From the NCBI RefSeq assembly GCF_014524565.1, contig NZ_CP060139.1, positions 2,363,501-2,427,500 of the forward strand: 64,000 bases of DNA, in the 5' to 3' direction. Made by a program: the position numbers and the translations under genes. Position 1 is the stretch's first letter. Every line of letters starts with the position of its first letter. The DNA comes from Croceimicrobium hydrocarbonivorans. Its GTDB lineage: Bacteria > Bacteroidota > Bacteroidia > Flavobacteriales > Schleiferiaceae. This document shows positions 1-64,000 of this stretch, piece by piece. The notes beneath the pieces are model-generated. The model worked only from the letters and a program-made list of their open reading frames with translations, did not search any database and was not told where the DNA came from.

Positions 1-797
1 TTTTTGTACTGGGCCTTTTTGGGGTTCTTATTATGAATACCCAGGAAATCAGTCGCTCCGTGAAGGAAGATTTTAGTCTGACCATTTTACTTAGCGAAGA
101 CGCTTCTAAAGCGGAGGTGAACCAATTCTTCACCACTTTGCAAGTAGCTCCTTATACTAAGTCAGCCCGAATTATTTCGAAAGACGACGCTGCGGAGGAA
201 CTCATGCAAATTTTGGATGAAGACTTTGTGGACTTTTTAGGCTACAATCCATTGCGGGATGGCATAGAATTAAAGTTGAAGGCTGAAGAATTGGAAGTAG
301 AGCGATTGGCCGCTTTAAGCAAAGAGTTTGAAGTACTCGATTTTGTGAGTGAGGTGGTTTACGATCGTTTGTTGATTGAGAAAATGAATGAGAACCTAAA
401 AATGTTGGGTTATGCCCTTCTCGCAGGAGCGGTTCTATTAAGTTTAATCGCAATAGCCTTGATAAACTCTAGCATTCGTTTGGCAATTTACTCCAAGCGC
501 TTCCTGATAAAGACCATGCAATTGGTAGGGGCCACCCGAAACTTCATTCGCAAACCCTTCTTAATGATGAGTTTAGTGCATGGAGCTATTGGTGCTCTTA
601 TTGCCCTAGGACTCTTGGCCTTGTGCCTTTACTATCTTCAAATTTACATTCCGGGCTTATCCGAGTTTCAAGCGCCATTGGGCTTGAGCTTAATTGCGAT
701 CGCAATTTTTGGCGCCGGACTTTTAATATCGTTTACTTGTACTTTCTTTGCACTCAGGAAATACCTGAAGCTAAAGACCGATCAATTATACTTTTAG
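1..797 (+). CDS. ftsX: Cell division ABC-transporter permease FtsX, 5' end outside window
   Basis: FtsX is the integral-membrane partner of the FtsE ATPase and controls septal peptidoglycan hydrolysis. The reading frame is open from base 3, and the residues before the first Met (FVLGLFGVLI, bases 3-32) form the end of the first membrane helix, so the ATG at 33 is internal and the true start lies upstream of the window. A periplasmic domain of about 100 residues follows, then three C-terminal membrane segments with the family stretch MQLVGATRNFIRKPFL between them. This one-helix, periplasmic domain, three-helix plan is the FtsX plan. The DUF3098 gene starts 4 bases after its stop, as in many Bacteroidota. 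No ftsE is visible, but the upstream side is cut off. Confidence 0.92.
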   Translation, partial: FVLGLFGVLIMNTQEISRSVKEDFSLTILLSEDASKAEVNQFFTTLQVAPYTKSARIISKDDAAEELMQILDEDFVDFLGYNPLRDGIELKLKAEELEVERLAALSKEFEVLDFVSEVVYDRLLIEKMNENLKMLGYALLAGAVLLSLIAIALINSSIRLAIYSKRFLIKTMQLVGATRNFIRKPFLMMSLVHGAIGALIALGLLALCLYYLQIYIPGLSEFQAPLGLSLIAIAIFGAGLLISFTCTFFALRKYLKLKTDQLYF

Positions 798-801
798 AGA
801 C

Positions 802-1035
802 ATGCAAGAACAAACTTTTGTATTCGGAAAAAAGAATTATCTCTTAATGGGAGCGGGAGTTCTGCTGATAGGTATTGGATACCTTTTAATGGCCGGCGGC
901 GGTAGTGAAGATCCCAATGTTTTTAACCCGGAGATTTTCAATAGTCGCAGATTAACCTGGGCCCCTCTTATTCTCTTAGCTGGTCTGGCTTTAGAGATTT
1001 ACGCAATTATGACACCTAGCGAGAAAAATGGGTAA
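802..1035 (+). CDS. DUF3098 family small membrane protein
   Basis: A 77-residue protein with two predicted membrane helices (about residues 14-32 and 50-67) separated by a short polar loop that begins GGGSEDPNVFNPEIFN. The loop and the N-terminal FGKKNYLLMGAGVLLI stretch match what I know of the DUF3098 family, which sits between ftsX and uppP in Bacteroidota. It is translationally packed: it begins 4 bases after ftsX and its last 8 bases overlap uppP. Its function is unknown. Context suggests a role in envelope assembly, which is inference only. Confidence 0.85.
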   Translation: MQEQTFVFGKKNYLLMGAGVLLIGIGYLLMAGGGSEDPNVFNPEIFNSRRLTWAPLILLAGLALEIYAIMTPSEKNG

Positions 1036-1825
1036 ACTGGAAGCCATTGTCCTGGGGATTATTCAGGGCTTGACTGAGTTTTTACCGGTAAGTAGTAGTG
1101 GTCACCTCGAATTGGCGAAGGCCATTTTTGGGGATACCTCAGTGCCGGAAGAGAGTTTGTTGTTTACCGTGGTGGTGCACTTTGCAACTGCCTTGGCAAC
1201 CATTCTGGTTTTCCGCAAAGAAGTGGGAATCATATTTAGAGGCCTTTTCCAATTTAAGAAGAACGACGAGTTTCGTTTTAGCCTTAATATTGTCATCTCC
1301 ATGATTCCAGCCGCTCTGGTAGGTGTTTTATTGGATGAACAAATTGAAGCCCTTTTCGGGGGGCAAGTGATGCTGGTTGGTTTTATGTTACTCATAACCG
1401 GGGTACTCTTACTTTTTGCAAATAACACTAAGGCTGGCGACGGCTACGTAACCAGTGGTAAGGGATTAATGATTGGTCTTGCCCAAGCGATTGCCATCTT
1501 ACCAGGTATTAGCCGTAGCGGTGCAACCATATCAACCGCCTTATTATTAGGGGTAAGTCGTGAGCGTGCGGCTCGTTTTTCCTTTTTAATGGTAGTACCT
1601 CTGATTGTAGGAAAAATGGCTAAGGATATTATGGACGGTGGCTTAAGCTTGGAAGAAGGTATCCCAGTGCCCATTTTCCTGGGTTTTGGAGCAGCCTTTG
1701 TTACCGGATGGTGGGCTTGTAATTGGATGATTGATATCGTTAAGCGCGCCAACCTAAACTACTTTGCCCTCTACTGTTTCTTAGTAGGTATCTTGGCGAT
1801 CATCTTTAGCTTCATCGCTTTTTGA
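1028..1825 (+). CDS. uppP: Undecaprenyl-diphosphatase UppP (BacA family)
   Basis: It dephosphorylates undecaprenyl pyrophosphate to recycle the lipid carrier used for peptidoglycan and surface polysaccharides, and its overexpression gives bacitracin resistance. At 265 residues it has normal family length and is almost entirely hydrophobic helices. Both signature motifs are present: GLTEFLPVSSSGHLEL at residues 14-29, with Glu17 and His26, and PGISRSGATIS from residue 159, with the conserved Arg163. Its start overlaps the DUF3098 gene by 8 bases and its TGA overlaps the TTG start of truB, so these genes are probably one operon. Confidence 0.96.
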   Translation: MGKLEAIVLGIIQGLTEFLPVSSSGHLELAKAIFGDTSVPEESLLFTVVVHFATALATILVFRKEVGIIFRGLFQFKKNDEFRFSLNIVISMIPAALVGVLLDEQIEALFGGQVMLVGFMLLITGVLLLFANNTKAGDGYVTSGKGLMIGLAQAIAILPGISRSGATISTALLLGVSRERAARFSFLMVVPLIVGKMAKDIMDGGLSLEEGIPVPIFLGFGAAFVTGWWACNWMIDIVKRANLNYFALYCFLVGILAIIFSFIAF

Positions 1826-2523
1826 TTTATAGCAAAACTGAAATTGAGGAAGGTCAGTTATTACTGATTGATAAACCTCTGAATTGGACCTCTTTCGACG
1901 TGGTGAACAAACTACGTTATGCCCTTCGTAAGGCTTATGGCTTTAAGAAGTTAAAGGTAGGTCATGCCGGTACCCTCGATCCATTAGCGACTGGCTTACT
2001 ATTAATTGCGGTGGGTCGGAAAACTAAGACCATCAATGATTTGATGGGAATGGATAAAGTCTATACCGGAACTTTCAAAATTGGCGCTACTACTCCCAGC
2101 TACGATCTGGAAACAGAAGTTGATCAGCAATGGTCTACAGATGGGATTAGTGAGGTAGACATTCAAAGCGCTGCGGATAAATTCAAAGGTCTGATTGATC
2201 AAGTGCCTCCCATTTTCTCCGCCATTAAACAAGGTGGCAAAAAGGCCTATGAAATGGCTCGCGAAGGAGAGAAACCCGAATTAAAGTCACGCCAAGTGAT
2301 GATCCACGATTTTAAGGTGGATGCCAAATCTTTTCCGGAAGTGGACTTCGAAGTGAAGTGCAGCAAGGGAACTTATATTCGATCTCTGGCCCACGATTTT
2401 GGTGCAGCTCTTAATAATGGTGCGCATTTAACGGCTTTGCACCGAGAGGCAATCGGTCCCTATTCTATTGAAGACGCCTTAAGTCTTGATCGCTGTTTGG
2501 AGATTTTCCAGAAGGAAGAATAA
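1822..2523 (+). CDS. truB: tRNA pseudouridine(55) synthase TruB
   Basis: It isomerises uridine 55 in the T-loop of tRNAs to pseudouridine. The catalytic motif GHAGTLDPLATG holds the nucleophile Asp53, preceded by the family N-terminal stretch DKPLNWTSFDVV. Later blocks, such as QVPPIFSAIKQGGKKAYEMAR and KCSKGTYIRSLAHDFG, are also typical. The start is TTG, overlapping the uppP stop by 4 bases. At 233 residues it lacks a long C-terminal PUA-type extension, as is common in Bacteroidota. Confidence 0.95.
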   Translation: MIYSKTEIEEGQLLLIDKPLNWTSFDVVNKLRYALRKAYGFKKLKVGHAGTLDPLATGLLLIAVGRKTKTINDLMGMDKVYTGTFKIGATTPSYDLETEVDQQWSTDGISEVDIQSAADKFKGLIDQVPPIFSAIKQGGKKAYEMAREGEKPELKSRQVMIHDFKVDAKSFPEVDFEVKCSKGTYIRSLAHDFGAALNNGAHLTALHREAIGPYSIEDALSLDRCLEIFQKEE

Positions 2524-2553
2524 GATTGCCTAAATTCCACTTTTCAAATAAAC

Positions 2554-3078
2554 GTGGATCTCTTTAGCCTCTTAAAAGAAACAATAAACTGGTCGCCGCC
2601 GCTCATATTAAAGCGGGGAGACTATCTCTGTGAACCACCACGAAAGGATCAGAATATCTATTGGGTAAAGGAAGGCTTATTGCGAATTTTCACTGTAGAA
2701 GAGGAACAGGATTATGGGGTGCGTTTTGGTTATGAAGGCGATCTTATCTCCGTTTTAGATTCCTATATCAAAGGGGGACCTAGCCGTTTTTCGGTTCAAG
2801 CCTTACGTAAAACTACTCTGGTGTCCTGCTCAAAAGAAGCATTCGAAAGTCGATTGAAACAACATCCGGAATTACGTGACCTTTGGATGGAAGGATTGTA
2901 CCAATTGATTTATGATATGTTGGAACGAGAGCAGGACTTAATGATTGCCGATCCTCGACAGCGTTTACAAAGAGTTTTAGAGCGGAGCCCTCGCTTGTTT
3001 CAGGAGGTACCTCATAAATACATCGCTAGTTATTTACGGATGAGTCCTGAGACTTTATCCCGATTATTGAATTCTTGA
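2554..3078 (+). CDS. Crp/Fnr-family transcriptional regulator
   Basis: A 174-residue protein with an N-terminal cyclic-nucleotide-binding-like beta-barrel (about residues 15-105) and a short C-terminal helix-turn-helix, IASYLRMSPETLSRLLNS, where recognition-helix residues resemble Bacteroidota Crp-like regulators. The conserved cAMP phosphate-binding pocket residues are not obvious, so the ligand is unknown. The protein ends just after the recognition helix, without the usual 10-20 residue tail. The likely start is GTG. The gene may be autonomous, since it follows truB by 30 bases and no clear promoter could be assigned. Confidence 0.82.
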   Translation: MDLFSLLKETINWSPPLILKRGDYLCEPPRKDQNIYWVKEGLLRIFTVEEEQDYGVRFGYEGDLISVLDSYIKGGPSRFSVQALRKTTLVSCSKEAFESRLKQHPELRDLWMEGLYQLIYDMLEREQDLMIADPRQRLQRVLERSPRLFQEVPHKYIASYLRMSPETLSRLLNS

Positions 3079-3132
3079 TTTCGCTCAAGATTGGGGGAGC
3101 CGGGCTTTGGCAACTTTGCTAAAATTCTAAAG

Positions 3133-3684
3133 ATGAAAGGAAGTCAAAGCAGTTTATACCAGGAATTACAAGATCTTATTACTAAGCATCAAAAGGAATT
3201 GGCCCTCTTACAGGCCTTGTCCAATACTGAATTAAAGCAGCAGCCCGCTCCTGATAAATGGTCGGCCTTGGAGTGCATGGAGCATTTATGTCGTTATGGA
3301 GATTTCTATTTACCGGAAGTGAAGCGGGTCGGACAATCTGCAGCAAAGTCGAAAGCCGATCGATTTAAGAGCTCATGGCTGGGAGAGTATTTTGCCGCCA
3401 GCATGTGGCCGAAGGAAGGTTTTAAAACCATGAATACCTTTAAGAATATGAACCCTTCCTTATCCGATACCCGCATGGAAGTATTGGAGCAATTTGAAAC
3501 GCAATTAAAGGCTTGGGCCATTTTGGTAGCGGACCTGAAAGATCGGGATTGGCAAAAGACCAAAACGGGTATTAGCATCTCCAGTATGATCAAATTACGC
3601 TTGGGCGATACCTTACGCGTGGTGTTTTATCACAATGAGCGCCATATGCGCCAGGCCTTTCGGGCAGCAGGATTAGAGTCTTAA
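3133..3684 (+). CDS. DinB-like superfamily protein
   Basis: The frame is open from a TTG at 3091, but I place the start at the ATG at 3133 because a promoter-like CAACTTTG (3111-3118) lies between them, which would put a TTG start inside the promoter. The protein from 3133 has 183 residues. The helical repeats with PAPDKWSALECMEHLCRYG near the N terminus and FYHNERHMRQAFRAAG near the C terminus match DinB/YfiT four-helix-bundle proteins, including a His in the first and in the last helix that would bind a metal. Members include bacillithiol- or mycothiol-dependent transferases; the substrate here is unknown. It converges on the next gene and shares 4 bases with it. Confidence 0.8.
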   Translation: MKGSQSSLYQELQDLITKHQKELALLQALSNTELKQQPAPDKWSALECMEHLCRYGDFYLPEVKRVGQSAAKSKADRFKSSWLGEYFAASMWPKEGFKTMNTFKNMNPSLSDTRMEVLEQFETQLKAWAILVADLKDRDWQKTKTGISISSMIKLRLGDTLRVVFYHNERHMRQAFRAAGLES

Positions 3685-4415
3685 TCCATATAGCGGCTAT
3701 TCCACAATTCAGAATTGAAATTCTTCATCCGGCTGAAGCCATACAAGGCACTAAAAGCGCTAAAGGCTAAAAACAGATAGAAGAAAAAGATGATGCGGAT
3801 GTTCCAACTGTGTTCATCAAGGGGCCCCATCACCACCGAATCCGGGAATAGCGATACAATGAAGGCGGCCAATAAGGCCACGCTTAATAGCAGGCTTTGA
3901 AAACTGCGGAAAGGGAATACTAGCAAAGCTCTTAGAGGATGAAGATCATTCCCCCATTTGTGCACCAAATAGTAGTGATTCTGCGAAATGGGCAGCATAA
4001 GAAGCGGGTCTTTATCCTTGTTCTTTAATTCAAACATTGGGGCGGGAGCAATCAGCTTAAAGCCTTGTAAACTTTGCTTTTGCTCTTTTTGCAAGGCCTT
4101 GATTTTTTGGATGGCCTCGTAGGGAATTTCGCCTTTGAAATAGGCAGCGTCTAAAAATCGTAGGCGATAGCGCGTACACAGACTTTTAATCTGCTCAAGG
4201 CTGTAAATACGATCGGGGTCTAATTGACTAAAGTCTAAATCGGAATTGAGCTTGCTATTTCCCAAAGCCTTTAAATTCTCCAGAATCTCAGTTTCCAGAG
4301 CATCGTCCTCAGCTAATAGGCGCTTAAAAGCAGCCAGGGTTTCATCCGGATTTTTTTGTTCTTCTCTTCTTCGTTCACGCTCTAGCGCTTTCACTAAATC
4401 TACTCCCATATTCAT
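3681..4415 (-). CDS. Conserved-type membrane protein of unknown function
   Basis: I do not recognise this family. The 244-residue product has a charged N-terminal half (many Glu, Lys and Arg; residues 8-40 look like a coiled coil) and a middle segment that resembles a small globular domain (residues 65-150, including YLVHKWGNDLHPLRALLVFPFR). Two hydrophobic helices follow at about residues 168-195 and 207-225. A soluble domain followed by two membrane spans suggests an anchored cytoplasmic protein. It stands alone on the minus strand between two plus-strand groups, and its stop overlaps the stop of the DinB-like gene. Length and composition support a real gene. Confidence 0.7.
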   Translation of the reverse strand: MNMGVDLVKALERERRREEQKNPDETLAAFKRLLAEDDALETEILENLKALGNSKLNSDLDFSQLDPDRIYSLEQIKSLCTRYRLRFLDAAYFKGEIPYEAIQKIKALQKEQKQSLQGFKLIAPAPMFELKNKDKDPLLMLPISQNHYYLVHKWGNDLHPLRALLVFPFRSFQSLLLSVALLAAFIVSLFPDSVVMGPLDEHSWNIRIIFFFYLFLAFSAFSALYGFSRMKNFNSELWNSRYMD

Positions 4416-4488
4416 CTCACATTAAATCCTAAGAACAGTCTAAATTAAGAAAATTGACTGCGTCCGACGAAATTCTTTAATACCGGGC

Positions 4489-4522
4489 TTTGTTAAAATG
4501 TTCATCGAAGGTTCTAATTTTG
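4489..4522 (+). promoter_or_regulatory. Bacteroidota-type promoter for the MmcQ/YjbR gene
   Basis: TTTG at 4489-4492 and TAATTTTG at 4515-4522 are separated by 22 bases, matching the Bacteroidota -33/-7 pattern (TTTG, then TAnnTTTG). The predicted transcription start is near 4529, ten bases before the ATG at 4539. Confidence 0.6.
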
Positions 4523-4538
4523 ACCAAAATATGGAGCT

Positions 4539-4898
4539 ATGGATTTAGAGACCATTCGCGATTTTGCCCTCAGCTTTAAAGAGAGCTCAGAAGGCTTTCC
4601 CTTTGATTCCGATACCTTGGTTTTTAAGGTCGCTGGGAAAATGTTTTTGCTGGTATCTCTGGAATACAATCCCATAAAGATGAGCTTGAAACATCTGCCG
4701 GAAAAGGGCCTCGATTATCGTGAACAGTATAGTTCCGTGGAAGGGGCTTACCATATGAATAAGACACATTGGAGTTCAGTGGTACTGGATGGAAGTATTG
4801 ATTGGGAAACTTTGCGATCCTGGATTCAGGATTCCCATGATTTAGTGGTTTCCAGCTTACCCAAATACAAACAAAAAGAATTGCGAGGCGATGCGTAG
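4539..4898 (+). CDS. MmcQ/YjbR family DNA-binding-like protein
   Basis: A 119-residue protein of the MmcQ/YjbR family (CyaY-like fold). Recognisable blocks are FALSFKESSEGFPFDSDTLVFKVAGKMF near the N terminus, with the Pro-Phe signature, then HMNKTHWSSVVLDGSI and the C-terminal helix in which SHDLVVSSLPKYKQ lies. The family is often annotated as DNA-binding, but the biochemical role is uncertain. It is the first gene of a likely three-gene transcript: its end overlaps the DUF502 gene by 8 bases. Confidence 0.88.
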   Translation: MDLETIRDFALSFKESSEGFPFDSDTLVFKVAGKMFLLVSLEYNPIKMSLKHLPEKGLDYREQYSSVEGAYHMNKTHWSSVVLDGSIDWETLRSWIQDSHDLVVSSLPKYKQKELRGDA

Positions 4899-5463
4899 TA
4901 TTATTAAATATCTCTTACAAGGCCTTTTAATCGTGGCTCCCATGGGCATAACGGTCTATGTGATTTATGAAAGCTTTCTGGTTTTGGATGGCTTAATCAC
5001 CTTCGAAACTCCCGGCTTGGGAATCTTAGTGGTATTGGTCGGTATTACCCTGATTGGCTTTGTCGCCAGTCATTTGATTTCGGAGCGATTAAAATTTTGG
5101 ATGGATCGTCAAATCCGTAAGGCACCGGTGATTAGCTTGATCTATACGGCGGTAACCGATGTGCTCAATGCTTTGGTAGGTGAAAAACGCAGTTTTAAAT
5201 ATCCGGTGCTGGTTCAGCTGGATAATGACCCGGCGGTAAAGCGTATTGGCTTTGTGACCCATCGCGGCTTTGGAAAGCAGGCAGAGCTTGAGGAAGATTA
5301 CCTCACCGTGTACTGCCCACACAGTTATGCGATATCAGGAAACGTATTTTTAGTCGCTAAAGAAAGAGTAGAAAACTTAGATTTGCCCGCTGCAGACGTA
5401 ATGAAGTACGTCATTTCTGGCGGGGTGACCCGTATTCAGGACGAGTCAAAAAAAGATCAATGA
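4891..5463 (+). CDS. DUF502 family membrane protein
   Basis: The 190-residue protein has two N-terminal membrane helices (about residues 8-28 and 42-63) and a soluble C-terminal domain, the layout of DUF502 proteins. Typical stretches include LLQGLLIVAPMGITVYVIY, PVISLIYTAVTDVLNAL and the GNVFLV segment near the end. Function is not established; family members are predicted envelope proteins. It overlaps the gene before it by 8 bases and the next gene by 4, indicating translational coupling. Confidence 0.87.
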   Translation: MRSIIKYLLQGLLIVAPMGITVYVIYESFLVLDGLITFETPGLGILVVLVGITLIGFVASHLISERLKFWMDRQIRKAPVISLIYTAVTDVLNALVGEKRSFKYPVLVQLDNDPAVKRIGFVTHRGFGKQAELEEDYLTVYCPHSYAISGNVFLVAKERVENLDLPAADVMKYVISGGVTRIQDESKKDQ

Positions 5464-7451
5464 AGCAATTTGCAGCACTACTACTCTGTTTAGGATTTTC
5501 TTTTCAAGGCCTTGCGGCGGAAGGCGACACTACCATAGTTTCAGCACATCAACAGAGGGATCTTACCTGGTATGGTTCCTATAAAGATTGGGCTGTATTT
5601 CCCGATGCTAATCATTCCTGGCATCAGATTTTGATGCGCTATACCATGGGTTGTGCAAGCGGTGGTTGTTCGGATTGGGACTATACTACCGTAGTAGATC
5701 TTTTGATTCCTACCGGAGCTTTGGATAGCAATATTGCCAGTATAGATACCATCAGTACTAATCCTCTGCAAATTGATACGACCTGGTCGGTATTTGCGGT
5801 AAAGGAGCGTTATGAATTAGCCAAGGTGATTACACCTTACGGTGGGAGTCTGGCGCAAGATTGGACCCGCGACTTTTACTTTGATGTGAGCGATTATTAT
5901 CCGCTCTTAAGAGATTCGGTAGAGATTGATGTGCGCTACCAAGGCTATAGCAGTGGCTTTAGCGCTACCCTGGATTTTATTATGGTGGAAGGTACGCCGG
6001 TACGCGATGTGTATCAGGTGGAAAACCTTTATCGCGGTGGCTTTACTTATCGTGATTCGGCGCAGTTCGAGAGTCAGTATATGCCGGCACGCGCTCTAAA
6101 TCCGCATCCTTCGGCGAGCCAGTTTTATGTGCGTTTAGCGCCTTCCGGACATGGTTTTGTGAATGATGCTAATTGCGCGGAGTTCTGTGAGCGCGACTAT
6201 TATGTTTTTGTGGATGGACAAAAGGTGGCCGATCAAGCGATGTGGCGCGACGATTGTGGTTTAAATGATCTATGGCCCCAAGCGGGAACCTGGTTATACG
6301 ATCGGGCGAACTGGTGTCCTGGGGATCGGGTAAATCAATACCTCCATGATATTACGGCCTATGTACCCGGAGCCGATAGTATAGATGTAGATATTGAAGC
6401 CTATACCTACACCCAGCCTAGTGGTCAGAGTCCGGCCAGTTACAATATGCTGGTGCAATTATTTCACTTAGGCGATTTTAATCAGAATTTGGATGTTGCG
6501 ATTGAAGATATCATCAAGCCTAGCAATGAAGATGAGCATGCTCGCTTTAATCCGGTTTGTGATGAGGCTTTAATTGCGGTAGTAAATAAAGGTATTCAAC
6601 CTATCCAATCTTTACGCTTGGCCTATGGCTTAAAAGGCAATACCCAATGGCGCTACTTTGATTGGACTGGAAATCTAAACTCCTTGGAAAGAACAGAAAT
6701 TTCATTGCCGATGGATTCGGTAGCCGATTGGGTTAGCCTGAATGGTCAATTGGAATTTAAGGTGCAGATAGAAAATGTGAATGGTCAGCCTAGTGATGAT
6801 GTGGATTTTAATAATCGTCGTACGGTAGGGATTAAATTACCCGAGATGTACCCAAATCCTATGCGCTTTGAACTGCGTACTAATAATGCTGCCTCTGAAA
6901 CCTGGTGGCAGTTGGAAGATGCCTGGGGTAACATCTTATTCTCGGGCGATAATCTGGCCAATGGTACCAGCTATCGCGATACCTTCGATTTGGATCCGGG
7001 ATGTTATCATCTAATTATTGGCGACCGCGATAAAGATGGTATGAGCTTCTTTGGTAACAATGATGGCTCTGGCCGAATCTTGATGCGTAATGTAGGTGGC
7101 GACTTCTTCTCCAAGAACTACAATCCGAATTTTGGTACGGAGTTTAGCGAATATTTCACTGTAGGTTACAGCATTGGCCTGCCGAAGGAAGAGCTTCCGG
7201 TTTTAGACTGGTCTGTTTATCCAAACCCCTCTAAGGGTCAATTCAATCTTTACTGCGAGGCCCTGCAAAAGGAGCAAGGGGTACTGCGCTTAATTGATGG
7301 TCAGGGTAGGGTGCTTTGGACTAAAAACCTGGCTACAGGGCAAGAGCCTGAGCTGGAATTGCATCTGCCGGAAGGCCTCCAGGGATTCTACATTTTAGAA
7401 CTCCAGAGTGGCAAACTTAGAGGCCGTAAGTCTTTAATTATTCAGCCTTAG
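5460..7451 (+). CDS. Secreted PNGase-F-like protein with T9SS sorting domain
   Basis: The 663-residue protein begins with a signal peptide (residues 1-20, ending near GLAAE). Residues about 25-350 resemble peptide-N-glycosidase F related proteins: a GGCSDWDY segment in the first domain, then the Cys-rich block GHGFVNDANCAEFCERDYYV followed by MWRDDCGLNDLWPQAGTW and NWCPGDRV, which matches the second PNGase F domain. PNGase F cleaves N-linked glycans from Asn; whether the catalytic acids are kept here is not certain. A beta-rich linker follows, and the last 80 residues start at VYPNPSKGQFNL, a type A T9SS sorting domain, so the protein should be exported and anchored or released by the SprA-type machinery. 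It overlaps the DUF502 gene by 4 bases and the convergent glycosyltransferase by 4. Confidence 0.88.
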   Translation: MKQFAALLLCLGFSFQGLAAEGDTTIVSAHQQRDLTWYGSYKDWAVFPDANHSWHQILMRYTMGCASGGCSDWDYTTVVDLLIPTGALDSNIASIDTISTNPLQIDTTWSVFAVKERYELAKVITPYGGSLAQDWTRDFYFDVSDYYPLLRDSVEIDVRYQGYSSGFSATLDFIMVEGTPVRDVYQVENLYRGGFTYRDSAQFESQYMPARALNPHPSASQFYVRLAPSGHGFVNDANCAEFCERDYYVFVDGQKVADQAMWRDDCGLNDLWPQAGTWLYDRANWCPGDRVNQYLHDITAYVPGADSIDVDIEAYTYTQPSGQSPASYNMLVQLFHLGDFNQNLDVAIEDIIKPSNEDEHARFNPVCDEALIAVVNKGIQPIQSLRLAYGLKGNTQWRYFDWTGNLNSLERTEISLPMDSVADWVSLNGQLEFKVQIENVNGQPSDDVDFNNRRTVGIKLPEMYPNPMRFELRTNNAASETWWQLEDAWGNILFSGDNLANGTSYRDTFDLDPGCYHLIIGDRDKDGMSFFGNNDGSGRILMRNVGGDFFSKNYNPNFGTEFSEYFTVGYSIGLPKEELPVLDWSVYPNPSKGQFNLYCEALQKEQGVLRLIDGQGRVLWTKNLATGQEPELELHLPEGLQGFYILELQSGKLRGRKSLIIQP

Positions 7452-8995
7452 GTAGCTGGACGGGTACGAACATTATTGCTGGGCAAAGGAGCAGCCGGAT
7501 TGGGCTTGTTCTTTTTGCCTTTGCCACCTCCGGTAATACGCTTACCGCGATCGGTAGGTCGGCTAAATCCAACCCTTTTCATAGATCCCCAGGCTTTCTT
7601 GCCTTCGAAGAAATAATCCCAGTTACCGGTTACGGCACAGTACACCACAAAAGGGTGGAACATCAGTGGTTCTATTAATCCAGCAATTACCAAACGTAAG
7701 AGCTGCCTCCGCTTTTTATACTGGAAGAAGGTGATTTCCTCGATATACAAGGTGGCGATAGTAAAGGCCACGGTATAACCGTAGATCAGGGCAATAAAGA
7801 GGTAGAGGAAGCTAATGTTGATTACCCCCAGCAAGCTGAAGAGTACCAAAAGCACAATACCAAAGGCCTCAATTAATGGGGCTAACCATTCGAATAAAAG
7901 CCAGTAAGGATAAGATACCATTCCAATTTTCCCGTAGAAAGGGTTGAGGAAAAGGCGTTTATGAGAAAGTAAGGTTTCTACAGCTCCACGGGTCCAGCGG
8001 TTTCTTTGGCGACGTAATACCGACCAGGATTCGGGTACCTCGGTCCAGCAAAGTGGATCCGGTACAAAGCCTACTACGTAGTCAATTCCTTTTTCGCGGG
8101 CATAGCGACGCATGCGCACGGTGAGTTCCATATCCTCACCAATGGTCTCATTATCGTATCCACCACACTGAATTACCAATTGCTTTTGGAAAACACCTAA
8201 TGCTCCGGAAATAAGCAAAAGTCCGTCCAGTGAACCCCAGGCTACCCGACCTAAAAGGAAAGAGCGTAGGTATTCGAGGGTTTGGAACTGAGCCAATAAT
8301 TTGTTGGGTACGTTTACCTCTACGATGCGGCCTTTTTCGATGCGGCAGTTATTTGCAATCCGCACTACCCCACCGGTGGCAATCATGTTTTTATCGGTTT
8401 CCTCCAAGAAGGGTTTCATCAGCTTAAGCAAGCAGTCTTCTTCGAGGATACAGTCTACATCGATATTAAGGGTGTAGTCGCCGGTAGATACATTGAGGGC
8501 CGCATTAAGGGCATCGGATTTACCGCCATTTTCCTTGTCGACCACCACCAGGTTATTGTAGGCCGGGTCTTTCGATTTATAAACGTTCTTAACCTTCTTG
8601 GTTTCAATTTTATAGTTCACCGCAAAGTTTACCGGCTCTAGCTGGTACTCTTCGATAAGCTTGGTAAGACTGCGGTCGCGACTACCATCGTTCACTACGA
8701 TTACCTCATAATTGGGATATCGTACTGAAAGCAGGGAGCGGATATTTTCGATAATGGTGGCTTCCTCATTATAAGCCGGTGCCAAGATGGATACCGAGGG
8801 CGCTTCCGGACTTTGTAAGATATTGAGGTAGTCGGTATAAGTATTACGACGCAGATATTTCCGGGCTTGAACCACAGAGATTACCCCTAATATCAAATAG
8901 GAGATCATTACGAAAACGGTGTATCCGTAGGTAATGAAGTAAAATATGTAAATGAGAATATCTACGAGTGAGTTCTGCGTGTCATATTCGATCAT
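7448..8995 (-). CDS. Processive family-2 glycosyltransferase, membrane-embedded
   Basis: A 515-residue polysaccharide-synthase-like enzyme. One N-terminal helix (about residues 12-42) precedes a GT2 catalytic domain with VNDGSRD (Asp103), the metal-binding Asp179-Val-Asp181, GED (286-288) as the acceptor/base region and QRNRW (330-334), the QxxRW motif of processive synthases such as cellulose, hyaluronan and poly-N-acetylglucosamine synthases. Several membrane helices follow (about 355-470), then a basic Gly/Lys/Pro-rich tail (475-515). The polymer is unknown. The start overlaps the HEAT-repeat gene by 14 bases, so it is the last gene of a three-gene operon with a response regulator. No c-di-GMP PilZ domain is visible. 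Confidence 0.9.
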   Translation of the reverse strand: MIEYDTQNSLVDILIYIFYFITYGYTVFVMISYLILGVISVVQARKYLRRNTYTDYLNILQSPEAPSVSILAPAYNEEATIIENIRSLLSVRYPNYEVIVVNDGSRDRSLTKLIEEYQLEPVNFAVNYKIETKKVKNVYKSKDPAYNNLVVVDKENGGKSDALNAALNVSTGDYTLNIDVDCILEEDCLLKLMKPFLEETDKNMIATGGVVRIANNCRIEKGRIVEVNVPNKLLAQFQTLEYLRSFLLGRVAWGSLDGLLLISGALGVFQKQLVIQCGGYDNETIGEDMELTVRMRRYAREKGIDYVVGFVPDPLCWTEVPESWSVLRRQRNRWTRGAVETLLSHKRLFLNPFYGKIGMVSYPYWLLFEWLAPLIEAFGIVLLVLFSLLGVINISFLYLFIALIYGYTVAFTIATLYIEEITFFQYKKRRQLLRLVIAGLIEPLMFHPFVVYCAVTGNWDYFFEGKKAWGSMKRVGFSRPTDRGKRITGGGKGKKNKPNPAAPLPSNNVRTRPAT

Positions 8996-10103
8996 CGAGG
9001 ACGTGTTTTACGATGTTTTCGCCTTTTTCAGACAATTCATTTTCGCGGTATCCGGTCAATACATCATGGCGTCCCATTCGCTTTAAGCCTTTGGCAGCGG
9101 CCATAACTAATTCGTATTCTTTGCCTGATACCAGGACTTCACGTAAGTGACCTGCTTCTTTGGAACCGCCTAATTCGCCCATAGCTTTGAGCACGGCAGT
9201 TTTTACCCGCAGGTTCTTGGTGAGTTCGTAAACTTCGTAGAGGTTTTCAATGCATTCGGAATAGGCCAGTTCAATGGCAGTTTCAATCGCCTTTTCTTGA
9301 ACCTTTTCATTCCGGTGGTAGAGGAGTTTGCGTAATTGCTCACGCTCGTGATATTGGTTGAGGTGGCGCATCAGGATCAGCGCAAAGATCACAACCGTAT
9401 CGTTTTTAGATTTTAACCAAGGTCCGATATGGTCAATCAATTCATATTCGAATTTGCGGGACTGATCCAAAAGTCGGATTTGCTGCCATTCGCTCATAGG
9501 CGATTCCAAATCGTTGAGGAAGCTCATGGCTTTTTTACCTCCAAGTTTTACGGCTGCATACTGGGCTTCGTTACGCACATGCATATTCTCAGCATCGGTA
9601 TACTGTAAAATCTCGAAGAGGGTTTCGCCCATGCGCATGGTGCTAAGGTCGTTAATAGCCTTGGCGCGTACATGCCATTCTCCATTGCGGAGGTTTTCGA
9701 GGGCGATTTGTTTTAAGCCGATTTCTCGGTAGAGGTTCTCGAGGCGCGTAAAGGCCTCACCACCCAGGTTACGGTGGTAGTAGAGAATCAGCTCATTAAG
9801 GATGTTCATATTCGATCTACGATAGAGAGTAGAGTCTACAATACGGTTGATCTTTTTAATGGCATCCTTAAACTGACTGGCATCCTGTTCGGTAAAGACA
9901 ATTTCCTGAATAATAGGTTCTACTTGTCTTTTAATACGGCGCTCCCGAGCTTCAATACTATTCTTGCGCGAACGTTCCCGCAGTACAATAGAGATCATAA
10001 TCGCGGCAGAGATCAAAAGAGCAATTACCAAGAAGATTACAATCTTGTACCTGGGCTCGAGCGCCAGTAAGAAGTAGTATATGTCGATCAGGAACTCGCG
10101 CAT
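8982..10103 (-). CDS. Membrane-anchored HEAT-repeat protein
   Basis: The 373-residue product has one membrane helix near the N terminus (about residues 18-40), then a basic linker rich in Arg and Lys, then an all-helical region (about 75-355). That region reads as tandem HEAT-like repeats, with alternating units such as VRAKAINDLSTM, VRNEAQYAAVKLGGKKA, VQEKAIETAIELA and VKTAVLKAMGELGGSKEA. Such repeats bind partner proteins; no enzyme motif is seen. It lies between a response regulator (2-base gap) and a polysaccharide synthase (14-base overlap), so an adaptor that couples regulator and synthase at the inner membrane is plausible but is inference. Confidence 0.87.
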   Translation of the reverse strand: MREFLIDIYYFLLALEPRYKIVIFLVIALLISAAIMISIVLRERSRKNSIEARERRIKRQVEPIIQEIVFTEQDASQFKDAIKKINRIVDSTLYRRSNMNILNELILYYHRNLGGEAFTRLENLYREIGLKQIALENLRNGEWHVRAKAINDLSTMRMGETLFEILQYTDAENMHVRNEAQYAAVKLGGKKAMSFLNDLESPMSEWQQIRLLDQSRKFEYELIDHIGPWLKSKNDTVVIFALILMRHLNQYHEREQLRKLLYHRNEKVQEKAIETAIELAYSECIENLYEVYELTKNLRVKTAVLKAMGELGGSKEAGHLREVLVSGKEYELVMAAAKGLKRMGRHDVLTGYRENELSEKGENIVKHVLDDRI

Positions 10104-10104
10104 T

Positions 10105-10482
10105 TTATTTTTTGCTGTTCTTGAGCAGCTTTTTGATACGTACAGAAAGTTCGTTCGGGCTGAATGGCTTGGTCATAAAATCATCGGCACCCAAATCGAA
10201 AGCCTTCAATACGGCAGTTTCGGAATTTAAGGAAGTGAGCATCAATACCGGTGCATCTGTACCTCTTTCTTTCAGGATCTTCACTAATTCGAAACCACTG
10301 ATGAAGGGCATCATGATATCACTAATGATAATATGGTATTCTTCACTTTCAATTTTTTGGATGGCTTTCTCACCATCTTCTGCTGTGTCTACGTCGTAGC
10401 CGTCTTTGGTTAATTTAAAGGCCAAAGCGTCCCGAATCAAAGGCTCGTCGTCTACAATCAGAATTTTTGCTTTATCACTCAT
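10105..10482 (-). CDS. Single-domain response regulator (CheY-like receiver)
   Basis: This 125-residue protein is only a receiver domain. All catalytic positions are present: acidic pair Asp11/Asp12, phosphoacceptor Asp55 within SDIMMP, Thr83, and Lys105 in TKPF. There is no DNA-binding or enzymatic output domain, so it must act through protein contact, presumably on the HEAT-repeat protein encoded 2 bases downstream. No histidine kinase is adjacent; the nearest in the window is the 7TM kinase at 57.8 kb, with no evidence that they pair. Confidence 0.95.
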   Translation of the reverse strand: MSDKAKILIVDDEPLIRDALAFKLTKDGYDVDTAEDGEKAIQKIESEEYHIIISDIMMPFISGFELVKILKERGTDAPVLMLTSLNSETAVLKAFDLGADDFMTKPFSPNELSVRIKKLLKNSKK

Positions 10483-10517
10483 GACATTTACTTAATTGGG
10501 CGGAACTTTACCGAGAT

Positions 10518-10525
10518 CAAAAGTA
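10518..10525 (-). promoter_or_regulatory. -7 promoter element for the response regulator operon
   Basis: On the minus strand this reads TACTTTTG, a match to TAnnTTTG, 36 bases upstream of the response regulator ATG. A convincing -33 TTTG was not found, so the assignment is tentative. Confidence 0.4.
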
Positions 10526-10588
10526 TCTTTAGAATTTGGGAGTGCGGCTAATATTAGACGAAAGGTCCAATTTTAAAGATATAGCGCT

Positions 10589-11341
10589 ATGCGAAATCGG
10601 GATCAAACCACCGAGAGGGTACATCAATTTTTAAAGTCGGCTCAATTTACGACATCCGACCATATAATAATATTCTCGGGTGCAGGAATGAGTGCGGAAA
10701 GCGGGATTAGCACCTTTAGAGAGAAAGGCGGGCTCTGGGAGGAGTATGCCATTGAAGAGGTGGCTACCCCGGAGGCCTGGGCACGCGATCCACATAAAGT
10801 CTTGAATTTCTATAATATGCGTCGCAAGCAATTGCTAGAGGTGAGCCCCAATGAAGGACATCGAGCCATTGCAGAATTGCAAAGGAAATTCAACTTGCGG
10901 GTCATTACTCAGAATGTTGACGATTTACATGAGCGGGCTGGCACTTCAGATGTCTTGCATTTGCATGGAGAGTTGCGGAAGGCGCGTAGCACGGCAGATG
11001 ATACTAAAGTATATCCTATAGATGGCTGGGCTCTGAATTGGGGAGATCAATGCGAATTGGGTTCGCAATTACGACCGCATGTAGTGTGGTTTGGTGAAAT
11101 GGTGCCGGCCATGGATGAGGCGGTGGATTATTTAGCAGATTGCAGATTGATGATTGTGATTGGCAGTTCATTGCAGGTGTATCCGGCGGCTTCTTTGGTG
11201 CAGAGGATTGAAGCCTCTTGTCCTTTGATTGTAATTGATCCGCATCCGGTTCAAACCTATGGCACTGGCCCCTTGCTGCATCTCGAAAGTGGAGCATCTG
11301 AAGGTATGAACTTGATACAGTCTGTTTTAAAGTCTTTTTAG
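10589..11341 (+). CDS. cobB: Sir2-family NAD-dependent protein deacylase, zinc site degenerate
   Basis: The protein has 250 residues with Rossmann-fold Sir2 motifs: FSGAGMSAESGISTFR (29-44), TQNVDDLHERAG, the catalytic His in LHLHGEL, and RPHVVWFGEMVP. Tyr75 and Arg78 match the Tyr-x-x-Arg pair that lets class III sirtuins such as E. coli CobB and SIRT5 accept succinyl or malonyl lysine. The four Cys that bind structural zinc in most sirtuins are missing: between the catalytic His and RPHVVWF only one Cys (in GDQCELGS) remains. I have seen this zinc-poor form as common in Bacteroidota. It is a single gene, transcribed away from the response regulator operon. Confidence 0.93.
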   Translation: MRNRDQTTERVHQFLKSAQFTTSDHIIIFSGAGMSAESGISTFREKGGLWEEYAIEEVATPEAWARDPHKVLNFYNMRRKQLLEVSPNEGHRAIAELQRKFNLRVITQNVDDLHERAGTSDVLHLHGELRKARSTADDTKVYPIDGWALNWGDQCELGSQLRPHVVWFGEMVPAMDEAVDYLADCRLMIVIGSSLQVYPAASLVQRIEASCPLIVIDPHPVQTYGTGPLLHLESGASEGMNLIQSVLKSF

Positions 11342-11365
11342 AAAGGAATTTAAGTGTAATAATTG

Positions 11366-11373
11366 TATATTTG
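11366..11373 (+). promoter_or_regulatory. -7 promoter element for rimP-nusA-infB
   Basis: TATATTTG followed by CGG matches the Bacteroidota TAnnTTTG element. The predicted start site near 11380 falls just upstream of the leader hairpin at 11385-11404. The -33 region is T-rich but lacks a clean TTTG. Confidence 0.5.
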
Positions 11374-11384
11374 CGGCCACTTTT

Positions 11385-11404
11385 GAGGGGACGCGTGTCC
11401 CCTC
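11385..11404 (+). promoter_or_regulatory. Leader stem-loop upstream of rimP
   Basis: The perfect 8-base stem GAGGGGAC/GTCCCCTC closes a GCGT loop and is followed by TTTTATT. It begins about 5 bases after the predicted transcription start and ends 14 bases before the rimP ATG. The form resembles a short intrinsic terminator or a 5' stabilising hairpin, and could regulate the operon. Confidence 0.55.
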
Positions 11405-11418
11405 TTTTATTAGGCTAC

Positions 11419-11886
11419 ATGATCGATTCGCAAAAAGTACGTGCACTTTTAGAGGCTGGTTTGGAAGAACAGCAGGCCTTTTTAGTGGATTTTCAGATTG
11501 CTGCCGGCAACATTATTCAGGTTACGGTAGACAAGATGGAAGGCATTAATTTAGAAGGGATAACGGCTATTTCGCGCGCCATTGAGCATAATCTCGACCG
11601 TGAGCAGGAGGACTTTGAATTGCAAGTTAGTTCACCCGGAGTGGGTAGTCCTTTGCAGGTTAAAGAGCAGTATGTTCAAAATATTGGTCGCGACTTAAAA
11701 GTAAAGACCAAAGACGGCGAAAAATTTAAGGGCGAATTGGTAGATTTCAGTGAGGGAATTTTAACCCTCGAATGGAGTGAAAGAGAGCCTAAAGAAGTGG
11801 GTAAAGGAAAAGTAACGGTTAAAAAAGACGTGAAACTAAACCTGCAGGATATTGATGAAGCGCGGGTTCAAGTCAGGTTCAATTAA
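11419..11886 (+). CDS. rimP: Ribosome maturation factor RimP
   Basis: RimP helps assemble the 30S subunit. The frame opens at 11371, but that would put the start inside the promoter and hairpin, so I choose the ATG at 11419 (155 residues). Family features are the N-terminal domain with GITAISRAIEHNLDREQEDFELQVSSPGVGSPL and the Sm-like C-terminal domain beginning near GRDLKVKTKDGEKFKGEL. It is the first gene of rimP-nusA-infB, an order conserved across bacteria. Confidence 0.93.
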   Translation: MIDSQKVRALLEAGLEEQQAFLVDFQIAAGNIIQVTVDKMEGINLEGITAISRAIEHNLDREQEDFELQVSSPGVGSPLQVKEQYVQNIGRDLKVKTKDGEKFKGELVDFSEGILTLEWSEREPKEVGKGKVTVKKDVKLNLQDIDEARVQVRFN

Positions 11887-11900
11887 GCATAAAGGCTATT

Positions 11901-13136
11901 ATGGAAAATCAGGCTATCATTGAAAGTTTTGCCGAATTTAAAGATGAAAAGAATATCGATCGGGTTACCCTGATGGCTATTCTTGAAGATGCTTTGCGTA
12001 ACCAATTGCGCAAGAAATACGGCAGTGACGATAACTTTGATATCATTGTGAACCCCGACAAGGGGGACCTGGAAATTTGGCGTAATCGTATGATTGTGGC
12101 CGACGGTGAAGTAGAGGACGAGAACACAGAGATCGCCCTTTCGGAAGCCGTGAAGATCGAGCCCGACTTTGAAGTGGGTGAAGAGGCTTCAGAAGAATTA
12201 AAATTGATTGATCAAGGTCGCCGTTTCGTGTTGGCCTTCCGTCAGAACCTGGTGCAAAAAATCCAGGAGCACGACAATAGCATTATTTATAAGAAATATA
12301 AAGATCTGGAAGGTGAGATCCTTACGGGAGAGGTACACCATGTGCGTCCTCGTGCGGTAATCATTTATGATGATGATCAGAATGAACTGATCTTACCTAA
12401 GGATCAACAAATTCCACGTGATTTCTTCCGCAAGGGAGATACCATTCGTGCGGTAGTGCGCGATGTAGATTTACGTGGAACCAAGCCAGTGGTTATTCTT
12501 TCTCGTACGGATGAGCGTTTCTTGGAAAAACTCTTCGAGCAAGAAATTCCTGAGGTGTTCGACGGATTAATTACCGTGAAAAAGGTAGTTCGCGAGCCAG
12601 GTGAAAAGGCAAAAGTTGCGGTGGAGTCTTACGATGATCGTATTGACCCAGTGGGTGCCTGTGTAGGTATGAAAGGAAGTCGTATTCATGGCATTGTTCG
12701 TGAGCTCGGCAATGAGAATATCGACGTAATCAACTACACCAATAATGATCAACTGTTGATCCAAAGAGCTTTGAGCCCTGCGAAGATTAGCAGCATTGTA
12801 TTGGATGAGACCAATAAGCGTGCAGATGTTTACTTAAAGCCGGATCAAGTATCCTTGGCGATTGGTAAGCGCGGGCTTAATATTAAATTAGCCGGACAAT
12901 TGACCGGTTATGAAATCGATGTGTACCGCGATGTTGATGAGGATGAGGACGTAGAATTAACTGAGTTCTCTGACGAAATCGAAAGCTGGGTTATCGATGC
13001 CTTTAAATCAATTGGTTGTGATACCGCGAAAAGCGTATTGGAGCTGTCAGTAGATGAGTTACTTTCGCGGACCGACCTGGAAGAAGAAACCATTGAGGAC
13101 GTACGCAGTATATTGCGTGCCGAATTTGAAGAATAA
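11901..13136 (+). CDS. nusA: Transcription termination/antitermination factor NusA
   Basis: The 411-residue protein has the NusA order: N-terminal RNA polymerase-binding domain (residues 1-130), S1 domain (about 135-200, beginning EGEILTGEVHHV), and two KH domains (about 230-345) with VGMKGSRIHGIVRELGNENIDVI and IGKRGLNIKLAGQLTGYEIDV. An acidic C-terminal segment of about 60 residues with helix-hairpin-like sequence follows, and there are no duplicated AR repeats as in E. coli. It lies 14 bases after rimP and 14 before infB. Confidence 0.96.
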   Translation: MENQAIIESFAEFKDEKNIDRVTLMAILEDALRNQLRKKYGSDDNFDIIVNPDKGDLEIWRNRMIVADGEVEDENTEIALSEAVKIEPDFEVGEEASEELKLIDQGRRFVLAFRQNLVQKIQEHDNSIIYKKYKDLEGEILTGEVHHVRPRAVIIYDDDQNELILPKDQQIPRDFFRKGDTIRAVVRDVDLRGTKPVVILSRTDERFLEKLFEQEIPEVFDGLITVKKVVREPGEKAKVAVESYDDRIDPVGACVGMKGSRIHGIVRELGNENIDVINYTNNDQLLIQRALSPAKISSIVLDETNKRADVYLKPDQVSLAIGKRGLNIKLAGQLTGYEIDVYRDVDEDEDVELTEFSDEIESWVIDAFKSIGCDTAKSVLELSVDELLSRTDLEEETIEDVRSILRAEFEE

Positions 13137-13150
13137 TTTAAATCAATTTC

Positions 13151-16141
13151 ATGACTGAAAAGTCGCTACGACTTAGTCAATTAGCTAAAGAGTGCAATAT
13201 CGGAGTTAGCACTGTATCTGAATATCTCGAGGAACTTGGGATAGAGGAGAAGTTGCGTCCCAATACCAAGGTTTCTGGTGATTATATCCAGAAGGTATTG
13301 GAGAAGTTTGCTCCCGATAAAGCCAAGAAGGAAGCCTCAGAGGAGGTAGTGCGTCAAAAGCAACAGGAAAAAGAAGCCATGTTGCGCGAGCGGGAAGACA
13401 GCAAGCCAGAAGGCAAGCGTGAGCCCGAAAGCATTGAGCGCCCTACTTTGAGTGGTCCTAAAATGGTAGGTAAGATCGATCTTGATAAGGCCGGTAAACC
13501 TGCTCCAGCTGAGGAAAAAGAAGTGGAGAAGGCCGAGCCTGCTCCCGAAGTTAAAGCCGAGGAAGCTCCTGCACCGAAGGAAGAGCCCACTGCTGAGAAA
13601 GTAGAGGAGGCACCGATTAAGGAAGAAGCTCCAAAGGCTGAAGAAGCGCCTAAGCAAGAGGAAGCTCAAGCTCCCGAACCTAAGGTTGAAGCGCCCAAGC
13701 AAGAGGAGAAAGCTGCTCCTGAAGCCAAAGAAGAAGCTCCTAAAGAAGAGCCTCCGGTGGAAAGTCCTGCCCCTGCAGCAGAGGCTCCTAAGGAAGTGAA
13801 GGAAGTTAAGGAAGAGCCTAAGGAAGGAAAACCGGTGGCTGAAACTCCTACTCCAGAGAAGAAAGAAGAAGCTCCCAAAGAAGAAGTCAAAGCCGAGGCT
13901 CCTAAAGAGGAGAAGGTGGAAGCTAAAGCTGAAGAGAAGAAGGAAGAGGAGAAAAAGGCTTCTGAAGGTTCTTCGGATACCATCAAAACTAAGTACGAAA
14001 AGCTCAGTGGGCCTAAGTTTACTGGTGAAAAGGTAGACCTCTCTAAATTTGAGAAAAAGCCTAAGAAGAAAGTAGCTTCTAGTACTGACAATAAGGACGA
14101 TCTGAAGAAAAAGCGGAAACGCAAACGGATCAGTACCGACACGAATACTAATTCCAATAATCAGCAAGGTAACCGTCGCGATAATTCTAACAATAATCGC
14201 CGTGGTCGTGGTCGTAAGCCCGAGCCTAAACAAGAACTGACGGAGGAGGAAGTACAAAAGCAAATTAAAGAGACCCTGGAGAAATTAACCGGTGGTGGTC
14301 GAAAAAATAAAGGTGCCAAACTGCGTCGTGAGAAACGTCAAGAACGTCGTGAGCAAGATGCTCTGAACGAAGCAATGCAGCAGGAGGAAGATTTGGTATT
14401 AAAGGTTACCGAATTTGTTACCGTGAGTGAGTTAGCTACCATGATGAATGTAGCGCCTACTCAAGTAATTTCTTCTTGTATGTCGCTAGGTATGATGGTA
14501 ACCCTAAACCAGCGTTTGGATGCCGAAACTCTAACCATTGTTGCCGAAGAATTCGGTTATCAGGTAGAGTTTGTGGATAGTGAAGTGTCGGATGCCATTA
14601 TTGAGGAGGAAGACAAAGAAGAAGATTTGAAACCACGGGCTCCGATTGTAACCGTAATGGGACACGTTGACCATGGTAAAACTTCATTGCTTGACTACGT
14701 TCGTAAAGCCAATGTAATTGCCGGTGAGAGTGGGGGTATTACCCAGCACATTGGAGCTTACTCGGTAGAATTGGAAAGTGGTCAGCATATTACCTTCCTT
14801 GATACTCCGGGTCACGAGGCCTTTACCGCCATGCGTGCCAGGGGTGCGAAAATTACCGACGTTGCGATTATCGTAATTGCGGCGGATGATGCGGTAATGC
14901 CTCAAACCAAGGAAGCTATTTCTCACGCCCAGGCGGCAGGAGTTCCAATCGTATTTGCCATTAACAAGGTAGATCGCCCGACTGCGAACCCCGAGAAAAT
15001 TAAGGAGCAATTAGCCTCTATGAACCTCCTGGTTGAAGACTGGGGTGGTAAGATTCAATCCCATGATATTTCGGCTAAAACCGGTTTGGGCGTGAATGAA
15101 TTACTAGAGAAGGTATTGCTCGAATCCGAATTATTAGATCTCAAAGCTAATCCCGATCGTCGCAGTAGCGGTGCCGTAATTGAAGCCTCTCTGGATAAGG
15201 GTCGTGGTTACTTAGCTACCATTCTGGTACAAAATGGTACCCTGCGTGTAGGGGATTATGTACTGGCTGGCCAGTATAGCGGTAAGGTAAAGGCAATGCT
15301 CGATGAGCGTGGTCATCGTTTGAAAGAAGCAGGTCCTGCTCGTCCGGTAAACATCCTCGGTCTGGATGGTGCTCCTCAGGCGGGTGACGGATTTGTGGTA
15401 ATGGAAGACGAACGCGAAGCCAAGAACATCGCGGCCAAGCGTACCCAATTACAGCGCGAGCAAAGTGCCCGTACTCAGAAGAACCTTACTCTGGAAGAAA
15501 TTGGTCGTCGTTTGGCGGTGGGTGACTTCCAGGAATTGAACGTGATCGTGAAAGGTGACGTGGATGGTTCGATCGAGGCCTTAAGTGATTCTTTACAGAA
15601 ATTGTCGACCGAAGAAATCCAGGTGAATATTATTCACAAGGCGGTAGGTCAGATTTCAGAAAGCGATATCCTTTTAGCCGCTGCATCCGATGCAATTATC
15701 GTTGGCTTCCAGGTGCGTCCTTCTGCTAATGCACGTAAGTTAGCAGAGAAAGAAAGTGTAGATGTACGCTTGTACTCCATCATTTACGATGCGATCAATG
15801 AGATTCGCGATGCGATGGAAGGTATGCTTTCTCCAGATGTTAAGGAAGAAGTGGTATGTAATGTGGAAATCCGCGAAACCTTCAAGATTTCCAAAGTGGG
15901 TACTATTGCGGGATGTTATGTTCTGGATGGAACTATCACCAGAAACACCAATGTGCGTATTATCCGCGATGGTGTAGTAGTATACACCGGCGAACTGGCT
16001 TCATTGAAACGTTATAAAGACGACGTGAAGGAAGTGAAGAAAGGCTTCGAATGTGGATTGAATATCAAGAACTACAACGATATCAAAGTTGGCGATATCA
16101 TTGAAGGTTACGAAGAGGTAGAGGTGAAGAAGACCCTCTAA
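13151..16141 (+). CDS. infB: Translation initiation factor IF-2
   Basis: IF-2 is the GTPase that places fMet-tRNA on the 30S subunit. The 996-residue protein has an N-terminal IF2_N helix-turn-helix (residues 4-30), then a very long low-complexity stretch rich in Glu, Lys, Pro and Ala (about 60-290), and a basic region. A second IF2_N domain (about 417-460) precedes the G domain from about residue 497, with [20 protein letters not shown] and NKVD. Domains II, III and C-terminal IF2 domains complete it. The Glu/Lys/Pro linker is typical of Bacteroidota IF-2 and creates long artefactual reading frames on the other strand. Confidence 0.97.
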
Positions 16142-16166
16142 GTCTACAGACCTATAGTATAGCAAA

Positions 16167-16198
16167 GCCGTCTCGGTTCTACCGGGGCGGCTTTTTTG
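16167..16198 (+). terminator. Intrinsic terminator of the rimP-nusA-infB operon
   Basis: The 10-base stem GCCGTCTCGG/CCGGGGCGGC (two G-U pairs, loop TTCTA) is followed by six T. It lies 26 bases after the infB stop. Confidence 0.85.
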
Positions 16199-16288
16199 TT
16201 GATCCTAATTTTTAGTAGGTTTCAAATACAAGTTTTTGTTTGCTAAGGCTTTGCTGTTTTACATTCAGGTGTTGAACCAGTCAAACCC

Positions 16289-16666
16289 ATGGAACGCCTA
16301 AGCTTTTTTTGCGATGAGAGCAAAGGGATTCTTACGCCTCATCAAATCGAGTTTTGCCGAAAACTCCATCTGATTATGAACTCTTTTCATAGCGATGCAG
16401 ATTTCAATGCCGGCAAGCTCGCCGAATACCTTGAGCTTAGCCGGCGTCAGCTATATCGTGAAATGGATAGGATTGGTCATACTCCCGCTCCCTACATCCG
16501 CGAATTCAGAATGGAAAAAGCAAAAGAGTACATTGATAGTAGCACGGTACGCCGGGTTAAAGAGTTAGCCTATCGAGTAGGCTATAAAAGCGCAGAAACC
16601 TTTAGCGATCATTTTTATCAGCATTTCCAAATTCGCCCTTCAGAGCTGCTTCGAGAAGTGGCATAG
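16289..16666 (+). CDS. AraC-type helix-turn-helix regulator, DNA-binding domain only
   Basis: The 125-residue protein is nearly all AraC DNA-binding domain: the first HTH around LAEYLELSRRQLYREMDRI and the second around VKELAYRVGYKSAETFSDHF, ending with the IRPSELL signature. About 30 residues precede it, so there is no ligand-binding or membrane sensor domain. It lies 92 bases upstream of, and in the same direction as, the giant adhesin-like gene, which makes that gene a possible target, by position only. Confidence 0.88.
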   Translation: MERLSFFCDESKGILTPHQIEFCRKLHLIMNSFHSDADFNAGKLAEYLELSRRQLYREMDRIGHTPAPYIREFRMEKAKEYIDSSTVRRVKELAYRVGYKSAETFSDHFYQHFQIRPSELLREVA

Positions 16667-16758
16667 TGTCTCAAAAAGTAGGGCTTGTTGTCACAAAATC
16701 AGGGCTTAAAGGCTGGGCGGGCTTCGTAGCTTGGAGGTTCATCTAAAAACCCCCATTT

Positions 16759-19700
16759 ATGAAACCAAACAAACTCTTTTTTACGGCCTTGTGTGCCTTG
16801 GGTCTATCCTTCTCGGTGGTTGCCCATGGTGTTCAAGTTCGTTGGAACATTGTGCCCTCTACCGGTGCAATCCGTGTGTGGATTGAGCACTGGCATGGCA
16901 ATGCTGCGGGTAGTGGAACTTATTCCAGCTTTCCTCTAAACATTCAATACACTATTGGTGGGGTTACGACCTCCCAAACCTATTATGGAGCAGGTGCGGT
17001 TGACGACACTCACTGGTCTAATTTACCAGGCGGTGGCGGATCAAGCGCCTATCTCACTGGTTGTAGTAGTCTTCAAAACACCTATGGCGATTGGGTGTAT
17101 TGGGACTTTAATCCACCTGCTTGTAATACCCCGGTAAGTCTTACCATTATTAGTGGCCCAAGTGCTTATACCACCGAAGCTTGTGGAAACCTTTATCCGC
17201 TAACTATTAACTCCAGTTTTAATGATAATACCGGCCCTGCTATTACAGCTAACGATATTACTGTAGCACCTTCAACCGCCAGTTGCGGAGCTGTGGTTAC
17301 TAACTATAATGTAAGTGCAGTAGATGCTTGTGGTGGTTCAGTAAGTACCAGCTATAGCATTGCTCCTGGATCTACCTTTCCCCAGGGAACTACTCCGGTA
17401 ACTGTGAGCTCTACCGATCAATATGGTAATACTTCTACAGCTAGTTTTAATGTAATTGTGGCCGACAACCAAGCGCCTACCGTGCTAACTCAAAATGCCA
17501 ATATTAGCTTGCAAAACGGAACGGCAACTATCACTGCGGCTGATATTGATAATGGCTCCTTTGATAATGCCTGCGGCGGAATTGCGAGCATGTCGGTTAG
17601 CCCTAATACTTTCGACTGTTCCAATATTGGACCTAATAATGTGTGGTTAACGGTAACCGATATTTATGGAAATACCGCCACCGGTTCGGCCATGGTAAAT
17701 GTTAGCGACCCCGTTGCCCCTGGCATTAATGGTCCGGGTAATATCACCGTTACCGCCCAAACCGGAAGATGTTTGGCAGAGGTAAATTACAGCGTGATTG
17801 CCAGTTTATATTCCTGTGCCATTCAACAAGATTTATCCGGTGCACCAAGCACTGGTTTAGCATCAGGATCCAGCTTTCCTTTAGGAACTACTACCAATAG
17901 CTTTAGTGTAACTGATGCCCAGGGTAGAACCGCGAATTACAGCTTTGATGTAACCGTAGTACAACCAAATCCTGTTGGGGTGAATGCGGGCAACGATCAA
18001 TCTATTTGTGTTGGTGGAAGCACGCAATTAAATGCGAGCCTCTTTAACCTACCTACCGGTTCGGGAACTTCGAATAGCAGTACTGCTCTTTGTTTATATG
18101 ATGCCAATGGCGGCAATTGTGGCTTCGGAACCAATTTGTGTAGTGATGGCTATAACTGGTTCTACAATAGTGGTGTGTCTGCGAACTATCAAGGCGGTGG
18201 TGCTTTGAGCTCTATGGATGTTCGATTATACTATGCCAATTGTGATAACACATCCAGCATAAGCATTTCTGTGAATGGTACTTCCGTGTATTCATTTACC
18301 CCAGCTTATTCCTGTTATTGCGATGCGCTTAACTATGGGTCCTACCCCAATACCATTAGCCTTTCTGCAGCGCAATTGGCCGGAGTTTGGAACTCAGGTG
18401 GTACCAATACCATTTATGTTCATTTTAATGGTCAAGTGGCGGTTGCTGGAGTGCAAGCGATCGTAAATGCCAGTACTTCTAGCTTTAGCTGGATTTCAGG
18501 CCCTAACATTGCTGATGCAAATGATCCTAACACTTCCGTTAGCCCAAGTACTACTTCCGATTATGTGGCTCAGTATACTACTGCGGAAGGATGTATTGCT
18601 ACCGATACCGTAAGGGTTACAGTAAATCCATTGCCCAGTGTTAGCTTGGCCAGTTTCAATCCTATTTCTTTCTATGCCAATCCCATTAGCCTAAGCGGTG
18701 GTAGTCCTGCCGGTGGGGTATATAGTGGTGCCGGTGTAAGCAATGCTAGCTTTGATCCCGGTGCAACCAATATCGGATTGCAAACCATCTATTATACTTA
18801 CACGGATGCGAATGGATGTAGTAATACAGATTCGGCTACTATCGATGTTATTCCTTGTAATATTCAATTATCAGAAACGCATAGTAATGTTTCTTGCCCC
18901 GGCGGTAATGATGCGGCCATTGATCTTACTACTGCTAATACCAATAATGGTGAAAGCTTTAGTTGGACTGGTCCAAATGGATTTACCGCGAGTACTGAAG
19001 ATTTAAGTGCTTTGGCTGCCGGAACCTATACAGTAGTTGTAACCGATGGTAATGGATGTACCGAAACCCTTTCGGTAGTGATTGTAGACAATCCGGATAA
19101 TACAGCCCCGACCATCCTTACACAAAATGTAAGCTTAGTGTTGGATGCTAATGGTACGGCGACCATCCAAGGTTCTGCGACCAGTGCTCCAGTATTTGAT
19201 GGCAGTTTAAGTAATGAGCCTACTGGTTATAATCTTAGCAACATGACCGACTGGACCGTATTGCATGGCAATGTGGATGTTGACAATTTCATTAGCTCCA
19301 GTGCCAGTGGTCGTACCATAGATTTAGCCGGTAATACCAATGCTAAGATTGAGTCTAATGGGTCGGTTAATTTAGTTCCCGGTGATTATGTGATCAATTT
19401 CTTGCATTTGAATAATGCCGGATCAGGCGAAAGCACAGACCAGTTTAGATTAACAATTGGTACCGCCTATAGCCAGATCTTCACTTCCACTAATAGCTTG
19501 AAAAACGAGAGCATCAGCTTTACCGTTAATGCTTCGGAGATGGCAAAAGTTACCTTAGAGCAATTAGGTGCTAATGATGCTAGTGGATGTTTTGTTGCCG
19601 ACTTAATGTTGGAGCGCATTATTCCGGGCACCTATTTAATAGATGGTGGATCCTATGATAATTGCCAATTAGCCTCATTAACCGCTAGTCAGGTGAACTT

Positions 19701-21501
19701 TGATTGTTCTGATCTAGGTGCTAATACTGTTGTTCTTGTGGGTCTTGATGCCTCAGGAAATACGGCCAGTGCCTCCGCTGTAGTTACAGTAGTGGATAAT
19801 ATGGCGCCAAGCGTAATAACTCAAAATATTGCAGTGGCCTTGGATGCCAATGGTGCAGCAAGCATTAGTGCCGCTGACATTGATAACGGTAGTAGCGATG
19901 TATGTGGAATTAGCTCCATGTCTGTAAGTCCATCCAGCTTTAGCTGTGCTGATGTTGGTGTTCAAACGGTTACGCTAAGTGTAAGCGATGCAAGTGGTAA
20001 TCTTGCTACCGGCACTGCAACTGTAACAGTTTCGGATGCCATTGCTCCATCTGTAAGCACTCAGAATGCCATTGTTTATTTGGATGCTAATGGCAGTGCT
20101 TCTATCAGTGCCAATGATATTGATAATGGTAGTGCAGATGCTTGTGGCGTGGCAACTTATAGCCTAGACAAAGATCAATTCGCTTGCGCTGATTTAGGAG
20201 TGAATGTTGTACAATTAACGGTGACGGATGTAAATGGAAATAGCGCAAGTGCTTCTGCTACCGTAGAAGTGCGTGATGCTATCAACCCAGTGATCAGTGG
20301 CATGCCTGCCGATATTGTTATTGTGCCTCAGCCTAATGATTGTAGCCCATCGGTTAGTTGGACCGCACCTACTGCCAGTGATAATTGCTCAGTAAGCTTA
20401 AGCAGTAGCCACAATCCTGGAGATAATTTCAATGTGGGAACCACCACCGTTACCTATACGGCTACGGATGCCGCCGGAAATAGTGTGAGCGCAAGCTTTA
20501 CTATTAGCGTGAATCCTACTCCGGTAAGCGTTTCTTTAAGTTCACCGGTTTACATAGGTGGTGATAATATCAGCTGTAATGGTGCTGCGGATGGTAGCAT
20601 CGATTTAAGCGCTAATGGCGGTTGTGAACCTTATACTTATGCATGGAGCAATGGTTCCAGTGCCGAAGATTTGAACGCACTTACTGCTGGTACTTATAAT
20701 GTTACTGTTACCGATGCCAATGGTCAAACGGCCAGTGCTTCCATTACTTTAACCGAACCCGCTCCGGTGACAGCTTCTGCGTCCAGCAGTGGATATCTTT
20801 CGGGTAATGGTGTAACAGGTACTACATTGTACCTGGGTTACGGTCCTCAGAGCATTAATTTGAGTGCCAGTGCTACTGGTGGTCATGGCCCTTATGCTTA
20901 TTCCTGGTCTAATGGCGCGAGTACCGCAGCTACTTCGGTTAGTCCTACGGCTACTACTACCTATACGGTTACTGTAACGGATGTTAATGGTTGTAGTGTA
21001 AGCACCAGCCTGGTAGTGGATGTAGTTGACGCACGTTGTGCTGCTGGTAATAGCAATGGCAAGGGTCGCGCTAATAATGGCAATGGTAACGGTGGCCAAT
21101 TAAGCAAGGTTTATGTTTGTCACCATGGCAATACCATTTGTATTGATTCCAGTGCGGTGGCCAGCCACTTGTCAAACCATAATAATGGAAACCATTCTTG
21201 CACCCTGGGTGCTTGTAACGGATCTGCCAAGCATATCGATGCGCCTTCAGCCTTCGAATTCTCGGTATATCCTAACCCGAATGATGGTTTATTCCAGGTA
21301 CAAATTGAAAGTGCTAAGGAGCAAGACCTGCGCTTTGTGATTACCGATCTGCAAGGAAGAGTAATCGAAATTCGTGATGATTTTGTGGTAGCCGGTATCA
21401 CCGAGTTACGATTTGATCTGAGCAATTACGCAACCGGAGTATATCTTTTGGAGGTAGTAGGAGCAGAAGAAAAACAAATCAGCCGCATCATTAAGAACTA
21501 A
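16759..21501 (+). CDS. Giant secreted HYR/SprB-repeat protein with T9SS sorting domain
   Basis: The 1580-residue protein has a signal peptide (residues 1-22). The N-terminal 120 residues are a Cys-containing module. Ig-like HYR-type repeats follow at about 155-410, 780-800 with 965-1015, 1015-1095, 1095-1175 and 1175-1255. Each is marked by phrases like DNxxPxVxTQNxxxxLDANGxAxIxAxDIDNGSxDxCG, and each ends in a GNxAxAxATVxVxD strand. SprB-type repeats occur near 715-775 and 1270-1335 (SCNGAADGSIDLSANGGC, TAGTYNVTVTDANG). Two larger modules are nested inside repeats (see findings). A CHHGNTICIDSSAVASHL motif precedes the sorting domain, which starts at VYPNPNDGLFQV. A role in surface adhesion or gliding is likely but unproved. 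Confidence 0.88.
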   Translation: MKPNKLFFTALCALGLSFSVVAHGVQVRWNIVPSTGAIRVWIEHWHGNAAGSGTYSSFPLNIQYTIGGVTTSQTYYGAGAVDDTHWSNLPGGGGSSAYLTGCSSLQNTYGDWVYWDFNPPACNTPVSLTIISGPSAYTTEACGNLYPLTINSSFNDNTGPAITANDITVAPSTASCGAVVTNYNVSAVDACGGSVSTSYSIAPGSTFPQGTTPVTVSSTDQYGNTSTASFNVIVADNQAPTVLTQNANISLQNGTATITAADIDNGSFDNACGGIASMSVSPNTFDCSNIGPNNVWLTVTDIYGNTATGSAMVNVSDPVAPGINGPGNITVTAQTGRCLAEVNYSVIASLYSCAIQQDLSGAPSTGLASGSSFPLGTTTNSFSVTDAQGRTANYSFDVTVVQPNPVGVNAGNDQSICVGGSTQLNASLFNLPTGSGTSNSSTALCLYDANGGNCGFGTNLCSDGYNWFYNSGVSANYQGGGALSSMDVRLYYANCDNTSSISISVNGTSVYSFTPAYSCYCDALNYGSYPNTISLSAAQLAGVWNSGGTNTIYVHFNGQVAVAGVQAIVNASTSSFSWISGPNIADANDPNTSVSPSTTSDYVAQYTTAEGCIATDTVRVTVNPLPSVSLASFNPISFYANPISLSGGSPAGGVYSGAGVSNASFDPGATNIGLQTIYYTYTDANGCSNTDSATIDVIPCNIQLSETHSNVSCPGGNDAAIDLTTANTNNGESFSWTGPNGFTASTEDLSALAAGTYTVVVTDGNGCTETLSVVIVDNPDNTAPTILTQNVSLVLDANGTATIQGSATSAPVFDGSLSNEPTGYNLSNMTDWTVLHGNVDVDNFISSSASGRTIDLAGNTNAKIESNGSVNLVPGDYVINFLHLNNAGSGESTDQFRLTIGTAYSQIFTSTNSLKNESISFTVNASEMAKVTLEQLGANDASGCFVADLMLERIIPGTYLIDGGSYDNCQLASLTASQVNFDCSDLGANTVVLVGLDASGNTASASAVVTVVDNMAPSVITQNIAVALDANGAASISAADIDNGSSDVCGISSMSVSPSSFSCADVGVQTVTLSVSDASGNLATGTATVTVSDAIAPSVSTQNAIVYLDANGSASISANDIDNGSADACGVATYSLDKDQFACADLGVNVVQLTVTDVNGNSASASATVEVRDAINPVISGMPADIVIVPQPNDCSPSVSWTAPTASDNCSVSLSSSHNPGDNFNVGTTTVTYTATDAAGNSVSASFTISVNPTPVSVSLSSPVYIGGDNISCNGAADGSIDLSANGGCEPYTYAWSNGSSAEDLNALTAGTYNVTVTDANGQTASASITLTEPAPVTASASSSGYLSGNGVTGTTLYLGYGPQSINLSASATGGHGPYAYSWSNGASTAATSVSPTATTTYTVTVTDVNGCSVSTSLVVDVVDARCAAGNSNGKGRANNGNGNGGQLSKVYVCHHGNTICIDSSAVASHLSNHNNGNHSCTLGACNGSAKHIDAPSAFEFSVYPNPNDGLFQVQIESAKEQDLRFVITDLQGRVIEIRDDFVVAGITELRFDLSNYATGVYLLEVVGAEEKQISRIIKN

Positions 21502-21522
21502 TCCCAAGTGGGGATAAAGGAA

Positions 21523-21549
21523 ACCCGGGCCAATGGTCCGGGTTTTTTT
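21523..21549 (+). terminator. Intrinsic terminator of the giant adhesin gene
   Basis: ACCCGGGCC/GGTCCGGGT forms a 9-base stem (one G-U pair) with an AAT loop, followed by a run of seven T. It starts 22 bases after the stop codon. Confidence 0.85.
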
Positions 21550-21556
21550 GAAGCAT

Positions 21557-21590
21557 AAAAAAAGCCCGCAACTGCGGGCTTTTATTTTTT
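21557..21590 (-). terminator. Terminator of the SPOR-like gene, symmetrical
   Basis: AAAAGCCCGC/GCGGGCTTTT with an AACT loop has A-run and T-run on opposite flanks, so it can work on both strands. On the minus strand it follows the stop of the SPOR-like gene by about 10 bases. On the plus strand it backs up the adhesin terminator. Confidence 0.8.
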
Positions 21591-21600
21591 TCGGAAGCTT

Positions 21601-22014
21601 TTAATCTACTTTAGGATAGTCTATCTGTGTGGCAACCACGAAACTACCGGGGAAAGCATCGATTATAGATTGAAGAAATGCTTCGGCTTCCAGGCGAGTT
21701 CTAAAATTTCCAACCTGGGTTTTATATTCAGGAACTTCATAAAGAAGATAAGCTTGCATTTTTGGGTAATCCCGCAGAAATAAGCCTCTTCGCTCGAGGC
21801 AGTCGTTTTTACGACCATTAAAAATTTGAATGCGAAATCCCGCTATTTGGGGGTATTTTTTAGCCTTGGCCTTATAGAGGTAGAGCAGATTATGCACGGA
21901 TTCGGACATCTCTACAGTCACTTTAGGTTGGGCCGTGGGGAGCTTTTCATTGCTTTGGGCCTTCATGGTCAGCGCGCAAGAAAGTACAAGGCTTAAGGCG
22001 AGGAATCTTAACAT
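21601..22014 (-). CDS. Secreted SPOR-domain-like protein
   Basis: A 137-residue exported protein: signal peptide at residues 1-19 (ending near MKAQ), a linker, then about residues 58-130 with the SPOR-like pattern GFRIQIFNGRKND, then YKTQVGNFRTRLEAEAFLQSI. That pattern is a beta strand, a helix, then the GxFxxxxxAxxFL phrase of SPOR repeats that bind denuded peptidoglycan glycans. It has no neighbour on its strand and is transcribed away from the act operon. The likely role is in the periplasm near septal peptidoglycan, inferred from the domain. Confidence 0.78.
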   Translation of the reverse strand: MLRFLALSLVLSCALTMKAQSNEKLPTAQPKVTVEMSESVHNLLYLYKAKAKKYPQIAGFRIQIFNGRKNDCLERRGLFLRDYPKMQAYLLYEVPEYKTQVGNFRTRLEAEAFLQSIIDAFPGSFVVATQIDYPKVD

Positions 22015-22032
22015 TTAGTACATTGTTTGCGG

Positions 22033-22040
22033 CAAAGTTA
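22033..22040 (-). promoter_or_regulatory. -7 promoter element for the SPOR-like gene
   Basis: On the minus strand this is TAACTTTG followed by CCG, matching TAnnTTTG, 19 bases upstream of the SPOR-like gene ATG. The -33 box is not clear. Confidence 0.4.
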
Positions 22041-22142
22041 AACTTTTTAGTCTGCTTCGGAATGAGGTATTTTTAGGTTATTTAGACCTATTTTAAATTA
22101 GAAGTGCTTTAAGTCACCTCTCTTAGAAACGGCTTTAAACTT

Positions 22143-22150
22143 TAAATTTG
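22143..22150 (+). promoter_or_regulatory. -7 promoter element for the act-cox operon
   Basis: TAAATTTG followed by CGC matches TAnnTTTG; the predicted start near 22157 gives a leader of about 30 bases before actA. The -33 region has CTTTAAG rather than a clean TTTG. Confidence 0.5.
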
Positions 22151-22187
22151 CGCACCAAACTAGACATCTATCCATTATAGGTTCTTT

Positions 22188-23426
22188 ATGAATAAAAGAA
22201 GTACTCTCAGGCTCTTTTCGCGATCCCTACTGGTGCTCATGATCTTAGCCGCACCCGGTCGAGCCTTGGCTCAAGATATCGAGGGCGATGCTGCGAATGG
22301 TAAATCGATCTTTAATTCTCAATGTGCCGCCTGTCACAAGCTAGACAAGAAGGTGGTAGGTCCAGCTCTGGGTGATGTTACCCAGCGTCGGAGCACTGAG
22401 TGGTTAGTGTCCTGGATCAAGGATAACGCAGCTTTGCGTGCCAGCGGTGATGCAGATGCCAATGCCATTTTTGAGGAATTCAATGGTTCGGCAATGCCGG
22501 CTTTCCCTCAATTATCAGAGCAAGACATTAAGGATGTTTTGGTGTACACTATTGAAGGTAGTACGCCAGTAGAGGTGGAGACAACTACAGAAACTGGAGC
22601 GGCAGAAGCTGAAGCGGACAATACTGTTTACCTCTACATTTTAGGCGTATTGCTCCTCTTTATGGTAGTACTCTTAGCACGCGTTAAGAATACCTTGAAA
22701 TTGGTTAAAGGTCAGCCTACCACTACCATGTTGGAGGATGCCAATGTGTTTACCCGTACTGCCTTAAAGAATCCTCGCGTGGTCACCGTTTTAACTATTT
22801 TCATCGCGGTGGTATTCTTCCAGCAATTGTATGTGAACTTAATGGCTGTAAACGTAGATGCTGGTTACCAGCCTTCTCAGCCTATTAAATTCTCACATGA
22901 ATTGCACGCAGGTCAGAACCAAATCGACTGTAATTATTGCCACAGCGGAGCGCGCAAGTCTAAGCACTCCAATATTCCTTCTGCGAATGTTTGTATGAAC
23001 TGTCACATGTATGTGAGCGAAGGACCTAAATACGGTACTGAAGAAATCTCTAAAATCTACGATGCTGTAGGTTGGGATGCTGAAAAAGGTGCCTATATCG
23101 AAGATTACGAGCAGAAGCCAATCAAGTGGGTGCGTATCCACAAATTACCTGACTTGGCTTACTTCAACCACTCTCAGCACGTAACTGCCGGTCAGATTAA
23201 ATGTCAGACTTGCCACGGTCCTGTAGAAGAAATGGAAGAAGTATATCAGTACTCTGATCTTACTATGGGATGGTGTATTAACTGTCACCGCGAAACCAAA
23301 GTACAGGTTGAGTCTAACGACTACTACGAAGAAATGCATGCCAAGCTCAAAGAGAAGTATGGAGCAGACGCCAAAGTCACTGTAGAGATGATCGGCGGAT
23401 TGGAATGTGGAAAATGTCATTATTAA
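22188..23426 (+). CDS. actA: Alternative complex III subunit ActA, hexaheme fusion
   Basis: The subunit carries electrons in quinol:cytochrome c oxidoreductase (ACIII). The 412-residue protein has a signal peptide (ending near LAQD) and a mono-heme cytochrome c domain with CAACH at residues 46-50. Two membrane helices follow (about 145-165 and 200-222), then a pentaheme domain with CxxCH at Cys248, 269, 339, 363 and 407. The sixth heme comes from the N-terminal cytochrome domain; the classical ActA is described as pentaheme. The last CxxCH is only four residues from the C terminus. It is the first gene of the operon. Confidence 0.93.
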   Translation: MNKRSTLRLFSRSLLVLMILAAPGRALAQDIEGDAANGKSIFNSQCAACHKLDKKVVGPALGDVTQRRSTEWLVSWIKDNAALRASGDADANAIFEEFNGSAMPAFPQLSEQDIKDVLVYTIEGSTPVEVETTTETGAAEAEADNTVYLYILGVLLLFMVVLLARVKNTLKLVKGQPTTTMLEDANVFTRTALKNPRVVTVLTIFIAVVFFQQLYVNLMAVNVDAGYQPSQPIKFSHELHAGQNQIDCNYCHSGARKSKHSNIPSANVCMNCHMYVSEGPKYGTEEISKIYDAVGWDAEKGAYIEDYEQKPIKWVRIHKLPDLAYFNHSQHVTAGQIKCQTCHGPVEEMEEVYQYSDLTMGWCINCHRETKVQVESNDYYEEMHAKLKEKYGADAKVTVEMIGGLECGKCHY

Positions 23427-23448
23427 AAAGCTAAATCTCCAAACAAGA

Positions 23449-26400
23449 ATGGCTGAAAACAAGAAATACTGGAGAGGGATTTCAGAACTTGAGAATCCGG
23501 AATTAGTGCAAAGCTTGTCCGAGCAAGAATTCCCATCAAATATTCCAGCAGAAGAGTTTTTAGGAAATCAGGATAATCTGGAGAGTACCCATACTTCTCG
23601 TCGTGATTTCCTTAAATATATGGGCTTCACCACTGCTGCCGCTACCCTGGCCGCTTGTGAATCTCCCGTTTACGAATCATTACCTTATGTAGTGGCACCC
23701 GAAGAAATTATTCCCGGGATTGCTAACTACTACGCGACCAGCTATTACGACGGTCATGATTATGCCTCGGTATTAATCAAAACCCGTGAAGGTCGTCCTA
23801 TTAAAGTAGAGAACAACCGCGAGGCTAAAATGAATGGTGGGGCTAATACCCGTGTTCATGCTTCCGTGTTGAATTTATACGATGCTACCCGTCTTCAAAA
23901 TCCAATGGTAAAAGGAGAGAGCTCAGATTGGGCTAGCCTGGATGCCGGAGTGAAGAAAGGTTTATTAGCGGCTGAAGCGGCCGGTAAGCAAGTGGTGGTA
24001 TTAACTTCTTCTGTGATCAGCCCTTCTCAAAAGGCCCTGATCAAAAAATTTGGCGAGAGCTACAGCAATTTCCGTCATGTAAGCTTCGATCCAATGAGCT
24101 ACTCCAATAAATTGGATGCTTGGAAAGAAGTAACCGGAAAACGTGCTTTAGGTCTTTACAATTTCGCCAATGCTAAAGCGATTGTATCGGTAGGTGCCGA
24201 CTTCCTGGGCGACTGGGTTGGTCAATCCGTAGCGGGCGATTATGCGAAGAACCGTGTACCTGGTGAGGGTATGTCTCGTCACTTCCAATTCGAAGCCGGT
24301 CTTTCTTTAACCGGATCCAATGCCGATAAGCGTCATAAAGTAAAAGCTGCTGAATACGGTGCTGTATTAGTAGGTCTTTACAATGAGATCGCTTCGGCAA
24401 AAGGTATGGCTACTGTTTCAGGATCTTCGGTTATGAAGGCTGAAGTGAAAGCCGCCGCTCAGGAGTTATTAGCAGCTGGTAAAAACGGATTGGTAGTATG
24501 TGGTGGTAACAGCAAGGCCAATGAGCACTTGTGTATTGCCATCAACCAAATGTTAGGAAATACTGAGGTAACTGTTTCTCATAAGAATCGTTCTTACCTC
24601 CGTCAAGGTGATGATAAAGCCATCCAGGCTTTAATCGCCGATATGAAAGCAGGTAAAGTAGGTGCGGTAATTACCCACAACTTGAATCCTGCTTATGTTT
24701 TATCTGGAAATGCTGATTTCAAAGCGGGCTATGCCAAGGTACCTACTACGGTAGCCGTAAGCATGAAGTCAGATGAAACTGCTAAGCTTTCTGCTTTTGT
24801 AGCCGCTGAAAATCATTACCTCGAAAGCTGGGGAGATTTCAGCCCTGCGGATATGCACTACAGCTTGCAACAGCCTACCATCAAAACCTTATTCAGTACT
24901 CGCCAGTTTGAGGATTGCCTCATGAGCTGGTCTGGAATGGGTGGTTCTTACCTGAATTTCATCAAATCAAATTGGAATGCAGGTATCTTAGGTTCTACCG
25001 ATTGGACTAAGGTTTTACACGATGGTGTATTTGTGAAGTCATCTGCGGTAGCCGAAGAAATGGCGGCCGACACTGAAATGGAAGAAGGTGGAATTAGCAT
25101 CGACGTTGCCGTTTCGGCTGCCGATGCCTTAGCTTCTGCTAAGAAGGCTCCTTCCATGGAACTAAACTTTAGCCAGTTAACCGGTATGGGTGTGGGAACC
25201 ATCGCTAATAACCCTTGGTTGTTAGAATTCCCTGATCCAATTAGCCGTGTTTCCTGGGATAACTATTTAAGTGTAGCTGCTGCTGATGCGGCAGAATTGG
25301 GCTTAAAGAACTGGAATGAATCTAATGGTGCCTTAAACGGTTCCGTAGTTACTCTTCAAGTGGGTTCGAAAACCCTGGAGAATGTTCCGGTATTCATTCA
25401 GCCTGGTCAAACTATTGGTACTGCTTGTTTAGCCGTGGGCTTTGGTCGCGACGGCGCAGGTGAGGTAGCCGATAAAGTTGGGGTTAATGCCTTCCAATTG
25501 ATGGGCATGGACCACAGCGCAGAAGTGAAAATTAGCCCGGTAGAAGGCGCAGAACACAAGTTCGCTTGTATTCAGTTGGCGCATACTATGATGGGTCGTG
25601 ATATCGTGAAAGAAGTAAGCTTAAATACTTTCTTGAACGAGCCTGCTCAGAACGGTCATGATGGCTGGAATGAGCCGCCAATCTTTAATACTTACAAAGG
25701 ACCATTAGTAGGTGACGACGTAAACCTTTGGGACGATTTCGATCATGAAACCGGACACATGTGGAATATGTCTATCGACTTAAACCTTTGTAATGGATGT
25801 GGCGCTTGTGTTATTGCTTGCCACTCTGAGAATAACGTTCCGGTTGTAGGTAAAGATGAGATGCGTAAGCACCGCGATATGCACTGGTTGCGTATCGACC
25901 GCTACTATAGCTCTGATGTTACCAAGGAAAATGCAGATGAATTAGGTTACGAAGGAATTGGTCTTTTAGGAAAAGGTGCCACCGATATGTATGCGGACAT
26001 GGAGAAACCTTCTGAAAGTCCAGAAGTATTCTTCCAGCCTGTTATGTGTCAACACTGTAACCACGCACCTTGTGAAACAGTATGTCCGGTAGCGGCTACA
26101 ACTCACAGTGCGGAAGGTTTAAACCACATGACTTACAACCGTTGTATTGGTACTCGTTACTGTGCCAACAACTGTCCTTATAAAGTACGTCGCTTTAACT
26201 GGTTCCAGTACCATGATAATACCATGGGTATGTTCAAAGAGAACTACGCCATGAATGAAGACTTAGGTCGTATGGTATTAAACCCCGATGTAACCGTGCG
26301 TTCTCGTGGTGTAATGGAAAAATGCTCAATGTGTATCCAACGTACTCAGTTGGGTAAACTGGAAGCTAAGAAACGCGGTGTAGCACTGAAAGACGGTGAA

Positions 26401-26580
26401 GTTCAAACTGCCTGTCAGTTTGCCTGTGATACCGGAGCCATTGTATTCGGTGATGTAAACGATAAGAAGTCTCAGGTATTTAACCTGAAACAAGACAAGC
26501 GGATGTATCACCTTCTGGGTTCTGTAGGAACACAGCCATCGGTATTCTATCAAGTTAAAGTACGTAACACAACAGCTTAA
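23449..26580 (+). CDS. actB: Alternative complex III subunit ActB, molybdopterin-like plus iron-sulfur protein
   Basis: I choose the ATG at 23449 (1043 residues); the frame also opens at a GTG at 23407 inside actA. A twin-arginine segment, SRRDFLKYMGF, lies unusually far in (Arg51, Arg52), followed by a lipobox-like LAAC (Cys70), the arrangement known for ActB. The central 650 residues resemble molybdopterin oxidoreductases, but ActB does not bind the cofactor. The C-terminal ferredoxin-like part has four Cys clusters: CNGCGACVIAC, CQHCNHAPCETVCPV, CIGTRYCANNCPY, and CSMC with CQFAC. These give the iron-sulfur wire that joins quinol oxidation to the heme subunits. Confidence 0.95.
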   Translation: MAENKKYWRGISELENPELVQSLSEQEFPSNIPAEEFLGNQDNLESTHTSRRDFLKYMGFTTAAATLAACESPVYESLPYVVAPEEIIPGIANYYATSYYDGHDYASVLIKTREGRPIKVENNREAKMNGGANTRVHASVLNLYDATRLQNPMVKGESSDWASLDAGVKKGLLAAEAAGKQVVVLTSSVISPSQKALIKKFGESYSNFRHVSFDPMSYSNKLDAWKEVTGKRALGLYNFANAKAIVSVGADFLGDWVGQSVAGDYAKNRVPGEGMSRHFQFEAGLSLTGSNADKRHKVKAAEYGAVLVGLYNEIASAKGMATVSGSSVMKAEVKAAAQELLAAGKNGLVVCGGNSKANEHLCIAINQMLGNTEVTVSHKNRSYLRQGDDKAIQALIADMKAGKVGAVITHNLNPAYVLSGNADFKAGYAKVPTTVAVSMKSDETAKLSAFVAAENHYLESWGDFSPADMHYSLQQPTIKTLFSTRQFEDCLMSWSGMGGSYLNFIKSNWNAGILGSTDWTKVLHDGVFVKSSAVAEEMAADTEMEEGGISIDVAVSAADALASAKKAPSMELNFSQLTGMGVGTIANNPWLLEFPDPISRVSWDNYLSVAAADAAELGLKNWNESNGALNGSVVTLQVGSKTLENVPVFIQPGQTIGTACLAVGFGRDGAGEVADKVGVNAFQLMGMDHSAEVKISPVEGAEHKFACIQLAHTMMGRDIVKEVSLNTFLNEPAQNGHDGWNEPPIFNTYKGPLVGDDVNLWDDFDHETGHMWNMSIDLNLCNGCGACVIACHSENNVPVVGKDEMRKHRDMHWLRIDRYYSSDVTKENADELGYEGIGLLGKGATDMYADMEKPSESPEVFFQPVMCQHCNHAPCETVCPVAATTHSAEGLNHMTYNRCIGTRYCANNCPYKVRRFNWFQYHDNTMGMFKENYAMNEDLGRMVLNPDVTVRSRGVMEKCSMCIQRTQLGKLEAKKRGVALKDGEVQTACQFACDTGAIVFGDVNDKKSQVFNLKQDKRMYHLLGSVGTQPSVFYQVKVRNTTA

Positions 26581-26593
26581 TTTCGAGGAAAAC

Positions 26594-27994
26594 ATGCATT
26601 ACGAAGCGCCAATACGCAAACCTCTTATTGAAGGCGACAAGTCCTACCACGACATTACGGTAGATGTAGTTCGTCCGGTAGAGTCTTCAGCGCCCAAATC
26701 CTGGTGGCTGGTATTTAGTTTAGCCCTCCTCGCTTTCCTTTGGGGAGTAGGATGTATCCTCTACACTATCGGTGTAGGTATCGGTACCTGGGGTCTGAAC
26801 AAAACTGTAGGTTGGGCCTGGGATATCACCAACTTCGTATGGTGGGTAGGTATCGGTCACGCCGGTACACTTATTTCCGCGGTACTGTTGTTATTCCGTC
26901 AAAAGTGGAGAATGTCCATCAACCGTTCTGCGGAAGCGATGACCATCTTCTCCGTAATTCAGGCGGCTTTATTCCCCGGTATTCACATGGGTCGTATCTG
27001 GTTGGCCTATTTTGTGTTCCCAATTCCTAACCAATTCGGTTCCTTGTGGGTGAACTTTAACTCACCACTGCTTTGGGACGTATTTGCGATCTCTACTTAT
27101 TTCTCGGTATCGGTAGTATTCTGGTATGTAGGTCTTATTCCTGACTTTGCCATGATTCGCGACCGTGCTGTGAAACCTGTACAGAAGCACATTTATAAAA
27201 TCCTCAGCTTTGGATGGGGTGGTAAGGCTAAACACTGGCAACGTTTTGAGGAAGTATCCTTAGTATTAGCCGGTTTGGCAACTCCACTGGTACTTTCGGT
27301 ACACACCATTGTATCTATGGACTTTGCTACTTCGGTTATCCCCGGATGGCACACCACTATTTTCCCTCCTTACTTCGTAGCAGGTGCGATCTTCTCAGGA
27401 TTTGCCATGGTACAAACCCTCTTGATCATCGTTCGTAAGGTGTTTAAGATGGAGCAATACATTACCATTCAGCATATCGAGATGATGAACATCGTAATTA
27501 TGTTGACCGGTTCGATTGTAGGTATTGCCTATATCACCGAGCTTTTCATCGCATGGTATTCTGGAGTAGAGTACGAACAGTATGCCTTCTTAAACCGTGC
27601 AACCGGACCTTATTGGTGGGCTTACTGGAGTATGATGACCTGTAATGTATTCTCTCCACAGTTCATGTGGATCAAGAAATTACGTACCAGCTTAATGTTT
27701 ACCTTCTTTATTTCGATAATAGTAAACATCGGAATGTGGTTCGAGCGTTTCGTGATTATCGTAACCTCTCTACACCGTGATTACTTACCATCAAGCTGGA
27801 GTATGTTCTCTCCAACTTTCGTAGACATCGGAATCTTTATCGGTACTATCGGTTTCTTCTTCGTTCTGTTCCTTCTATATGCACGTACCTTCCCGGTAAT
27901 TGCTCAGGCCGAACTGAAGACCATTTTGAAATCATCTGGCGATAACTACAAGAAACTTCAAGAGAAACAAGAGCAAGAGCATGGCGAGCACTAA
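26594..27994 (+). CDS. actC: Alternative complex III subunit ActC (NrfD/PsrC-like quinol-binding membrane protein)
   Basis: The 466-residue protein is a multi-span membrane subunit (about ten helices) of the NrfD/PsrC family that binds and oxidises menaquinol. It follows actB by 14 bases. Conserved features include TNFVWWVGIGHAGTLISAVL near residue 80 and the HTIVSMDFATSVIPGWHTTIFPPYFVAGA block near 235-265. Its 3' end overlaps actD by 14 bases. Confidence 0.95.
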   Translation: MHYEAPIRKPLIEGDKSYHDITVDVVRPVESSAPKSWWLVFSLALLAFLWGVGCILYTIGVGIGTWGLNKTVGWAWDITNFVWWVGIGHAGTLISAVLLLFRQKWRMSINRSAEAMTIFSVIQAALFPGIHMGRIWLAYFVFPIPNQFGSLWVNFNSPLLWDVFAISTYFSVSVVFWYVGLIPDFAMIRDRAVKPVQKHIYKILSFGWGGKAKHWQRFEEVSLVLAGLATPLVLSVHTIVSMDFATSVIPGWHTTIFPPYFVAGAIFSGFAMVQTLLIIVRKVFKMEQYITIQHIEMMNIVIMLTGSIVGIAYITELFIAWYSGVEYEQYAFLNRATGPYWWAYWSMMTCNVFSPQFMWIKKLRTSLMFTFFISIIVNIGMWFERFVIIVTSLHRDYLPSSWSMFSPTFVDIGIFIGTIGFFFVLFLLYARTFPVIAQAELKTILKSSGDNYKKLQEKQEQEHGEH

Positions 27995-28526
27995 TCAAAC
28001 AATAATCAATGCACTGTACGACGACGACGATGTGTTGTTGTCTGGTGTGAAGCAGGTTCGCGAGAAAGGTCTCGAGATCCAGGAAGTATATTCTCCATTT
28101 CCGGTGCACGGATTGGATAAAGCGATGGGCTTAAAGGAAACCCGTATTGCCATTGCCGCATTCTTATACGGAACCTTAGGTTTAGCTACCGCGATTTCTC
28201 TTACCTATGGTATGATGATCGTAGACTGGCCCTTAAACATCGGTGGTAAGCCAAGTTTCAGTTGGGGTGAGAACATGCCCGCTTTCGTGCCCATCATGTT
28301 CGAATTAACGGTATTCTTTGCCGCTCACTTAATGGTGTGGACATTCTTTTTCCGCAACAAGATTTATCCAGGCGCCAAAGCTCAAAACCCTGATCCTCGT
28401 ACAACCGACGACAAGTTTTTAATGGAAGTGGTAGCCGGTGGCGACCACAGCAATGAAGATATTATGGCCCTGTTGAAAGAAACCGGAGCTATTGAAGTAA
28501 GTGTAAATTCCGCTGAGCATGCTTAA
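27981..28526 (+). CDS. actD: Alternative complex III subunit ActD (DUF3341)
   Basis: The 181-residue membrane subunit has two helices (about residues 55-80 and 100-125) and the DUF3341 stretches YDDDDVLLSGVKQVREKG and EVYSPFPVHGLDKAMGL at the N terminus. It has no cofactor motifs. It overlaps actC by 14 bases and actE by 8, consistent with coupled translation of the complex. Confidence 0.93.
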   Translation: MASTNQTIINALYDDDDVLLSGVKQVREKGLEIQEVYSPFPVHGLDKAMGLKETRIAIAAFLYGTLGLATAISLTYGMMIVDWPLNIGGKPSFSWGENMPAFVPIMFELTVFFAAHLMVWTFFFRNKIYPGAKAQNPDPRTTDDKFLMEVVAGGDHSNEDIMALLKETGAIEVSVNSAEHA

Positions 28527-29163
28527 AAAAGGTACTATCAATAAATTGTTCGCTTTTGGAGTAGCTGGTTTAATGCTGGTTGCTTGTAAGCAAGAAGAAA
28601 ACCATCGCGGTTGGCAGTATATGCCCGATATGTATGATGGTCCTGCTTTGGAAGCCTATTCTCCTACCGATCTTTTCAGTGACAGTACTTCTGCACGTAA
28701 ACCGGTGGAAGGAACTATTCCACGTGGATTTATGAGCTATGAGCACTACAGTGCCGATGCTGCTGGATACGATTCGGCGAAAGCCCATATGAAATTGCCT
28801 GCTGGCTTTGTAGCCGATGAGCAAACTATGGCGGAAGCCAAAGAACTGTATACCATTTTCTGTGCCCACTGTCATGGTGATAAAGGCGACGGTCAAGGTG
28901 TTTTAGTGAAAAGAGAGAAATTCTTAGGGGTACCTAATTATGCTGATCGTGATATCAACTATGGATCGATCTTCCATGTAATTACTTACGGTAAAGGGGT
29001 AATGGGTTCTCATGCCTCTCAGGTAACTCCAGAAGAACGTTGGAAATTGGCCCTGTATGTAATGGAACTCAAAGAGGCTATGGCTCCTGCCAAAGAAGAA
29101 GCCCCTGCTGAGGATGCCGCTGCTAGCGATGCAGCTGCTGAAGGAGAATCAACAGAAAGCTGA
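28519..29163 (+). CDS. actE: Alternative complex III subunit ActE, mono-heme cytochrome c lipoprotein
   Basis: The 214-residue protein has a lipoprotein signal with lipobox LMLVAC (Cys23), so it is anchored by lipid facing the periplasm. It carries a single heme motif, CAHCHGDKGDGQG, at Cys115, Cys118 and His119. Residues 183-214 form an Ala/Glu-rich low-complexity tail. It passes electrons from ACIII to the oxidase or a soluble cytochrome. It overlaps actD by 8 bases. Confidence 0.93.
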   Translation: MLKKGTINKLFAFGVAGLMLVACKQEENHRGWQYMPDMYDGPALEAYSPTDLFSDSTSARKPVEGTIPRGFMSYEHYSADAAGYDSAKAHMKLPAGFVADEQTMAEAKELYTIFCAHCHGDKGDGQGVLVKREKFLGVPNYADRDINYGSIFHVITYGKGVMGSHASQVTPEERWKLALYVMELKEAMAPAKEEAPAEDAAASDAAAEGESTES

Positions 29164-29199
29164 TAAACGAAGCATTAACAATCTTTAACGACCGCAGAG

Positions 29200-30669
29200 A
29201 TGTTTGAATTTTCAAGCCGACTAAAAACCATTTCTTACGTACTGATTTTGATTGGTGCGCTTTCCGTAGGCTTCAGCTTTCTGGCTGGCGGAGGTCATCA
29301 TGAAGATGAGCACGGAGAACACGCAACGATGCACGATGAGCACGCTGATCATTCGGATCATGCTGAGCATGCCGATCACGCGAGCCATGATAACCATGGA
29401 GAAGAAGCTCATCACGAAACTGCAGTACACCCTGCTTTAGTGCATGACGATATGCCGGAAACCGACGATTTCACCTACCACAAAGGTGCTTCTCGTGCCA
29501 TTCCGGAAAACAACCATTTTTATGCTTCACCTGAGCATCATGATGCTGAGCATATTCATCACCAAATTGAGAATAAGCCTTGGTCTAACCTTTTAGTAAA
29601 TAGCTTTTGGGCTTTAGCTTTAGGTTTAGGAGCCTTGTTCTTTATGGCGGTACAATATGCTGCACAAGTAGGTTGGTCTGCTGTAATCCTTCGTGTATTG
29701 GAGGCTATGGCCAGCTTTATTTGGGTGCCTGGTTTGGTGATTTTGATTATCATCCTTACCGGATGGTTCCATATCGGTGGCAACCATGTGTACCACTGGA
29801 TGGCTGAAGGAATTATGAATCCAGATAGTCCTAATTACGATGCTCTGATCGCAGGTAAGGAAGGCTATTTAAATGGCGCTTTCTTCACCTTAAGAGCTTT
29901 GATCTATTTAGGTGGATGGATTGGTGCCGCTTATATGTTACGTAAGATGAGCTTACGTTTCGAACAAGCTGGTGTAGATTACGCCAAAAACTGGGCTAAG
30001 ATGCGTAACCTGGGTGCCGGATTCTTGGTATTCTTTGCGGTTACTTCTTCTACCAGTGCTTGGGACTGGATCATGAGTATCGATACTCACTGGTTTAGTA
30101 CCTTATTTGGATGGTACGTATTTGCAACCATGTTTGTGTCTGCACTTACTGCCTTAATGATGATCGTGTTGTACTTGAAAGGTAAAGGTTACTTAGCTGA
30201 AGTTAACCAAAGCCACATCCACGATATTGCCAAGTTTATGTTTGCCTTCTCCATTTTCTGGACTTACCTCTGGTTCTCTCAGTTTATGTTGATTTGGTAC
30301 TCTAATATCCCTGAAGAAGTAACTTACTACATGGCTCGCTTTGGTGAGTACAAAGGATTATTCTTTACCATGTTGGTGCTTAACTTCTTGTTCCCAATTT
30401 TAGTATTGATGAGCCGTGATGCCAAGCGTAACAAAGGATTTATCTTCACCGCAGGTGTGGTAATTCTCTTTGGTCACTGGATGGACATCTTTATTATGAT
30501 TATGCCAGGATCAGTTGGTAGCAACTGGACTTTGGGTCTGGTACAAATTGGTACCATGCTCGGGTTTGTTGGACTGTTTATTAATGTGGTTTTCCGCGCC
30601 TTGAGCAAAGCTCCTTTGATGGCCAAGAATCACCCAATGTATGTGGAGAGTACCCATTTCCATCAATAA
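29200..30669 (+). CDS. actF: Alternative complex III subunit ActF, with a His-rich loop
   Basis: The 489-residue protein is the second large membrane subunit, of the NrfD-like fold, with about ten helices. After the first helix (about residues 8-28) comes an insert of about 45 residues (30-75) in which His, Asp and Glu dominate (HEDEHGEHATMHDEHADHSD and further copies). Such loops bind divalent metals or just act as a charged spacer. Canonical ActF features, including ITGWFHIGGNHVYHWM-like and FWTYLWFSQFMLIWYSN, are kept. The next gene is coxB, 24 bases on. Confidence 0.93.
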   Translation: MFEFSSRLKTISYVLILIGALSVGFSFLAGGGHHEDEHGEHATMHDEHADHSDHAEHADHASHDNHGEEAHHETAVHPALVHDDMPETDDFTYHKGASRAIPENNHFYASPEHHDAEHIHHQIENKPWSNLLVNSFWALALGLGALFFMAVQYAAQVGWSAVILRVLEAMASFIWVPGLVILIIILTGWFHIGGNHVYHWMAEGIMNPDSPNYDALIAGKEGYLNGAFFTLRALIYLGGWIGAAYMLRKMSLRFEQAGVDYAKNWAKMRNLGAGFLVFFAVTSSTSAWDWIMSIDTHWFSTLFGWYVFATMFVSALTALMMIVLYLKGKGYLAEVNQSHIHDIAKFMFAFSIFWTYLWFSQFMLIWYSNIPEEVTYYMARFGEYKGLFFTMLVLNFLFPILVLMSRDAKRNKGFIFTAGVVILFGHWMDIFIMIMPGSVGSNWTLGLVQIGTMLGFVGLFINVVFRALSKAPLMAKNHPMYVESTHFHQ

Positions 30670-30693
30670 TTAGAAAAGAAACACTAGTAATAC

Positions 30694-31722
30694 ATGGAGA
30701 CTTTATTAGTAATCGTAGTAGCACTCCTGGCGGTTGCCGCCCTCACTCAGGCTGTTCGGATTTTTGAGATTTCTTCTCAAATCAAAGGAACCGACACTGA
30801 TGTAAAGGTTGACGATCGTGATAACAACACCCAGGGCTGGTTAATGATTTTATTCCTCGTGTTCTTCTTTGGCGCTTTTGCCTGGATGGTCAATGAGTAT
30901 AAGGCAGTTTTATTACCTGAATCTGCATCGGTTCACGGTGCCGATATCGATAACCTTTGGAATATTTCCATGGGTGTTATCCTAACTGCCTTCCTGGTAA
31001 CTCAACCCTTATTATTCGGATTTGCCTTTATGTTCCGCGGTCGTAAGAATCGCAAGGCAACTTATATGGAGCACAACAACCGTTTGGAATTATTCTGGAC
31101 TGGTGTTCCTGCCGTTGTTTTAGCTGGTTTGATCCTATACGGATTAACTACCTGGAGCAATGTGATGAATCCTGAAAATACCGAAGAGCCTATGGTAGTA
31201 GAAATCTACGCTAAGCAATTCGGATGGCAGGCTCGCTACGCGGGTAGCGACAATGAATTAGGTTATGCTAATGTGCGTTTAATCGAGGGGGTTAATACCT
31301 TAGGTGTAGACCCTAGTGATGAGCATTCTGCTAATGATATTATCACTAACGAACTGCATTTGCCTAAAGGCCGTCCGGTACTTTTAAAGTTCCGTTCTCA
31401 GGATGTTATTCACTCCGCTTATTTACCTCATTTCCGTGTGCAAATGAACTGCGTGCCTGGTACTCGTACCCAGTTTCAGTTTACTCCAAGCATTACTACC
31501 GCTCAAATGCGCAGTAAGCCTGAAATGATCGCAAAAGTGAAGCGTGTAAACGCCTTACGTGCAGAACGCGGTGAAGACCCATGGGAATTCGATTACGTAT
31601 TGCTGTGTAACAAGATTTGTGGTGCGGCGCACTACAATATGCAGTTAAAGGTTGTGGTTGAAGAAGAAAGTGACTTCAACGAATGGATGAAGCAGCAGCA
31701 GACCTTTGCTGAAATGTTGTAA
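30694..31722 (+). CDS. coxB: Cytochrome c oxidase subunit II
   Basis: The 342-residue protein has three hydrophobic segments (about residues 3-20, 50-70 and 90-115, plus one near 135) and then a periplasmic cupredoxin domain. The CuA site is complete: HSAYLPHFRVQMNCVPG precedes the ligand loop with Cys305, Cys309, His313 and Met316. No heme c domain is fused at the C terminus, so electrons arrive from a separate cytochrome, likely ActE or ActA. It is co-directional with actF and coxA. Confidence 0.95.
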   Translation: METLLVIVVALLAVAALTQAVRIFEISSQIKGTDTDVKVDDRDNNTQGWLMILFLVFFFGAFAWMVNEYKAVLLPESASVHGADIDNLWNISMGVILTAFLVTQPLLFGFAFMFRGRKNRKATYMEHNNRLELFWTGVPAVVLAGLILYGLTTWSNVMNPENTEEPMVVEIYAKQFGWQARYAGSDNELGYANVRLIEGVNTLGVDPSDEHSANDIITNELHLPKGRPVLLKFRSQDVIHSAYLPHFRVQMNCVPGTRTQFQFTPSITTAQMRSKPEMIAKVKRVNALRAERGEDPWEFDYVLLCNKICGAAHYNMQLKVVVEEESDFNEWMKQQQTFAEML

Positions 31723-31767
31723 GAATTAGCTAGGAAAGTATTAAAGGACTGAAACCGAAAGAAGCAA

Positions 31768-33528
31768 ATGGAATCACACGAACACCACAAGGAAACTTTC
31801 ATCACGAAATATATTTTTAGTACGGATCATAAAATGATCGCCAAGCAATTCCTGATCACTGGTATGATCATGGGTATTGTTGGTGTGGGAATGTCCCTTT
31901 TGTTCCGTTTACAATTAGCTTGGCCTGATCATGAATGGCCAATCCTTGATGCCCTTTTAGGAAAATGGGCTGAGGATGGCGTAATGACGCCTGATATTTA
32001 CTTGGCCTTGGTTACCATCCACGGTACCATCATGGTATTCTTCGTATTGACCGCTGGTCTTAGTGGTACCTTCTCCAACCTGTTGATTCCATTGCAGATT
32101 GGTGCCCGGGATATGGCTTCTGGTTTCATCAATATGTTGTCTTACTGGTTCTTCTTTGCCTCTTCTGTGGTAATGATTAGCTCTCTCTTCGTAGAGAATG
32201 GACCGGCTTCTGCAGGATGGACCATTTATCCACCATTAAGTGCCTTGCCACAAGCGATTCCAGGTTCAGGTACCGGTATGACTCTATGGTTGGTTTCTAT
32301 GTCTCTGTTCATCGTATCTTCTTTATTAGGTGCCTTGAACTACATCGTAACCGTATTAAACTTACGTACCAAAGGAATGAGCATGACTCGTCTTCCTTTG
32401 ACTATTTGGGCCTTCTTTGTAACGGCTATCCTGGGTGTGCTTTCATTCCCGGTTCTGTTCTCAGCAGCCTTATTACTAATCTTCGATCGTAGCTTCGGAA
32501 CCAGCTTCTACCTTTCTGACATTATGGTAGCAGGCGAGCTTTTAACTAATCAAGGTGGTAGCCCAATCTTATACCAACACTTGTTCTGGTTCTTGGGTCA
32601 CCCTGAAGTATACATTATTCTTTTACCAGCATTAGGTATTAGCTCGGAAGTAATTTCGACGAATGCCCGTAAACCAATTTTCGGTTACCGTGCGATGGTA
32701 GGTTCGATTCTGGCGATTGCTTTCTTAAGCTTTATCGTATGGGGTCACCACATGTTCGTTACCGGTATGAATCCATTCTTAGGTTCGGTGTTTACTTTCA
32801 CCACCCTTTTAATTGCGATTCCATCTGCGGTAAAAGCCTTTAACTACATCACTACTTTATGGAAAGGTAATTTACAGTTTACCCCAGCAATGATGTTCTC
32901 TATTGGCTTGGTATCTACCTTCATCACTGGTGGTGTAACTGGTTTGATCTTGGGTGATAGTGCCTTGGATATCAACGTTCACGATACTTATTTCGTAGTA
33001 GCTCACTTCCACATTGTAATGGGTCTTTCAGCGATCTTCGGATTATTTGCCGGGGTATATCACTGGTTCCCAAAACTCTTTGGTCGTAGAATGAATAAGA
33101 ACTTGGGCTATGTACACTTCTGGGTAACCTTTATCTGTGCCTATGGTGTATTCTTCCCAATGCACTTCTTAGGAATGGCTGGCTTACCCCGTCGTTACTA
33201 TACCAATACCAACTTCCCGATGTTTGATGATCTTGCCGATATCAACGTGGTAGTATCCTATTTTGCTATTATTGGTGGTATTGCTCAGGTGATCTTCATC
33301 TATAACTTCTTCTACAGTGCCTTACGCGGTAAGAAATCTTCTCAGAACCCATGGCGTTCCAATACCTTAGAATGGACTACTCCGGTAGAGCACGTACATG
33401 GTAACTGGCCAGGAGAAATTCCAGAAGTACACCGTTGGCCTTATGATTACTCTAAGCCTGGTGCCGATGAGGACTTTATTCCTCAAACTGTTCCAATGAC
33501 TGAAGACGAAATGGCTACCAGTCACTAG
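31768..33528 (+). CDS. coxA: Cytochrome c oxidase subunit I
   Basis: The catalytic subunit binds heme a, heme a3 and CuB. The 586-residue, 12-helix protein has the active-site block WFLGHPEVYIILLPALGISSEV with the His-Tyr pair, VWGHHMFVTGMNPFLG with the two further CuB His ligands, and the block HDTYFVVAHFHIVMGLSAIFGLFAG with both heme ligands. It is the last gene of the act-cox run, 63 bases before a terminator. Confidence 0.97.
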   Translation: MESHEHHKETFITKYIFSTDHKMIAKQFLITGMIMGIVGVGMSLLFRLQLAWPDHEWPILDALLGKWAEDGVMTPDIYLALVTIHGTIMVFFVLTAGLSGTFSNLLIPLQIGARDMASGFINMLSYWFFFASSVVMISSLFVENGPASAGWTIYPPLSALPQAIPGSGTGMTLWLVSMSLFIVSSLLGALNYIVTVLNLRTKGMSMTRLPLTIWAFFVTAILGVLSFPVLFSAALLLIFDRSFGTSFYLSDIMVAGELLTNQGGSPILYQHLFWFLGHPEVYIILLPALGISSEVISTNARKPIFGYRAMVGSILAIAFLSFIVWGHHMFVTGMNPFLGSVFTFTTLLIAIPSAVKAFNYITTLWKGNLQFTPAMMFSIGLVSTFITGGVTGLILGDSALDINVHDTYFVVAHFHIVMGLSAIFGLFAGVYHWFPKLFGRRMNKNLGYVHFWVTFICAYGVFFPMHFLGMAGLPRRYYTNTNFPMFDDLADINVVVSYFAIIGGIAQVIFIYNFFYSALRGKKSSQNPWRSNTLEWTTPVEHVHGNWPGEIPEVHRWPYDYSKPGADEDFIPQTVPMTEDEMATSH

Positions 33529-33553
33529 AATATTACGCTATAAGATATTTGAG

Positions 33554-33586
33554 AAGTCCCGGCCTTAGGTTGGGACTTTTTATTTT
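33554..33586 (+). terminator. Intrinsic terminator of the act-cox operon
   Basis: AAGTCCCGGCC/GGTTGGGACTT forms an 11-base stem (two G-U pairs, TTA loop) followed by TTTTTATTTTA. It lies 26 bases after the coxA stop. Confidence 0.85.
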
Positions 33587-33589
33587 AGA

Positions 33590-33597
33590 TAACTTTG
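33590..33597 (+). promoter_or_regulatory. -7 promoter element for ruvB
   Basis: TAACTTTG matches TAnnTTTG, with a TTG 17 bases upstream inside the right arm of the coxA terminator. The predicted start near 33604 leaves only about 7 bases before the ruvB ATG. Confidence 0.5.
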
Positions 33598-33610
33598 CTG
33601 AAACAGCTAT

Positions 33611-34636
33611 ATGACGCGTTTTTTAGACGGAGAAGAGGAATTGGAAGACGGCCAGCAGGATTTTGAACAGAAGCTGCGGCCACTAAGTTTCGATGATTTT
33701 GCCGGGCAGGATAAAGTGCTGGAAAATCTCCGCATTTTCGTGGCTGCGGCGAATCAAAGGGAAGAAGCTTTGGATCATGTTCTTCTGCATGGACCTCCCG
33801 GCTTAGGAAAGACTACCCTGGCTCATATTATTGCCAATGAATTAGGATCAGGTCTTAAGCTTAGTTCCGGACCTGTGATCGATAAGCCGGGCGAATTAGC
33901 GGGGCTCCTTACCAATCTGGAAGAACGTGATGTGCTTTTCATTGATGAGATTCATCGACTTAGTCCGGTGGTGGAGGAGTATCTCTACTCTGCCATGGAG
34001 GATTATCGCATCGATATTATGATTGACAGTGGTCCGGCTGCTCGTAGTGTACAGATCAATCTTAATCAGTTTACCTTAATTGGCGCCACTACTCGCAGTG
34101 GCCTGCTTACTGCTCCTTTACGCGCTCGATTTGGGATTAATAGTCGATTGCAATACTATTCGGTGGAATTGCTTTCCAATATCGTGGAAAGGTCGGCGCA
34201 TATTCTTAAAGTTCCAATCGATGCCAATGCTGCCGTTGAAATTGCTCGTCGCAGTCGCGGAACCCCTCGTATTGCAAATGCACTATTGCGCCGGATGCGC
34301 GATTTTGCCCAGGTAAAAGGCAATGGTACCATCAGTTTGGAAATCGCTAATTATGGATTAGAGGCCTTGCATGTAGATACCTATGGTTTGGATGAAATGG
34401 ACCATAAAATCCTGCTCTGTATTATCGATAAGTTTAAAGGTGGTCCAGTTGGATTGAATACCGTGGCAACTGCTGTGGGGGAACAAGCAGGAACTCTTGA
34501 AGAGGTGTACGAGCCTTATCTCATTCAACAAGGTTTTATGGTTCGCACCCAAAGAGGAAGGATGGTAACGGAAAAGGCCTATAAGCATCTCGACAAAAAA
34601 GATCCCAATCTTCAAAACGGTTTATTTGACCTCTAA
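33611..34636 (+). CDS. ruvB: Holliday junction branch-migration ATPase RuvB
   Basis: RuvB drives branch migration at Holliday junctions with RuvA. The 341-residue protein has the AAA+ Walker [11 protein letters not shown] (residues 61-70), Walker B FIDEIHRL, the sensor 1 region [21 protein letters not shown] and a winged-helix C-terminal domain (from about residue 262). Its end overlaps queG by 11 bases. ruvA is 4 kb further on, separated by queG and the Omp28 locus. Confidence 0.97.
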
Positions 34637-35564
34637 GGCCACTTATACCCGAAAGATAAAGGAAGAGGCCCAAAGGCTGGGTTTTGTCGCTTGTGGTGTC
34701 GCTAAAGCTCGTTATTTGGAGGAGGAAGCACCTAAACTCGAGAGCTGGTTAAATCAAAATTATCAGGGAGAGATGGCTTGGTTAGCTAATCACTTTGATA
34801 AGCGCTTGGATCCATCCAAATTAGTACCGGGTGCTAAATCGGTTATCTCATTAATTTTCAATTACTATCCTGCTAAAGTTCAGGAAGATCCTCAGGCACC
34901 AAAAATCGCCAAGTATGCTTATGGCGAAGACTATCATTTTGTTTTAAAGAGCAAGCTCAAAGCGCTGGTTCATTTTATCCAGGATGAGATTGGTGAAATT
35001 GATGGTCGAGTATTTGTGGATTCGGCACCGGTAATGGAACGTAAATGGGCTCAAGAAGCGGGATTAGGCTGGTTAGGGAAGAACACCTTATTGCTCAATA
35101 AAAAGGAAGGATCATTCTTTTTCTTGGCAGAATTGATTTTGGATTTAGAGCTGGAATATGATACAGCCATGCAAACGGATCATTGCGGAACTTGCACCCG
35201 CTGTATTGATGCTTGTCCTACTGATGCTATTCTTCAACCCAATTTACTGGATGCCAGTAAATGCATTTCTTATCTCACCATCGAACTGAAAGACTCCATC
35301 CCGAATGAGTTTAAAGGTAAGATGGAGAACTGGGCATTCGGCTGTGATATCTGTCAGGATGTTTGCCCCTGGAATCGCTTTTCCAAGCCTCATCAGGAAG
35401 AGGCCTTTAATCCTCATCCGGATTTGTTAAGCATGTCTTCGGGCGACTGGGAAGAATTAAGTGAAGAGGTATTTCGGGAGTTCTTCCGAAAAAGCGCTGT
35501 GAAGCGGACCAAATATCTGGGTTTACAGCGCAACCTAAAATTCATCCGAAAGGAGGAAGGCTAA
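34626..35564 (+). CDS. queG: Epoxyqueuosine reductase QueG
   Basis: QueG is the cobalamin- and iron-sulfur-dependent last enzyme of queuosine synthesis on tRNA. The 312-residue protein has the QueG N-terminal domain (residues 8-170), with [11 protein letters not shown] and [14 protein letters not shown], then two 4Fe-4S clusters: Cys187, 190, 193 and 197, and Cys240, 243 and 247 ([11 protein letters not shown]), sharing further Cys. The TTG start overlaps ruvB. It lacks the HEAT-repeat tail of longer QueG forms. Confidence 0.95.
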
Positions 35565-35600
35565 AAAAAGCCCCTCCTGCAATTGCAAAAGGGGCTTTGT
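35563..35600 (-). terminator. Terminator between queG and the Omp28 gene
   Basis: AAAGCCCCT and AGGGGCTTT pair across a loop of about 14 bases. On the minus strand the T run is long (complement of the A run at 35563-35569), so it best serves the Omp28 gene; on the plus strand it is a weaker stop for queG. Confidence 0.75.
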
Positions 35601-35619
35601 AGTATGGATGATTCTTGAT

Positions 35620-36435
35620 CTAGATTTCGATGAAATTAGATTGTAAGATCTGGTAATTATCAGCATCATAAATAAAGGCAATTACCTCACAATTGGCTTT
35701 CACAGCATCAGAGGGTAAAGTAATGCTTTCTGTAAAGCTGGCACTACCGCTGGATAGGTCAATGGTTTTTCCATAAGTGCCACTAAAAGATCCTCGGAAA
35801 ACGTGATCATGCACGTAATTGGGATTTACAGATTTGTCACCCAAAGTTTGAGCCGATACAATATCATTTTCAGTTAGGTATAAGCAAACCTTGATATTAT
35901 CTGGTAAAGTACCCGTTGCGCTTACATTCCCGGATACTGTAAGTTCCATAGTTCCGGCATTATAGCTGTCTTCCACCAGATTGATTTCAGCCACCGGCTG
36001 ACGTTCCAATTCAGTGGCAACTACTCCGGCCCAATCACCTTCGCCCTTAATCATTTTGTTTTCATCATAATCGAGGCGATTCACAAAGCCAACCGGTACA
36101 CCAAATAGTTGGAAGAAGTTAAATAACTCCGTTCCCTCCGGGGTGTTAAAAGCCTTGGGATGCTCGGCATCAGTAGTGGCTAAGTTACCGGCATGAATAC
36201 CAATCAAAATTAAATTCTCCTTGCCATAAATGGCTTGAAGGTTTTTTGCCTTTTGATTGGCGGCAGGGCAGTTATTACATTTTACTCCGGTAAATTCTTC
36301 AAGGAAAACACGGTGGCCGGTTCCCTGATATCCTTGTGAGCCACCTTCAATAAGTAGGTACTCGTCTTCCGGAATTTCATCACAGGCTTGCAAGCCCAGT
36401 AATAAAGCTGCGAATGCTAATATTTTAATCTTCAT
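35620..36435 (-). CDS. Omp28-related outer-membrane lipoprotein
   Basis: The 271-residue protein has a lipobox ending at Cys18 (LGLQAC). The Omp28 signature FLEEFTGVKCNNCPAANQ has Cys53 and Cys56 in a CxxC position of a thioredoxin-like fold, and NLILIGIHAG follows. The C-terminal 120 residues form a beta domain with NYVHDHVFRGSFSGTYG. Omp28 proteins are found in Bacteroidota outer membranes and Porphyromonas, with roles not firmly set. It lies 5 bases downstream of the broken DUF6029 gene on the same strand, a known Bacteroidota pairing. Confidence 0.9.
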   Translation of the reverse strand: MKIKILAFAALLLGLQACDEIPEDEYLLIEGGSQGYQGTGHRVFLEEFTGVKCNNCPAANQKAKNLQAIYGKENLILIGIHAGNLATTDAEHPKAFNTPEGTELFNFFQLFGVPVGFVNRLDYDENKMIKGEGDWAGVVATELERQPVAEINLVEDSYNAGTMELTVSGNVSATGTLPDNIKVCLYLTENDIVSAQTLGDKSVNPNYVHDHVFRGSFSGTYGKTIDLSSGSASFTESITLPSDAVKANCEVIAFIYDADNYQILQSNFIEI

Positions 36436-36440
36436 ATTCC

Positions 36441-36791
36441 TTAGAAGTTTGAAGTGAGTAATAAACTAAAGCCATTAGAGGCAGGTACAACTCTACAAAT
36501 ACCACCAACACAGAATACACCTTGTTGTTGGCGACCATAGTTCACCTGCACCTTGGTAGTTCCACGGGTATATCCAAAAGAAACTAATGGATAATGAATT
36601 TGCAAATCCGGATCAGGATTACCGTAGTTGTAAGCATCTTGAACCGCCACAAACCACTGAGGAGCAATGGAGTATTCTAATAATAACAAAGCCCAGGATC
36701 CTCGATCTTGCTCGGTATGCATAAATTGAGCTTCGGTGCGAAGAGAGTGACGTGGTTTAATTTTCCAAAGCAATTCGGCTACAGCGGGCAA
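36441..36791 (-). pseudogene. C-terminal remnant of a DUF6029-type outer-membrane protein
   Basis: Only the last 116 residues remain. The segment KIKPRHSLRTEAQFMHTEQD, then GSWALLLLEYSIAPQWFVAVQDAYNYGN, and a C-terminal strand ending in Phe, resemble the end of DUF6029 beta-barrel proteins, which run to about 500 residues and pair with Omp28. The frame stays open only to about 36812 on the minus strand and holds no signal peptide. The missing part should lie to the right, but there the plus-strand Omp28-like gene begins. It is therefore a 5'-truncated gene at a rearrangement or assembly junction. Confidence 0.7.
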
Positions 36792-36816
36792 TACAGTACT
36801 GGGAGAGTCCTCTTAT

Positions 36817-38418
36817 GTGAATGTGGCTTTGGAAGGAGATATTGATATCACTAGCAATATTCTTACCGTTGATGTGGAAATGTATTTCACCGCTAACGCC
36901 CCTTCCGATGTGAATTTGAATGTGGCCCTTTTGCAAGATAATGTGAGCGGTCCTCAAACTGGGGCCTCCAGTAATCCTGGCCAGGTAAACCCTGATGGTA
37001 CTTACAACCATCAACATATGTTGCGTACTTTATTAACCGGACAATGGGGTGAGGTAATTACCACTACTACATCCGGTACAACCGTTACTCGTCAGTATAC
37101 CTATACTATACCCGCTTCTATTAATGGGGTGCCGGTTTCAATTGGCGATCTGGAAATTGTAGCTTTTGTTGCCGAAGGTCAAACCGATATTATTACCGGG
37201 GCTAAAGGACCAATGAATTATACCGCTCCTGGAGGTGCAGTGGTGGCTGACTTGAGTTCAAGCGCATCTGCAGTAAACAATTCGGATTATTGTGATCCTA
37301 ATTTTACCCCTGAAATGACGGTAATGAATAATGGAAATCAAGCCGCCAGCAACTTTGATGTTTCCTATTCTATCAATGGTGGAACTGCCGTGAGCCAGAA
37401 TGTAAGTGCGTCCTTAGCTGGAGGCGCATCAACTACTATTAGCTTCCCAACTATTAGTCTGAGTACCGGGCTTAACCTTATAAGCTATGAGGTTTCAACT
37501 GCTAACAATAGCAATCTTTATGATTTAAGTTCAGCGAATAATATCGCGGTAAGCGATCCGGTGATTGTTGTGTCACCAAGTCCTTTTGGGACTTTTTGGC
37601 ATGAGGGCTTTGAGTCTTATTCACTGGGTGATGATGACTTTAGTAATTCCTATACTTTAAATATGGATGGCTATAATTTTTATGTAGTTAACCAAAGCAT
37701 TGATCCTTCTGTAACTACCAATCTGGGTGCTTATGGAACGTCTAGTAACAGCTTATTGTTTGATTTCTTTAGCATCGCGAATGGCGGGAGCATGGCTGTA
37801 ATGTGGGAAAAACTAGATTTGAGTTCCACTACAAACAATAGCATCATTTTCGATCATGCCTATGCTCAGTATACCAGTGAAAATGATCGTTTGGAAATTA
37901 AAGTTTCTACGGATTGTGGTGCTACCTGGAATTCAGTTTTTAATAAAGCCGGATCTGCTTTAAGTACGCGTACTGCAACCACCAATTATTATATCCCTTC
38001 ATTTAATGATTGGACAACTGATACCATTGATATCTCTTCTTACGATGGAAGTGCAGAGTTAATGGTGCAGTTTATCGGAACCTCTAATTATGGTAACAAC
38101 CTATTTGTTGATAATATTCAATTCTACAACAACACTTATGTGGGATTGAATGAGAATAACTTAGTGGAAGCTTTCCAATTATATCCAAATCCTGCCCAAG
38201 ATCAATTCAATATTGATTTGAACTTAAGCTCAGATGCTAAAGTGGAAATTAAGGTTCTGGATATTACCGGTCGTGAACTATTGCAAGTGGCCAATAGTCA
38301 ATTAAGCAGCGGTGAAACCAAGCTTAATGTTTCTGTGGAGGCATTACCAGCAGGCACGTATTTTATCGAACTAAATGTGGACGGCACCAAGTATACTGAA
38401 AAGTTGATGGTGAATTAA
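36817..38418 (+). CDS. Omp28-like T9SS cargo protein, 5'-truncated
   Basis: The 533-residue frame has no signal peptide. It starts in the middle of an Omp28-like domain: SYVNVALEGDIDITSNILTV then LNVALLQDNVSGPQTG and NHQHMLRTLLTGQWGE correspond to its C-terminal half, and homologous-looking sequence continues in frame upstream to about 36787. The N-terminal thioredoxin-like half is missing. The rest has a CARDB-like domain (about residues 150-245), a jelly-roll-like domain (about 250-440), and a T9SS sorting domain from YPNPAQDQFNID. Without a signal peptide it could not reach T9SS, so it is probably non-functional as it stands. Confidence 0.75.
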   Translation: MNVALEGDIDITSNILTVDVEMYFTANAPSDVNLNVALLQDNVSGPQTGASSNPGQVNPDGTYNHQHMLRTLLTGQWGEVITTTTSGTTVTRQYTYTIPASINGVPVSIGDLEIVAFVAEGQTDIITGAKGPMNYTAPGGAVVADLSSSASAVNNSDYCDPNFTPEMTVMNNGNQAASNFDVSYSINGGTAVSQNVSASLAGGASTTISFPTISLSTGLNLISYEVSTANNSNLYDLSSANNIAVSDPVIVVSPSPFGTFWHEGFESYSLGDDDFSNSYTLNMDGYNFYVVNQSIDPSVTTNLGAYGTSSNSLLFDFFSIANGGSMAVMWEKLDLSSTTNNSIIFDHAYAQYTSENDRLEIKVSTDCGATWNSVFNKAGSALSTRTATTNYYIPSFNDWTTDTIDISSYDGSAELMVQFIGTSNYGNNLFVDNIQFYNNTYVGLNENNLVEAFQLYPNPAQDQFNIDLNLSSDAKVEIKVLDITGRELLQVANSQLSSGETKLNVSVEALPAGTYFIELNVDGTKYTEKLMVN

Positions 38419-38443
38419 GGATCAGACAAGATTCGACCAGACT

Positions 38444-38474
38444 AAGGAGGGCTATTTAGTCCTCCTTATTTTTT
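38444..38474 (+). terminator. Intrinsic terminator of the Omp28-like T9SS gene
   Basis: AAGGAGGGCTA/TAGTCCTCCTT forms an 11-base stem (one G-U pair, TT loop) followed by ATTTTTT, 26 bases after the stop codon. Confidence 0.85.
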
Positions 38475-38631
38475 GCCAATCAATTATAGAGGCACATGGC
38501 TTTATGATTGATTTGCAGGCCTTTTTTCGATAGGGAAAAAAAGAAGGAAAAAATTTCAGCTTTGATACTATAATCAAAATTGAGCCGTTGTACCGCCATC
38601 CTTCTACCCAAAGTGGAAGGATAGCTTTTTT
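38475..38631 (+). other. Intergenic segment ending in an orphan terminator; possible small RNA
   Basis: About 120 bases separate the terminator of the T9SS gene from a second terminator-like hairpin (stem ATCCTTCTAC/GTGGAAGGAT with one G-U pair, then AGC and six T, 38598-38631). No convincing coding frame on the plus strand explains this second terminator. The minus-strand frame in the area is short, with no family resemblance. A short non-coding transcript is possible. Confidence 0.35.
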
Positions 38632-38708
38632 ATTGGACGGGTGTATGAAAAGCGTATTTTTGGCGTTTTTCAGGAAAACCGACCTAAAACCACAGCTGTA
38701 CAACTCCT

Positions 38709-39287
38709 ATGTTGCATCATATCCGCGGGAAATTAATTGAGGTAAAACCTACTGAGGCAATCATTGATTGTCAGGGGCTTGGCTACCAGGTGAACATATC
38801 TTTGCATACCTATTCAGCCATCGCTCACCAGAAGGAACTCATGCTTTTCTTACATCCTATTTATAAAGAAGATTCTCAAACTCTTTATGGATTTTCAAGC
38901 AAGCAGGAACGCGATGTTTTTGTGCATCTAATTTCTGTAAGTGGAGTAGGAGGGAATACAGCTCGTACCATCCTTAGCAGTTTAAGTCCAATAGAAGTTA
39001 TTGCCGGTATAGGTAGAGAGGATGTAGCGCTCTTACAGTCTGTGAAAGGGATAGGAGCGAAAACCGCTCAGCGAGTAATTATCGACCTGAAAGATAAACT
39101 GGCACCTCTGGCCGATGAAGTAGAAGCCGTAGGAGCGAATCCAAGTATAAAAGCGGAGGCTATTGCTGCCCTGGAAGTGCTTGGATACCCTGCCCGCCAA
39201 TCTGAACGTGTATTAAGTAAACTCTTGCAGGACCCTGCAATTTCGAGTATTGAAGAACTCATTAAAGCTGCCCTGAAAAAACTTTGA
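38709..39287 (+). CDS. ruvA: Holliday junction branch-migration protein RuvA
   Basis: RuvA is the junction-binding partner of RuvB. The 192-residue protein has an N-terminal OB fold (residues 1-65, MLHHIRGKLIEV start), two helix-hairpin-helix motifs (SVSGVGGNTARTILSSL and SVKGIGAKTAQRVIIDLKDKL), and a C-terminal domain III that binds RuvB. The stop overlaps the sprA TTG start by 4 bases. Confidence 0.96.
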   Translation: MLHHIRGKLIEVKPTEAIIDCQGLGYQVNISLHTYSAIAHQKELMLFLHPIYKEDSQTLYGFSSKQERDVFVHLISVSGVGGNTARTILSSLSPIEVIAGIGREDVALLQSVKGIGAKTAQRVIIDLKDKLAPLADEVEAVGANPSIKAEAIAALEVLGYPARQSERVLSKLLQDPAISSIEELIKAALKKL

Positions 39288-42200
39288 GTTTACCTAAAAA
39301 ATATCTCAGTCTTTTGGGCCTTTCGGTCCTGTTTATCATCTATTCCTTCACCTACAGAAGGAATGTAGCCGCTGATATCCTTTATATAGAAAACGGTTGG
39401 GACGAAGAGTGGAATCGTCGCTTAGCTCTTGCCGATACCAATGATCCTGATAGTATATTACCTTATCCTTTTGGAGGGAACGAATCTGGAGGAGTTTACG
39501 GAAATCAGCCTGGTAACTTCAAAGAAGAAGTTGAATACGATAAGGAATCAGGGAACTACTTTGTATACCGTCGTTACGGTAGATTTAGTTCTGCTCCGCC
39601 TGTGGTAATGACCCCCAGCGAGTACCGGGCTTATGTGGCCAAACAGCAGGCCCAGGATTATTGGAACTCGCGCAGTAAAAGTCAGGAAGCCCAGGAGGCA
39701 GAAGGTCGTGACCCTGCTAGTTCTATTATTCCGCAGATTACGATCGACAACGAGAACTTTGCTCGAATTTTTGGTTCCAATACCATTGATATCCGCCCTC
39801 AAGGTTTTGCGGAACTCACCTTTGGTGGTCGCTTCCAAAAAATTGACAATCCTATTATTCCTGAACGAAATCGAAATGTATTTACCTTCAATTTCGATCA
39901 GCGCATTCAGATGAACGTAAATGGGAGCATCGGTGAAAAGCTAAAGCTGAACGTAAATTACGACACTGAAGCCACCTTTGCCTTCGAGAATCAGGTGAAA
40001 GTTGAATTCACGGGCTTGGAGGATGATATCATCAAGAAAATCGAATTAGGTAACGTTAACCTTCCTCTAAACTCTTCATTAATCACTGGGGCCCAAAGTT
40101 TATTCGGGGTTAAAGGTCAATTCCAGTTTGGTAAATTGATGTTAACCGGAGTATTCTCGGAGCAAAGAAGTCAAACTTCTTCCATCAATATTCAAGGCGG
40201 GGCAACTACTACCGAATTTGAAATTTGGGGCGATCAATACGAGGCCAACCGTCACTATTTCCTTGCGCATTATTTCCGGGATAACTACGAAAGTTTCCTG
40301 CAAAACTCTCCACTGATTACCTCTCCGGTTCAGATCACCAAAGTGGAAGTATGGGTTACCAATAACCGACAGAATACTCAGGATACGCGAAACATCGTGG
40401 CCATGCTCGATTTAGGTGAGCGTGAGTTTCGTGCTTATCGCGATCAAAGCAGACCAGGTCCGGTGATTTTCCCTGGTCAAAATGGGTCTCAGTTTCCCGA
40501 TAACTTGAGCAACCGATTAGATCCTTCTACCTTAAGTCAGGACTATCCTGGAGTGCGAGACATTTCTCAGGTAAATGCCGCTTTAACCGGTGCAGGCTTT
40601 AATGAGGCCACCGAATTTGTGGAATTGGCCAATGCCCGCAAACTGAATCCCAACGAATTTTACTTCCATCCCCAATTGGGTTATATCACCTTAAACTCTG
40701 CTTTGAACCAAGATGAGGTATTGGCGGTAGCCTTCCAATATACCGCTGGCGGCAGAACTTATCAGGTGGGTGAATTTAGTACGGATGGGGTTACGCCACC
40801 TAATAACCTGGTGGTGAAAATGTTGAAGAGCTTTATCCTCGATGTAAGAGCTCCCAACTGGGACCTGATGATGAAAAACGTTTATTCATTAAGCGCATTT
40901 CAAGTAGGTTCTGAAGATTTCCGTTTGCAAGTATTGTATCAGAATGATGAAACCGGAACACCGGTGCCCTTTTTACCTGAAAGTAGCCTGCGTTCTGATC
41001 TGCTCTTAAGAGTAATGGAACTGGATCGCCTGAACCAGAATAATGATGACCAGGCGGATGGTTTCTTCGACTTTATTCCTAATGTGACCATCTATCCTCA
41101 GAATGGTAGAATCTTCTTCCCGGTATTGGAACCCTTCGGTTCGAACCTGGAAAGAAAACTGGCCAATGATGAGGAAAAGGATAAATACGTATTCCAGGAG
41201 CTCTACGACTCTACCCGTTTTGTGGCGCAGAATGAAACTCGCTTAAATAAGTATTTGATCCGAGGACAGTTCAAGTCTTCATCTAGCAGCGAAATTCAAT
41301 TAAATGCCTTTAACATCCCTCCAGGATCCGTATCGGTAACCGCTGGAGGTACTCGATTGGTAGAAGGTCAGGATTACCGGGTTGACTACAACTTGGGCAG
41401 GGTAACCATTTTGAATGAAGGAATTCTGAATTCCGGGGTGCCCATCAAAGTGGACTTTGAGAATAATGCCCTCTTTAATTTTCAGACGAAAACCTTCATG
41501 GGCTTAAATGCCGAATATCGCTTTAATGAGAATTTCAATTTAGGGGGTACAGTTGTTCATTTGAATGAGCGACCCCTAACCCAAAAGGTGAATATTGGGG
41601 ATGAGCCTATCTCAAATACCATTATTGGCTTAAATGGAAATTACTCCAAGGATGCGCCCTATCTAACCCGAATGGTAGACGCGATTCCCTTTATTGACAC
41701 TAAAGAAAGTTCCAATTTATTGGTGAGTGCAGAGGTGGCGCAAATGATTCCAGGCAGTCCGCGCGGAATTAAAATTAACGGAGAGCAAACCACCTTCTTG
41801 GATGATTTCGAATCCAGTCAAACCACAATTGATATTCGTAATCCATCGGCTTGGAAATTGGCCTCTACCCCTGCCGGCCAGCCTGATGTTTTCCCCGAAG
41901 CTACTGTTAACAGCATTGCTTATGGTTTTAACCGAGCTCGCATAGCCTGGTATACCATCGACCCGCTTTTTCATAATGATGAGGCTCGTACTCCGGACAA
42001 TATTCGAAACGATAAAGATCTTCAATCTACCAATGACGTGCGGGAAGTACTGGTAGATGAGGTATTCCCAAATTTGGAATTGGATAACAGCCAGCCCAGA
42101 AATATTGCCACTCTGGATTTAGCCTATTATCCTCGTGAGCGAGGACCCTATAATTACGATGTGGAGCCCACCGCTTATTCGGCCGGTTTAAATGCAGATG

Positions 42201-45200
42201 GAACTTTACGTGAGCCTGAAAGTCGTTGGGGTGGTATTATGCGCGATGTAAGCGTAACCAACTTCGAGGAGCAGAATATTGAGTTTATCCAATTCTGGAT
42301 GATGAACCCCTTCGTGGGAGTAGATAATCCACCCACCGGGGGTGATTTGTACTTTAACCTGGGTAGTGTTTCAGAAGATATTTTACGAGATGGCGTTCAG
42401 GCCATTGAAAACAGTATTCCGGTAAATGGAGATTTGAGCAAGCTCGATTCTACCCGTTGGGGATATGCGACTAATGTTCGTCCTCCGGTAGTAGCCTTCG
42501 ATGCAGATCCTACCGCTCGTGATATTCAGGATGTGGGTTATGACCTCCTAAATGACGAACAGGAAAGGGTATGGGCTAATGATACCGATTATGCCAACTA
42601 TATACAGCGTGTAATCTCTGCTTTTGGGGATGCTTCTCCGGCATATGCCCGAGCGAATGCGGATCCTGCTTCCGATAACTTCCAATATTACCGTGGCTCA
42701 ACTTTGGATGATGCGCAAGCCAATATCCTTGAGCGTTATAAGGCTTTCAACAACCCTGAAGGAAACTCGAATCCCACTCCAGTTGGCGGGGTATCGGCTT
42801 TTGCCACCAACTTGCCCGACATTGAAGATATTAACCGTGATCAAACTTTAAGTAAGGCCGAAACCTATTATCAGTATAAGGTAAGTATTCGACCTCGCGA
42901 TTTGCGCGAAGTAGGGCAGAACTACATTACCGACATGGATACGGTGATGTCGCCTGAGCAGCCTAACGGTCAGCGCTACACCACCCATTGGATTCAATTT
43001 AAGATTCCTATTTACGATCCAGAAAAAACCGTTGGTCCGATTAATGACTTCCGCTCCATTCGTTTTATCCGGACCTTCATGAAGAACTTCGGTTCTGATG
43101 TGGTACTGCGTTTTGCACGAATGGAATTGGTTCGAGGAGAATGGAGACGTTATCAATTCGCCTTGGATGGTACTCGTGATCGCCTCACTAATGATGATCA
43201 GAACAACACTATTTTTGAGGTGAATGCCGTGAACATCGAACAAAACGGATCGCGTTTGCCGGTGCCTTATGTATTGCCTCCGGGAATCGATCGTCAGGTA
43301 TTATTTGGAACTACCTCGGCCAACCAGCAAAACGAACAAGCTCTTTCCTTACGCATTGTAAATCTCGAAGACGGAGATGCCCGGGCGGTATTCCGGAATA
43401 TTGATTTCGACATGCGTTTATACAAGCGTTTGAAACTCTTTACGCACGCGGAAGCGATTGGTAATGAAAATGCCTTGCGTGATGGCGACCTCCGAGTATT
43501 TATTCGTTTGGGTAGCGATTACGATCAGAACTATTACGAGTATGAAATCCCCATGACTGTTACACCTTGGGGAGTTAGCAATACTGATGTAAATCTGATT
43601 TGGCCTTCTGAAAACCAAATGGATTTTGCCTTACAGGTACTCAAGGAAGTGAAGCTGGAACGGAATCGGGCTTATCGCAATACCGGTGACCCCATTAATG
43701 AACCCTATTCAGTAGATCGGGCCGGAGGGCGAGTAACCGTAGTTGGAGCTCCTAACTTAGGGAATGTGCGTACCATTTTAATTGGAGTGCGAAATCCAAA
43801 ACGCCGATTTGCATCAGATGTAAATGATTTAGGAATTCCACTGAGCGCGGAGGTATGGATCAACGAATTGCGATTAACCGACTTTGACCAAGATGGGGGC
43901 TGGGCTGCTAATGCTCGAGTGGCTGCAAAACTGGCCGACTTTGCCAATGTTTCCGTTACAGGTAGTACCAGTTCTATAGGTTGGGGATCACTCGATCAAT
44001 CAGTAAGTGAGTTCCAACAGGAGCAGCGTTATTCCTACGATCTCCAAACCAATGTTGAGTTAGGTAAATTCTTCAATAAGGATTACGGTATCCGGATTCC
44101 CATGTTCTATGGTACCAGCGAAACCTGGATTAACCCACGCTTTAATCCTTTGGATCTGGATATTGAATTTGATGATGCTCTTAATAATATCGAAGATCCG
44201 CAAGATCAGGATTCCTTGCGTATGGCGACTCAAGATTATACGCGTCGTCGCTCCATAAACTTTACCAATGTTCGTAAGGAACTTAATCCCAATAAAGGGC
44301 AACGCAAGCCTCAGATCTACGACATTGAGAACTTCTCGGTGAGCTATTCCTTCTCTGAAGTCTTCCGACGTAATATCAATACGCGCTTTGATATTAATCG
44401 TCAGCATGCCGGTAATATTAATTATACTTACCGGGCCCGACCCAAGGCAGTAAAACCCTTCAATAAGGTAAGTTGGTTGCAGAGTGATTATTTGGCTTTA
44501 ATCCGCGACTTTAATTTCTATCCATATCCTAAGAGCTTTACCGCGATTGCCAGCTTTGATCGAAACTATACCGCTATGCAAATGCGGAATACCGATGCGA
44601 TCCTCAATGATATACCAGCAGAGTTAATCGGTGATATTGAGCCCACTTACAATAAGAACTTCAACCTGAATCGTCAGTATAACCTCTTATTCGATATTAC
44701 GGAGTCTCTGCGTTTCGATTACAGTGCACGCGCTGGTTTCAGGATTGATGAGGTGAGGGGAGCCCCCAATTCGCCGGAAAACCGAGATACCATCATGCAG
44801 AATCTGCGTGATTTTGGACGCCCCTTAACCTATCACCAACAGGTAACTTTAAACTGGCAGGTTCCTATCAATAAATTACCATTGATGGACTTCGTTACCT
44901 TAACCGCTACTTATAATGGTGATTACGACTGGCAAGCTCCGTCTCTGGCTACTACCAGAGGTTCGGCACAATCTTCTGGCAATACACAGTTTAACCTGAA
45001 CTTCGGGAATACCATTCAGAACAACCGTCAAATCCAGCTAAATAGCTCCTTAAACTTTAATGCCCTCTACAATAAGGTGCCTTATCTTAAAAAGGCCTTG
45101 GCTGGAGGAGCCGGTAATAATCGGAGTGAAAGACGTCGTCCGCGTGGCATACCCACTCCAGGTCAACGCAGCCAGCAAGAGGATAAAAAGAAAGGTGAGG

Positions 45201-46672
45201 ATGAAGATGAGCCCACAGTATTTGATAAGATATTGATGGAGGGTGCCAAATTCCTGATGATGGTGAAATCGGGTTCGGTGAACTACAGTCAATCAAATGG
45301 TCAGGTGCTTCCGGGCTTTGCTTCCAGTCCAACGCTCTTAGGAATGTCTGAAGCGGGTGCCGCGCCAGGTTTCTGGTTTACGGTGGGTTCTCAAAAAGAT
45401 ATACGTTCTAAAGCGGCAGATAACGAATGGCTGGTGAAAAACCCCAATTTGAACAGCCAATATGCAAAGACAAGCAATCGCAATCTGAATATGCGTTTAA
45501 CTGCTGAACCAATCAATTCACTTAGGATTGTGATAACGGCTCAGCAACAGGGAAGTAGTAACTTAAGTTCCTTCTTTAGGGCGGATAGCACATTCCATGA
45601 TATTACCGGGGAGTTTGATGGCTATGCTTTTAAAAATCAGAATGAGTTCGAAACTCAAACTTTCTCCAGTTCCTGGTTTATGCTTAACACGGCCTTCGAA
45701 CCATTGAGCGCACCGGAATACAATTCGGCTATCTATGATCAGTTCCGCGAGAATCGCTTGATTATATCTCAGCGTTTAGCTCGTCAATTAGAGGCAGCCG
45801 ATACAATTCCTGGCTATTCTGCCGAATTGGTAGGTAATGCAGATTCTTCCAATTACGGATACCGTTATTACAGCGTTAGCTCTCAGGAGGTGTTAATCCC
45901 TGCCTTTATTGCGGCCTATTCGGGATTAGATGCGAAATCAGTGGAATTAGGCTTCCGCCGAAGTAGCCCCTTACCCAACTGGCAGATTACCTATGATGGT
46001 TTGAGTAAGATGAAGCTTTTCAAAAAGTACTTTGCCAGCTTTACCTTGAGTCATGCTTATCGCTCAACTTACACCGTTTCTTCAGTAACTACCAACTTGC
46101 TGCGTCAGAAGCAGCGTCAAGATTATCCAGATGAATTGCCCTTGGATATTAATGGAGACCTCTTACCTCAGAATCAGATCAATTCAGTAAGCTTAAGTGA
46201 GCAATTCGCCCCATTAATTGGAGTGAACACTAAGTTCAAGAACAATATGACGGTTAGGGTAGAGTATAAGAGCGATCGGACCATGATGCTGAGCCTTACC
46301 AATAATCAGATTACGGAGAATCGCGGTAGTGAATGGGTAATCGGTGCGGGCTACATTATTAAGGATGTAAAATTGAAATTCATTCGTATGGGTTCTCGTC
46401 GTACCAATCCGGTTTCGAACTTAGAGTTGAGAGCAGATGTAGGAATTCGGGATAATGTGATTTTAATTCGTCGGATTTTGGAGGATGTAGATCAGCCTAC
46501 TTCAGGACAAAGAGTAACCACGGTTAAAGTATCGGCAGATTATCGCCTCAGTCAAAGGGTACAAACCAAAATCTTCTACGACCTTAATATGTCGCGATTT
46601 AAGACTTCTAATGCCTTCCCGCTTACTACGAATCAATTTGGAATTAGTGTAAGGTTGAATTTGGGTCAATAA
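39284..46672 (+). CDS. sprA: SprA, type IX secretion translocon / gliding motility protein
   Basis: SprA is the very large outer-membrane barrel that forms the T9SS protein-conducting channel (SovA in Porphyromonas). At 2462 residues it has the usual length. An N-terminal hydrophobic signal (residues 5-22) is followed by the family region with PQITIDNENFARIFGSNTIDIRPQG and FNFDQRIQMNVNGSIGEKLKLN. The body is long and beta-rich, and several blocks close to the C terminus read like barrel strands ending in LTTNQFGISVRLNLGQ. A charged loop (about residues 1945-1985, KKKGEDEDEPT) interrupts the strands. The start is TTG, coupled to ruvA, a neighbour order seen in Flavobacteriia. It would export the sorting-domain proteins encoded in this window. 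Confidence 0.95.
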   Translation: MSLPKKYLSLLGLSVLFIIYSFTYRRNVAADILYIENGWDEEWNRRLALADTNDPDSILPYPFGGNESGGVYGNQPGNFKEEVEYDKESGNYFVYRRYGRFSSAPPVVMTPSEYRAYVAKQQAQDYWNSRSKSQEAQEAEGRDPASSIIPQITIDNENFARIFGSNTIDIRPQGFAELTFGGRFQKIDNPIIPERNRNVFTFNFDQRIQMNVNGSIGEKLKLNVNYDTEATFAFENQVKVEFTGLEDDIIKKIELGNVNLPLNSSLITGAQSLFGVKGQFQFGKLMLTGVFSEQRSQTSSINIQGGATTTEFEIWGDQYEANRHYFLAHYFRDNYESFLQNSPLITSPVQITKVEVWVTNNRQNTQDTRNIVAMLDLGEREFRAYRDQSRPGPVIFPGQNGSQFPDNLSNRLDPSTLSQDYPGVRDISQVNAALTGAGFNEATEFVELANARKLNPNEFYFHPQLGYITLNSALNQDEVLAVAFQYTAGGRTYQVGEFSTDGVTPPNNLVVKMLKSFILDVRAPNWDLMMKNVYSLSAFQVGSEDFRLQVLYQNDETGTPVPFLPESSLRSDLLLRVMELDRLNQNNDDQADGFFDFIPNVTIYPQNGRIFFPVLEPFGSNLERKLANDEEKDKYVFQELYDSTRFVAQNETRLNKYLIRGQFKSSSSSEIQLNAFNIPPGSVSVTAGGTRLVEGQDYRVDYNLGRVTILNEGILNSGVPIKVDFENNALFNFQTKTFMGLNAEYRFNENFNLGGTVVHLNERPLTQKVNIGDEPISNTIIGLNGNYSKDAPYLTRMVDAIPFIDTKESSNLLVSAEVAQMIPGSPRGIKINGEQTTFLDDFESSQTTIDIRNPSAWKLASTPAGQPDVFPEATVNSIAYGFNRARIAWYTIDPLFHNDEARTPDNIRNDKDLQSTNDVREVLVDEVFPNLELDNSQPRNIATLDLAYYPRERGPYNYDVEPTAYSAGLNADGTLREPESRWGGIMRDVSVTNFEEQNIEFIQFWMMNPFVGVDNPPTGGDLYFNLGSVSEDILRDGVQAIENSIPVNGDLSKLDSTRWGYATNVRPPVVAFDADPTARDIQDVGYDLLNDEQERVWANDTDYANYIQRVISAFGDASPAYARANADPASDNFQYYRGSTLDDAQANILERYKAFNNPEGNSNPTPVGGVSAFATNLPDIEDINRDQTLSKAETYYQYKVSIRPRDLREVGQNYITDMDTVMSPEQPNGQRYTTHWIQFKIPIYDPEKTVGPINDFRSIRFIRTFMKNFGSDVVLRFARMELVRGEWRRYQFALDGTRDRLTNDDQNNTIFEVNAVNIEQNGSRLPVPYVLPPGIDRQVLFGTTSANQQNEQALSLRIVNLEDGDARAVFRNIDFDMRLYKRLKLFTHAEAIGNENALRDGDLRVFIRLGSDYDQNYYEYEIPMTVTPWGVSNTDVNLIWPSENQMDFALQVLKEVKLERNRAYRNTGDPINEPYSVDRAGGRVTVVGAPNLGNVRTILIGVRNPKRRFASDVNDLGIPLSAEVWINELRLTDFDQDGGWAANARVAAKLADFANVSVTGSTSSIGWGSLDQSVSEFQQEQRYSYDLQTNVELGKFFNKDYGIRIPMFYGTSETWINPRFNPLDLDIEFDDALNNIEDPQDQDSLRMATQDYTRRRSINFTNVRKELNPNKGQRKPQIYDIENFSVSYSFSEVFRRNINTRFDINRQHAGNINYTYRARPKAVKPFNKVSWLQSDYLALIRDFNFYPYPKSFTAIASFDRNYTAMQMRNTDAILNDIPAELIGDIEPTYNKNFNLNRQYNLLFDITESLRFDYSARAGFRIDEVRGAPNSPENRDTIMQNLRDFGRPLTYHQQVTLNWQVPINKLPLMDFVTLTATYNGDYDWQAPSLATTRGSAQSSGNTQFNLNFGNTIQNNRQIQLNSSLNFNALYNKVPYLKKALAGGAGNNRSERRRPRGIPTPGQRSQQEDKKKGEDEDEPTVFDKILMEGAKFLMMVKSGSVNYSQSNGQVLPGFASSPTLLGMSEAGAAPGFWFTVGSQKDIRSKAADNEWLVKNPNLNSQYAKTSNRNLNMRLTAEPINSLRIVITAQQQGSSNLSSFFRADSTFHDITGEFDGYAFKNQNEFETQTFSSSWFMLNTAFEPLSAPEYNSAIYDQFRENRLIISQRLARQLEAADTIPGYSAELVGNADSSNYGYRYYSVSSQEVLIPAFIAAYSGLDAKSVELGFRRSSPLPNWQITYDGLSKMKLFKKYFASFTLSHAYRSTYTVSSVTTNLLRQKQRQDYPDELPLDINGDLLPQNQINSVSLSEQFAPLIGVNTKFKNNMTVRVEYKSDRTMMLSLTNNQITENRGSEWVIGAGYIIKDVKLKFIRMGSRRTNPVSNLELRADVGIRDNVILIRRILEDVDQPTSGQRVTTVKVSADYRLSQRVQTKIFYDLNMSRFKTSNAFPLTTNQFGISVRLNLGQ

Positions 46673-46716
46673 TCCCTAAAAAACTATTTAATTTGCCGCA
46701 TCAAAAAAGCTGAGGC

Positions 46717-47094
46717 ATGAATATTCCAAATGATTTGAAATATACCAAGGACCACGAATGGGTTCGTATCGATGGCGAAGTAGCTACCGTTGGTATTACA
46801 GATTTTGCTCAGGGAGAATTGGGCGATATCGTATTTGTAGAAGTTGAAACCGAAGGAGAAAGCCTGGATCGCGAAGAAACATTCGGATCTGTGGAAGCGG
46901 TAAAAACAGTATCTGATCTGTTTATGCCTGTGTCTGGAGAGGTGATTGAATTCAATGAAGAGATTGAAAGCAGTCCTGAACTGGTAAATGAAGATCCTTA
47001 CGGCAAAGGCTGGATGATCAAAATTCAATTGAGCGATCCATCAGAAGTAGATGATTTGCTTGATGCTGATGCTTACGGCGAATTAGTGGGTTAA
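46717..47094 (+). CDS. gcvH: Glycine cleavage system H protein
   Basis: The lipoylated carrier of the glycine cleavage complex. The 125-residue protein has the standard start [21 protein letters not shown] and the lipoyl attachment motif [19 protein letters not shown], with acceptor Lys63. It lies 44 bases after sprA and 3 bases before the vanZ-like gene. No other gcv gene is in the window. Confidence 0.97.
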
Positions 47095-47097
47095 TCC

Positions 47098-47481
47098 GTG
47101 CGGAAACCCAATAAGATAATATCCTATACCCCAGCATTGCTCTGGGGTTTTTTAATTTCCTACCTCACGCTGATTCCCGGTAAGGAAATACCTAGTGCAT
47201 TGGCCAGTCTCAATGACAAGCTTTTGCATGCTTCCATCTTTTTTTTCACCGCCGCGCTAATAATCATGGCCATGACCCGTTATCAATTTAAGCGGAGTCT
47301 CAGCAAGCTACGATTAGCCGGCATCTGGATTGTTTGCGTTACCTATGGGGCGCTGATAGAGATTTTGCAAAATGACTTTGTTCCCGGTCGAACCGGAGAC
47401 TGGATGGACTTTTGGGCCAACAGTTTCGGAGCCGGTATAGCGGTGTTGCTGTGGCTTTTGTTTCAAGGCCGCAGGGCCTGA
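47098..47481 (+). CDS. VanZ-like family membrane protein
   Basis: The 127-residue protein has four predicted helices and the VanZ phrases ALLWGFLISYLTLIPG near the N terminus, NDKLLHASIFFFTAALI, and YGALIEILQ with the acidic-aromatic pattern near residues 80-90. The likely start is GTG. VanZ-like proteins are of unclear function; some raise teicoplanin resistance. The first codons contain an intrinsic terminator hairpin (47128-47153). In flavobacteria the gene often follows gcvH, as here. Confidence 0.87.
   Translation: MRKPNKIISYTPALLWGFLISYLTLIPGKEIPSALASLNDKLLHASIFFFTAALIIMAMTRYQFKRSLSKLRLAGIWIVCVTYGALIEILQNDFVPGRTGDWMDFWANSFGAGIAVLLWLLFQGRRA
47128..47153 (+). terminator. Intrinsic terminator inside the vanZ-like gene
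   Basis: ACCCCAG/CTGGGGT forms a 7-base stem with a CATTGCT loop followed by six T. It lies 34 bases after the gcvH stop and within codons 11-19 of the vanZ-like frame, so it may end the gcvH transcript or attenuate vanZ expression. Confidence 0.65.
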
Positions 47482-47521
47482 TCGATCTTCGGATCTAAAA
47501 CAAAATCCTAAGCAAAACACT

Positions 47522-48253
47522 ATGCACGACAAGAAAAACTGGAAGAAGAATCTCGAAAATTTCCGCACTATCTTTTTTATGGTGGGATTGGCTTTAAGCC
47601 TGATGGCGGCTACCGAAATTATCCAATGGACCACTGAGTACCAGGTACCCGAACCCAAGGAACCCATTGAGGAATCCACATTCGTGATTCCCAATTTACC
47701 GCCAATCACCATCCCGGAAAAACCCGAAATTCCTGAACCGAAGAAGGAGCCAGAACCCGAACCCATAAAATTGGACGCGAATAAGTTTAAAAAGGTGGAT
47801 AATGACTTCAAAGAGCCTACTCGCCCCACTCTGAATTTGGGTGATTTAAATGATACTATTGAACCGGAATTTATGGGACCCCCTGATGTTCCTGAGCCTA
47901 TTGAAGCCTATTTTGTGGAGAACATGGCCCGCCCAAAAGACTGTGAAGCCTTGCAAGGCAAGAAAGAGCAAATGGATTGCTTCAGTAATTTTGTGAAGTT
48001 CTACCTAGCAGATGAAGTGAATTTCCCTCGTTCCAATGCATTCTTTGCCACTACGGAAACCGTTTATATACAATTTGTGATTGATGAGTTTGGTATGGTG
48101 AAAGAAGTGGAAGCCATTCGGGGCGAAAACCCTGACTTTAGAGAAGAGGCGGTTCGAGCTATTTCCGAATTGCCTGAGTTGGTGCCAGCTAAGCAAATGG
48201 GACGTCCGGTTCCAGTTAAGGTGGTAGTTCCGGTTCGATTTCGTTTAGATTAA
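47522..48253 (+). CDS. TonB-family energy transducer (first of two)
   Basis: The 243-residue protein has a single N-terminal membrane helix (about residues 18-36), a Pro/Glu/Lys-rich periplasmic linker (45-115), and a TonB C-terminal domain (about 150-243), with VYIQFVIDEFGMVKEVEAIRGENPDFREEAVRAI ending in the strand VVVPVRFRLD. A pair of Cys spaced C-x11-C (CEALQGKKEQMDC) precedes the TonB fold. It would transmit proton-motive force to outer-membrane receptors. No exbB or exbD is adjacent. Confidence 0.92.
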   Translation: MHDKKNWKKNLENFRTIFFMVGLALSLMAATEIIQWTTEYQVPEPKEPIEESTFVIPNLPPITIPEKPEIPEPKKEPEPEPIKLDANKFKKVDNDFKEPTRPTLNLGDLNDTIEPEFMGPPDVPEPIEAYFVENMARPKDCEALQGKKEQMDCFSNFVKFYLADEVNFPRSNAFFATTETVYIQFVIDEFGMVKEVEAIRGENPDFREEAVRAISELPELVPAKQMGRPVPVKVVVPVRFRLD

Positions 48254-48321
48254 TTGATCATTTATTAATTGTAGGCTGGCCTATATTTTCATTAACTTAG
48301 CGCACTGCTAATCCATCGTTT

Positions 48322-49029
48322 ATGCAAGTGAAAAAAACTGAAAAAGCCGACTTAGAGAACTATCGCGGTCTCTTTGTGCAGTTCGGACTGGTATTGTCCC
48401 TGCTCTTGTGCATTGTTCTTATTGAGTGGAAGACTTATGACACATCGGTAGCTGACTTAGGTGAGTTAGATGTAGAAATTGATGATGAGATTATTCCCAT
48501 CACCAACCGTGAAGTAGCCCCACCACCCCCACCACCCCCACCCCCACCAGAGGTGATCGAAGTTGTGGAAGATGATGTGGAACTCGAAGAAGAGTTAGAA
48601 ATTCAGACTACTGAAACCGATATGATGGAAGAGGTTGAGGTGATTGAATTCGAAGAAGAAGAATCAGACGAGATCTTAAATTTTGCCGTAGTAGAGTCGG
48701 TGCCTATCTATCCCGGATGTGAGGATGCCAAGGATAACGCAGAGCGTAAAACCTGCTTCCAGCAAAATGTGATGCAATTTGTGCTTCGCGAATTTGAATT
48801 TCCGGAAATGGCCCGTCAAATGGGTATTGGTGGTCGTATCTATGTAGACTTTGTAATTGAGAAAGACGGAAGTATTTCCAATGTACAAGTAGTGCGTGGA
48901 GTGGATAAATTGCTAGATGATGAAGCAGTACGGGTAGTGAAGAAATTACCTAAGCTTACTCCCGCCAAACAACGTGGAAAACCCGTTCGTATGAACTTTA
49001 CTTTGCCAATTAACGCAAAGCTTCAATAA
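48322..49029 (+). CDS. TonB-family energy transducer (second of two)
   Basis: The 235-residue paralog has one membrane helix (about residues 17-34), a run of ten Pro (about 70-79), an acidic Glu/Val/Asp linker (80-125), and a TonB domain with GRIYVDFVIEKDGSISNVQVVRGVDKLLDDEAVRVV. It shares the C-x11-C pair (CEDAKDNAERKTC) with its neighbour, so they probably arose by duplication and diverged mainly in the linker. It lies 68 bases from the first TonB gene and is followed by a terminator. Confidence 0.93.
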   Translation: MQVKKTEKADLENYRGLFVQFGLVLSLLLCIVLIEWKTYDTSVADLGELDVEIDDEIIPITNREVAPPPPPPPPPPEVIEVVEDDVELEEELEIQTTETDMMEEVEVIEFEEEESDEILNFAVVESVPIYPGCEDAKDNAERKTCFQQNVMQFVLREFEFPEMARQMGIGGRIYVDFVIEKDGSISNVQVVRGVDKLLDDEAVRVVKKLPKLTPAKQRGKPVRMNFTLPINAKLQ

Positions 49030-49050
49030 GGAATACTTTGTAACTTTATA

Positions 49051-49085
49051 GCCGTCTCGGAGCAGTCTGAGGCGGCTTTTTTTTT
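49051..49085 (+). terminator. Intrinsic terminator after the second tonB gene
   Basis: GCCGTCTCGGA/TCTGAGGCGGC forms an 11-base stem (two G-U pairs, GCAG loop) followed by nine T. Its left arm starts with the same ten bases as the infB terminator. Confidence 0.87.
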
Positions 49086-49105
49086 ACTTCTCAAACAAAA
49101 TCAAA

Positions 49106-49924
49106 ATGGACCGTATCGAAACCAAAGTTTTAGCCTTTGATGCAGTATTAGCTGCTATCGAAGCTGGAAAAGAAATATTGGATGTTTACGAGAATACCTT
49201 CGAGGTAGAATATAAAGACGATAAATCTCCGCTTACCATTGCTGATAAGAAGTCCCATCAGCGCATTATGCAAATGCTAAAGGAAACCGGTATTCCGGTA
49301 CTTAGTGAAGAAGGACGAGAATTATCCTTCGCCGAGCGTAAAGATTGGCAAGTATTATGGGTGGTAGACCCCTTAGATGGTACCAAAGAGTTCATCAAGC
49401 AGAATGGAGAGTTTACCGTAAATATTGCCTTGGTGGAAAAAGGAGTGCCTATTATGGGCGTAATCTACGTTCCGGTAGATGAGACCTTATACTTTGGTGG
49501 AGCCGAATTAGGCGCCTGGCGTGTGGATCAAGCAGCTCATGTTAAGGATACTGATAATATCGAGGATTGGATGGCGAAAGGGGTGAAGCTACCGGAGTCT
49601 CAAGACCGTCCTTATACGATGGTGGGTAGTCGTTCGCATATGAGCGATGAAACAGCAGCCTTCTTTGATGAAGTGCGCAAAGAGCATCCGGACTCCGAAG
49701 TGATTAGCCGAGGCAGTAGTCTTAAGATTTGTATGGTAGCTGAGGGTTCCGCGGATGTATATCCACGTTTTGCACCTACTATGGAATGGGATACCGCAGC
49801 CGGTCATGCTCTAGCTAAAGGAGCCGGATTTGAAATTTACCAAGCCAAGAATGATAGTGAGCCACTGCAGTATAACAAGGAGGATTTATTGAACCCTTGG
49901 TTTATTGTGAAAAAGCCTGATTAG
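49106..49924 (+). CDS. cysQ: 3'(2'),5'-bisphosphate nucleotidase CysQ
   Basis: CysQ hydrolyses 3'-phosphoadenosine 5'-phosphate to AMP in sulfur assimilation. The 272-residue protein has the inositol-monophosphatase-family metal site: LSEEGRE near residue 70, Asp88-Pro-Leu-Asp91-Gly-Thr (DPLDGTKEF) and the C-terminal EWDTAAGHALAKGAG. The family member is set as CysQ by the KEFIKQNGEFTVNIALVE segment. No other sulfur assimilation genes are nearby. Confidence 0.93.
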   Translation: MDRIETKVLAFDAVLAAIEAGKEILDVYENTFEVEYKDDKSPLTIADKKSHQRIMQMLKETGIPVLSEEGRELSFAERKDWQVLWVVDPLDGTKEFIKQNGEFTVNIALVEKGVPIMGVIYVPVDETLYFGGAELGAWRVDQAAHVKDTDNIEDWMAKGVKLPESQDRPYTMVGSRSHMSDETAAFFDEVRKEHPDSEVISRGSSLKICMVAEGSADVYPRFAPTMEWDTAAGHALAKGAGFEIYQAKNDSEPLQYNKEDLLNPWFIVKKPD

Positions 49925-49939
49925 ATAGAATCATTCTAT

Positions 49940-49971
49940 TTTGCCGGGCTGGGCAATCCGCTGTATTTTTG
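49940..49971 (+). promoter_or_regulatory. Promoter for the heme O synthase - oxidase cluster
   Basis: TTTG at 49940-49943 and TATTTTTG at 49964-49971 are 20 bases apart, an excellent match to the Bacteroidota consensus. The predicted start near 49978 is 11 bases before the TTG at 49989, which shows the frame opening at 49941 is too early. Confidence 0.65.
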
Positions 49972-49988
49972 CGGCCCAAGAAAGGCCA

Positions 49989-50891
49989 TTGAACAGCACT
50001 ACCGAAATCAAAGTCCAGGAGATCAATTTTAGCCAAAAAGCGCAAGCGGTTATGGAATTAACCAAGGCGCGCCTTAACCTCAGTGTCGTTTATTCGGCGC
50101 TGGCAGGCTATTTTTTGGGTGCCGATCAAATCGGTTTTTGGCCCATTATGGCCTTAGCCCTGGGAGGTTATTTGGTGGTGGGAGCTGCCAATGGATTCAA
50201 TCAGGTTATTGAGCGCGATCGCGATGCATTGATGGATCGTACTAAGAATCGCCCACTGCCCTCGGGTCGTTTAAAGGTTTCAGAAGCCATGATTTCTTCT
50301 TCTATCATGGCAGTTGTAGGGCTTTTTCTACTTTATACCATCAACCCGCTTACCGTAGGGTTTGGAGCCTTTGCCCTTTTTGTTTACGTGTTGATCTACA
50401 CTCCACTGAAGGCCCGTGGGCCCATTGCCGTATTTGTAGGGGCTTTTCCAGGGGCCATTCCCGCCTTATTAGGATGGGTGGCTGCTACCAATGATTTTGA
50501 TATCGAGCCCGGAACCTTATTCGCCATTCAGTTTTTGTGGCAGTTCTCGCATTTCTGGGCTATTGCCTGGATTGCCGATGATGATTATAAAAAGGCCAAT
50601 TATGTGCTTTTGCCTTCCGGTAATCGCGATACCAAGAGTGCCTTACAGATTGTACTCTATACCTTCTTTATTATTCCGGTGAGCCTACTGCCTGCCTTTG
50701 GCTTGAGTGGGGGCTTAACCTTGTCTGTGGTGGGAGTGATCATCACCGCCCTACTGGGATTGTTCTTTATGTATTTTGCATTGAAGCTTTATCGTGAAAG
50801 GTCTATACCCGCCGCGCGCAAGCTTATGTTCTACAGTATTGTTTATCTGCCCTTGTTGCAGCTCTTATTGGTGATTGATAAATTTATTTAG
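49989..50891 (+). CDS. ctaB: Protoheme IX farnesyltransferase (heme O synthase)
   Basis: It makes heme O, precursor of heme A for the oxidase, by farnesylating heme B. I start it at the TTG 49989 (301 residues) because the longer frame begins inside the -33 promoter box. Membrane prenyltransferase motifs are present: the first Asp-rich site NGFNQVIERDRDALMDRTKNRPL, YTPLKARGP and ALLGWVAATND, then SHFWAIAWIADDDYKKANYVLLP. There are eight or nine helices. It heads a run of genes for oxidase subunits and assembly. Confidence 0.94.
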   Translation: MNSTTEIKVQEINFSQKAQAVMELTKARLNLSVVYSALAGYFLGADQIGFWPIMALALGGYLVVGAANGFNQVIERDRDALMDRTKNRPLPSGRLKVSEAMISSSIMAVVGLFLLYTINPLTVGFGAFALFVYVLIYTPLKARGPIAVFVGAFPGAIPALLGWVAATNDFDIEPGTLFAIQFLWQFSHFWAIAWIADDDYKKANYVLLPSGNRDTKSALQIVLYTFFIIPVSLLPAFGLSGGLTLSVVGVIITALLGLFFMYFALKLYRERSIPAARKLMFYSIVYLPLLQLLLVIDKFI

Positions 50892-50893
50892 AG

Positions 50894-51472
50894 ATGGGGA
50901 AATTGACGGCAGCCGATAAACGCAAAGTTCAAAAACCACTACTGTGGATTGGACTGGCTAGCATTGTCATGACATTCGCGGGTTTAACCTCCGGATATGT
51001 GGTAAGTCGATCGGCCCTGCTTGCAGATAATCGCTGGTTGATATTTGGTCTACCTCCGCAGTTCCTTTATGCAACGATTATCATTTTAGTTAGCAGTCTT
51101 ACTATGATTCTCGCCAAGATGGCCTTGAAAAAGGGGCAAATTTCGATGGCCGGGAATTTAGTTTTGGTGAGCCTCTTTTTGGGTGTCGCCTTTTTTGTGA
51201 TCCAAATTTATGGTGCGCAGGATATGATCGATCGGGGCTTTAATGCCGTGGGCGTAAATACCGCAGTAAGTTGGGTTTACGTAATTGCTGGCTTGCACTG
51301 GCTGCACCTCTTTTCGGGTTTAATTGTATTGCTGTACACTTGGTACCGCACCGCTATAAAAAAAGTTCATACGGCCACCGACCATCAAGGCTTTAGTGTA
51401 AGTGCTATTTATTGGCATTTCCTCGACGGTCTCTGGCTTTATTTGTACCTCTTTTTATTATTTATTCGCTAA
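50894..51472 (+). CDS. Heme-copper oxidase subunit III, short form
   Basis: The 192-residue membrane protein has five predicted helices. The subunit III family pattern is seen in the C-terminal half, AGLHWLHLFSGLIVLLYTWYR and YWHFLDGLWLYLYLFLLF. It lies 2 bases after heme O synthase and 20 bases before a longer subunit III gene. It lacks the long loop of that paralog. Tandem subunit III genes are usual in Bacteroidota aa3/caa3 clusters; which one is in the mature enzyme is not clear. Confidence 0.88.
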   Translation: MGKLTAADKRKVQKPLLWIGLASIVMTFAGLTSGYVVSRSALLADNRWLIFGLPPQFLYATIIILVSSLTMILAKMALKKGQISMAGNLVLVSLFLGVAFFVIQIYGAQDMIDRGFNAVGVNTAVSWVYVIAGLHWLHLFSGLIVLLYTWYRTAIKKVHTATDHQGFSVSAIYWHFLDGLWLYLYLFLLFIR

Positions 51473-51492
51473 ACTTGCAAAAATTTTAATGC

Positions 51493-52428
51493 ATGGCTAA
51501 CGGAGCTGCTTTAGAACAGAACACAACCGCTATTTGGGGCGGTGGACGCCAACCATTTGGCGTTAGCTACGGCAAAATGATGATGTGGTTCTTCCTATTA
51601 TCAGATGCCCTCACCTTCTCAGGTTTCTTGACCGCGATGGGCTTGTACCGCTTTAAGTACGAGACTACCTGGCCAGTTGCCGAAAATGTTTTCACCCACT
51701 TCCCATTACTACATGGTGAGCATCCATTGCTCTTTGTGGCTCTGATGACCTTTATTCTGATTTTAAGTTCCGTAACCATGGTATTGGCCGTAAATGCCGG
51801 TCATAAAATGAACACTAAAGCCGTAGTGCTTTGGTTAGGTTTAACCATTGTAGGTGGTTTTACCTTCTTAGGTTCTCAGGCATGGGAGTGGTATCACTTC
51901 ATCAATGGCGATAAAGGAGCGGTAATGTTGGAAGACAGAACCGTAATGTATGTAACTCCAATCGATGGAAACGGCGAGATCATCAGTATCTACGAATTGA
52001 TCACCGGTCAAGAGAAACCTCATGGAGATCATACAGAGTTCAAAACTGCCGATATGATTGCAGCTTTTGGAATCAATTCTAATATGACCTTAAGAATGCC
52101 AGGTAAAGGCACCGAAGAAGGTGCGATTACCTTAAGTCGCGAAGAAGCAATGGCCGCCATGAAAGGAGCTCGCGTATTGCAGGGAGCCGGAATGAAAGCC
52201 AATGAGTATGGAAATACCCTATTCGCTAACTTCTTCTTCTTTGTAACTGGATTCCACGGAACTCACGTATTTTCAGGAGTGGTGCTTAATATTATCATCT
52301 TCATCAATGTGTTGATGGGTACTTACGAGCGCCGCGGACATTACGAAATGGTGGAGAAAGTAGGATTGTACTGGCACTTTGTAGACTTAGTGTGGGTATT
52401 TGTATTTACCTTCTTCTATTTGGTTTAA
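51493..52428 (+). CDS. Heme-copper oxidase subunit III, long form
   Basis: The 311-residue subunit has about seven helices, ending with FFFVTGFHGTHVFSGVVLN and GLYWHFVDLVWVFVFTFFYLV, the subunit III signature. Between about residues 145 and 235 it has a soluble insert (DRTVMYVTPIDGNGEIISIY, later MPGKGTEEGAITLSREEAMAAMKGARVL) that is absent from the short paralog, so it probably faces the periplasm or cytoplasm between two helices. It lies between the short subunit III and subunit IV genes. Confidence 0.92.
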   Translation: MANGAALEQNTTAIWGGGRQPFGVSYGKMMMWFFLLSDALTFSGFLTAMGLYRFKYETTWPVAENVFTHFPLLHGEHPLLFVALMTFILILSSVTMVLAVNAGHKMNTKAVVLWLGLTIVGGFTFLGSQAWEWYHFINGDKGAVMLEDRTVMYVTPIDGNGEIISIYELITGQEKPHGDHTEFKTADMIAAFGINSNMTLRMPGKGTEEGAITLSREEAMAAMKGARVLQGAGMKANEYGNTLFANFFFFVTGFHGTHVFSGVVLNIIIFINVLMGTYERRGHYEMVEKVGLYWHFVDLVWVFVFTFFYLV

Positions 52429-52449
52429 TAATATTTAGTAGCGAAAAAC

Positions 52450-52803
52450 ATGGCAAATAACAACGCATATCCCAGCGAACACCACGAAGGACCAGAAGGC
52501 ACTAAATGGATCTGGAAAGTATTTTGGATTCTTCTAATTGTTACTTCTGTAGAAGTGGCATTAGGTATCATTAAACCCGAAGTATTAATGGGTCATGTTT
52601 TAGGGACGTCTGTCCTAAACATCATCTTCATCGTACTTACGCTGGCCAAAGCCTACTACATCGTTTCTGAGTTTATGCACTTAGGACACGAGCGTAAAAA
52701 TTTTATTTGGACAATTACCCTGCCCATCATTATTCTCATTCCTTATTTAACCTTCATTCTACTTACTGAGGGAGGTTATATGAATGCAATGTCTCAGATG
52801 TAA
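52450..52803 (+). CDS. Cytochrome c oxidase subunit IV (prokaryotic type)
   Basis: The 117-residue protein has three helices (about residues 20-38, 45-68 and 85-108) and the CtaF/COX4_pro pattern with FMHLGHERKNFIWTI. It acts as a small structural subunit of the oxidase. Its TAA overlaps the ATG of the SCO gene. Confidence 0.88.
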   Translation: MANNNAYPSEHHEGPEGTKWIWKVFWILLIVTSVEVALGIIKPEVLMGHVLGTSVLNIIFIVLTLAKAYYIVSEFMHLGHERKNFIWTITLPIIILIPYLTFILLTEGGYMNAMSQM

Positions 52804-53552
52804 TGGTCTTAAAATCTTCATTCTCGAAGGCAGTACTAATCCTGGTATTAGTGCTGCCTTCGGTGCTTTATTTCATCTTTGTTTACAGCGCTGAGGGGAA
52901 CTTCTTCCAAACTCTGGACTATGTTGGTCCTCCGACCATAATTGAGCGTTTTGAGGATGGTGTAGCGACTAATGATACCCTTCATTATAGCATACCTCCC
53001 TATCAGTTTACCAATCAGAATAATGTGCCTTACGGCTCAAGAGATCTGCGGGGTAAAATTTACGTAGCCAATTTCTTCTTTAGTACTTGTCCTACGATTT
53101 GCCCGGCTATGAATTACAATCTTAAGCAGGTTCAAGATCGTTTTCTGGGATACGAGGATATCAATTTTGTCTCTTTTACTGTAGACCCTGAACATGATAC
53201 AGTAGAGGTGCTGAAAGAGTATGAGGGCAGAATTGGAGCAGAGGAAGGGCGCTGGTTCTTCTTAACCGGAGAAAAGGAAGCGCTGTATAAAACGGCAAAT
53301 GACTTTTTCTTGAGCGCCCAGGTAGATCCTGAAGCTGCCGGAGGCTTTTTACATTCTGAAAATTTAGTTTTAGTAGATTGGGAAGGTCGAATTCGCAGTC
53401 GCAGAGATGAACAAGGCAATTTGAAAGCGGTTTATTCTGGAACTTCAGCGGATGAGATCAGTCAGTTGAAAGATGATATAAAAGTGCTGATTGCCGAATA
53501 CGAGAAGCATAAATCAGTATCCGAGCATCGCGCTTCTAAAGAAAGAGATTAA
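52803..53552 (+). CDS. SCO1/SenC-family copper chaperone
   Basis: The 249-residue protein has an N-terminal membrane anchor (residues 8-28) and a thioredoxin-like domain. The copper ligands are present: CPTIC (Cys96 and Cys100) and His184 in GGFLHSENLVLVD, which deliver copper to the CuA site of subunit II. The start codon overlaps the subunit IV stop (TAATG), and its stop overlaps the DUF420 start in the same way. Confidence 0.94.
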   Translation: MVLKSSFSKAVLILVLVLPSVLYFIFVYSAEGNFFQTLDYVGPPTIIERFEDGVATNDTLHYSIPPYQFTNQNNVPYGSRDLRGKIYVANFFFSTCPTICPAMNYNLKQVQDRFLGYEDINFVSFTVDPEHDTVEVLKEYEGRIGAEEGRWFFLTGEKEALYKTANDFFLSAQVDPEAAGGFLHSENLVLVDWEGRIRSRRDEQGNLKAVYSGTSADEISQLKDDIKVLIAEYEKHKSVSEHRASKERD

Positions 53553-54112
53553 TGGGCGAGATCAGAGAATTGAAAACAGCCAATCCTAAAGCCGATCGGG
53601 TGGCCATTCCGATCATTATTGTACTGTCTATCCTGGTGCCAGTAGCGGTGGCCTTACTTATCTTATTTCCAGAAACCCTTAAACTGGAGATGGGGATTGA
53701 TCGCGGTACATTGCCTGCCTTTCACGCAATTTTAAATGGCACTACTGCTATTTTGCTTTTGCTGGGTTTATACTTCATTACACAAAAGAAAATCGCGGCT
53801 CATCGCTTTGTAATGATGTCGGCTTTTGGCCTCTCTGCTGTTTTTCTGGTTTCTTATGTTATCAGTAAACTAAATGCCGACCCCATCCCTTACGGTGGAG
53901 AAGGTTATATGCGTAGCCTATATTTCTTTATTCTCATTTCCCATATTTTACTAAGCGTTCCGGTGCTGCCCTTGGCCATGCTAGCCATATATCGAGGCTT
54001 TACCCAGGAGTATGGCCGTCATCGCAAATTGGTGCGTTACACATTTCCTATCTGGTTATATGTGGCAGTCACTGGGGTCTTGGTATATTTGTTCATGCAA
54101 CCCTATTATTAG
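53552..54112 (+). CDS. DUF420 family membrane protein
   Basis: The 186-residue protein has five predicted membrane helices and the DUF420 blocks LPAFHAILNGTTAILLLLGLYFI, KIAAHRFVMMSAF and FILISHILLSVPVLPLAMLAIYRG. Several His lie in helices (HAILN, HRFVM, HILLS), which fits heme or metal binding. It is linked in sequence order to SCO and oxidase genes in many bacteria; the exact role is unknown but probably in oxidase assembly. Confidence 0.88.
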   Translation: MGEIRELKTANPKADRVAIPIIIVLSILVPVAVALLILFPETLKLEMGIDRGTLPAFHAILNGTTAILLLLGLYFITQKKIAAHRFVMMSAFGLSAVFLVSYVISKLNADPIPYGGEGYMRSLYFFILISHILLSVPVLPLAMLAIYRGFTQEYGRHRKLVRYTFPIWLYVAVTGVLVYLFMQPYY

Positions 54113-54113
54113 T

Positions 54114-54362
54114 ATGCAACTGCAAAAGATATTCTTCCTACTGGTATTCGCGGTGTTTTTTAGCCTTTCGGCTGATGCGCAATGTGCCATGTGTCAGGCG
54201 GTAGCAGAAACCAGTACCAAAACCGGAAGTACCGTGGCTACAGGCCTTAATGGTGGGATTTTGTACCTGATGGTATTCCCGTATTTAATCCTTTCGGTGA
54301 TTGGTTATGCTATGTATCGCCATAAAAAATCACAAAGGGCCCAGCTAGGTCCAGAGGAATAA
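54114..54362 (+). CDS. Small exported CxxC membrane protein
   Basis: An 82-residue protein from the ATG at 54114; the frame opens at 54012, but that would lie inside the DUF420 gene. A signal peptide ends near SADAQ, and then CAMCQAVAETSTKTGS follows, with a CxxC pair right after the cleavage site, and one membrane helix (about residues 45-65). A basic cytoplasmic tail ends the protein. Small proteins of this form are often found behind SCO and DUF420 genes in Bacteroidota. The CxxC could handle copper or thiols, by inference. Confidence 0.75.
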   Translation: MQLQKIFFLLVFAVFFSLSADAQCAMCQAVAETSTKTGSTVATGLNGGILYLMVFPYLILSVIGYAMYRHKKSQRAQLGPEE

Positions 54363-54372
54363 GGCGAAAAAC

Positions 54373-54380
54373 TATCTTTG
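54373..54380 (+). promoter_or_regulatory. -7 promoter element for the TolC gene
   Basis: TATCTTTG matches TAnnTTTG; the predicted start near 54387 leaves a leader of about 25 bases. No clear -33 TTTG was found. Confidence 0.45.
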
Positions 54381-54411
54381 TAGGGCTACTTGAACGGGTA
54401 AAGTCCCTGTT

Positions 54412-55842
54412 ATGTCAAAGATCACTGCCAGTCTGCTTTTTACTTTTCTCGCCCTTATTAATCTGCAGGGCCAGAATCCCTTACCTGAGGTTTGGTCACT
54501 CACCGAATGCGTCGAATACGCACTTCAGCAAAATATTACGGTAGAACAAGCGCGCTTGCGGGCCGAAGTGGCGCGCAATAATTTGAATACCGCTCGAATG
54601 GATTACCTTCCTGATCTACGGTTGGGAAACAATCTCTTCTGGAACTTTGGTCTGAATATCGATCCGGTTACTAACCAAATTTCGCGTCAAAGTCGGCAAA
54701 CCGTTAACTTCCAATTATCCTCTAATTGGACCCTTTATAATGGTGGTGCGAAGTACAATACCATCGCTCAGCGTAATCACGATTTAAAAGCCGCCCAATA
54801 TGATTATGAAGCGGCACGCAATGATATTTCTTTATTGGTTGCTTCCAGCTATCTTCAGATCTTATTGAATAAGGAAATTGAGGCAGTAGCGCGTGAGCAA
54901 GTGCGCATCACCAACCTTCAAGTTAATCGTACCCAAAAATTGGTCAATGCCGGAACTCTTCCTGAAGGGGAGCTCTTGCAATTGGAAGCGCAGCAAGCGC
55001 GCGATGAGCAAAATTTGATCAGCACCCAAAACGCAGTAACGATTAGCCAATTGCAATTGGCAAACATCCTGCAATTATCCAATCCAGATGCTTTTGAAAT
55101 AGGGAGTCCCGATTTAGGTTTACCCGATGCCAGTATTCTCGATCGCCCGGCGGCTAATGTTTTTGAAATAGCGGTTGACAAACAGCCATCTATTCGCGCT
55201 GCAGAAATGCGAGTGCTTTCTGGAGAAGAAGGGGTTGATTTAGCTTATAGCGGTTTTCTACCCAGCCTCTCCTTGATAGGTCAGGTGGCTACTAATTATT
55301 CGGATCAAATTCCAAATGTTACGGGAACTAATGATATGGTTATTCCCTTTGGCTATGTAGGTAATACTGGCGACTTGGTATACATACAGCAATCCGTTCC
55401 GATAACTGATGGTGTGAAGCCCTTTAATGATCAGGTATCAGACAACTTGAATCAATTGGTGGGCTTTAGCTTGCAGGTGCCCATTTTCAGTCGGAGAGCC
55501 GTGGCAAATAATCTGCAAAATGCCAAGATTAATGCCGATATCAATCGTTTAAACCTAGATCAGGTTAAGAACGATTTGAAGCAAACTATCTATCAGGCGC
55601 ATAATGATGCAAAGGCGGCTAAGCTTCAATTCGAAGCCGCTGCCAAATCAGTTCAAGCTAGCCAAAAAGCATTTGAATACGCCCGCCAGCGCTTTGAAGT
55701 GGGAGCTTTAAATCAAGTTGATTTTGAAACGGCCAAGAATAATTTGGCCTCAGCCCAATCGCAATTTTCTCAGGCCAAATTCGATTATATATTCCGGGTA
55801 AAGGTTTTAGAGTTCTACCTCACCAATCAAGTTAATTTATAA
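54412..55842 (+). CDS. TolC-family outer-membrane efflux protein
   Basis: The 476-residue protein has a signal peptide (residues 1-20, ending near LQGQ) and two copies of the OEP long-helix pattern: SLTECVEYALQQNITVEQARL opens the first, and about residues 240-470 hold the second, with VDKQPSIRAAEMRV. It forms the outer-membrane tunnel of a tripartite pump or type I exporter. The adaptor gene follows after 3 bases, but no pump gene is next to it. Confidence 0.93.
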   Translation: MSKITASLLFTFLALINLQGQNPLPEVWSLTECVEYALQQNITVEQARLRAEVARNNLNTARMDYLPDLRLGNNLFWNFGLNIDPVTNQISRQSRQTVNFQLSSNWTLYNGGAKYNTIAQRNHDLKAAQYDYEAARNDISLLVASSYLQILLNKEIEAVAREQVRITNLQVNRTQKLVNAGTLPEGELLQLEAQQARDEQNLISTQNAVTISQLQLANILQLSNPDAFEIGSPDLGLPDASILDRPAANVFEIAVDKQPSIRAAEMRVLSGEEGVDLAYSGFLPSLSLIGQVATNYSDQIPNVTGTNDMVIPFGYVGNTGDLVYIQQSVPITDGVKPFNDQVSDNLNQLVGFSLQVPIFSRRAVANNLQNAKINADINRLNLDQVKNDLKQTIYQAHNDAKAAKLQFEAAAKSVQASQKAFEYARQRFEVGALNQVDFETAKNNLASAQSQFSQAKFDYIFRVKVLEFYLTNQVNL

Positions 55843-55845
55843 GCC

Positions 55846-57123
55846 ATGAGCAGACCCTTAAAGACAATCATCATCATTGCCGTTGTACTTATCGTCTTTT
55901 TAGTGGTCGCTAAATCGGCCGGCTGGATAGGTGAGGAGGAAAGCACTAAGGTGGAGCTTTCTAAAGTAGAGCGTAAAACGATTACCGAAACCGTTATTGC
56001 TTCGGGCAAGATTCAACCGGAAGTGGAGGTGAAGATTTCAGCTGAAGTTTCAGGGGAGATTATTGAATTGCCCTTTCAAGAAGGCGCTCAAGTCAAAAAG
56101 GGCGACCTGCTGGTAAAGATTAATCCCGACTTATTTATAGCCGCTGTAAATCGTGCCCGTGCTTCTATAAACACGGCAAAAGCATCATTGGCCAGTTCTA
56201 AAGCACAGTTTATTGAGGCCGAAAAGAACTTCAATCGGAATAAAAGCCTTCATAAAGATGGCGTAATTAGTGATGCCGATTTCGATGCTATTAAGCGGGC
56301 CTATGAGGTGTCTCAATTAGGGGTAGAAAGTGCCCAGTATCAATTACAAAGTGCCGAGGCTACTTTACAAGAGGCCAAAGACAATTTAGCACGAACTACC
56401 ATTTATGCTCCCATGGATGGTACTATCAGTATGCTGAACTCCGAAGTGGGGGAGCGAGTTGTGGGTACCATTCAAATGACCGGTACTGAGATTCTCCGGG
56501 TAGCGAACTTGGAATTAATGGAGGTTTTGGTAGAGGTGAATGAGAATGATATCATCCAGGTGAACTACGGTGATACCGCCTTAATTGAAGTAGATGCCTA
56601 TCTCGATAAAGAGTTCAAAGGGGTAGTAACGGAGATTGCCAACTCGGCCAAATTAGCAGGGACTACCATTGATCAGGTGACTAATTTTGAGGTGAAAGTG
56701 CGGATCTTAAAAGATTCCTATGCCGAATTATTACAGGAGGGCGGGATTAGTCCATTTCGTCCGGGGATGACCGCTTCTTTAGAGATTTTAACTGATCGCC
56801 AGAATGGAGTGCTTTCTGTTCCGATTCAGGCAGTGACTACTCGCGCGGATACTTCAGATATGCCGGCTTATGCTCGTAAGAAATTAGATGATGCCGATGA
56901 GGAAGGTGATGAGCTCTTCGAGATTGTTTTCGTGAAAAAGGAAGGAAAAGCGGAACTTCGTGTTGTTAAAACCGGCATCCAGAATGATGAGGATATTGTG
57001 ATTCTATCTGGATTGGAAGAAGGTGAAGAAATTGTAACTGGCCCTTATTCTGCTATCTCTCGCACTCTAAAACCTGGAACTGTTATCAGCGAAGAAAAAT
57101 CCGAATCGAAAAAAGAGGAATAG
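55846..57123 (+). CDS. Efflux periplasmic adaptor (HlyD/RND MFP family)
   Basis: The 425-residue protein has an N-terminal membrane anchor (residues 8-26) and a biotinyl-lipoyl-like hairpin region, beginning at about residue 55 with GKIQPEVEVKISAEVSGEI. A coiled coil follows at about 105-185 (EKNFNRNKSLHKDGVISDADF), then beta-barrel and membrane-proximal domains (about 200-400), and an acidic/Lys tail. It would link an inner-membrane ABC pump of MacB type or an RND pump to TolC. The pump is not encoded in this window. Confidence 0.93.
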   Translation: MSRPLKTIIIIAVVLIVFLVVAKSAGWIGEEESTKVELSKVERKTITETVIASGKIQPEVEVKISAEVSGEIIELPFQEGAQVKKGDLLVKINPDLFIAAVNRARASINTAKASLASSKAQFIEAEKNFNRNKSLHKDGVISDADFDAIKRAYEVSQLGVESAQYQLQSAEATLQEAKDNLARTTIYAPMDGTISMLNSEVGERVVGTIQMTGTEILRVANLELMEVLVEVNENDIIQVNYGDTALIEVDAYLDKEFKGVVTEIANSAKLAGTTIDQVTNFEVKVRILKDSYAELLQEGGISPFRPGMTASLEILTDRQNGVLSVPIQAVTTRADTSDMPAYARKKLDDADEEGDELFEIVFVKKEGKAELRVVKTGIQNDEDIVILSGLEEGEEIVTGPYSAISRTLKPGTVISEEKSESKKEE

Positions 57124-57127
57124 GCAA

Positions 57128-57805
57128 TTGATACTGGCACTCGAAACCTCCACTAAAAACTGTTCGGTAGCATTATTTAAAGATCAAGAGCTGCTTCAAT
57201 TAATCGAAGCTCAATCCGATCAATATATTCATTCCGAAAAACTTCATCTCTTTATAGCAGAGGCCTTGAAAAAGGCAGAGATTAAGGCGGATCAACTGGA
57301 AGCCATTGCCGTGGGTTCCGGACCAGGTTCTTATACCGGTCTGCGCATTGGGGTTGCTTCCGCGAAAGCCTTAGCCTATAGTTTGTCGATTCCTTTAATC
57401 AGTGCCAAGGGAACTGAGCTATTAGTGGCAGCAGCTTTGGAATCTCAAGAATTTCCTGATGATGCCATTTTACACCCTATGATCGATGCCCGTAGGATGG
57501 AAGTGTATACTGCCGCCTATAATCTGGCTACAAATCAATGGACTGAAGTAGAGGCGAAGATCCTCGAAGAAGGAGCCTATTCCGATGCTGGTCAACATTA
57601 TTTTTTTGGCGATGGCGCCCCCAAAGCGCAGGAAATGTTGGAGTCGGAGCGGCACCATTTTTTGAATATTCCCTTTCCATCGGCAAGCAACTTTAGGCAA
57701 TTGGCAAGTCAAAAATTGGAGGCAAAAGCCTTTGAGGATGTTGCCTATTTCGAGCCCTTCTACCTGAAGGAGTTTGCGGCGCAAAAGCCCAAAAGCGTAT
57801 TTTAG
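57128..57805 (+). CDS. tsaB: tRNA threonylcarbamoyladenosine synthesis protein TsaB
   Basis: TsaB acts with TsaD and TsaE to make t6A37 in tRNAs that read ANN codons. The 225-residue protein has the ASKHA-fold start ILALETSTKNCSVALF, the motif GSGPGSYTGLRIGVASAKALAYSL (about residues 62-85) and the C-terminal KPKSVF end often seen in Bacteroidota. The start is TTG, 4 bases after the adaptor stop. Confidence 0.94.
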   Translation: MILALETSTKNCSVALFKDQELLQLIEAQSDQYIHSEKLHLFIAEALKKAEIKADQLEAIAVGSGPGSYTGLRIGVASAKALAYSLSIPLISAKGTELLVAAALESQEFPDDAILHPMIDARRMEVYTAAYNLATNQWTEVEAKILEEGAYSDAGQHYFFGDGAPKAQEMLESERHHFLNIPFPSASNFRQLASQKLEAKAFEDVAYFEPFYLKEFAAQKPKSVF

Positions 57806-57814
57806 GTCCCACAA

Positions 57815-59617
57815 ATGTTGAGCGATCTTAACTATAATCTTTACGCTCTGGTACTGATAACTTCCGGAGCATTTGCTTTCCTTCTGGCAGCATGGATCAT
57901 GCGAAAGCGCCGGCAGGTTTTCAATTGGTTTAGTATTATGTTGATCGCTGCAGCCTGGTGGGCCGTAGCCTATGGTTTTGAGCTTTCTTCCACCAGTATG
58001 GAGAATATGCTCTTTTGGATTAAATTCGAATACCTGGGCATAGCTTGCCTTCCCTCCCTTTGGTTGATTTTTTGCTACAGCTTTATAGGTCGTGATAATC
58101 GCCTGAATAATCTTACCTTCTTTAGCCTCTTTGCCTATTCAGCCGTAACCTATTTAATGATGCTAACTAATGAAGGGCATCATTTATTCTACGAATCTAC
58201 CTCGGTAGATTACAGTGGCCCCTTTCCTTTATTAAGCATTGATCCTGGCCCCTGGTATCATCTACATACGATTGTTTTTTACAGTTTGGTCGTAGCAGGA
58301 TATTGGGCTTTAATCGCCCATTTGCGTCATACTAAACCGGTATTTCGAAAGCAGAATCGCCTCTTGATATTAAGTACCCTGGTGCCACTCTCGGTAAATT
58401 TTGGATACATATTCCTTGATCTAAGGCCTTATGGTCATTTAGATTTAACCCCATTCGCCTTTTTGTTGACCTCCTTTATCATTGCGGTAGGTTTGATGCG
58501 ATTCGGATTATTCGATGTAACCCCAATGGCACGTACTCGGGTAATTCAAGAACTATCAGATGGTGTGGCTGTGGTGGATTCCCATGGTCGATTGATTGAC
58601 TTTAACGGGGCCTTTGAAGAAATAATGAAGCCCCGAGAAGATCTTTTTGGCAAGCGCCTCACCGAATGTTTTCCCGCTAAAGATATGGATCAGGCCTTTC
58701 CCGATTTAGGGGAAGAGAATCTACAAGGGCATATCTTACATCTTAATGATGGTCGCATTTATGAGGTTAGCTCTACCATACTCTATGAGAAAACCGGATT
58801 GTTTAATGGTTCGGCAGTCTTAATAAAGGATGTAACTCAGCGCATTGAAAGTCAGCATAAGCTGGAGGATAAAACTAAGCAGTTAACCGAGCTTAATGCG
58901 CTTAAAGATCGTTTGTTCGGCATCATTGCCCATGATCTGCGCGGTCCCCTAATTAATTTACAGGAAACACTCAATCTGGTAAACTCGGATGTGATTAGCA
59001 CGGAGGAGCGAGATGAGATTTTAAAAATCTTAGGGGAGAACGTAGAGCAAAGCGTGAGCTTGATGAAGAACCTCCTCGATTGGGCCCAAAGTCAACAGAA
59101 GGGAGAGCGCTTGGAATTAAGTTTGTTCCATGTAGAAAGTTTGGTGCGCGAAGCGGTTGAGCCACTCCAATCCTTATTAAAACGCAAGCAACAAGTCTTG
59201 GAATTGGATGTGTCTTCCCAATTGGAAGTGTATGCCGATCGAGAACGGATTAAAATCGTACTCCGTAATCTGGTGAACAATTCCATCAAATTTACTCCGG
59301 TACAAGGCAAGATTCGGGTATGGACAGAACAGGTACAGGATGATGTTTGGTTCTTTGTGCGTGATAATGGAGTCGGGATGAGCGAAAGTCAGTTGGAAAA
59401 GCTGAATAAAGAAATGGAGCTCGAGAGCACTTATGGAACTCAAAATGAAAAAGGTTCAGGCCTGGGCTTGATGCTCTGCCGCGATTTCCTGCGTCAGCAT
59501 GGAAGCAAGTGGGAAGTTGAGAGTGAAATGGGCTTTGGTAGCACTTTTAGTTTTTCCCTTTCCGCCTTACCTAAGGATAGTCACCCTGCAGACAGCGATC
59601 TTTATAAGTACCAATAA
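57815..59617 (+). CDS. Sensor histidine kinase with 7TM N-terminal domain and PAS
   Basis: The 600-residue kinase has seven N-terminal helices (about residues 8-232) of the 7TM histidine-kinase N-terminal type. A PAS-like domain follows (about 240-345, VIQELSDGVAVVDSHGRLIDFNGA). The HisKA box FGIIAHDLRGPLINLQETLN (phosphoacceptor near His373) and the ATP-binding domain complete it, with N box NSIKFTPVQG, G1 VRDNGVGM and G2 GSGLGLML. No response regulator is adjacent, so the partner is unknown. The 3' end overlaps the convergent glycosyltransferase by 16 bases. Confidence 0.93.
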   Translation: MLSDLNYNLYALVLITSGAFAFLLAAWIMRKRRQVFNWFSIMLIAAAWWAVAYGFELSSTSMENMLFWIKFEYLGIACLPSLWLIFCYSFIGRDNRLNNLTFFSLFAYSAVTYLMMLTNEGHHLFYESTSVDYSGPFPLLSIDPGPWYHLHTIVFYSLVVAGYWALIAHLRHTKPVFRKQNRLLILSTLVPLSVNFGYIFLDLRPYGHLDLTPFAFLLTSFIIAVGLMRFGLFDVTPMARTRVIQELSDGVAVVDSHGRLIDFNGAFEEIMKPREDLFGKRLTECFPAKDMDQAFPDLGEENLQGHILHLNDGRIYEVSSTILYEKTGLFNGSAVLIKDVTQRIESQHKLEDKTKQLTELNALKDRLFGIIAHDLRGPLINLQETLNLVNSDVISTEERDEILKILGENVEQSVSLMKNLLDWAQSQQKGERLELSLFHVESLVREAVEPLQSLLKRKQQVLELDVSSQLEVYADRERIKIVLRNLVNNSIKFTPVQGKIRVWTEQVQDDVWFFVRDNGVGMSESQLEKLNKEMELESTYGTQNEKGSGLGLMLCRDFLRQHGSKWEVESEMGFGSTFSFSLSALPKDSHPADSDLYKYQ

Positions 59618-60597
59618 TCGGTACCCTTCTGTAAATTCCGCGAGATCAGAAAGTCCTCTAAATCCTTCTTTTCAGCAGGATTGGGATAGACCCCAATTAA
59701 GAGCTTCAGGCCCTGATGGGATTCAATTTTTCGATAGTCCTCAATGGGATGACCTTGGATGCCATCTAGAAATTTATCGGGCTCTAAATCCATCCAGCGA
59801 AAGCGAATTCCCATATCGCGCAATAATGCTGCGGTTAAGCGCGCCTTCCGGCCGGAGCCCCAAAGAATAAGTTCTTCAAAGGCCTCCCATTCGATAAAGC
59901 GTTGCAGTTTTAAACGAAAGAATGCCTTTTGCTGATAATGCTCCGAATTGCGTGAAGTTCTATGCGGATGTTCGCGCCACATCAAGGTAGTGGTCGTTAG
60001 GCAATGCACTTCAAAACCTTGCTGATAGCAACGAAAACACCAATCGTAGTCTTCTGGGTACTGCAGCCCTTCGAATCCACCAATGGCTAAAAATCCCGAA
60101 CGACGCATGAGCCAATTCGGGGAGGCAATTACGCATTCCCTATAGATCTCTTCCCAGCTTTCGCCATTGAGGTTGGTTTCATTCAACCAGTTTTGGTAGC
60201 GACTATAACCTTTTGAAATGGGTCGGTCGGAGAAGTATTGAACTAATCCCGTCACTATGCATTTGTCCTTTTCACCGCGCAAAACTTTGGTCATCAATTC
60301 CAATCGATCAGAAGGTAAAATATCATCCGCATCAAAGCGACCAATAAAAGTTCCACGCGCTTTCTTAGACGCTAATTGCAATGCAGGTAAAATCCCTTGA
60401 CCAGGATTGAGAAAGAGTTTTATGCGGGGATCTTTTTCGGCGAAAGCCTCTATAACTTTCCGACTTTGATCATTAGAATGGTCATCCACAGCGATAAGCT
60501 CCCAATCTTCCAAACTTTGCTGCTGAAGCGAGGCCAGGGCTTCGGCAATAAAGTCTTCGGCCGTATAAAAGGGCATAAGGAGAGAGACTTCGGGCAT
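59602..60597 (-). CDS. Family-2 glycosyltransferase
   Basis: The 331-residue protein has no membrane helices. The GT2 domain starts at PEVSLLMPFYTAEDFIAEALASLQ, has AVDDHSNDQS and the DxD site RFDADDILP, and spans about residues 1-220. The remaining 110 residues (from about EELILWGSGRKARLTAALLRD) look like a small Rossmann-like module joined to it. It probably adds a sugar to a surface glycan or glycolipid; the acceptor is unknown. It is a lone gene transcribed away from the protease gene. Confidence 0.87.
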   Translation of the reverse strand: MPEVSLLMPFYTAEDFIAEALASLQQQSLEDWELIAVDDHSNDQSRKVIEAFAEKDPRIKLFLNPGQGILPALQLASKKARGTFIGRFDADDILPSDRLELMTKVLRGEKDKCIVTGLVQYFSDRPISKGYSRYQNWLNETNLNGESWEEIYRECVIASPNWLMRRSGFLAIGGFEGLQYPEDYDWCFRCYQQGFEVHCLTTTTLMWREHPHRTSRNSEHYQQKAFFRLKLQRFIEWEAFEELILWGSGRKARLTAALLRDMGIRFRWMDLEPDKFLDGIQGHPIEDYRKIESHQGLKLLIGVYPNPAEKKDLEDFLISRNLQKGTDYWYL

Positions 60598-60688
60598 AGG
60601 GTGAAGTTAGGGAAAAGACCAAGAATCAGTAATCGATTCCCCGACATTTAAAACAGTAGTGCTCCTATAAAAACATAATTCCGAACTT

Positions 60689-61873
60689 ATGCTCATGAAT
60701 CGAATACTTCAGCTCTTCTTAGCCCTCGGACTCTTATTGAGTTTAAGTACCTGCCGTTCTTCTGCCACCCTTTTTGCCAGAGGTAAGGTGGAGAAGCCCA
60801 AGAATTCCGTTTCTCCCATTGCCTTGCCAGTAGTCGTGAAGCAGAACTTGCTTTACCTTGAGGTGGAAATAGAAGGGGAAGTGTATAATTTCCTTTTCGA
60901 TTCTGGTGCCCCGATGGTAATCTCCCATGAGCTGGCAGAGAAGTACAATACCAAGGTTTTAAGGAGAGCAACTATTCGAGATTCCCAAGGGAAGCAACAA
61001 AGACAAGATTATGTGCGCATGCCTGATTTCAAATTGGGGGATCGCACCTTTAGCGATTTAGTAGCCATTTCTGCCGACTTAAAAGCTTCTCCTCTTTTAA
61101 ACTGCTTAAAGCTGGATGGGATTATAGGGGCCAATGCCATGCAATTTCAATACTGGGACTTTTCTCCTGAGGATAGCCTCTTACGCATGAGCGATACTAA
61201 GGAGCATTGGCCGCAAGGCAAGAAGTATGTATTGCCCTTTTCCATAAAAAGCAGTCGTACGCCTTTAGTAGCATTAAATATTAATGGCAGTCAGATTAAA
61301 GGAATCACCTTCGATACTGGCTCGAATGGCACCTTATCCTTACCTAAATCTTTGAGTTCATCATTTAAACCTGAGGCGGCTAAATTTAAATCCTATGGTT
61401 TTTTAAGTGGCGGATTATTCGGCAGTGCCCTGGATACGGCTTATGAATTTGAAATGAAATTTGAGTTTCCGGACACCATTATTCCGGTCTTAGTGGAGCA
61501 GGAGCAAACCAAGCAAGGCAAGCTTTTAGGGATGAGCTTCCTACGCCAGTTCCACGTGTTTATGGATTATCAAGAAGGGGAGATATTACTGATGCCTCGG
61601 AAGGCGAAACCGGAACAAGGCACTTATCCCTTAACCCCCTATTACCAAGATGAAAAAGTGATTATTGGAAGTTTGAATAGCCTACTACCTCCTCAATACC
61701 AGTCATTGGCTCTTGGGGATACCATTATTGCAGTAGAGGATTTTCAGCTGCCGGAGAAGGTTAGTATCGACGATTTTTGCCGGGTGGTCCAAAGCTTCCA
61801 AAATGAAGAGGAAGCTTTGTACATCGAGATTAAGGGGAAAGGCCGTATTCGCGTGGCCAGGACAGCCAAGTAA
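60689..61873 (+). CDS. Retropepsin-like aspartic protease with two active-site motifs and PDZ-like end
   Basis: The 394-residue exported protein has a lipoprotein-like signal (residues 1-22, LLLSLSTC). Two aspartic protease half-domains carry Asp71-Ser-Gly and Asp209-Thr-Gly. A second Met (residue 3) could be the start. The region of about residues 315-394, with IIGSLNSLLPPQY and the phrases GDTIIAVEDFQLP, resembles a PDZ domain. Having two catalytic motifs in one chain implies an intramolecular pepsin-like active site. The substrate is unknown. Confidence 0.85.
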   Translation: MLMNRILQLFLALGLLLSLSTCRSSATLFARGKVEKPKNSVSPIALPVVVKQNLLYLEVEIEGEVYNFLFDSGAPMVISHELAEKYNTKVLRRATIRDSQGKQQRQDYVRMPDFKLGDRTFSDLVAISADLKASPLLNCLKLDGIIGANAMQFQYWDFSPEDSLLRMSDTKEHWPQGKKYVLPFSIKSSRTPLVALNINGSQIKGITFDTGSNGTLSLPKSLSSSFKPEAAKFKSYGFLSGGLFGSALDTAYEFEMKFEFPDTIIPVLVEQEQTKQGKLLGMSFLRQFHVFMDYQEGEILLMPRKAKPEQGTYPLTPYYQDEKVIIGSLNSLLPPQYQSLALGDTIIAVEDFQLPEKVSIDDFCRVVQSFQNEEEALYIEIKGKGRIRVARTAK

Positions 61874-63892
61874 TTAATGAAAATCTGACTTAAAGGAATC
61901 TAGCTCCGTATAAGGTAATTGGCAAGCGCCTTTTTGGCAAGGGAAGATTCGATTAGAATCTTCGGTCCATCTATCTTTAAAAGCAGGGATTTCCGTTGCC
62001 TTTTCCGATCGAAATAGGAAATGCAAGGGATGGTAGTCTTTCTCCAAATCCTTTTGCCAGGCAGCGGTATCGGAACCAATAAGAGCCAGCTCATAAAAAT
62101 TGGGATCCTGATAAAGCGCTAAGCGTGACCAGTTGGCATAGGATTCACCATATTCCAAAAATTGGCTTTTAAGATGCCCTAAATTTTGCTGAGCTTGTTC
62201 GGTCCAAAGGCTTTTGGCAAAGACTAAGCCCAGTTTAAATAAATTATGGGCCATGGTTGAATTGGCGGAAGGCATCACATTATCCTGGGTTTCCATGCCC
62301 GGACTAATTAATTTTTCTCCGCTCATAGGTCGGGTGTAAAATAAGCCACTGCTGCGGTCTTCAAAATCCTGGCTTACTTTTTCTGTCCAGGCTTTCGCCT
62401 GATGAAGATATTCCTCCTTAGCGCTGATTTGCCATAATTGAATAAAGGCTTCAATGCTAAAGGCATAATCTTCCAGCAGACCCTCAATATGAGCTTCACC
62501 ATCCTGCCAGGCATGGAATAGCTGATGGGCATCACCGCTTTGATGCTCTAAAATCCATTGGGCCGTTTCCTCCGCTATTTTAAGATATTGATCCTGGCCT
62601 GTTGCTCGATAAGTTTCGCAAGCAGCGCTAATCATCAAAGCATTCCAGCTACAAAGAGCCTTATTGTCCAGGCCAGGTTTAATGCGCTGCTCTCTTTCTT
62701 TAAGTAGGATGTTTTGCCAGGTCTTAACCTTGACTTTTAAATCAGCTATTTCAATTCCAAAGCGATGGGCCAGGGCTTCCGCTGATTCTCTTCGCAGAAG
62801 GATGTATTGACCATTTTCCCAATATCCATTTTCGTTAATGGAATAATAGGCGGCAAATAAGGCCCAGTCTGTTGCCGGAATAAGCTTTTGTAATTCGTCG
62901 GCCGTCCAGATATAGTATTTTCCTTCTTCACCCTCGCTATCGGCATCCAAGGCAGAATACCAGGCTCCAGACTCGTCTCTCATCTCGCGAAGTAGAAAAT
63001 CCCAGCTTTGCTCCAGCACCTCCAAATAAAGTTCTTTTTTAAAATGGCGATAAGCTTTGCTGTAAAGCGCGATTAACTGCGCATTGTCGTAGAGCATCTT
63101 TTCAAAATGAGGAACCTTCCAAAGGGCATCTACCGAATAGCGGGCAAAACCACCACCGATTTGATCATAGATTCCGCCCATGGCCATTTTATCCAAACTA
63201 AATTCCACCTGATTAAGGGCAGCTTCATTTTGACGGCTTATTCCGTAATCGAGTAAATAGGACCAATTAACCGGCATGGGGAATTTCGGCGCTCTTTTGG
63301 TGCCCCCTTCTTCGAGGTCAAAGCTGCGTTGCCAAATCTTAAATTGACTATCCAGATCTTCAGGAGCAATTTCAAAAGGTCGACGTTCCAGGCTTAGGAG
63401 CATACTTTGTTGAATACCCTGGGTAAGCTGATCACCGTAATTGATAACCTGTTGTCGGTCTTCACGGTACATTTCGGCGAGCTGGCTTAATACTTTCAAC
63501 CATTGATCTTTGGGGACGTAAGTACCGCCCCAAATAGGTTTCCCATCGGGCAAGCATACCATGTTTAAAGGCCAGCCTCCTTGCCCTTTCATTAGTTGAA
63601 GGGCACGCATATAAATTTCGTCAATGTCGGGTCTTTCCTCCCGATCTACTTTTATGGAAATGAAATCTTGATTCATCACCAGCGCAGCATCTTCCTGCTC
63701 AAAAACTTCTCGCTCCATCACGTGGCACCAATGGCAGGCACTGTATCCAATGCTTAAAATAATAAGTCGGTCGGTTTCAATGGTCTTCTCAATAAGCTCT
63801 GCCGACCATTCTTGCCAATGTACAGGATTGCTGGCATGCTGTTTCAGATAAGGGCTTTTGGCAGATTTAAGGACATTTTGATCCAGAAACAT
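61874..63892 (-). CDS. Thioredoxin-domain protein of the YyaL/SSP411 family
   Basis: I choose the ATG at 63892 (672 residues); the frame also opens at a TTG seven codons earlier. The N-terminal thioredoxin-like domain contains SIGYSACHWCHVMEREVFE, with a CHWC centre, and the family opening NVLKSAKSPYLKQHASNPVHW. The rest is an alpha/alpha six-barrel-like region with VPHFEKMLYDNAQLI and SALDADSEGEEGKYYIW. These match the family of human SPATA20 and Bacillus YyaL, whose function is unknown. It shares no intergenic space with the protease gene it converges on. Confidence 0.92.
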   Translation of the reverse strand: MFLDQNVLKSAKSPYLKQHASNPVHWQEWSAELIEKTIETDRLIILSIGYSACHWCHVMEREVFEQEDAALVMNQDFISIKVDREERPDIDEIYMRALQLMKGQGGWPLNMVCLPDGKPIWGGTYVPKDQWLKVLSQLAEMYREDRQQVINYGDQLTQGIQQSMLLSLERRPFEIAPEDLDSQFKIWQRSFDLEEGGTKRAPKFPMPVNWSYLLDYGISRQNEAALNQVEFSLDKMAMGGIYDQIGGGFARYSVDALWKVPHFEKMLYDNAQLIALYSKAYRHFKKELYLEVLEQSWDFLLREMRDESGAWYSALDADSEGEEGKYYIWTADELQKLIPATDWALFAAYYSINENGYWENGQYILLRRESAEALAHRFGIEIADLKVKVKTWQNILLKEREQRIKPGLDNKALCSWNALMISAACETYRATGQDQYLKIAEETAQWILEHQSGDAHQLFHAWQDGEAHIEGLLEDYAFSIEAFIQLWQISAKEEYLHQAKAWTEKVSQDFEDRSSGLFYTRPMSGEKLISPGMETQDNVMPSANSTMAHNLFKLGLVFAKSLWTEQAQQNLGHLKSQFLEYGESYANWSRLALYQDPNFYELALIGSDTAAWQKDLEKDYHPLHFLFRSEKATEIPAFKDRWTEDSNRIFPCQKGACQLPYTELDSFKSDFH

Positions 63893-64000
63893 CACGATGA
63901 AATTTGAGACCAAGGTAAGCTCAAATGCTTGGATAGTATTTATTGCCTAAGCTTTTGCTCTCTTAACTTGGAGATAACATTAGAATTCAAAATTTGCAAA

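Follow-up and report, generated by a model that had tools for sequence, protein, structure and literature searches.

The window, by which we mean the whole 64 kb stretch of DNA analysed here (G000:C1:2363501-2427500, taken from a single-contig genome of 4,035,598 bases that is 99.97% complete), carries the 3' remnants of two genes that lie on opposite strands and meet at one point. On the minus strand, the ORF list, Pfam and the alignments with relatives place the remnant of a DUF6029 barrel gene at 36441..36791, whose 116 aa match the DUF6029 profile (PF19494) solely over its end, positions 425-538 of 538 (E 8.8e-45), so that the domain is not full length and the rest of it is gone. This family is without known function in Pfam. 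The stub corresponds to residues ~446-562 of the 562-aa G005 protein, with about 446 codons missing, and the orthologues in G001, G003, G004, G005 and G006 continue past the breakpoint with lengths of 561-598 codons (in G001, an intact gene of 562 codons at L028:6136-7824). When the full G001 protein was searched against the window's own genome (protein search, E 0.001), the stub was the sole match. Downstream of the remnant, a full-length Omp28-family lipoprotein-like gene (35620..36435, minus strand; ORF list, Pfam and relatives) has been severed from the front of its own gene row.

On the plus strand, Pfam and the alignment to intact relatives identify the 3' remnant of an Omp28-type T9SS cargo gene, here called Omp28-T9SS, at 36784..38418. 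Its ORF at 36817-38418 encodes 533 aa, and the same frame is open further upstream, giving 555 codons in all. The remnant corresponds to residues 131-677 of the 677-aa G006 protein, the first ~130 residues being missing, and orthologues of 676-677 codons are found in G006, G013 and G022. Both Omp28 (PF11551) and Por_Secre_tail (PF18962) score above their cut-offs in the remnant (63.6 vs 34.9 and 60.9 vs 27, respectively), and CARDB is matched as well. The Omp28 match starts at profile position 42 of 171, and the sequence ends in a complete Por_Secre_tail domain (positions 1-75 of 75, E 1.5e-16), which is the C-terminal sorting domain of T9SS cargo. Judged by the alignment, which begins at G006 residue 131, the frame has no N-terminal Sec signal peptide and lacks the part of Omp28 that bears this peptide and CxxC. 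A search of the N-terminal 151 residues of the G006 protein against the window's genome matched only the Omp28 lipoprotein gene (E 0.001). The earlier note had described the last ~116 residues of a DUF6029-like barrel on the minus strand, and an Omp28-like T9SS protein that begins mid-domain with no signal peptide, and the profile positions and the missing N-terminus bear out both descriptions. As far as their sequences tell, the two remnants, being without start regions or signal peptides, most likely do nothing now.

The remnants join at a deletion junction at 36784..36787 (no strand assigned), placed by comparing the window with its flanks in G001, a UBA7878 MAG of the same genus; this lies at the low end of the interval of 36,785-36,800 near which the two genes had been said to meet. 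In the base-by-base comparison, the left flank of G001 fits the window through 36787 and the right flank fits it from 36784, and the BLAST blocks end at 36787 on the left side and start at 36770 on the right, overlapping over 36770-36787. The GCGG at the junction is common to both G001 flanks and sits inside an imperfect 11-nt match at 36777-36787 (GGCTACAGCGG / GGCCACTGCGG, 9/11 identical). Between the flanks, 1,562 nt of G001 (L028:5916-7477) are absent from the window, and this stretch holds the front of the intact 562-codon DUF6029 gene together with more of the Omp28-T9SS gene. The window, compared with five stretches of G001 contig in blocks of at least 150 nt, is collinear with G001 over 64 kb except for two structural differences, the junction deletion being the larger. 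The second difference lies at window 60617-60679, where the window has 61 nt and G001 has 768 nt that carry a 232-codon ORF (L069:9356-10054).

We consider it highly probable that the junction is a real and fairly recent deletion, probably formed by illegitimate recombination at GCGG, and that both remnants are most likely non-functional pseudogenes. Such a deletion would have removed the 5' ~446 codons of DUF6029, whatever lay between the two genes, and the 5' ~130 codons of Omp28-T9SS. Counting against recombination at GCGG, a match of 4 nt is short, and it is judged on G001 and not on the true ancestor. Recombination between long repeats was rejected, as the window has no long repeat at the junction, and so was a mobile element, as no transposase was recognised among the ORFs listed for 30-45 kb.

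With reference to the gene row of the relatives, the order in G003, G005 and G006 is ruvB, queG, then on the opposite strand the Omp28 lipoprotein gene, DUF6029 and the TlpA-like gene, followed by further genes, ruvA and sprA. The same genes are found in G004, with one extra stretch before queG, and the row is the same in G022, which belongs to another genus. The contig-record scan gave six loci, of which one was the G001 record and the other five had 40-48% identity. It had been proposed that one deletion beheaded two divergent genes, and that related genomes should be compared at this locus. The comparison with G001 upholds a deletion that joins two 5'-truncated genes, and the relatives do carry both genes at greater length, but these are not immediate neighbours there: in all the genomes that hold both with the undeleted stretch between them (G004 and G006 of the genus, and G022 outside it), the TlpA-like gene intervenes. 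The points joined in the window are ~2.7 kb apart in G006, with only the TlpA-like gene between them, and ~5.5 kb apart in G004, with the TlpA-like gene and two genes with T9SS-like tails between them, so that the original loss may exceed the 1.56 kb counted against G001. As G003, G004 and G005 branch closer to G000 than G006 does in the tree, in which one node has a support of 65, the loss more likely began from a distance like that in G004. TlpA and T9S239 have close matches in G003-G006 and none in G000, G001 and G002; in G000 and G001, the top matches to the TlpA-like gene or T9S239 have only 29-33% identity. Depending on whether G001, G006 or G004 serves as the reference, the deletion would take one or other of these three lengths, in one or more steps. 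The loss at the locus may have come about in more than one step.

Among the seven genomes of the genus, only G006 has a full-length Omp28-T9SS; four have a damaged copy, and two have none at the locus. Three of the damaged copies carry deletions that differ from one another, and the fourth has a lesion at the signal peptide: in G000, DUF6029 codon ~446 is joined to Omp28 codon ~131; in G001, Omp28 codon ~74 is joined to the end of TlpA, of which ~8 codons remain; in G002, the last 312 codons only are left, shortly after queG (L030:4333-5349); and in G004, an in-frame stop is accompanied by an out-of-frame ATG at the signal peptide (L029:5931-6040), the next 641 codons being open. No Omp28-T9SS gene was found between T9S239 and ruvA in G003 and G005, and DUF6029 had no match in the 350-contig genome G002. 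Inspection by eye also found that the G002 remnant adjoins a terminator-like hairpin. Since G001, G002, G004 and G006 are multi-contig genomes, part of the damage seen in them could stem from misassembly. One might suppose that Omp28-T9SS, beside ruvA-sprA, is under selection for loss in the genus, for example because the exposed protein serves as a phage receptor, which we think unlikely; if true, it would mean four independent inactivations of the gene, in addition to two more genomes whose locus no longer has it.

Bacteroidota-type promoters have the consensus TTG/TAnnTTTG, and a pattern scan with it found a promoter-like site upstream of ruvA at 38633..38662 on the plus strand. The site is in the same place in 6/6 genus genomes scanned (the window, G001, G003, G004, G005 and G006), and in G022 the scan gave no match before ruvA. 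Outside the pattern scan, the G002 sequence before ruvA looks alike by eye. The pattern has nine occurrences in the whole window; within 36000-39300 the site before ruvA is the only match, and none was found before the Omp28 lipoprotein gene. Because the intact gene rows of the relatives are also without a promoter-like match, in their case before the TlpA-like gene, the absence before the Omp28 lipoprotein gene is not a sign of a lost promoter. A promoter of their own, kept by ruvA-sprA, would explain why three deletions stop short of ruvA.

Regarding the age of the lesion, dN/dS was computed along the G000-G001 path. The Omp28 remnant, with 38 nonsynonymous and 163 synonymous differences over 541 codons, has a value of 0.044, and the DUF6029 remnant, over 115 codons, one of 0.012. 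Six neighbouring genes (sprA being represented by its first 300 codons) have values of 0.002-0.039, and none of the eight stretches exceeds the Omp28 remnant. The very low values of both remnants suggest that constraint ended late and that the lesion is young. The synonymous distance between the window and G004 is saturated. Under neutral evolution of the Omp28 remnant from the split onwards, 0.35 substitutions per site would be expected to produce ~12 stops, and 0 were found; judged from the polarised changes, the neutral share does not exceed 10% for the G000 branch or 6% for the G001 branch. The missing stops and the small neutral share indicate that the lesions are young, or that the headless ORF is in use, and the fact that neither remnant ORF has yet been interrupted, over 116 codons in one and >530 in the other, counts against the pseudogene reading.

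The amino-acid changes of the Omp28 remnant, polarised by G004 and G002, number 13 on the G000 branch and 5 on the G001 branch (16 not polarised), against 8 and 15 in five controls, most of them polarised by G005 and G003 (Fisher p 0.028). The tree branches of G000 and G001 are 0.043 and 0.017 for the remnant, and 0.011 and 0.019 for RuvB+QueG+RuvA. On the G000 branch, the nonsynonymous changes of the remnant exceed those of the controls (p 0.001), and on the G001 branch the corresponding p is 0.18. The test of synonymous and nonsynonymous changes between the branches gave p 0.315 for Omp28 alone, and the control ruvA has an asymmetry opposite to that of the remnant (p 0.010). Asymmetry is also seen in the full-length Omp28 lipoprotein gene, which stands outside the control set (p 0.025). 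These data give a weak hint of relaxed constraint on the Omp28 remnant in the window lineage.

The deletion has to be weighed against an assembly artefact, in which the assembly lost a segment, or fused two separate places, and the locus on the real chromosome is longer. That the nearest relative, G001, is also without an intact 5' end of Omp28-T9SS could speak for an artefact, but the genome is almost complete in one contig, there is no long repeat at the junction, and the remnant shows some excess of amino-acid changes on the G000 branch, and we consider such an error quite improbable. Since the missing 5' parts have no other match in this single-contig genome, and the flanks are collinear with G001, a misjoin of two distant loci is disfavoured. 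A spurious deletion made by the assembler inside the locus is unlikely. Another course of events, which is a variant of the real deletion and compatible with it, would be a G001-type deletion from the TlpA end to Omp28 codon ~74 in the common ancestor, followed by the loss of 1.56 kb more in the window lineage. The want of a close TlpA-like or T9S239 match in both G000 and G001 agrees with this order, as does the 5' truncation of Omp28 in G001 itself. However, function lost before the split predicts near-neutral branches, whereas only the small shares given above could be neutral, and open frames so long would not survive if function had ended that early. Nested deletions would fit a headless ORF that continued to be used, or a first step that took only the intervening genes, and we hold them to be possible but doubtful.

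The open frame and the low dN/dS, as well as the damaged but open versions in G001, G002 and G004, would also agree with the headless Omp28-T9SS ORF being a functional shortened gene. T9SS cargo requires Sec export, yet the ORF keeps the C-terminal signal of T9SS with no signal peptide; moreover, the damage point is different in each genome, and the remnant has the highest dN/dS of the stretches compared. Outside the genus, 17 of the listed matches, some of which may be paralogues, span 470 query residues or more, and all 17 sit in longer open frames (651-699 codons, against 555 codons here). A gene that naturally starts at the junction is hence unsupported, and among these matches no homologue of this kind, which the earlier note had named as evidence against its own reading, was seen. 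Its judgement that a functional explanation is unlikely agrees with the missing signal peptide, the differing damage points and the longer frames outside the genus, and we regard a working short gene as very improbable.

In summary, the locus shows gene loss of an ordinary kind, a scar flanked by two young remnants and left by what we hold to be a real deletion. Both ORFs, the DUF6029 stub and the headless Omp28-T9SS, are to be annotated as remnants and not as genes. The locus offers a clean example of early-stage gene loss, and what deserves following up is that the lesions of Omp28-T9SS differ across the genus, as this makes it testable whether the loss of this envelope protein is selected or merely tolerated. 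In comparison with young bacterial pseudogenes (e.g. Kuo and Ochman 2010, PMC2916853), the remnants are alike in being recently inactivated with the frame mostly open. What differs is that here two opposite-strand genes are beheaded at one junction, and that relatives carry other lesions in one of them.
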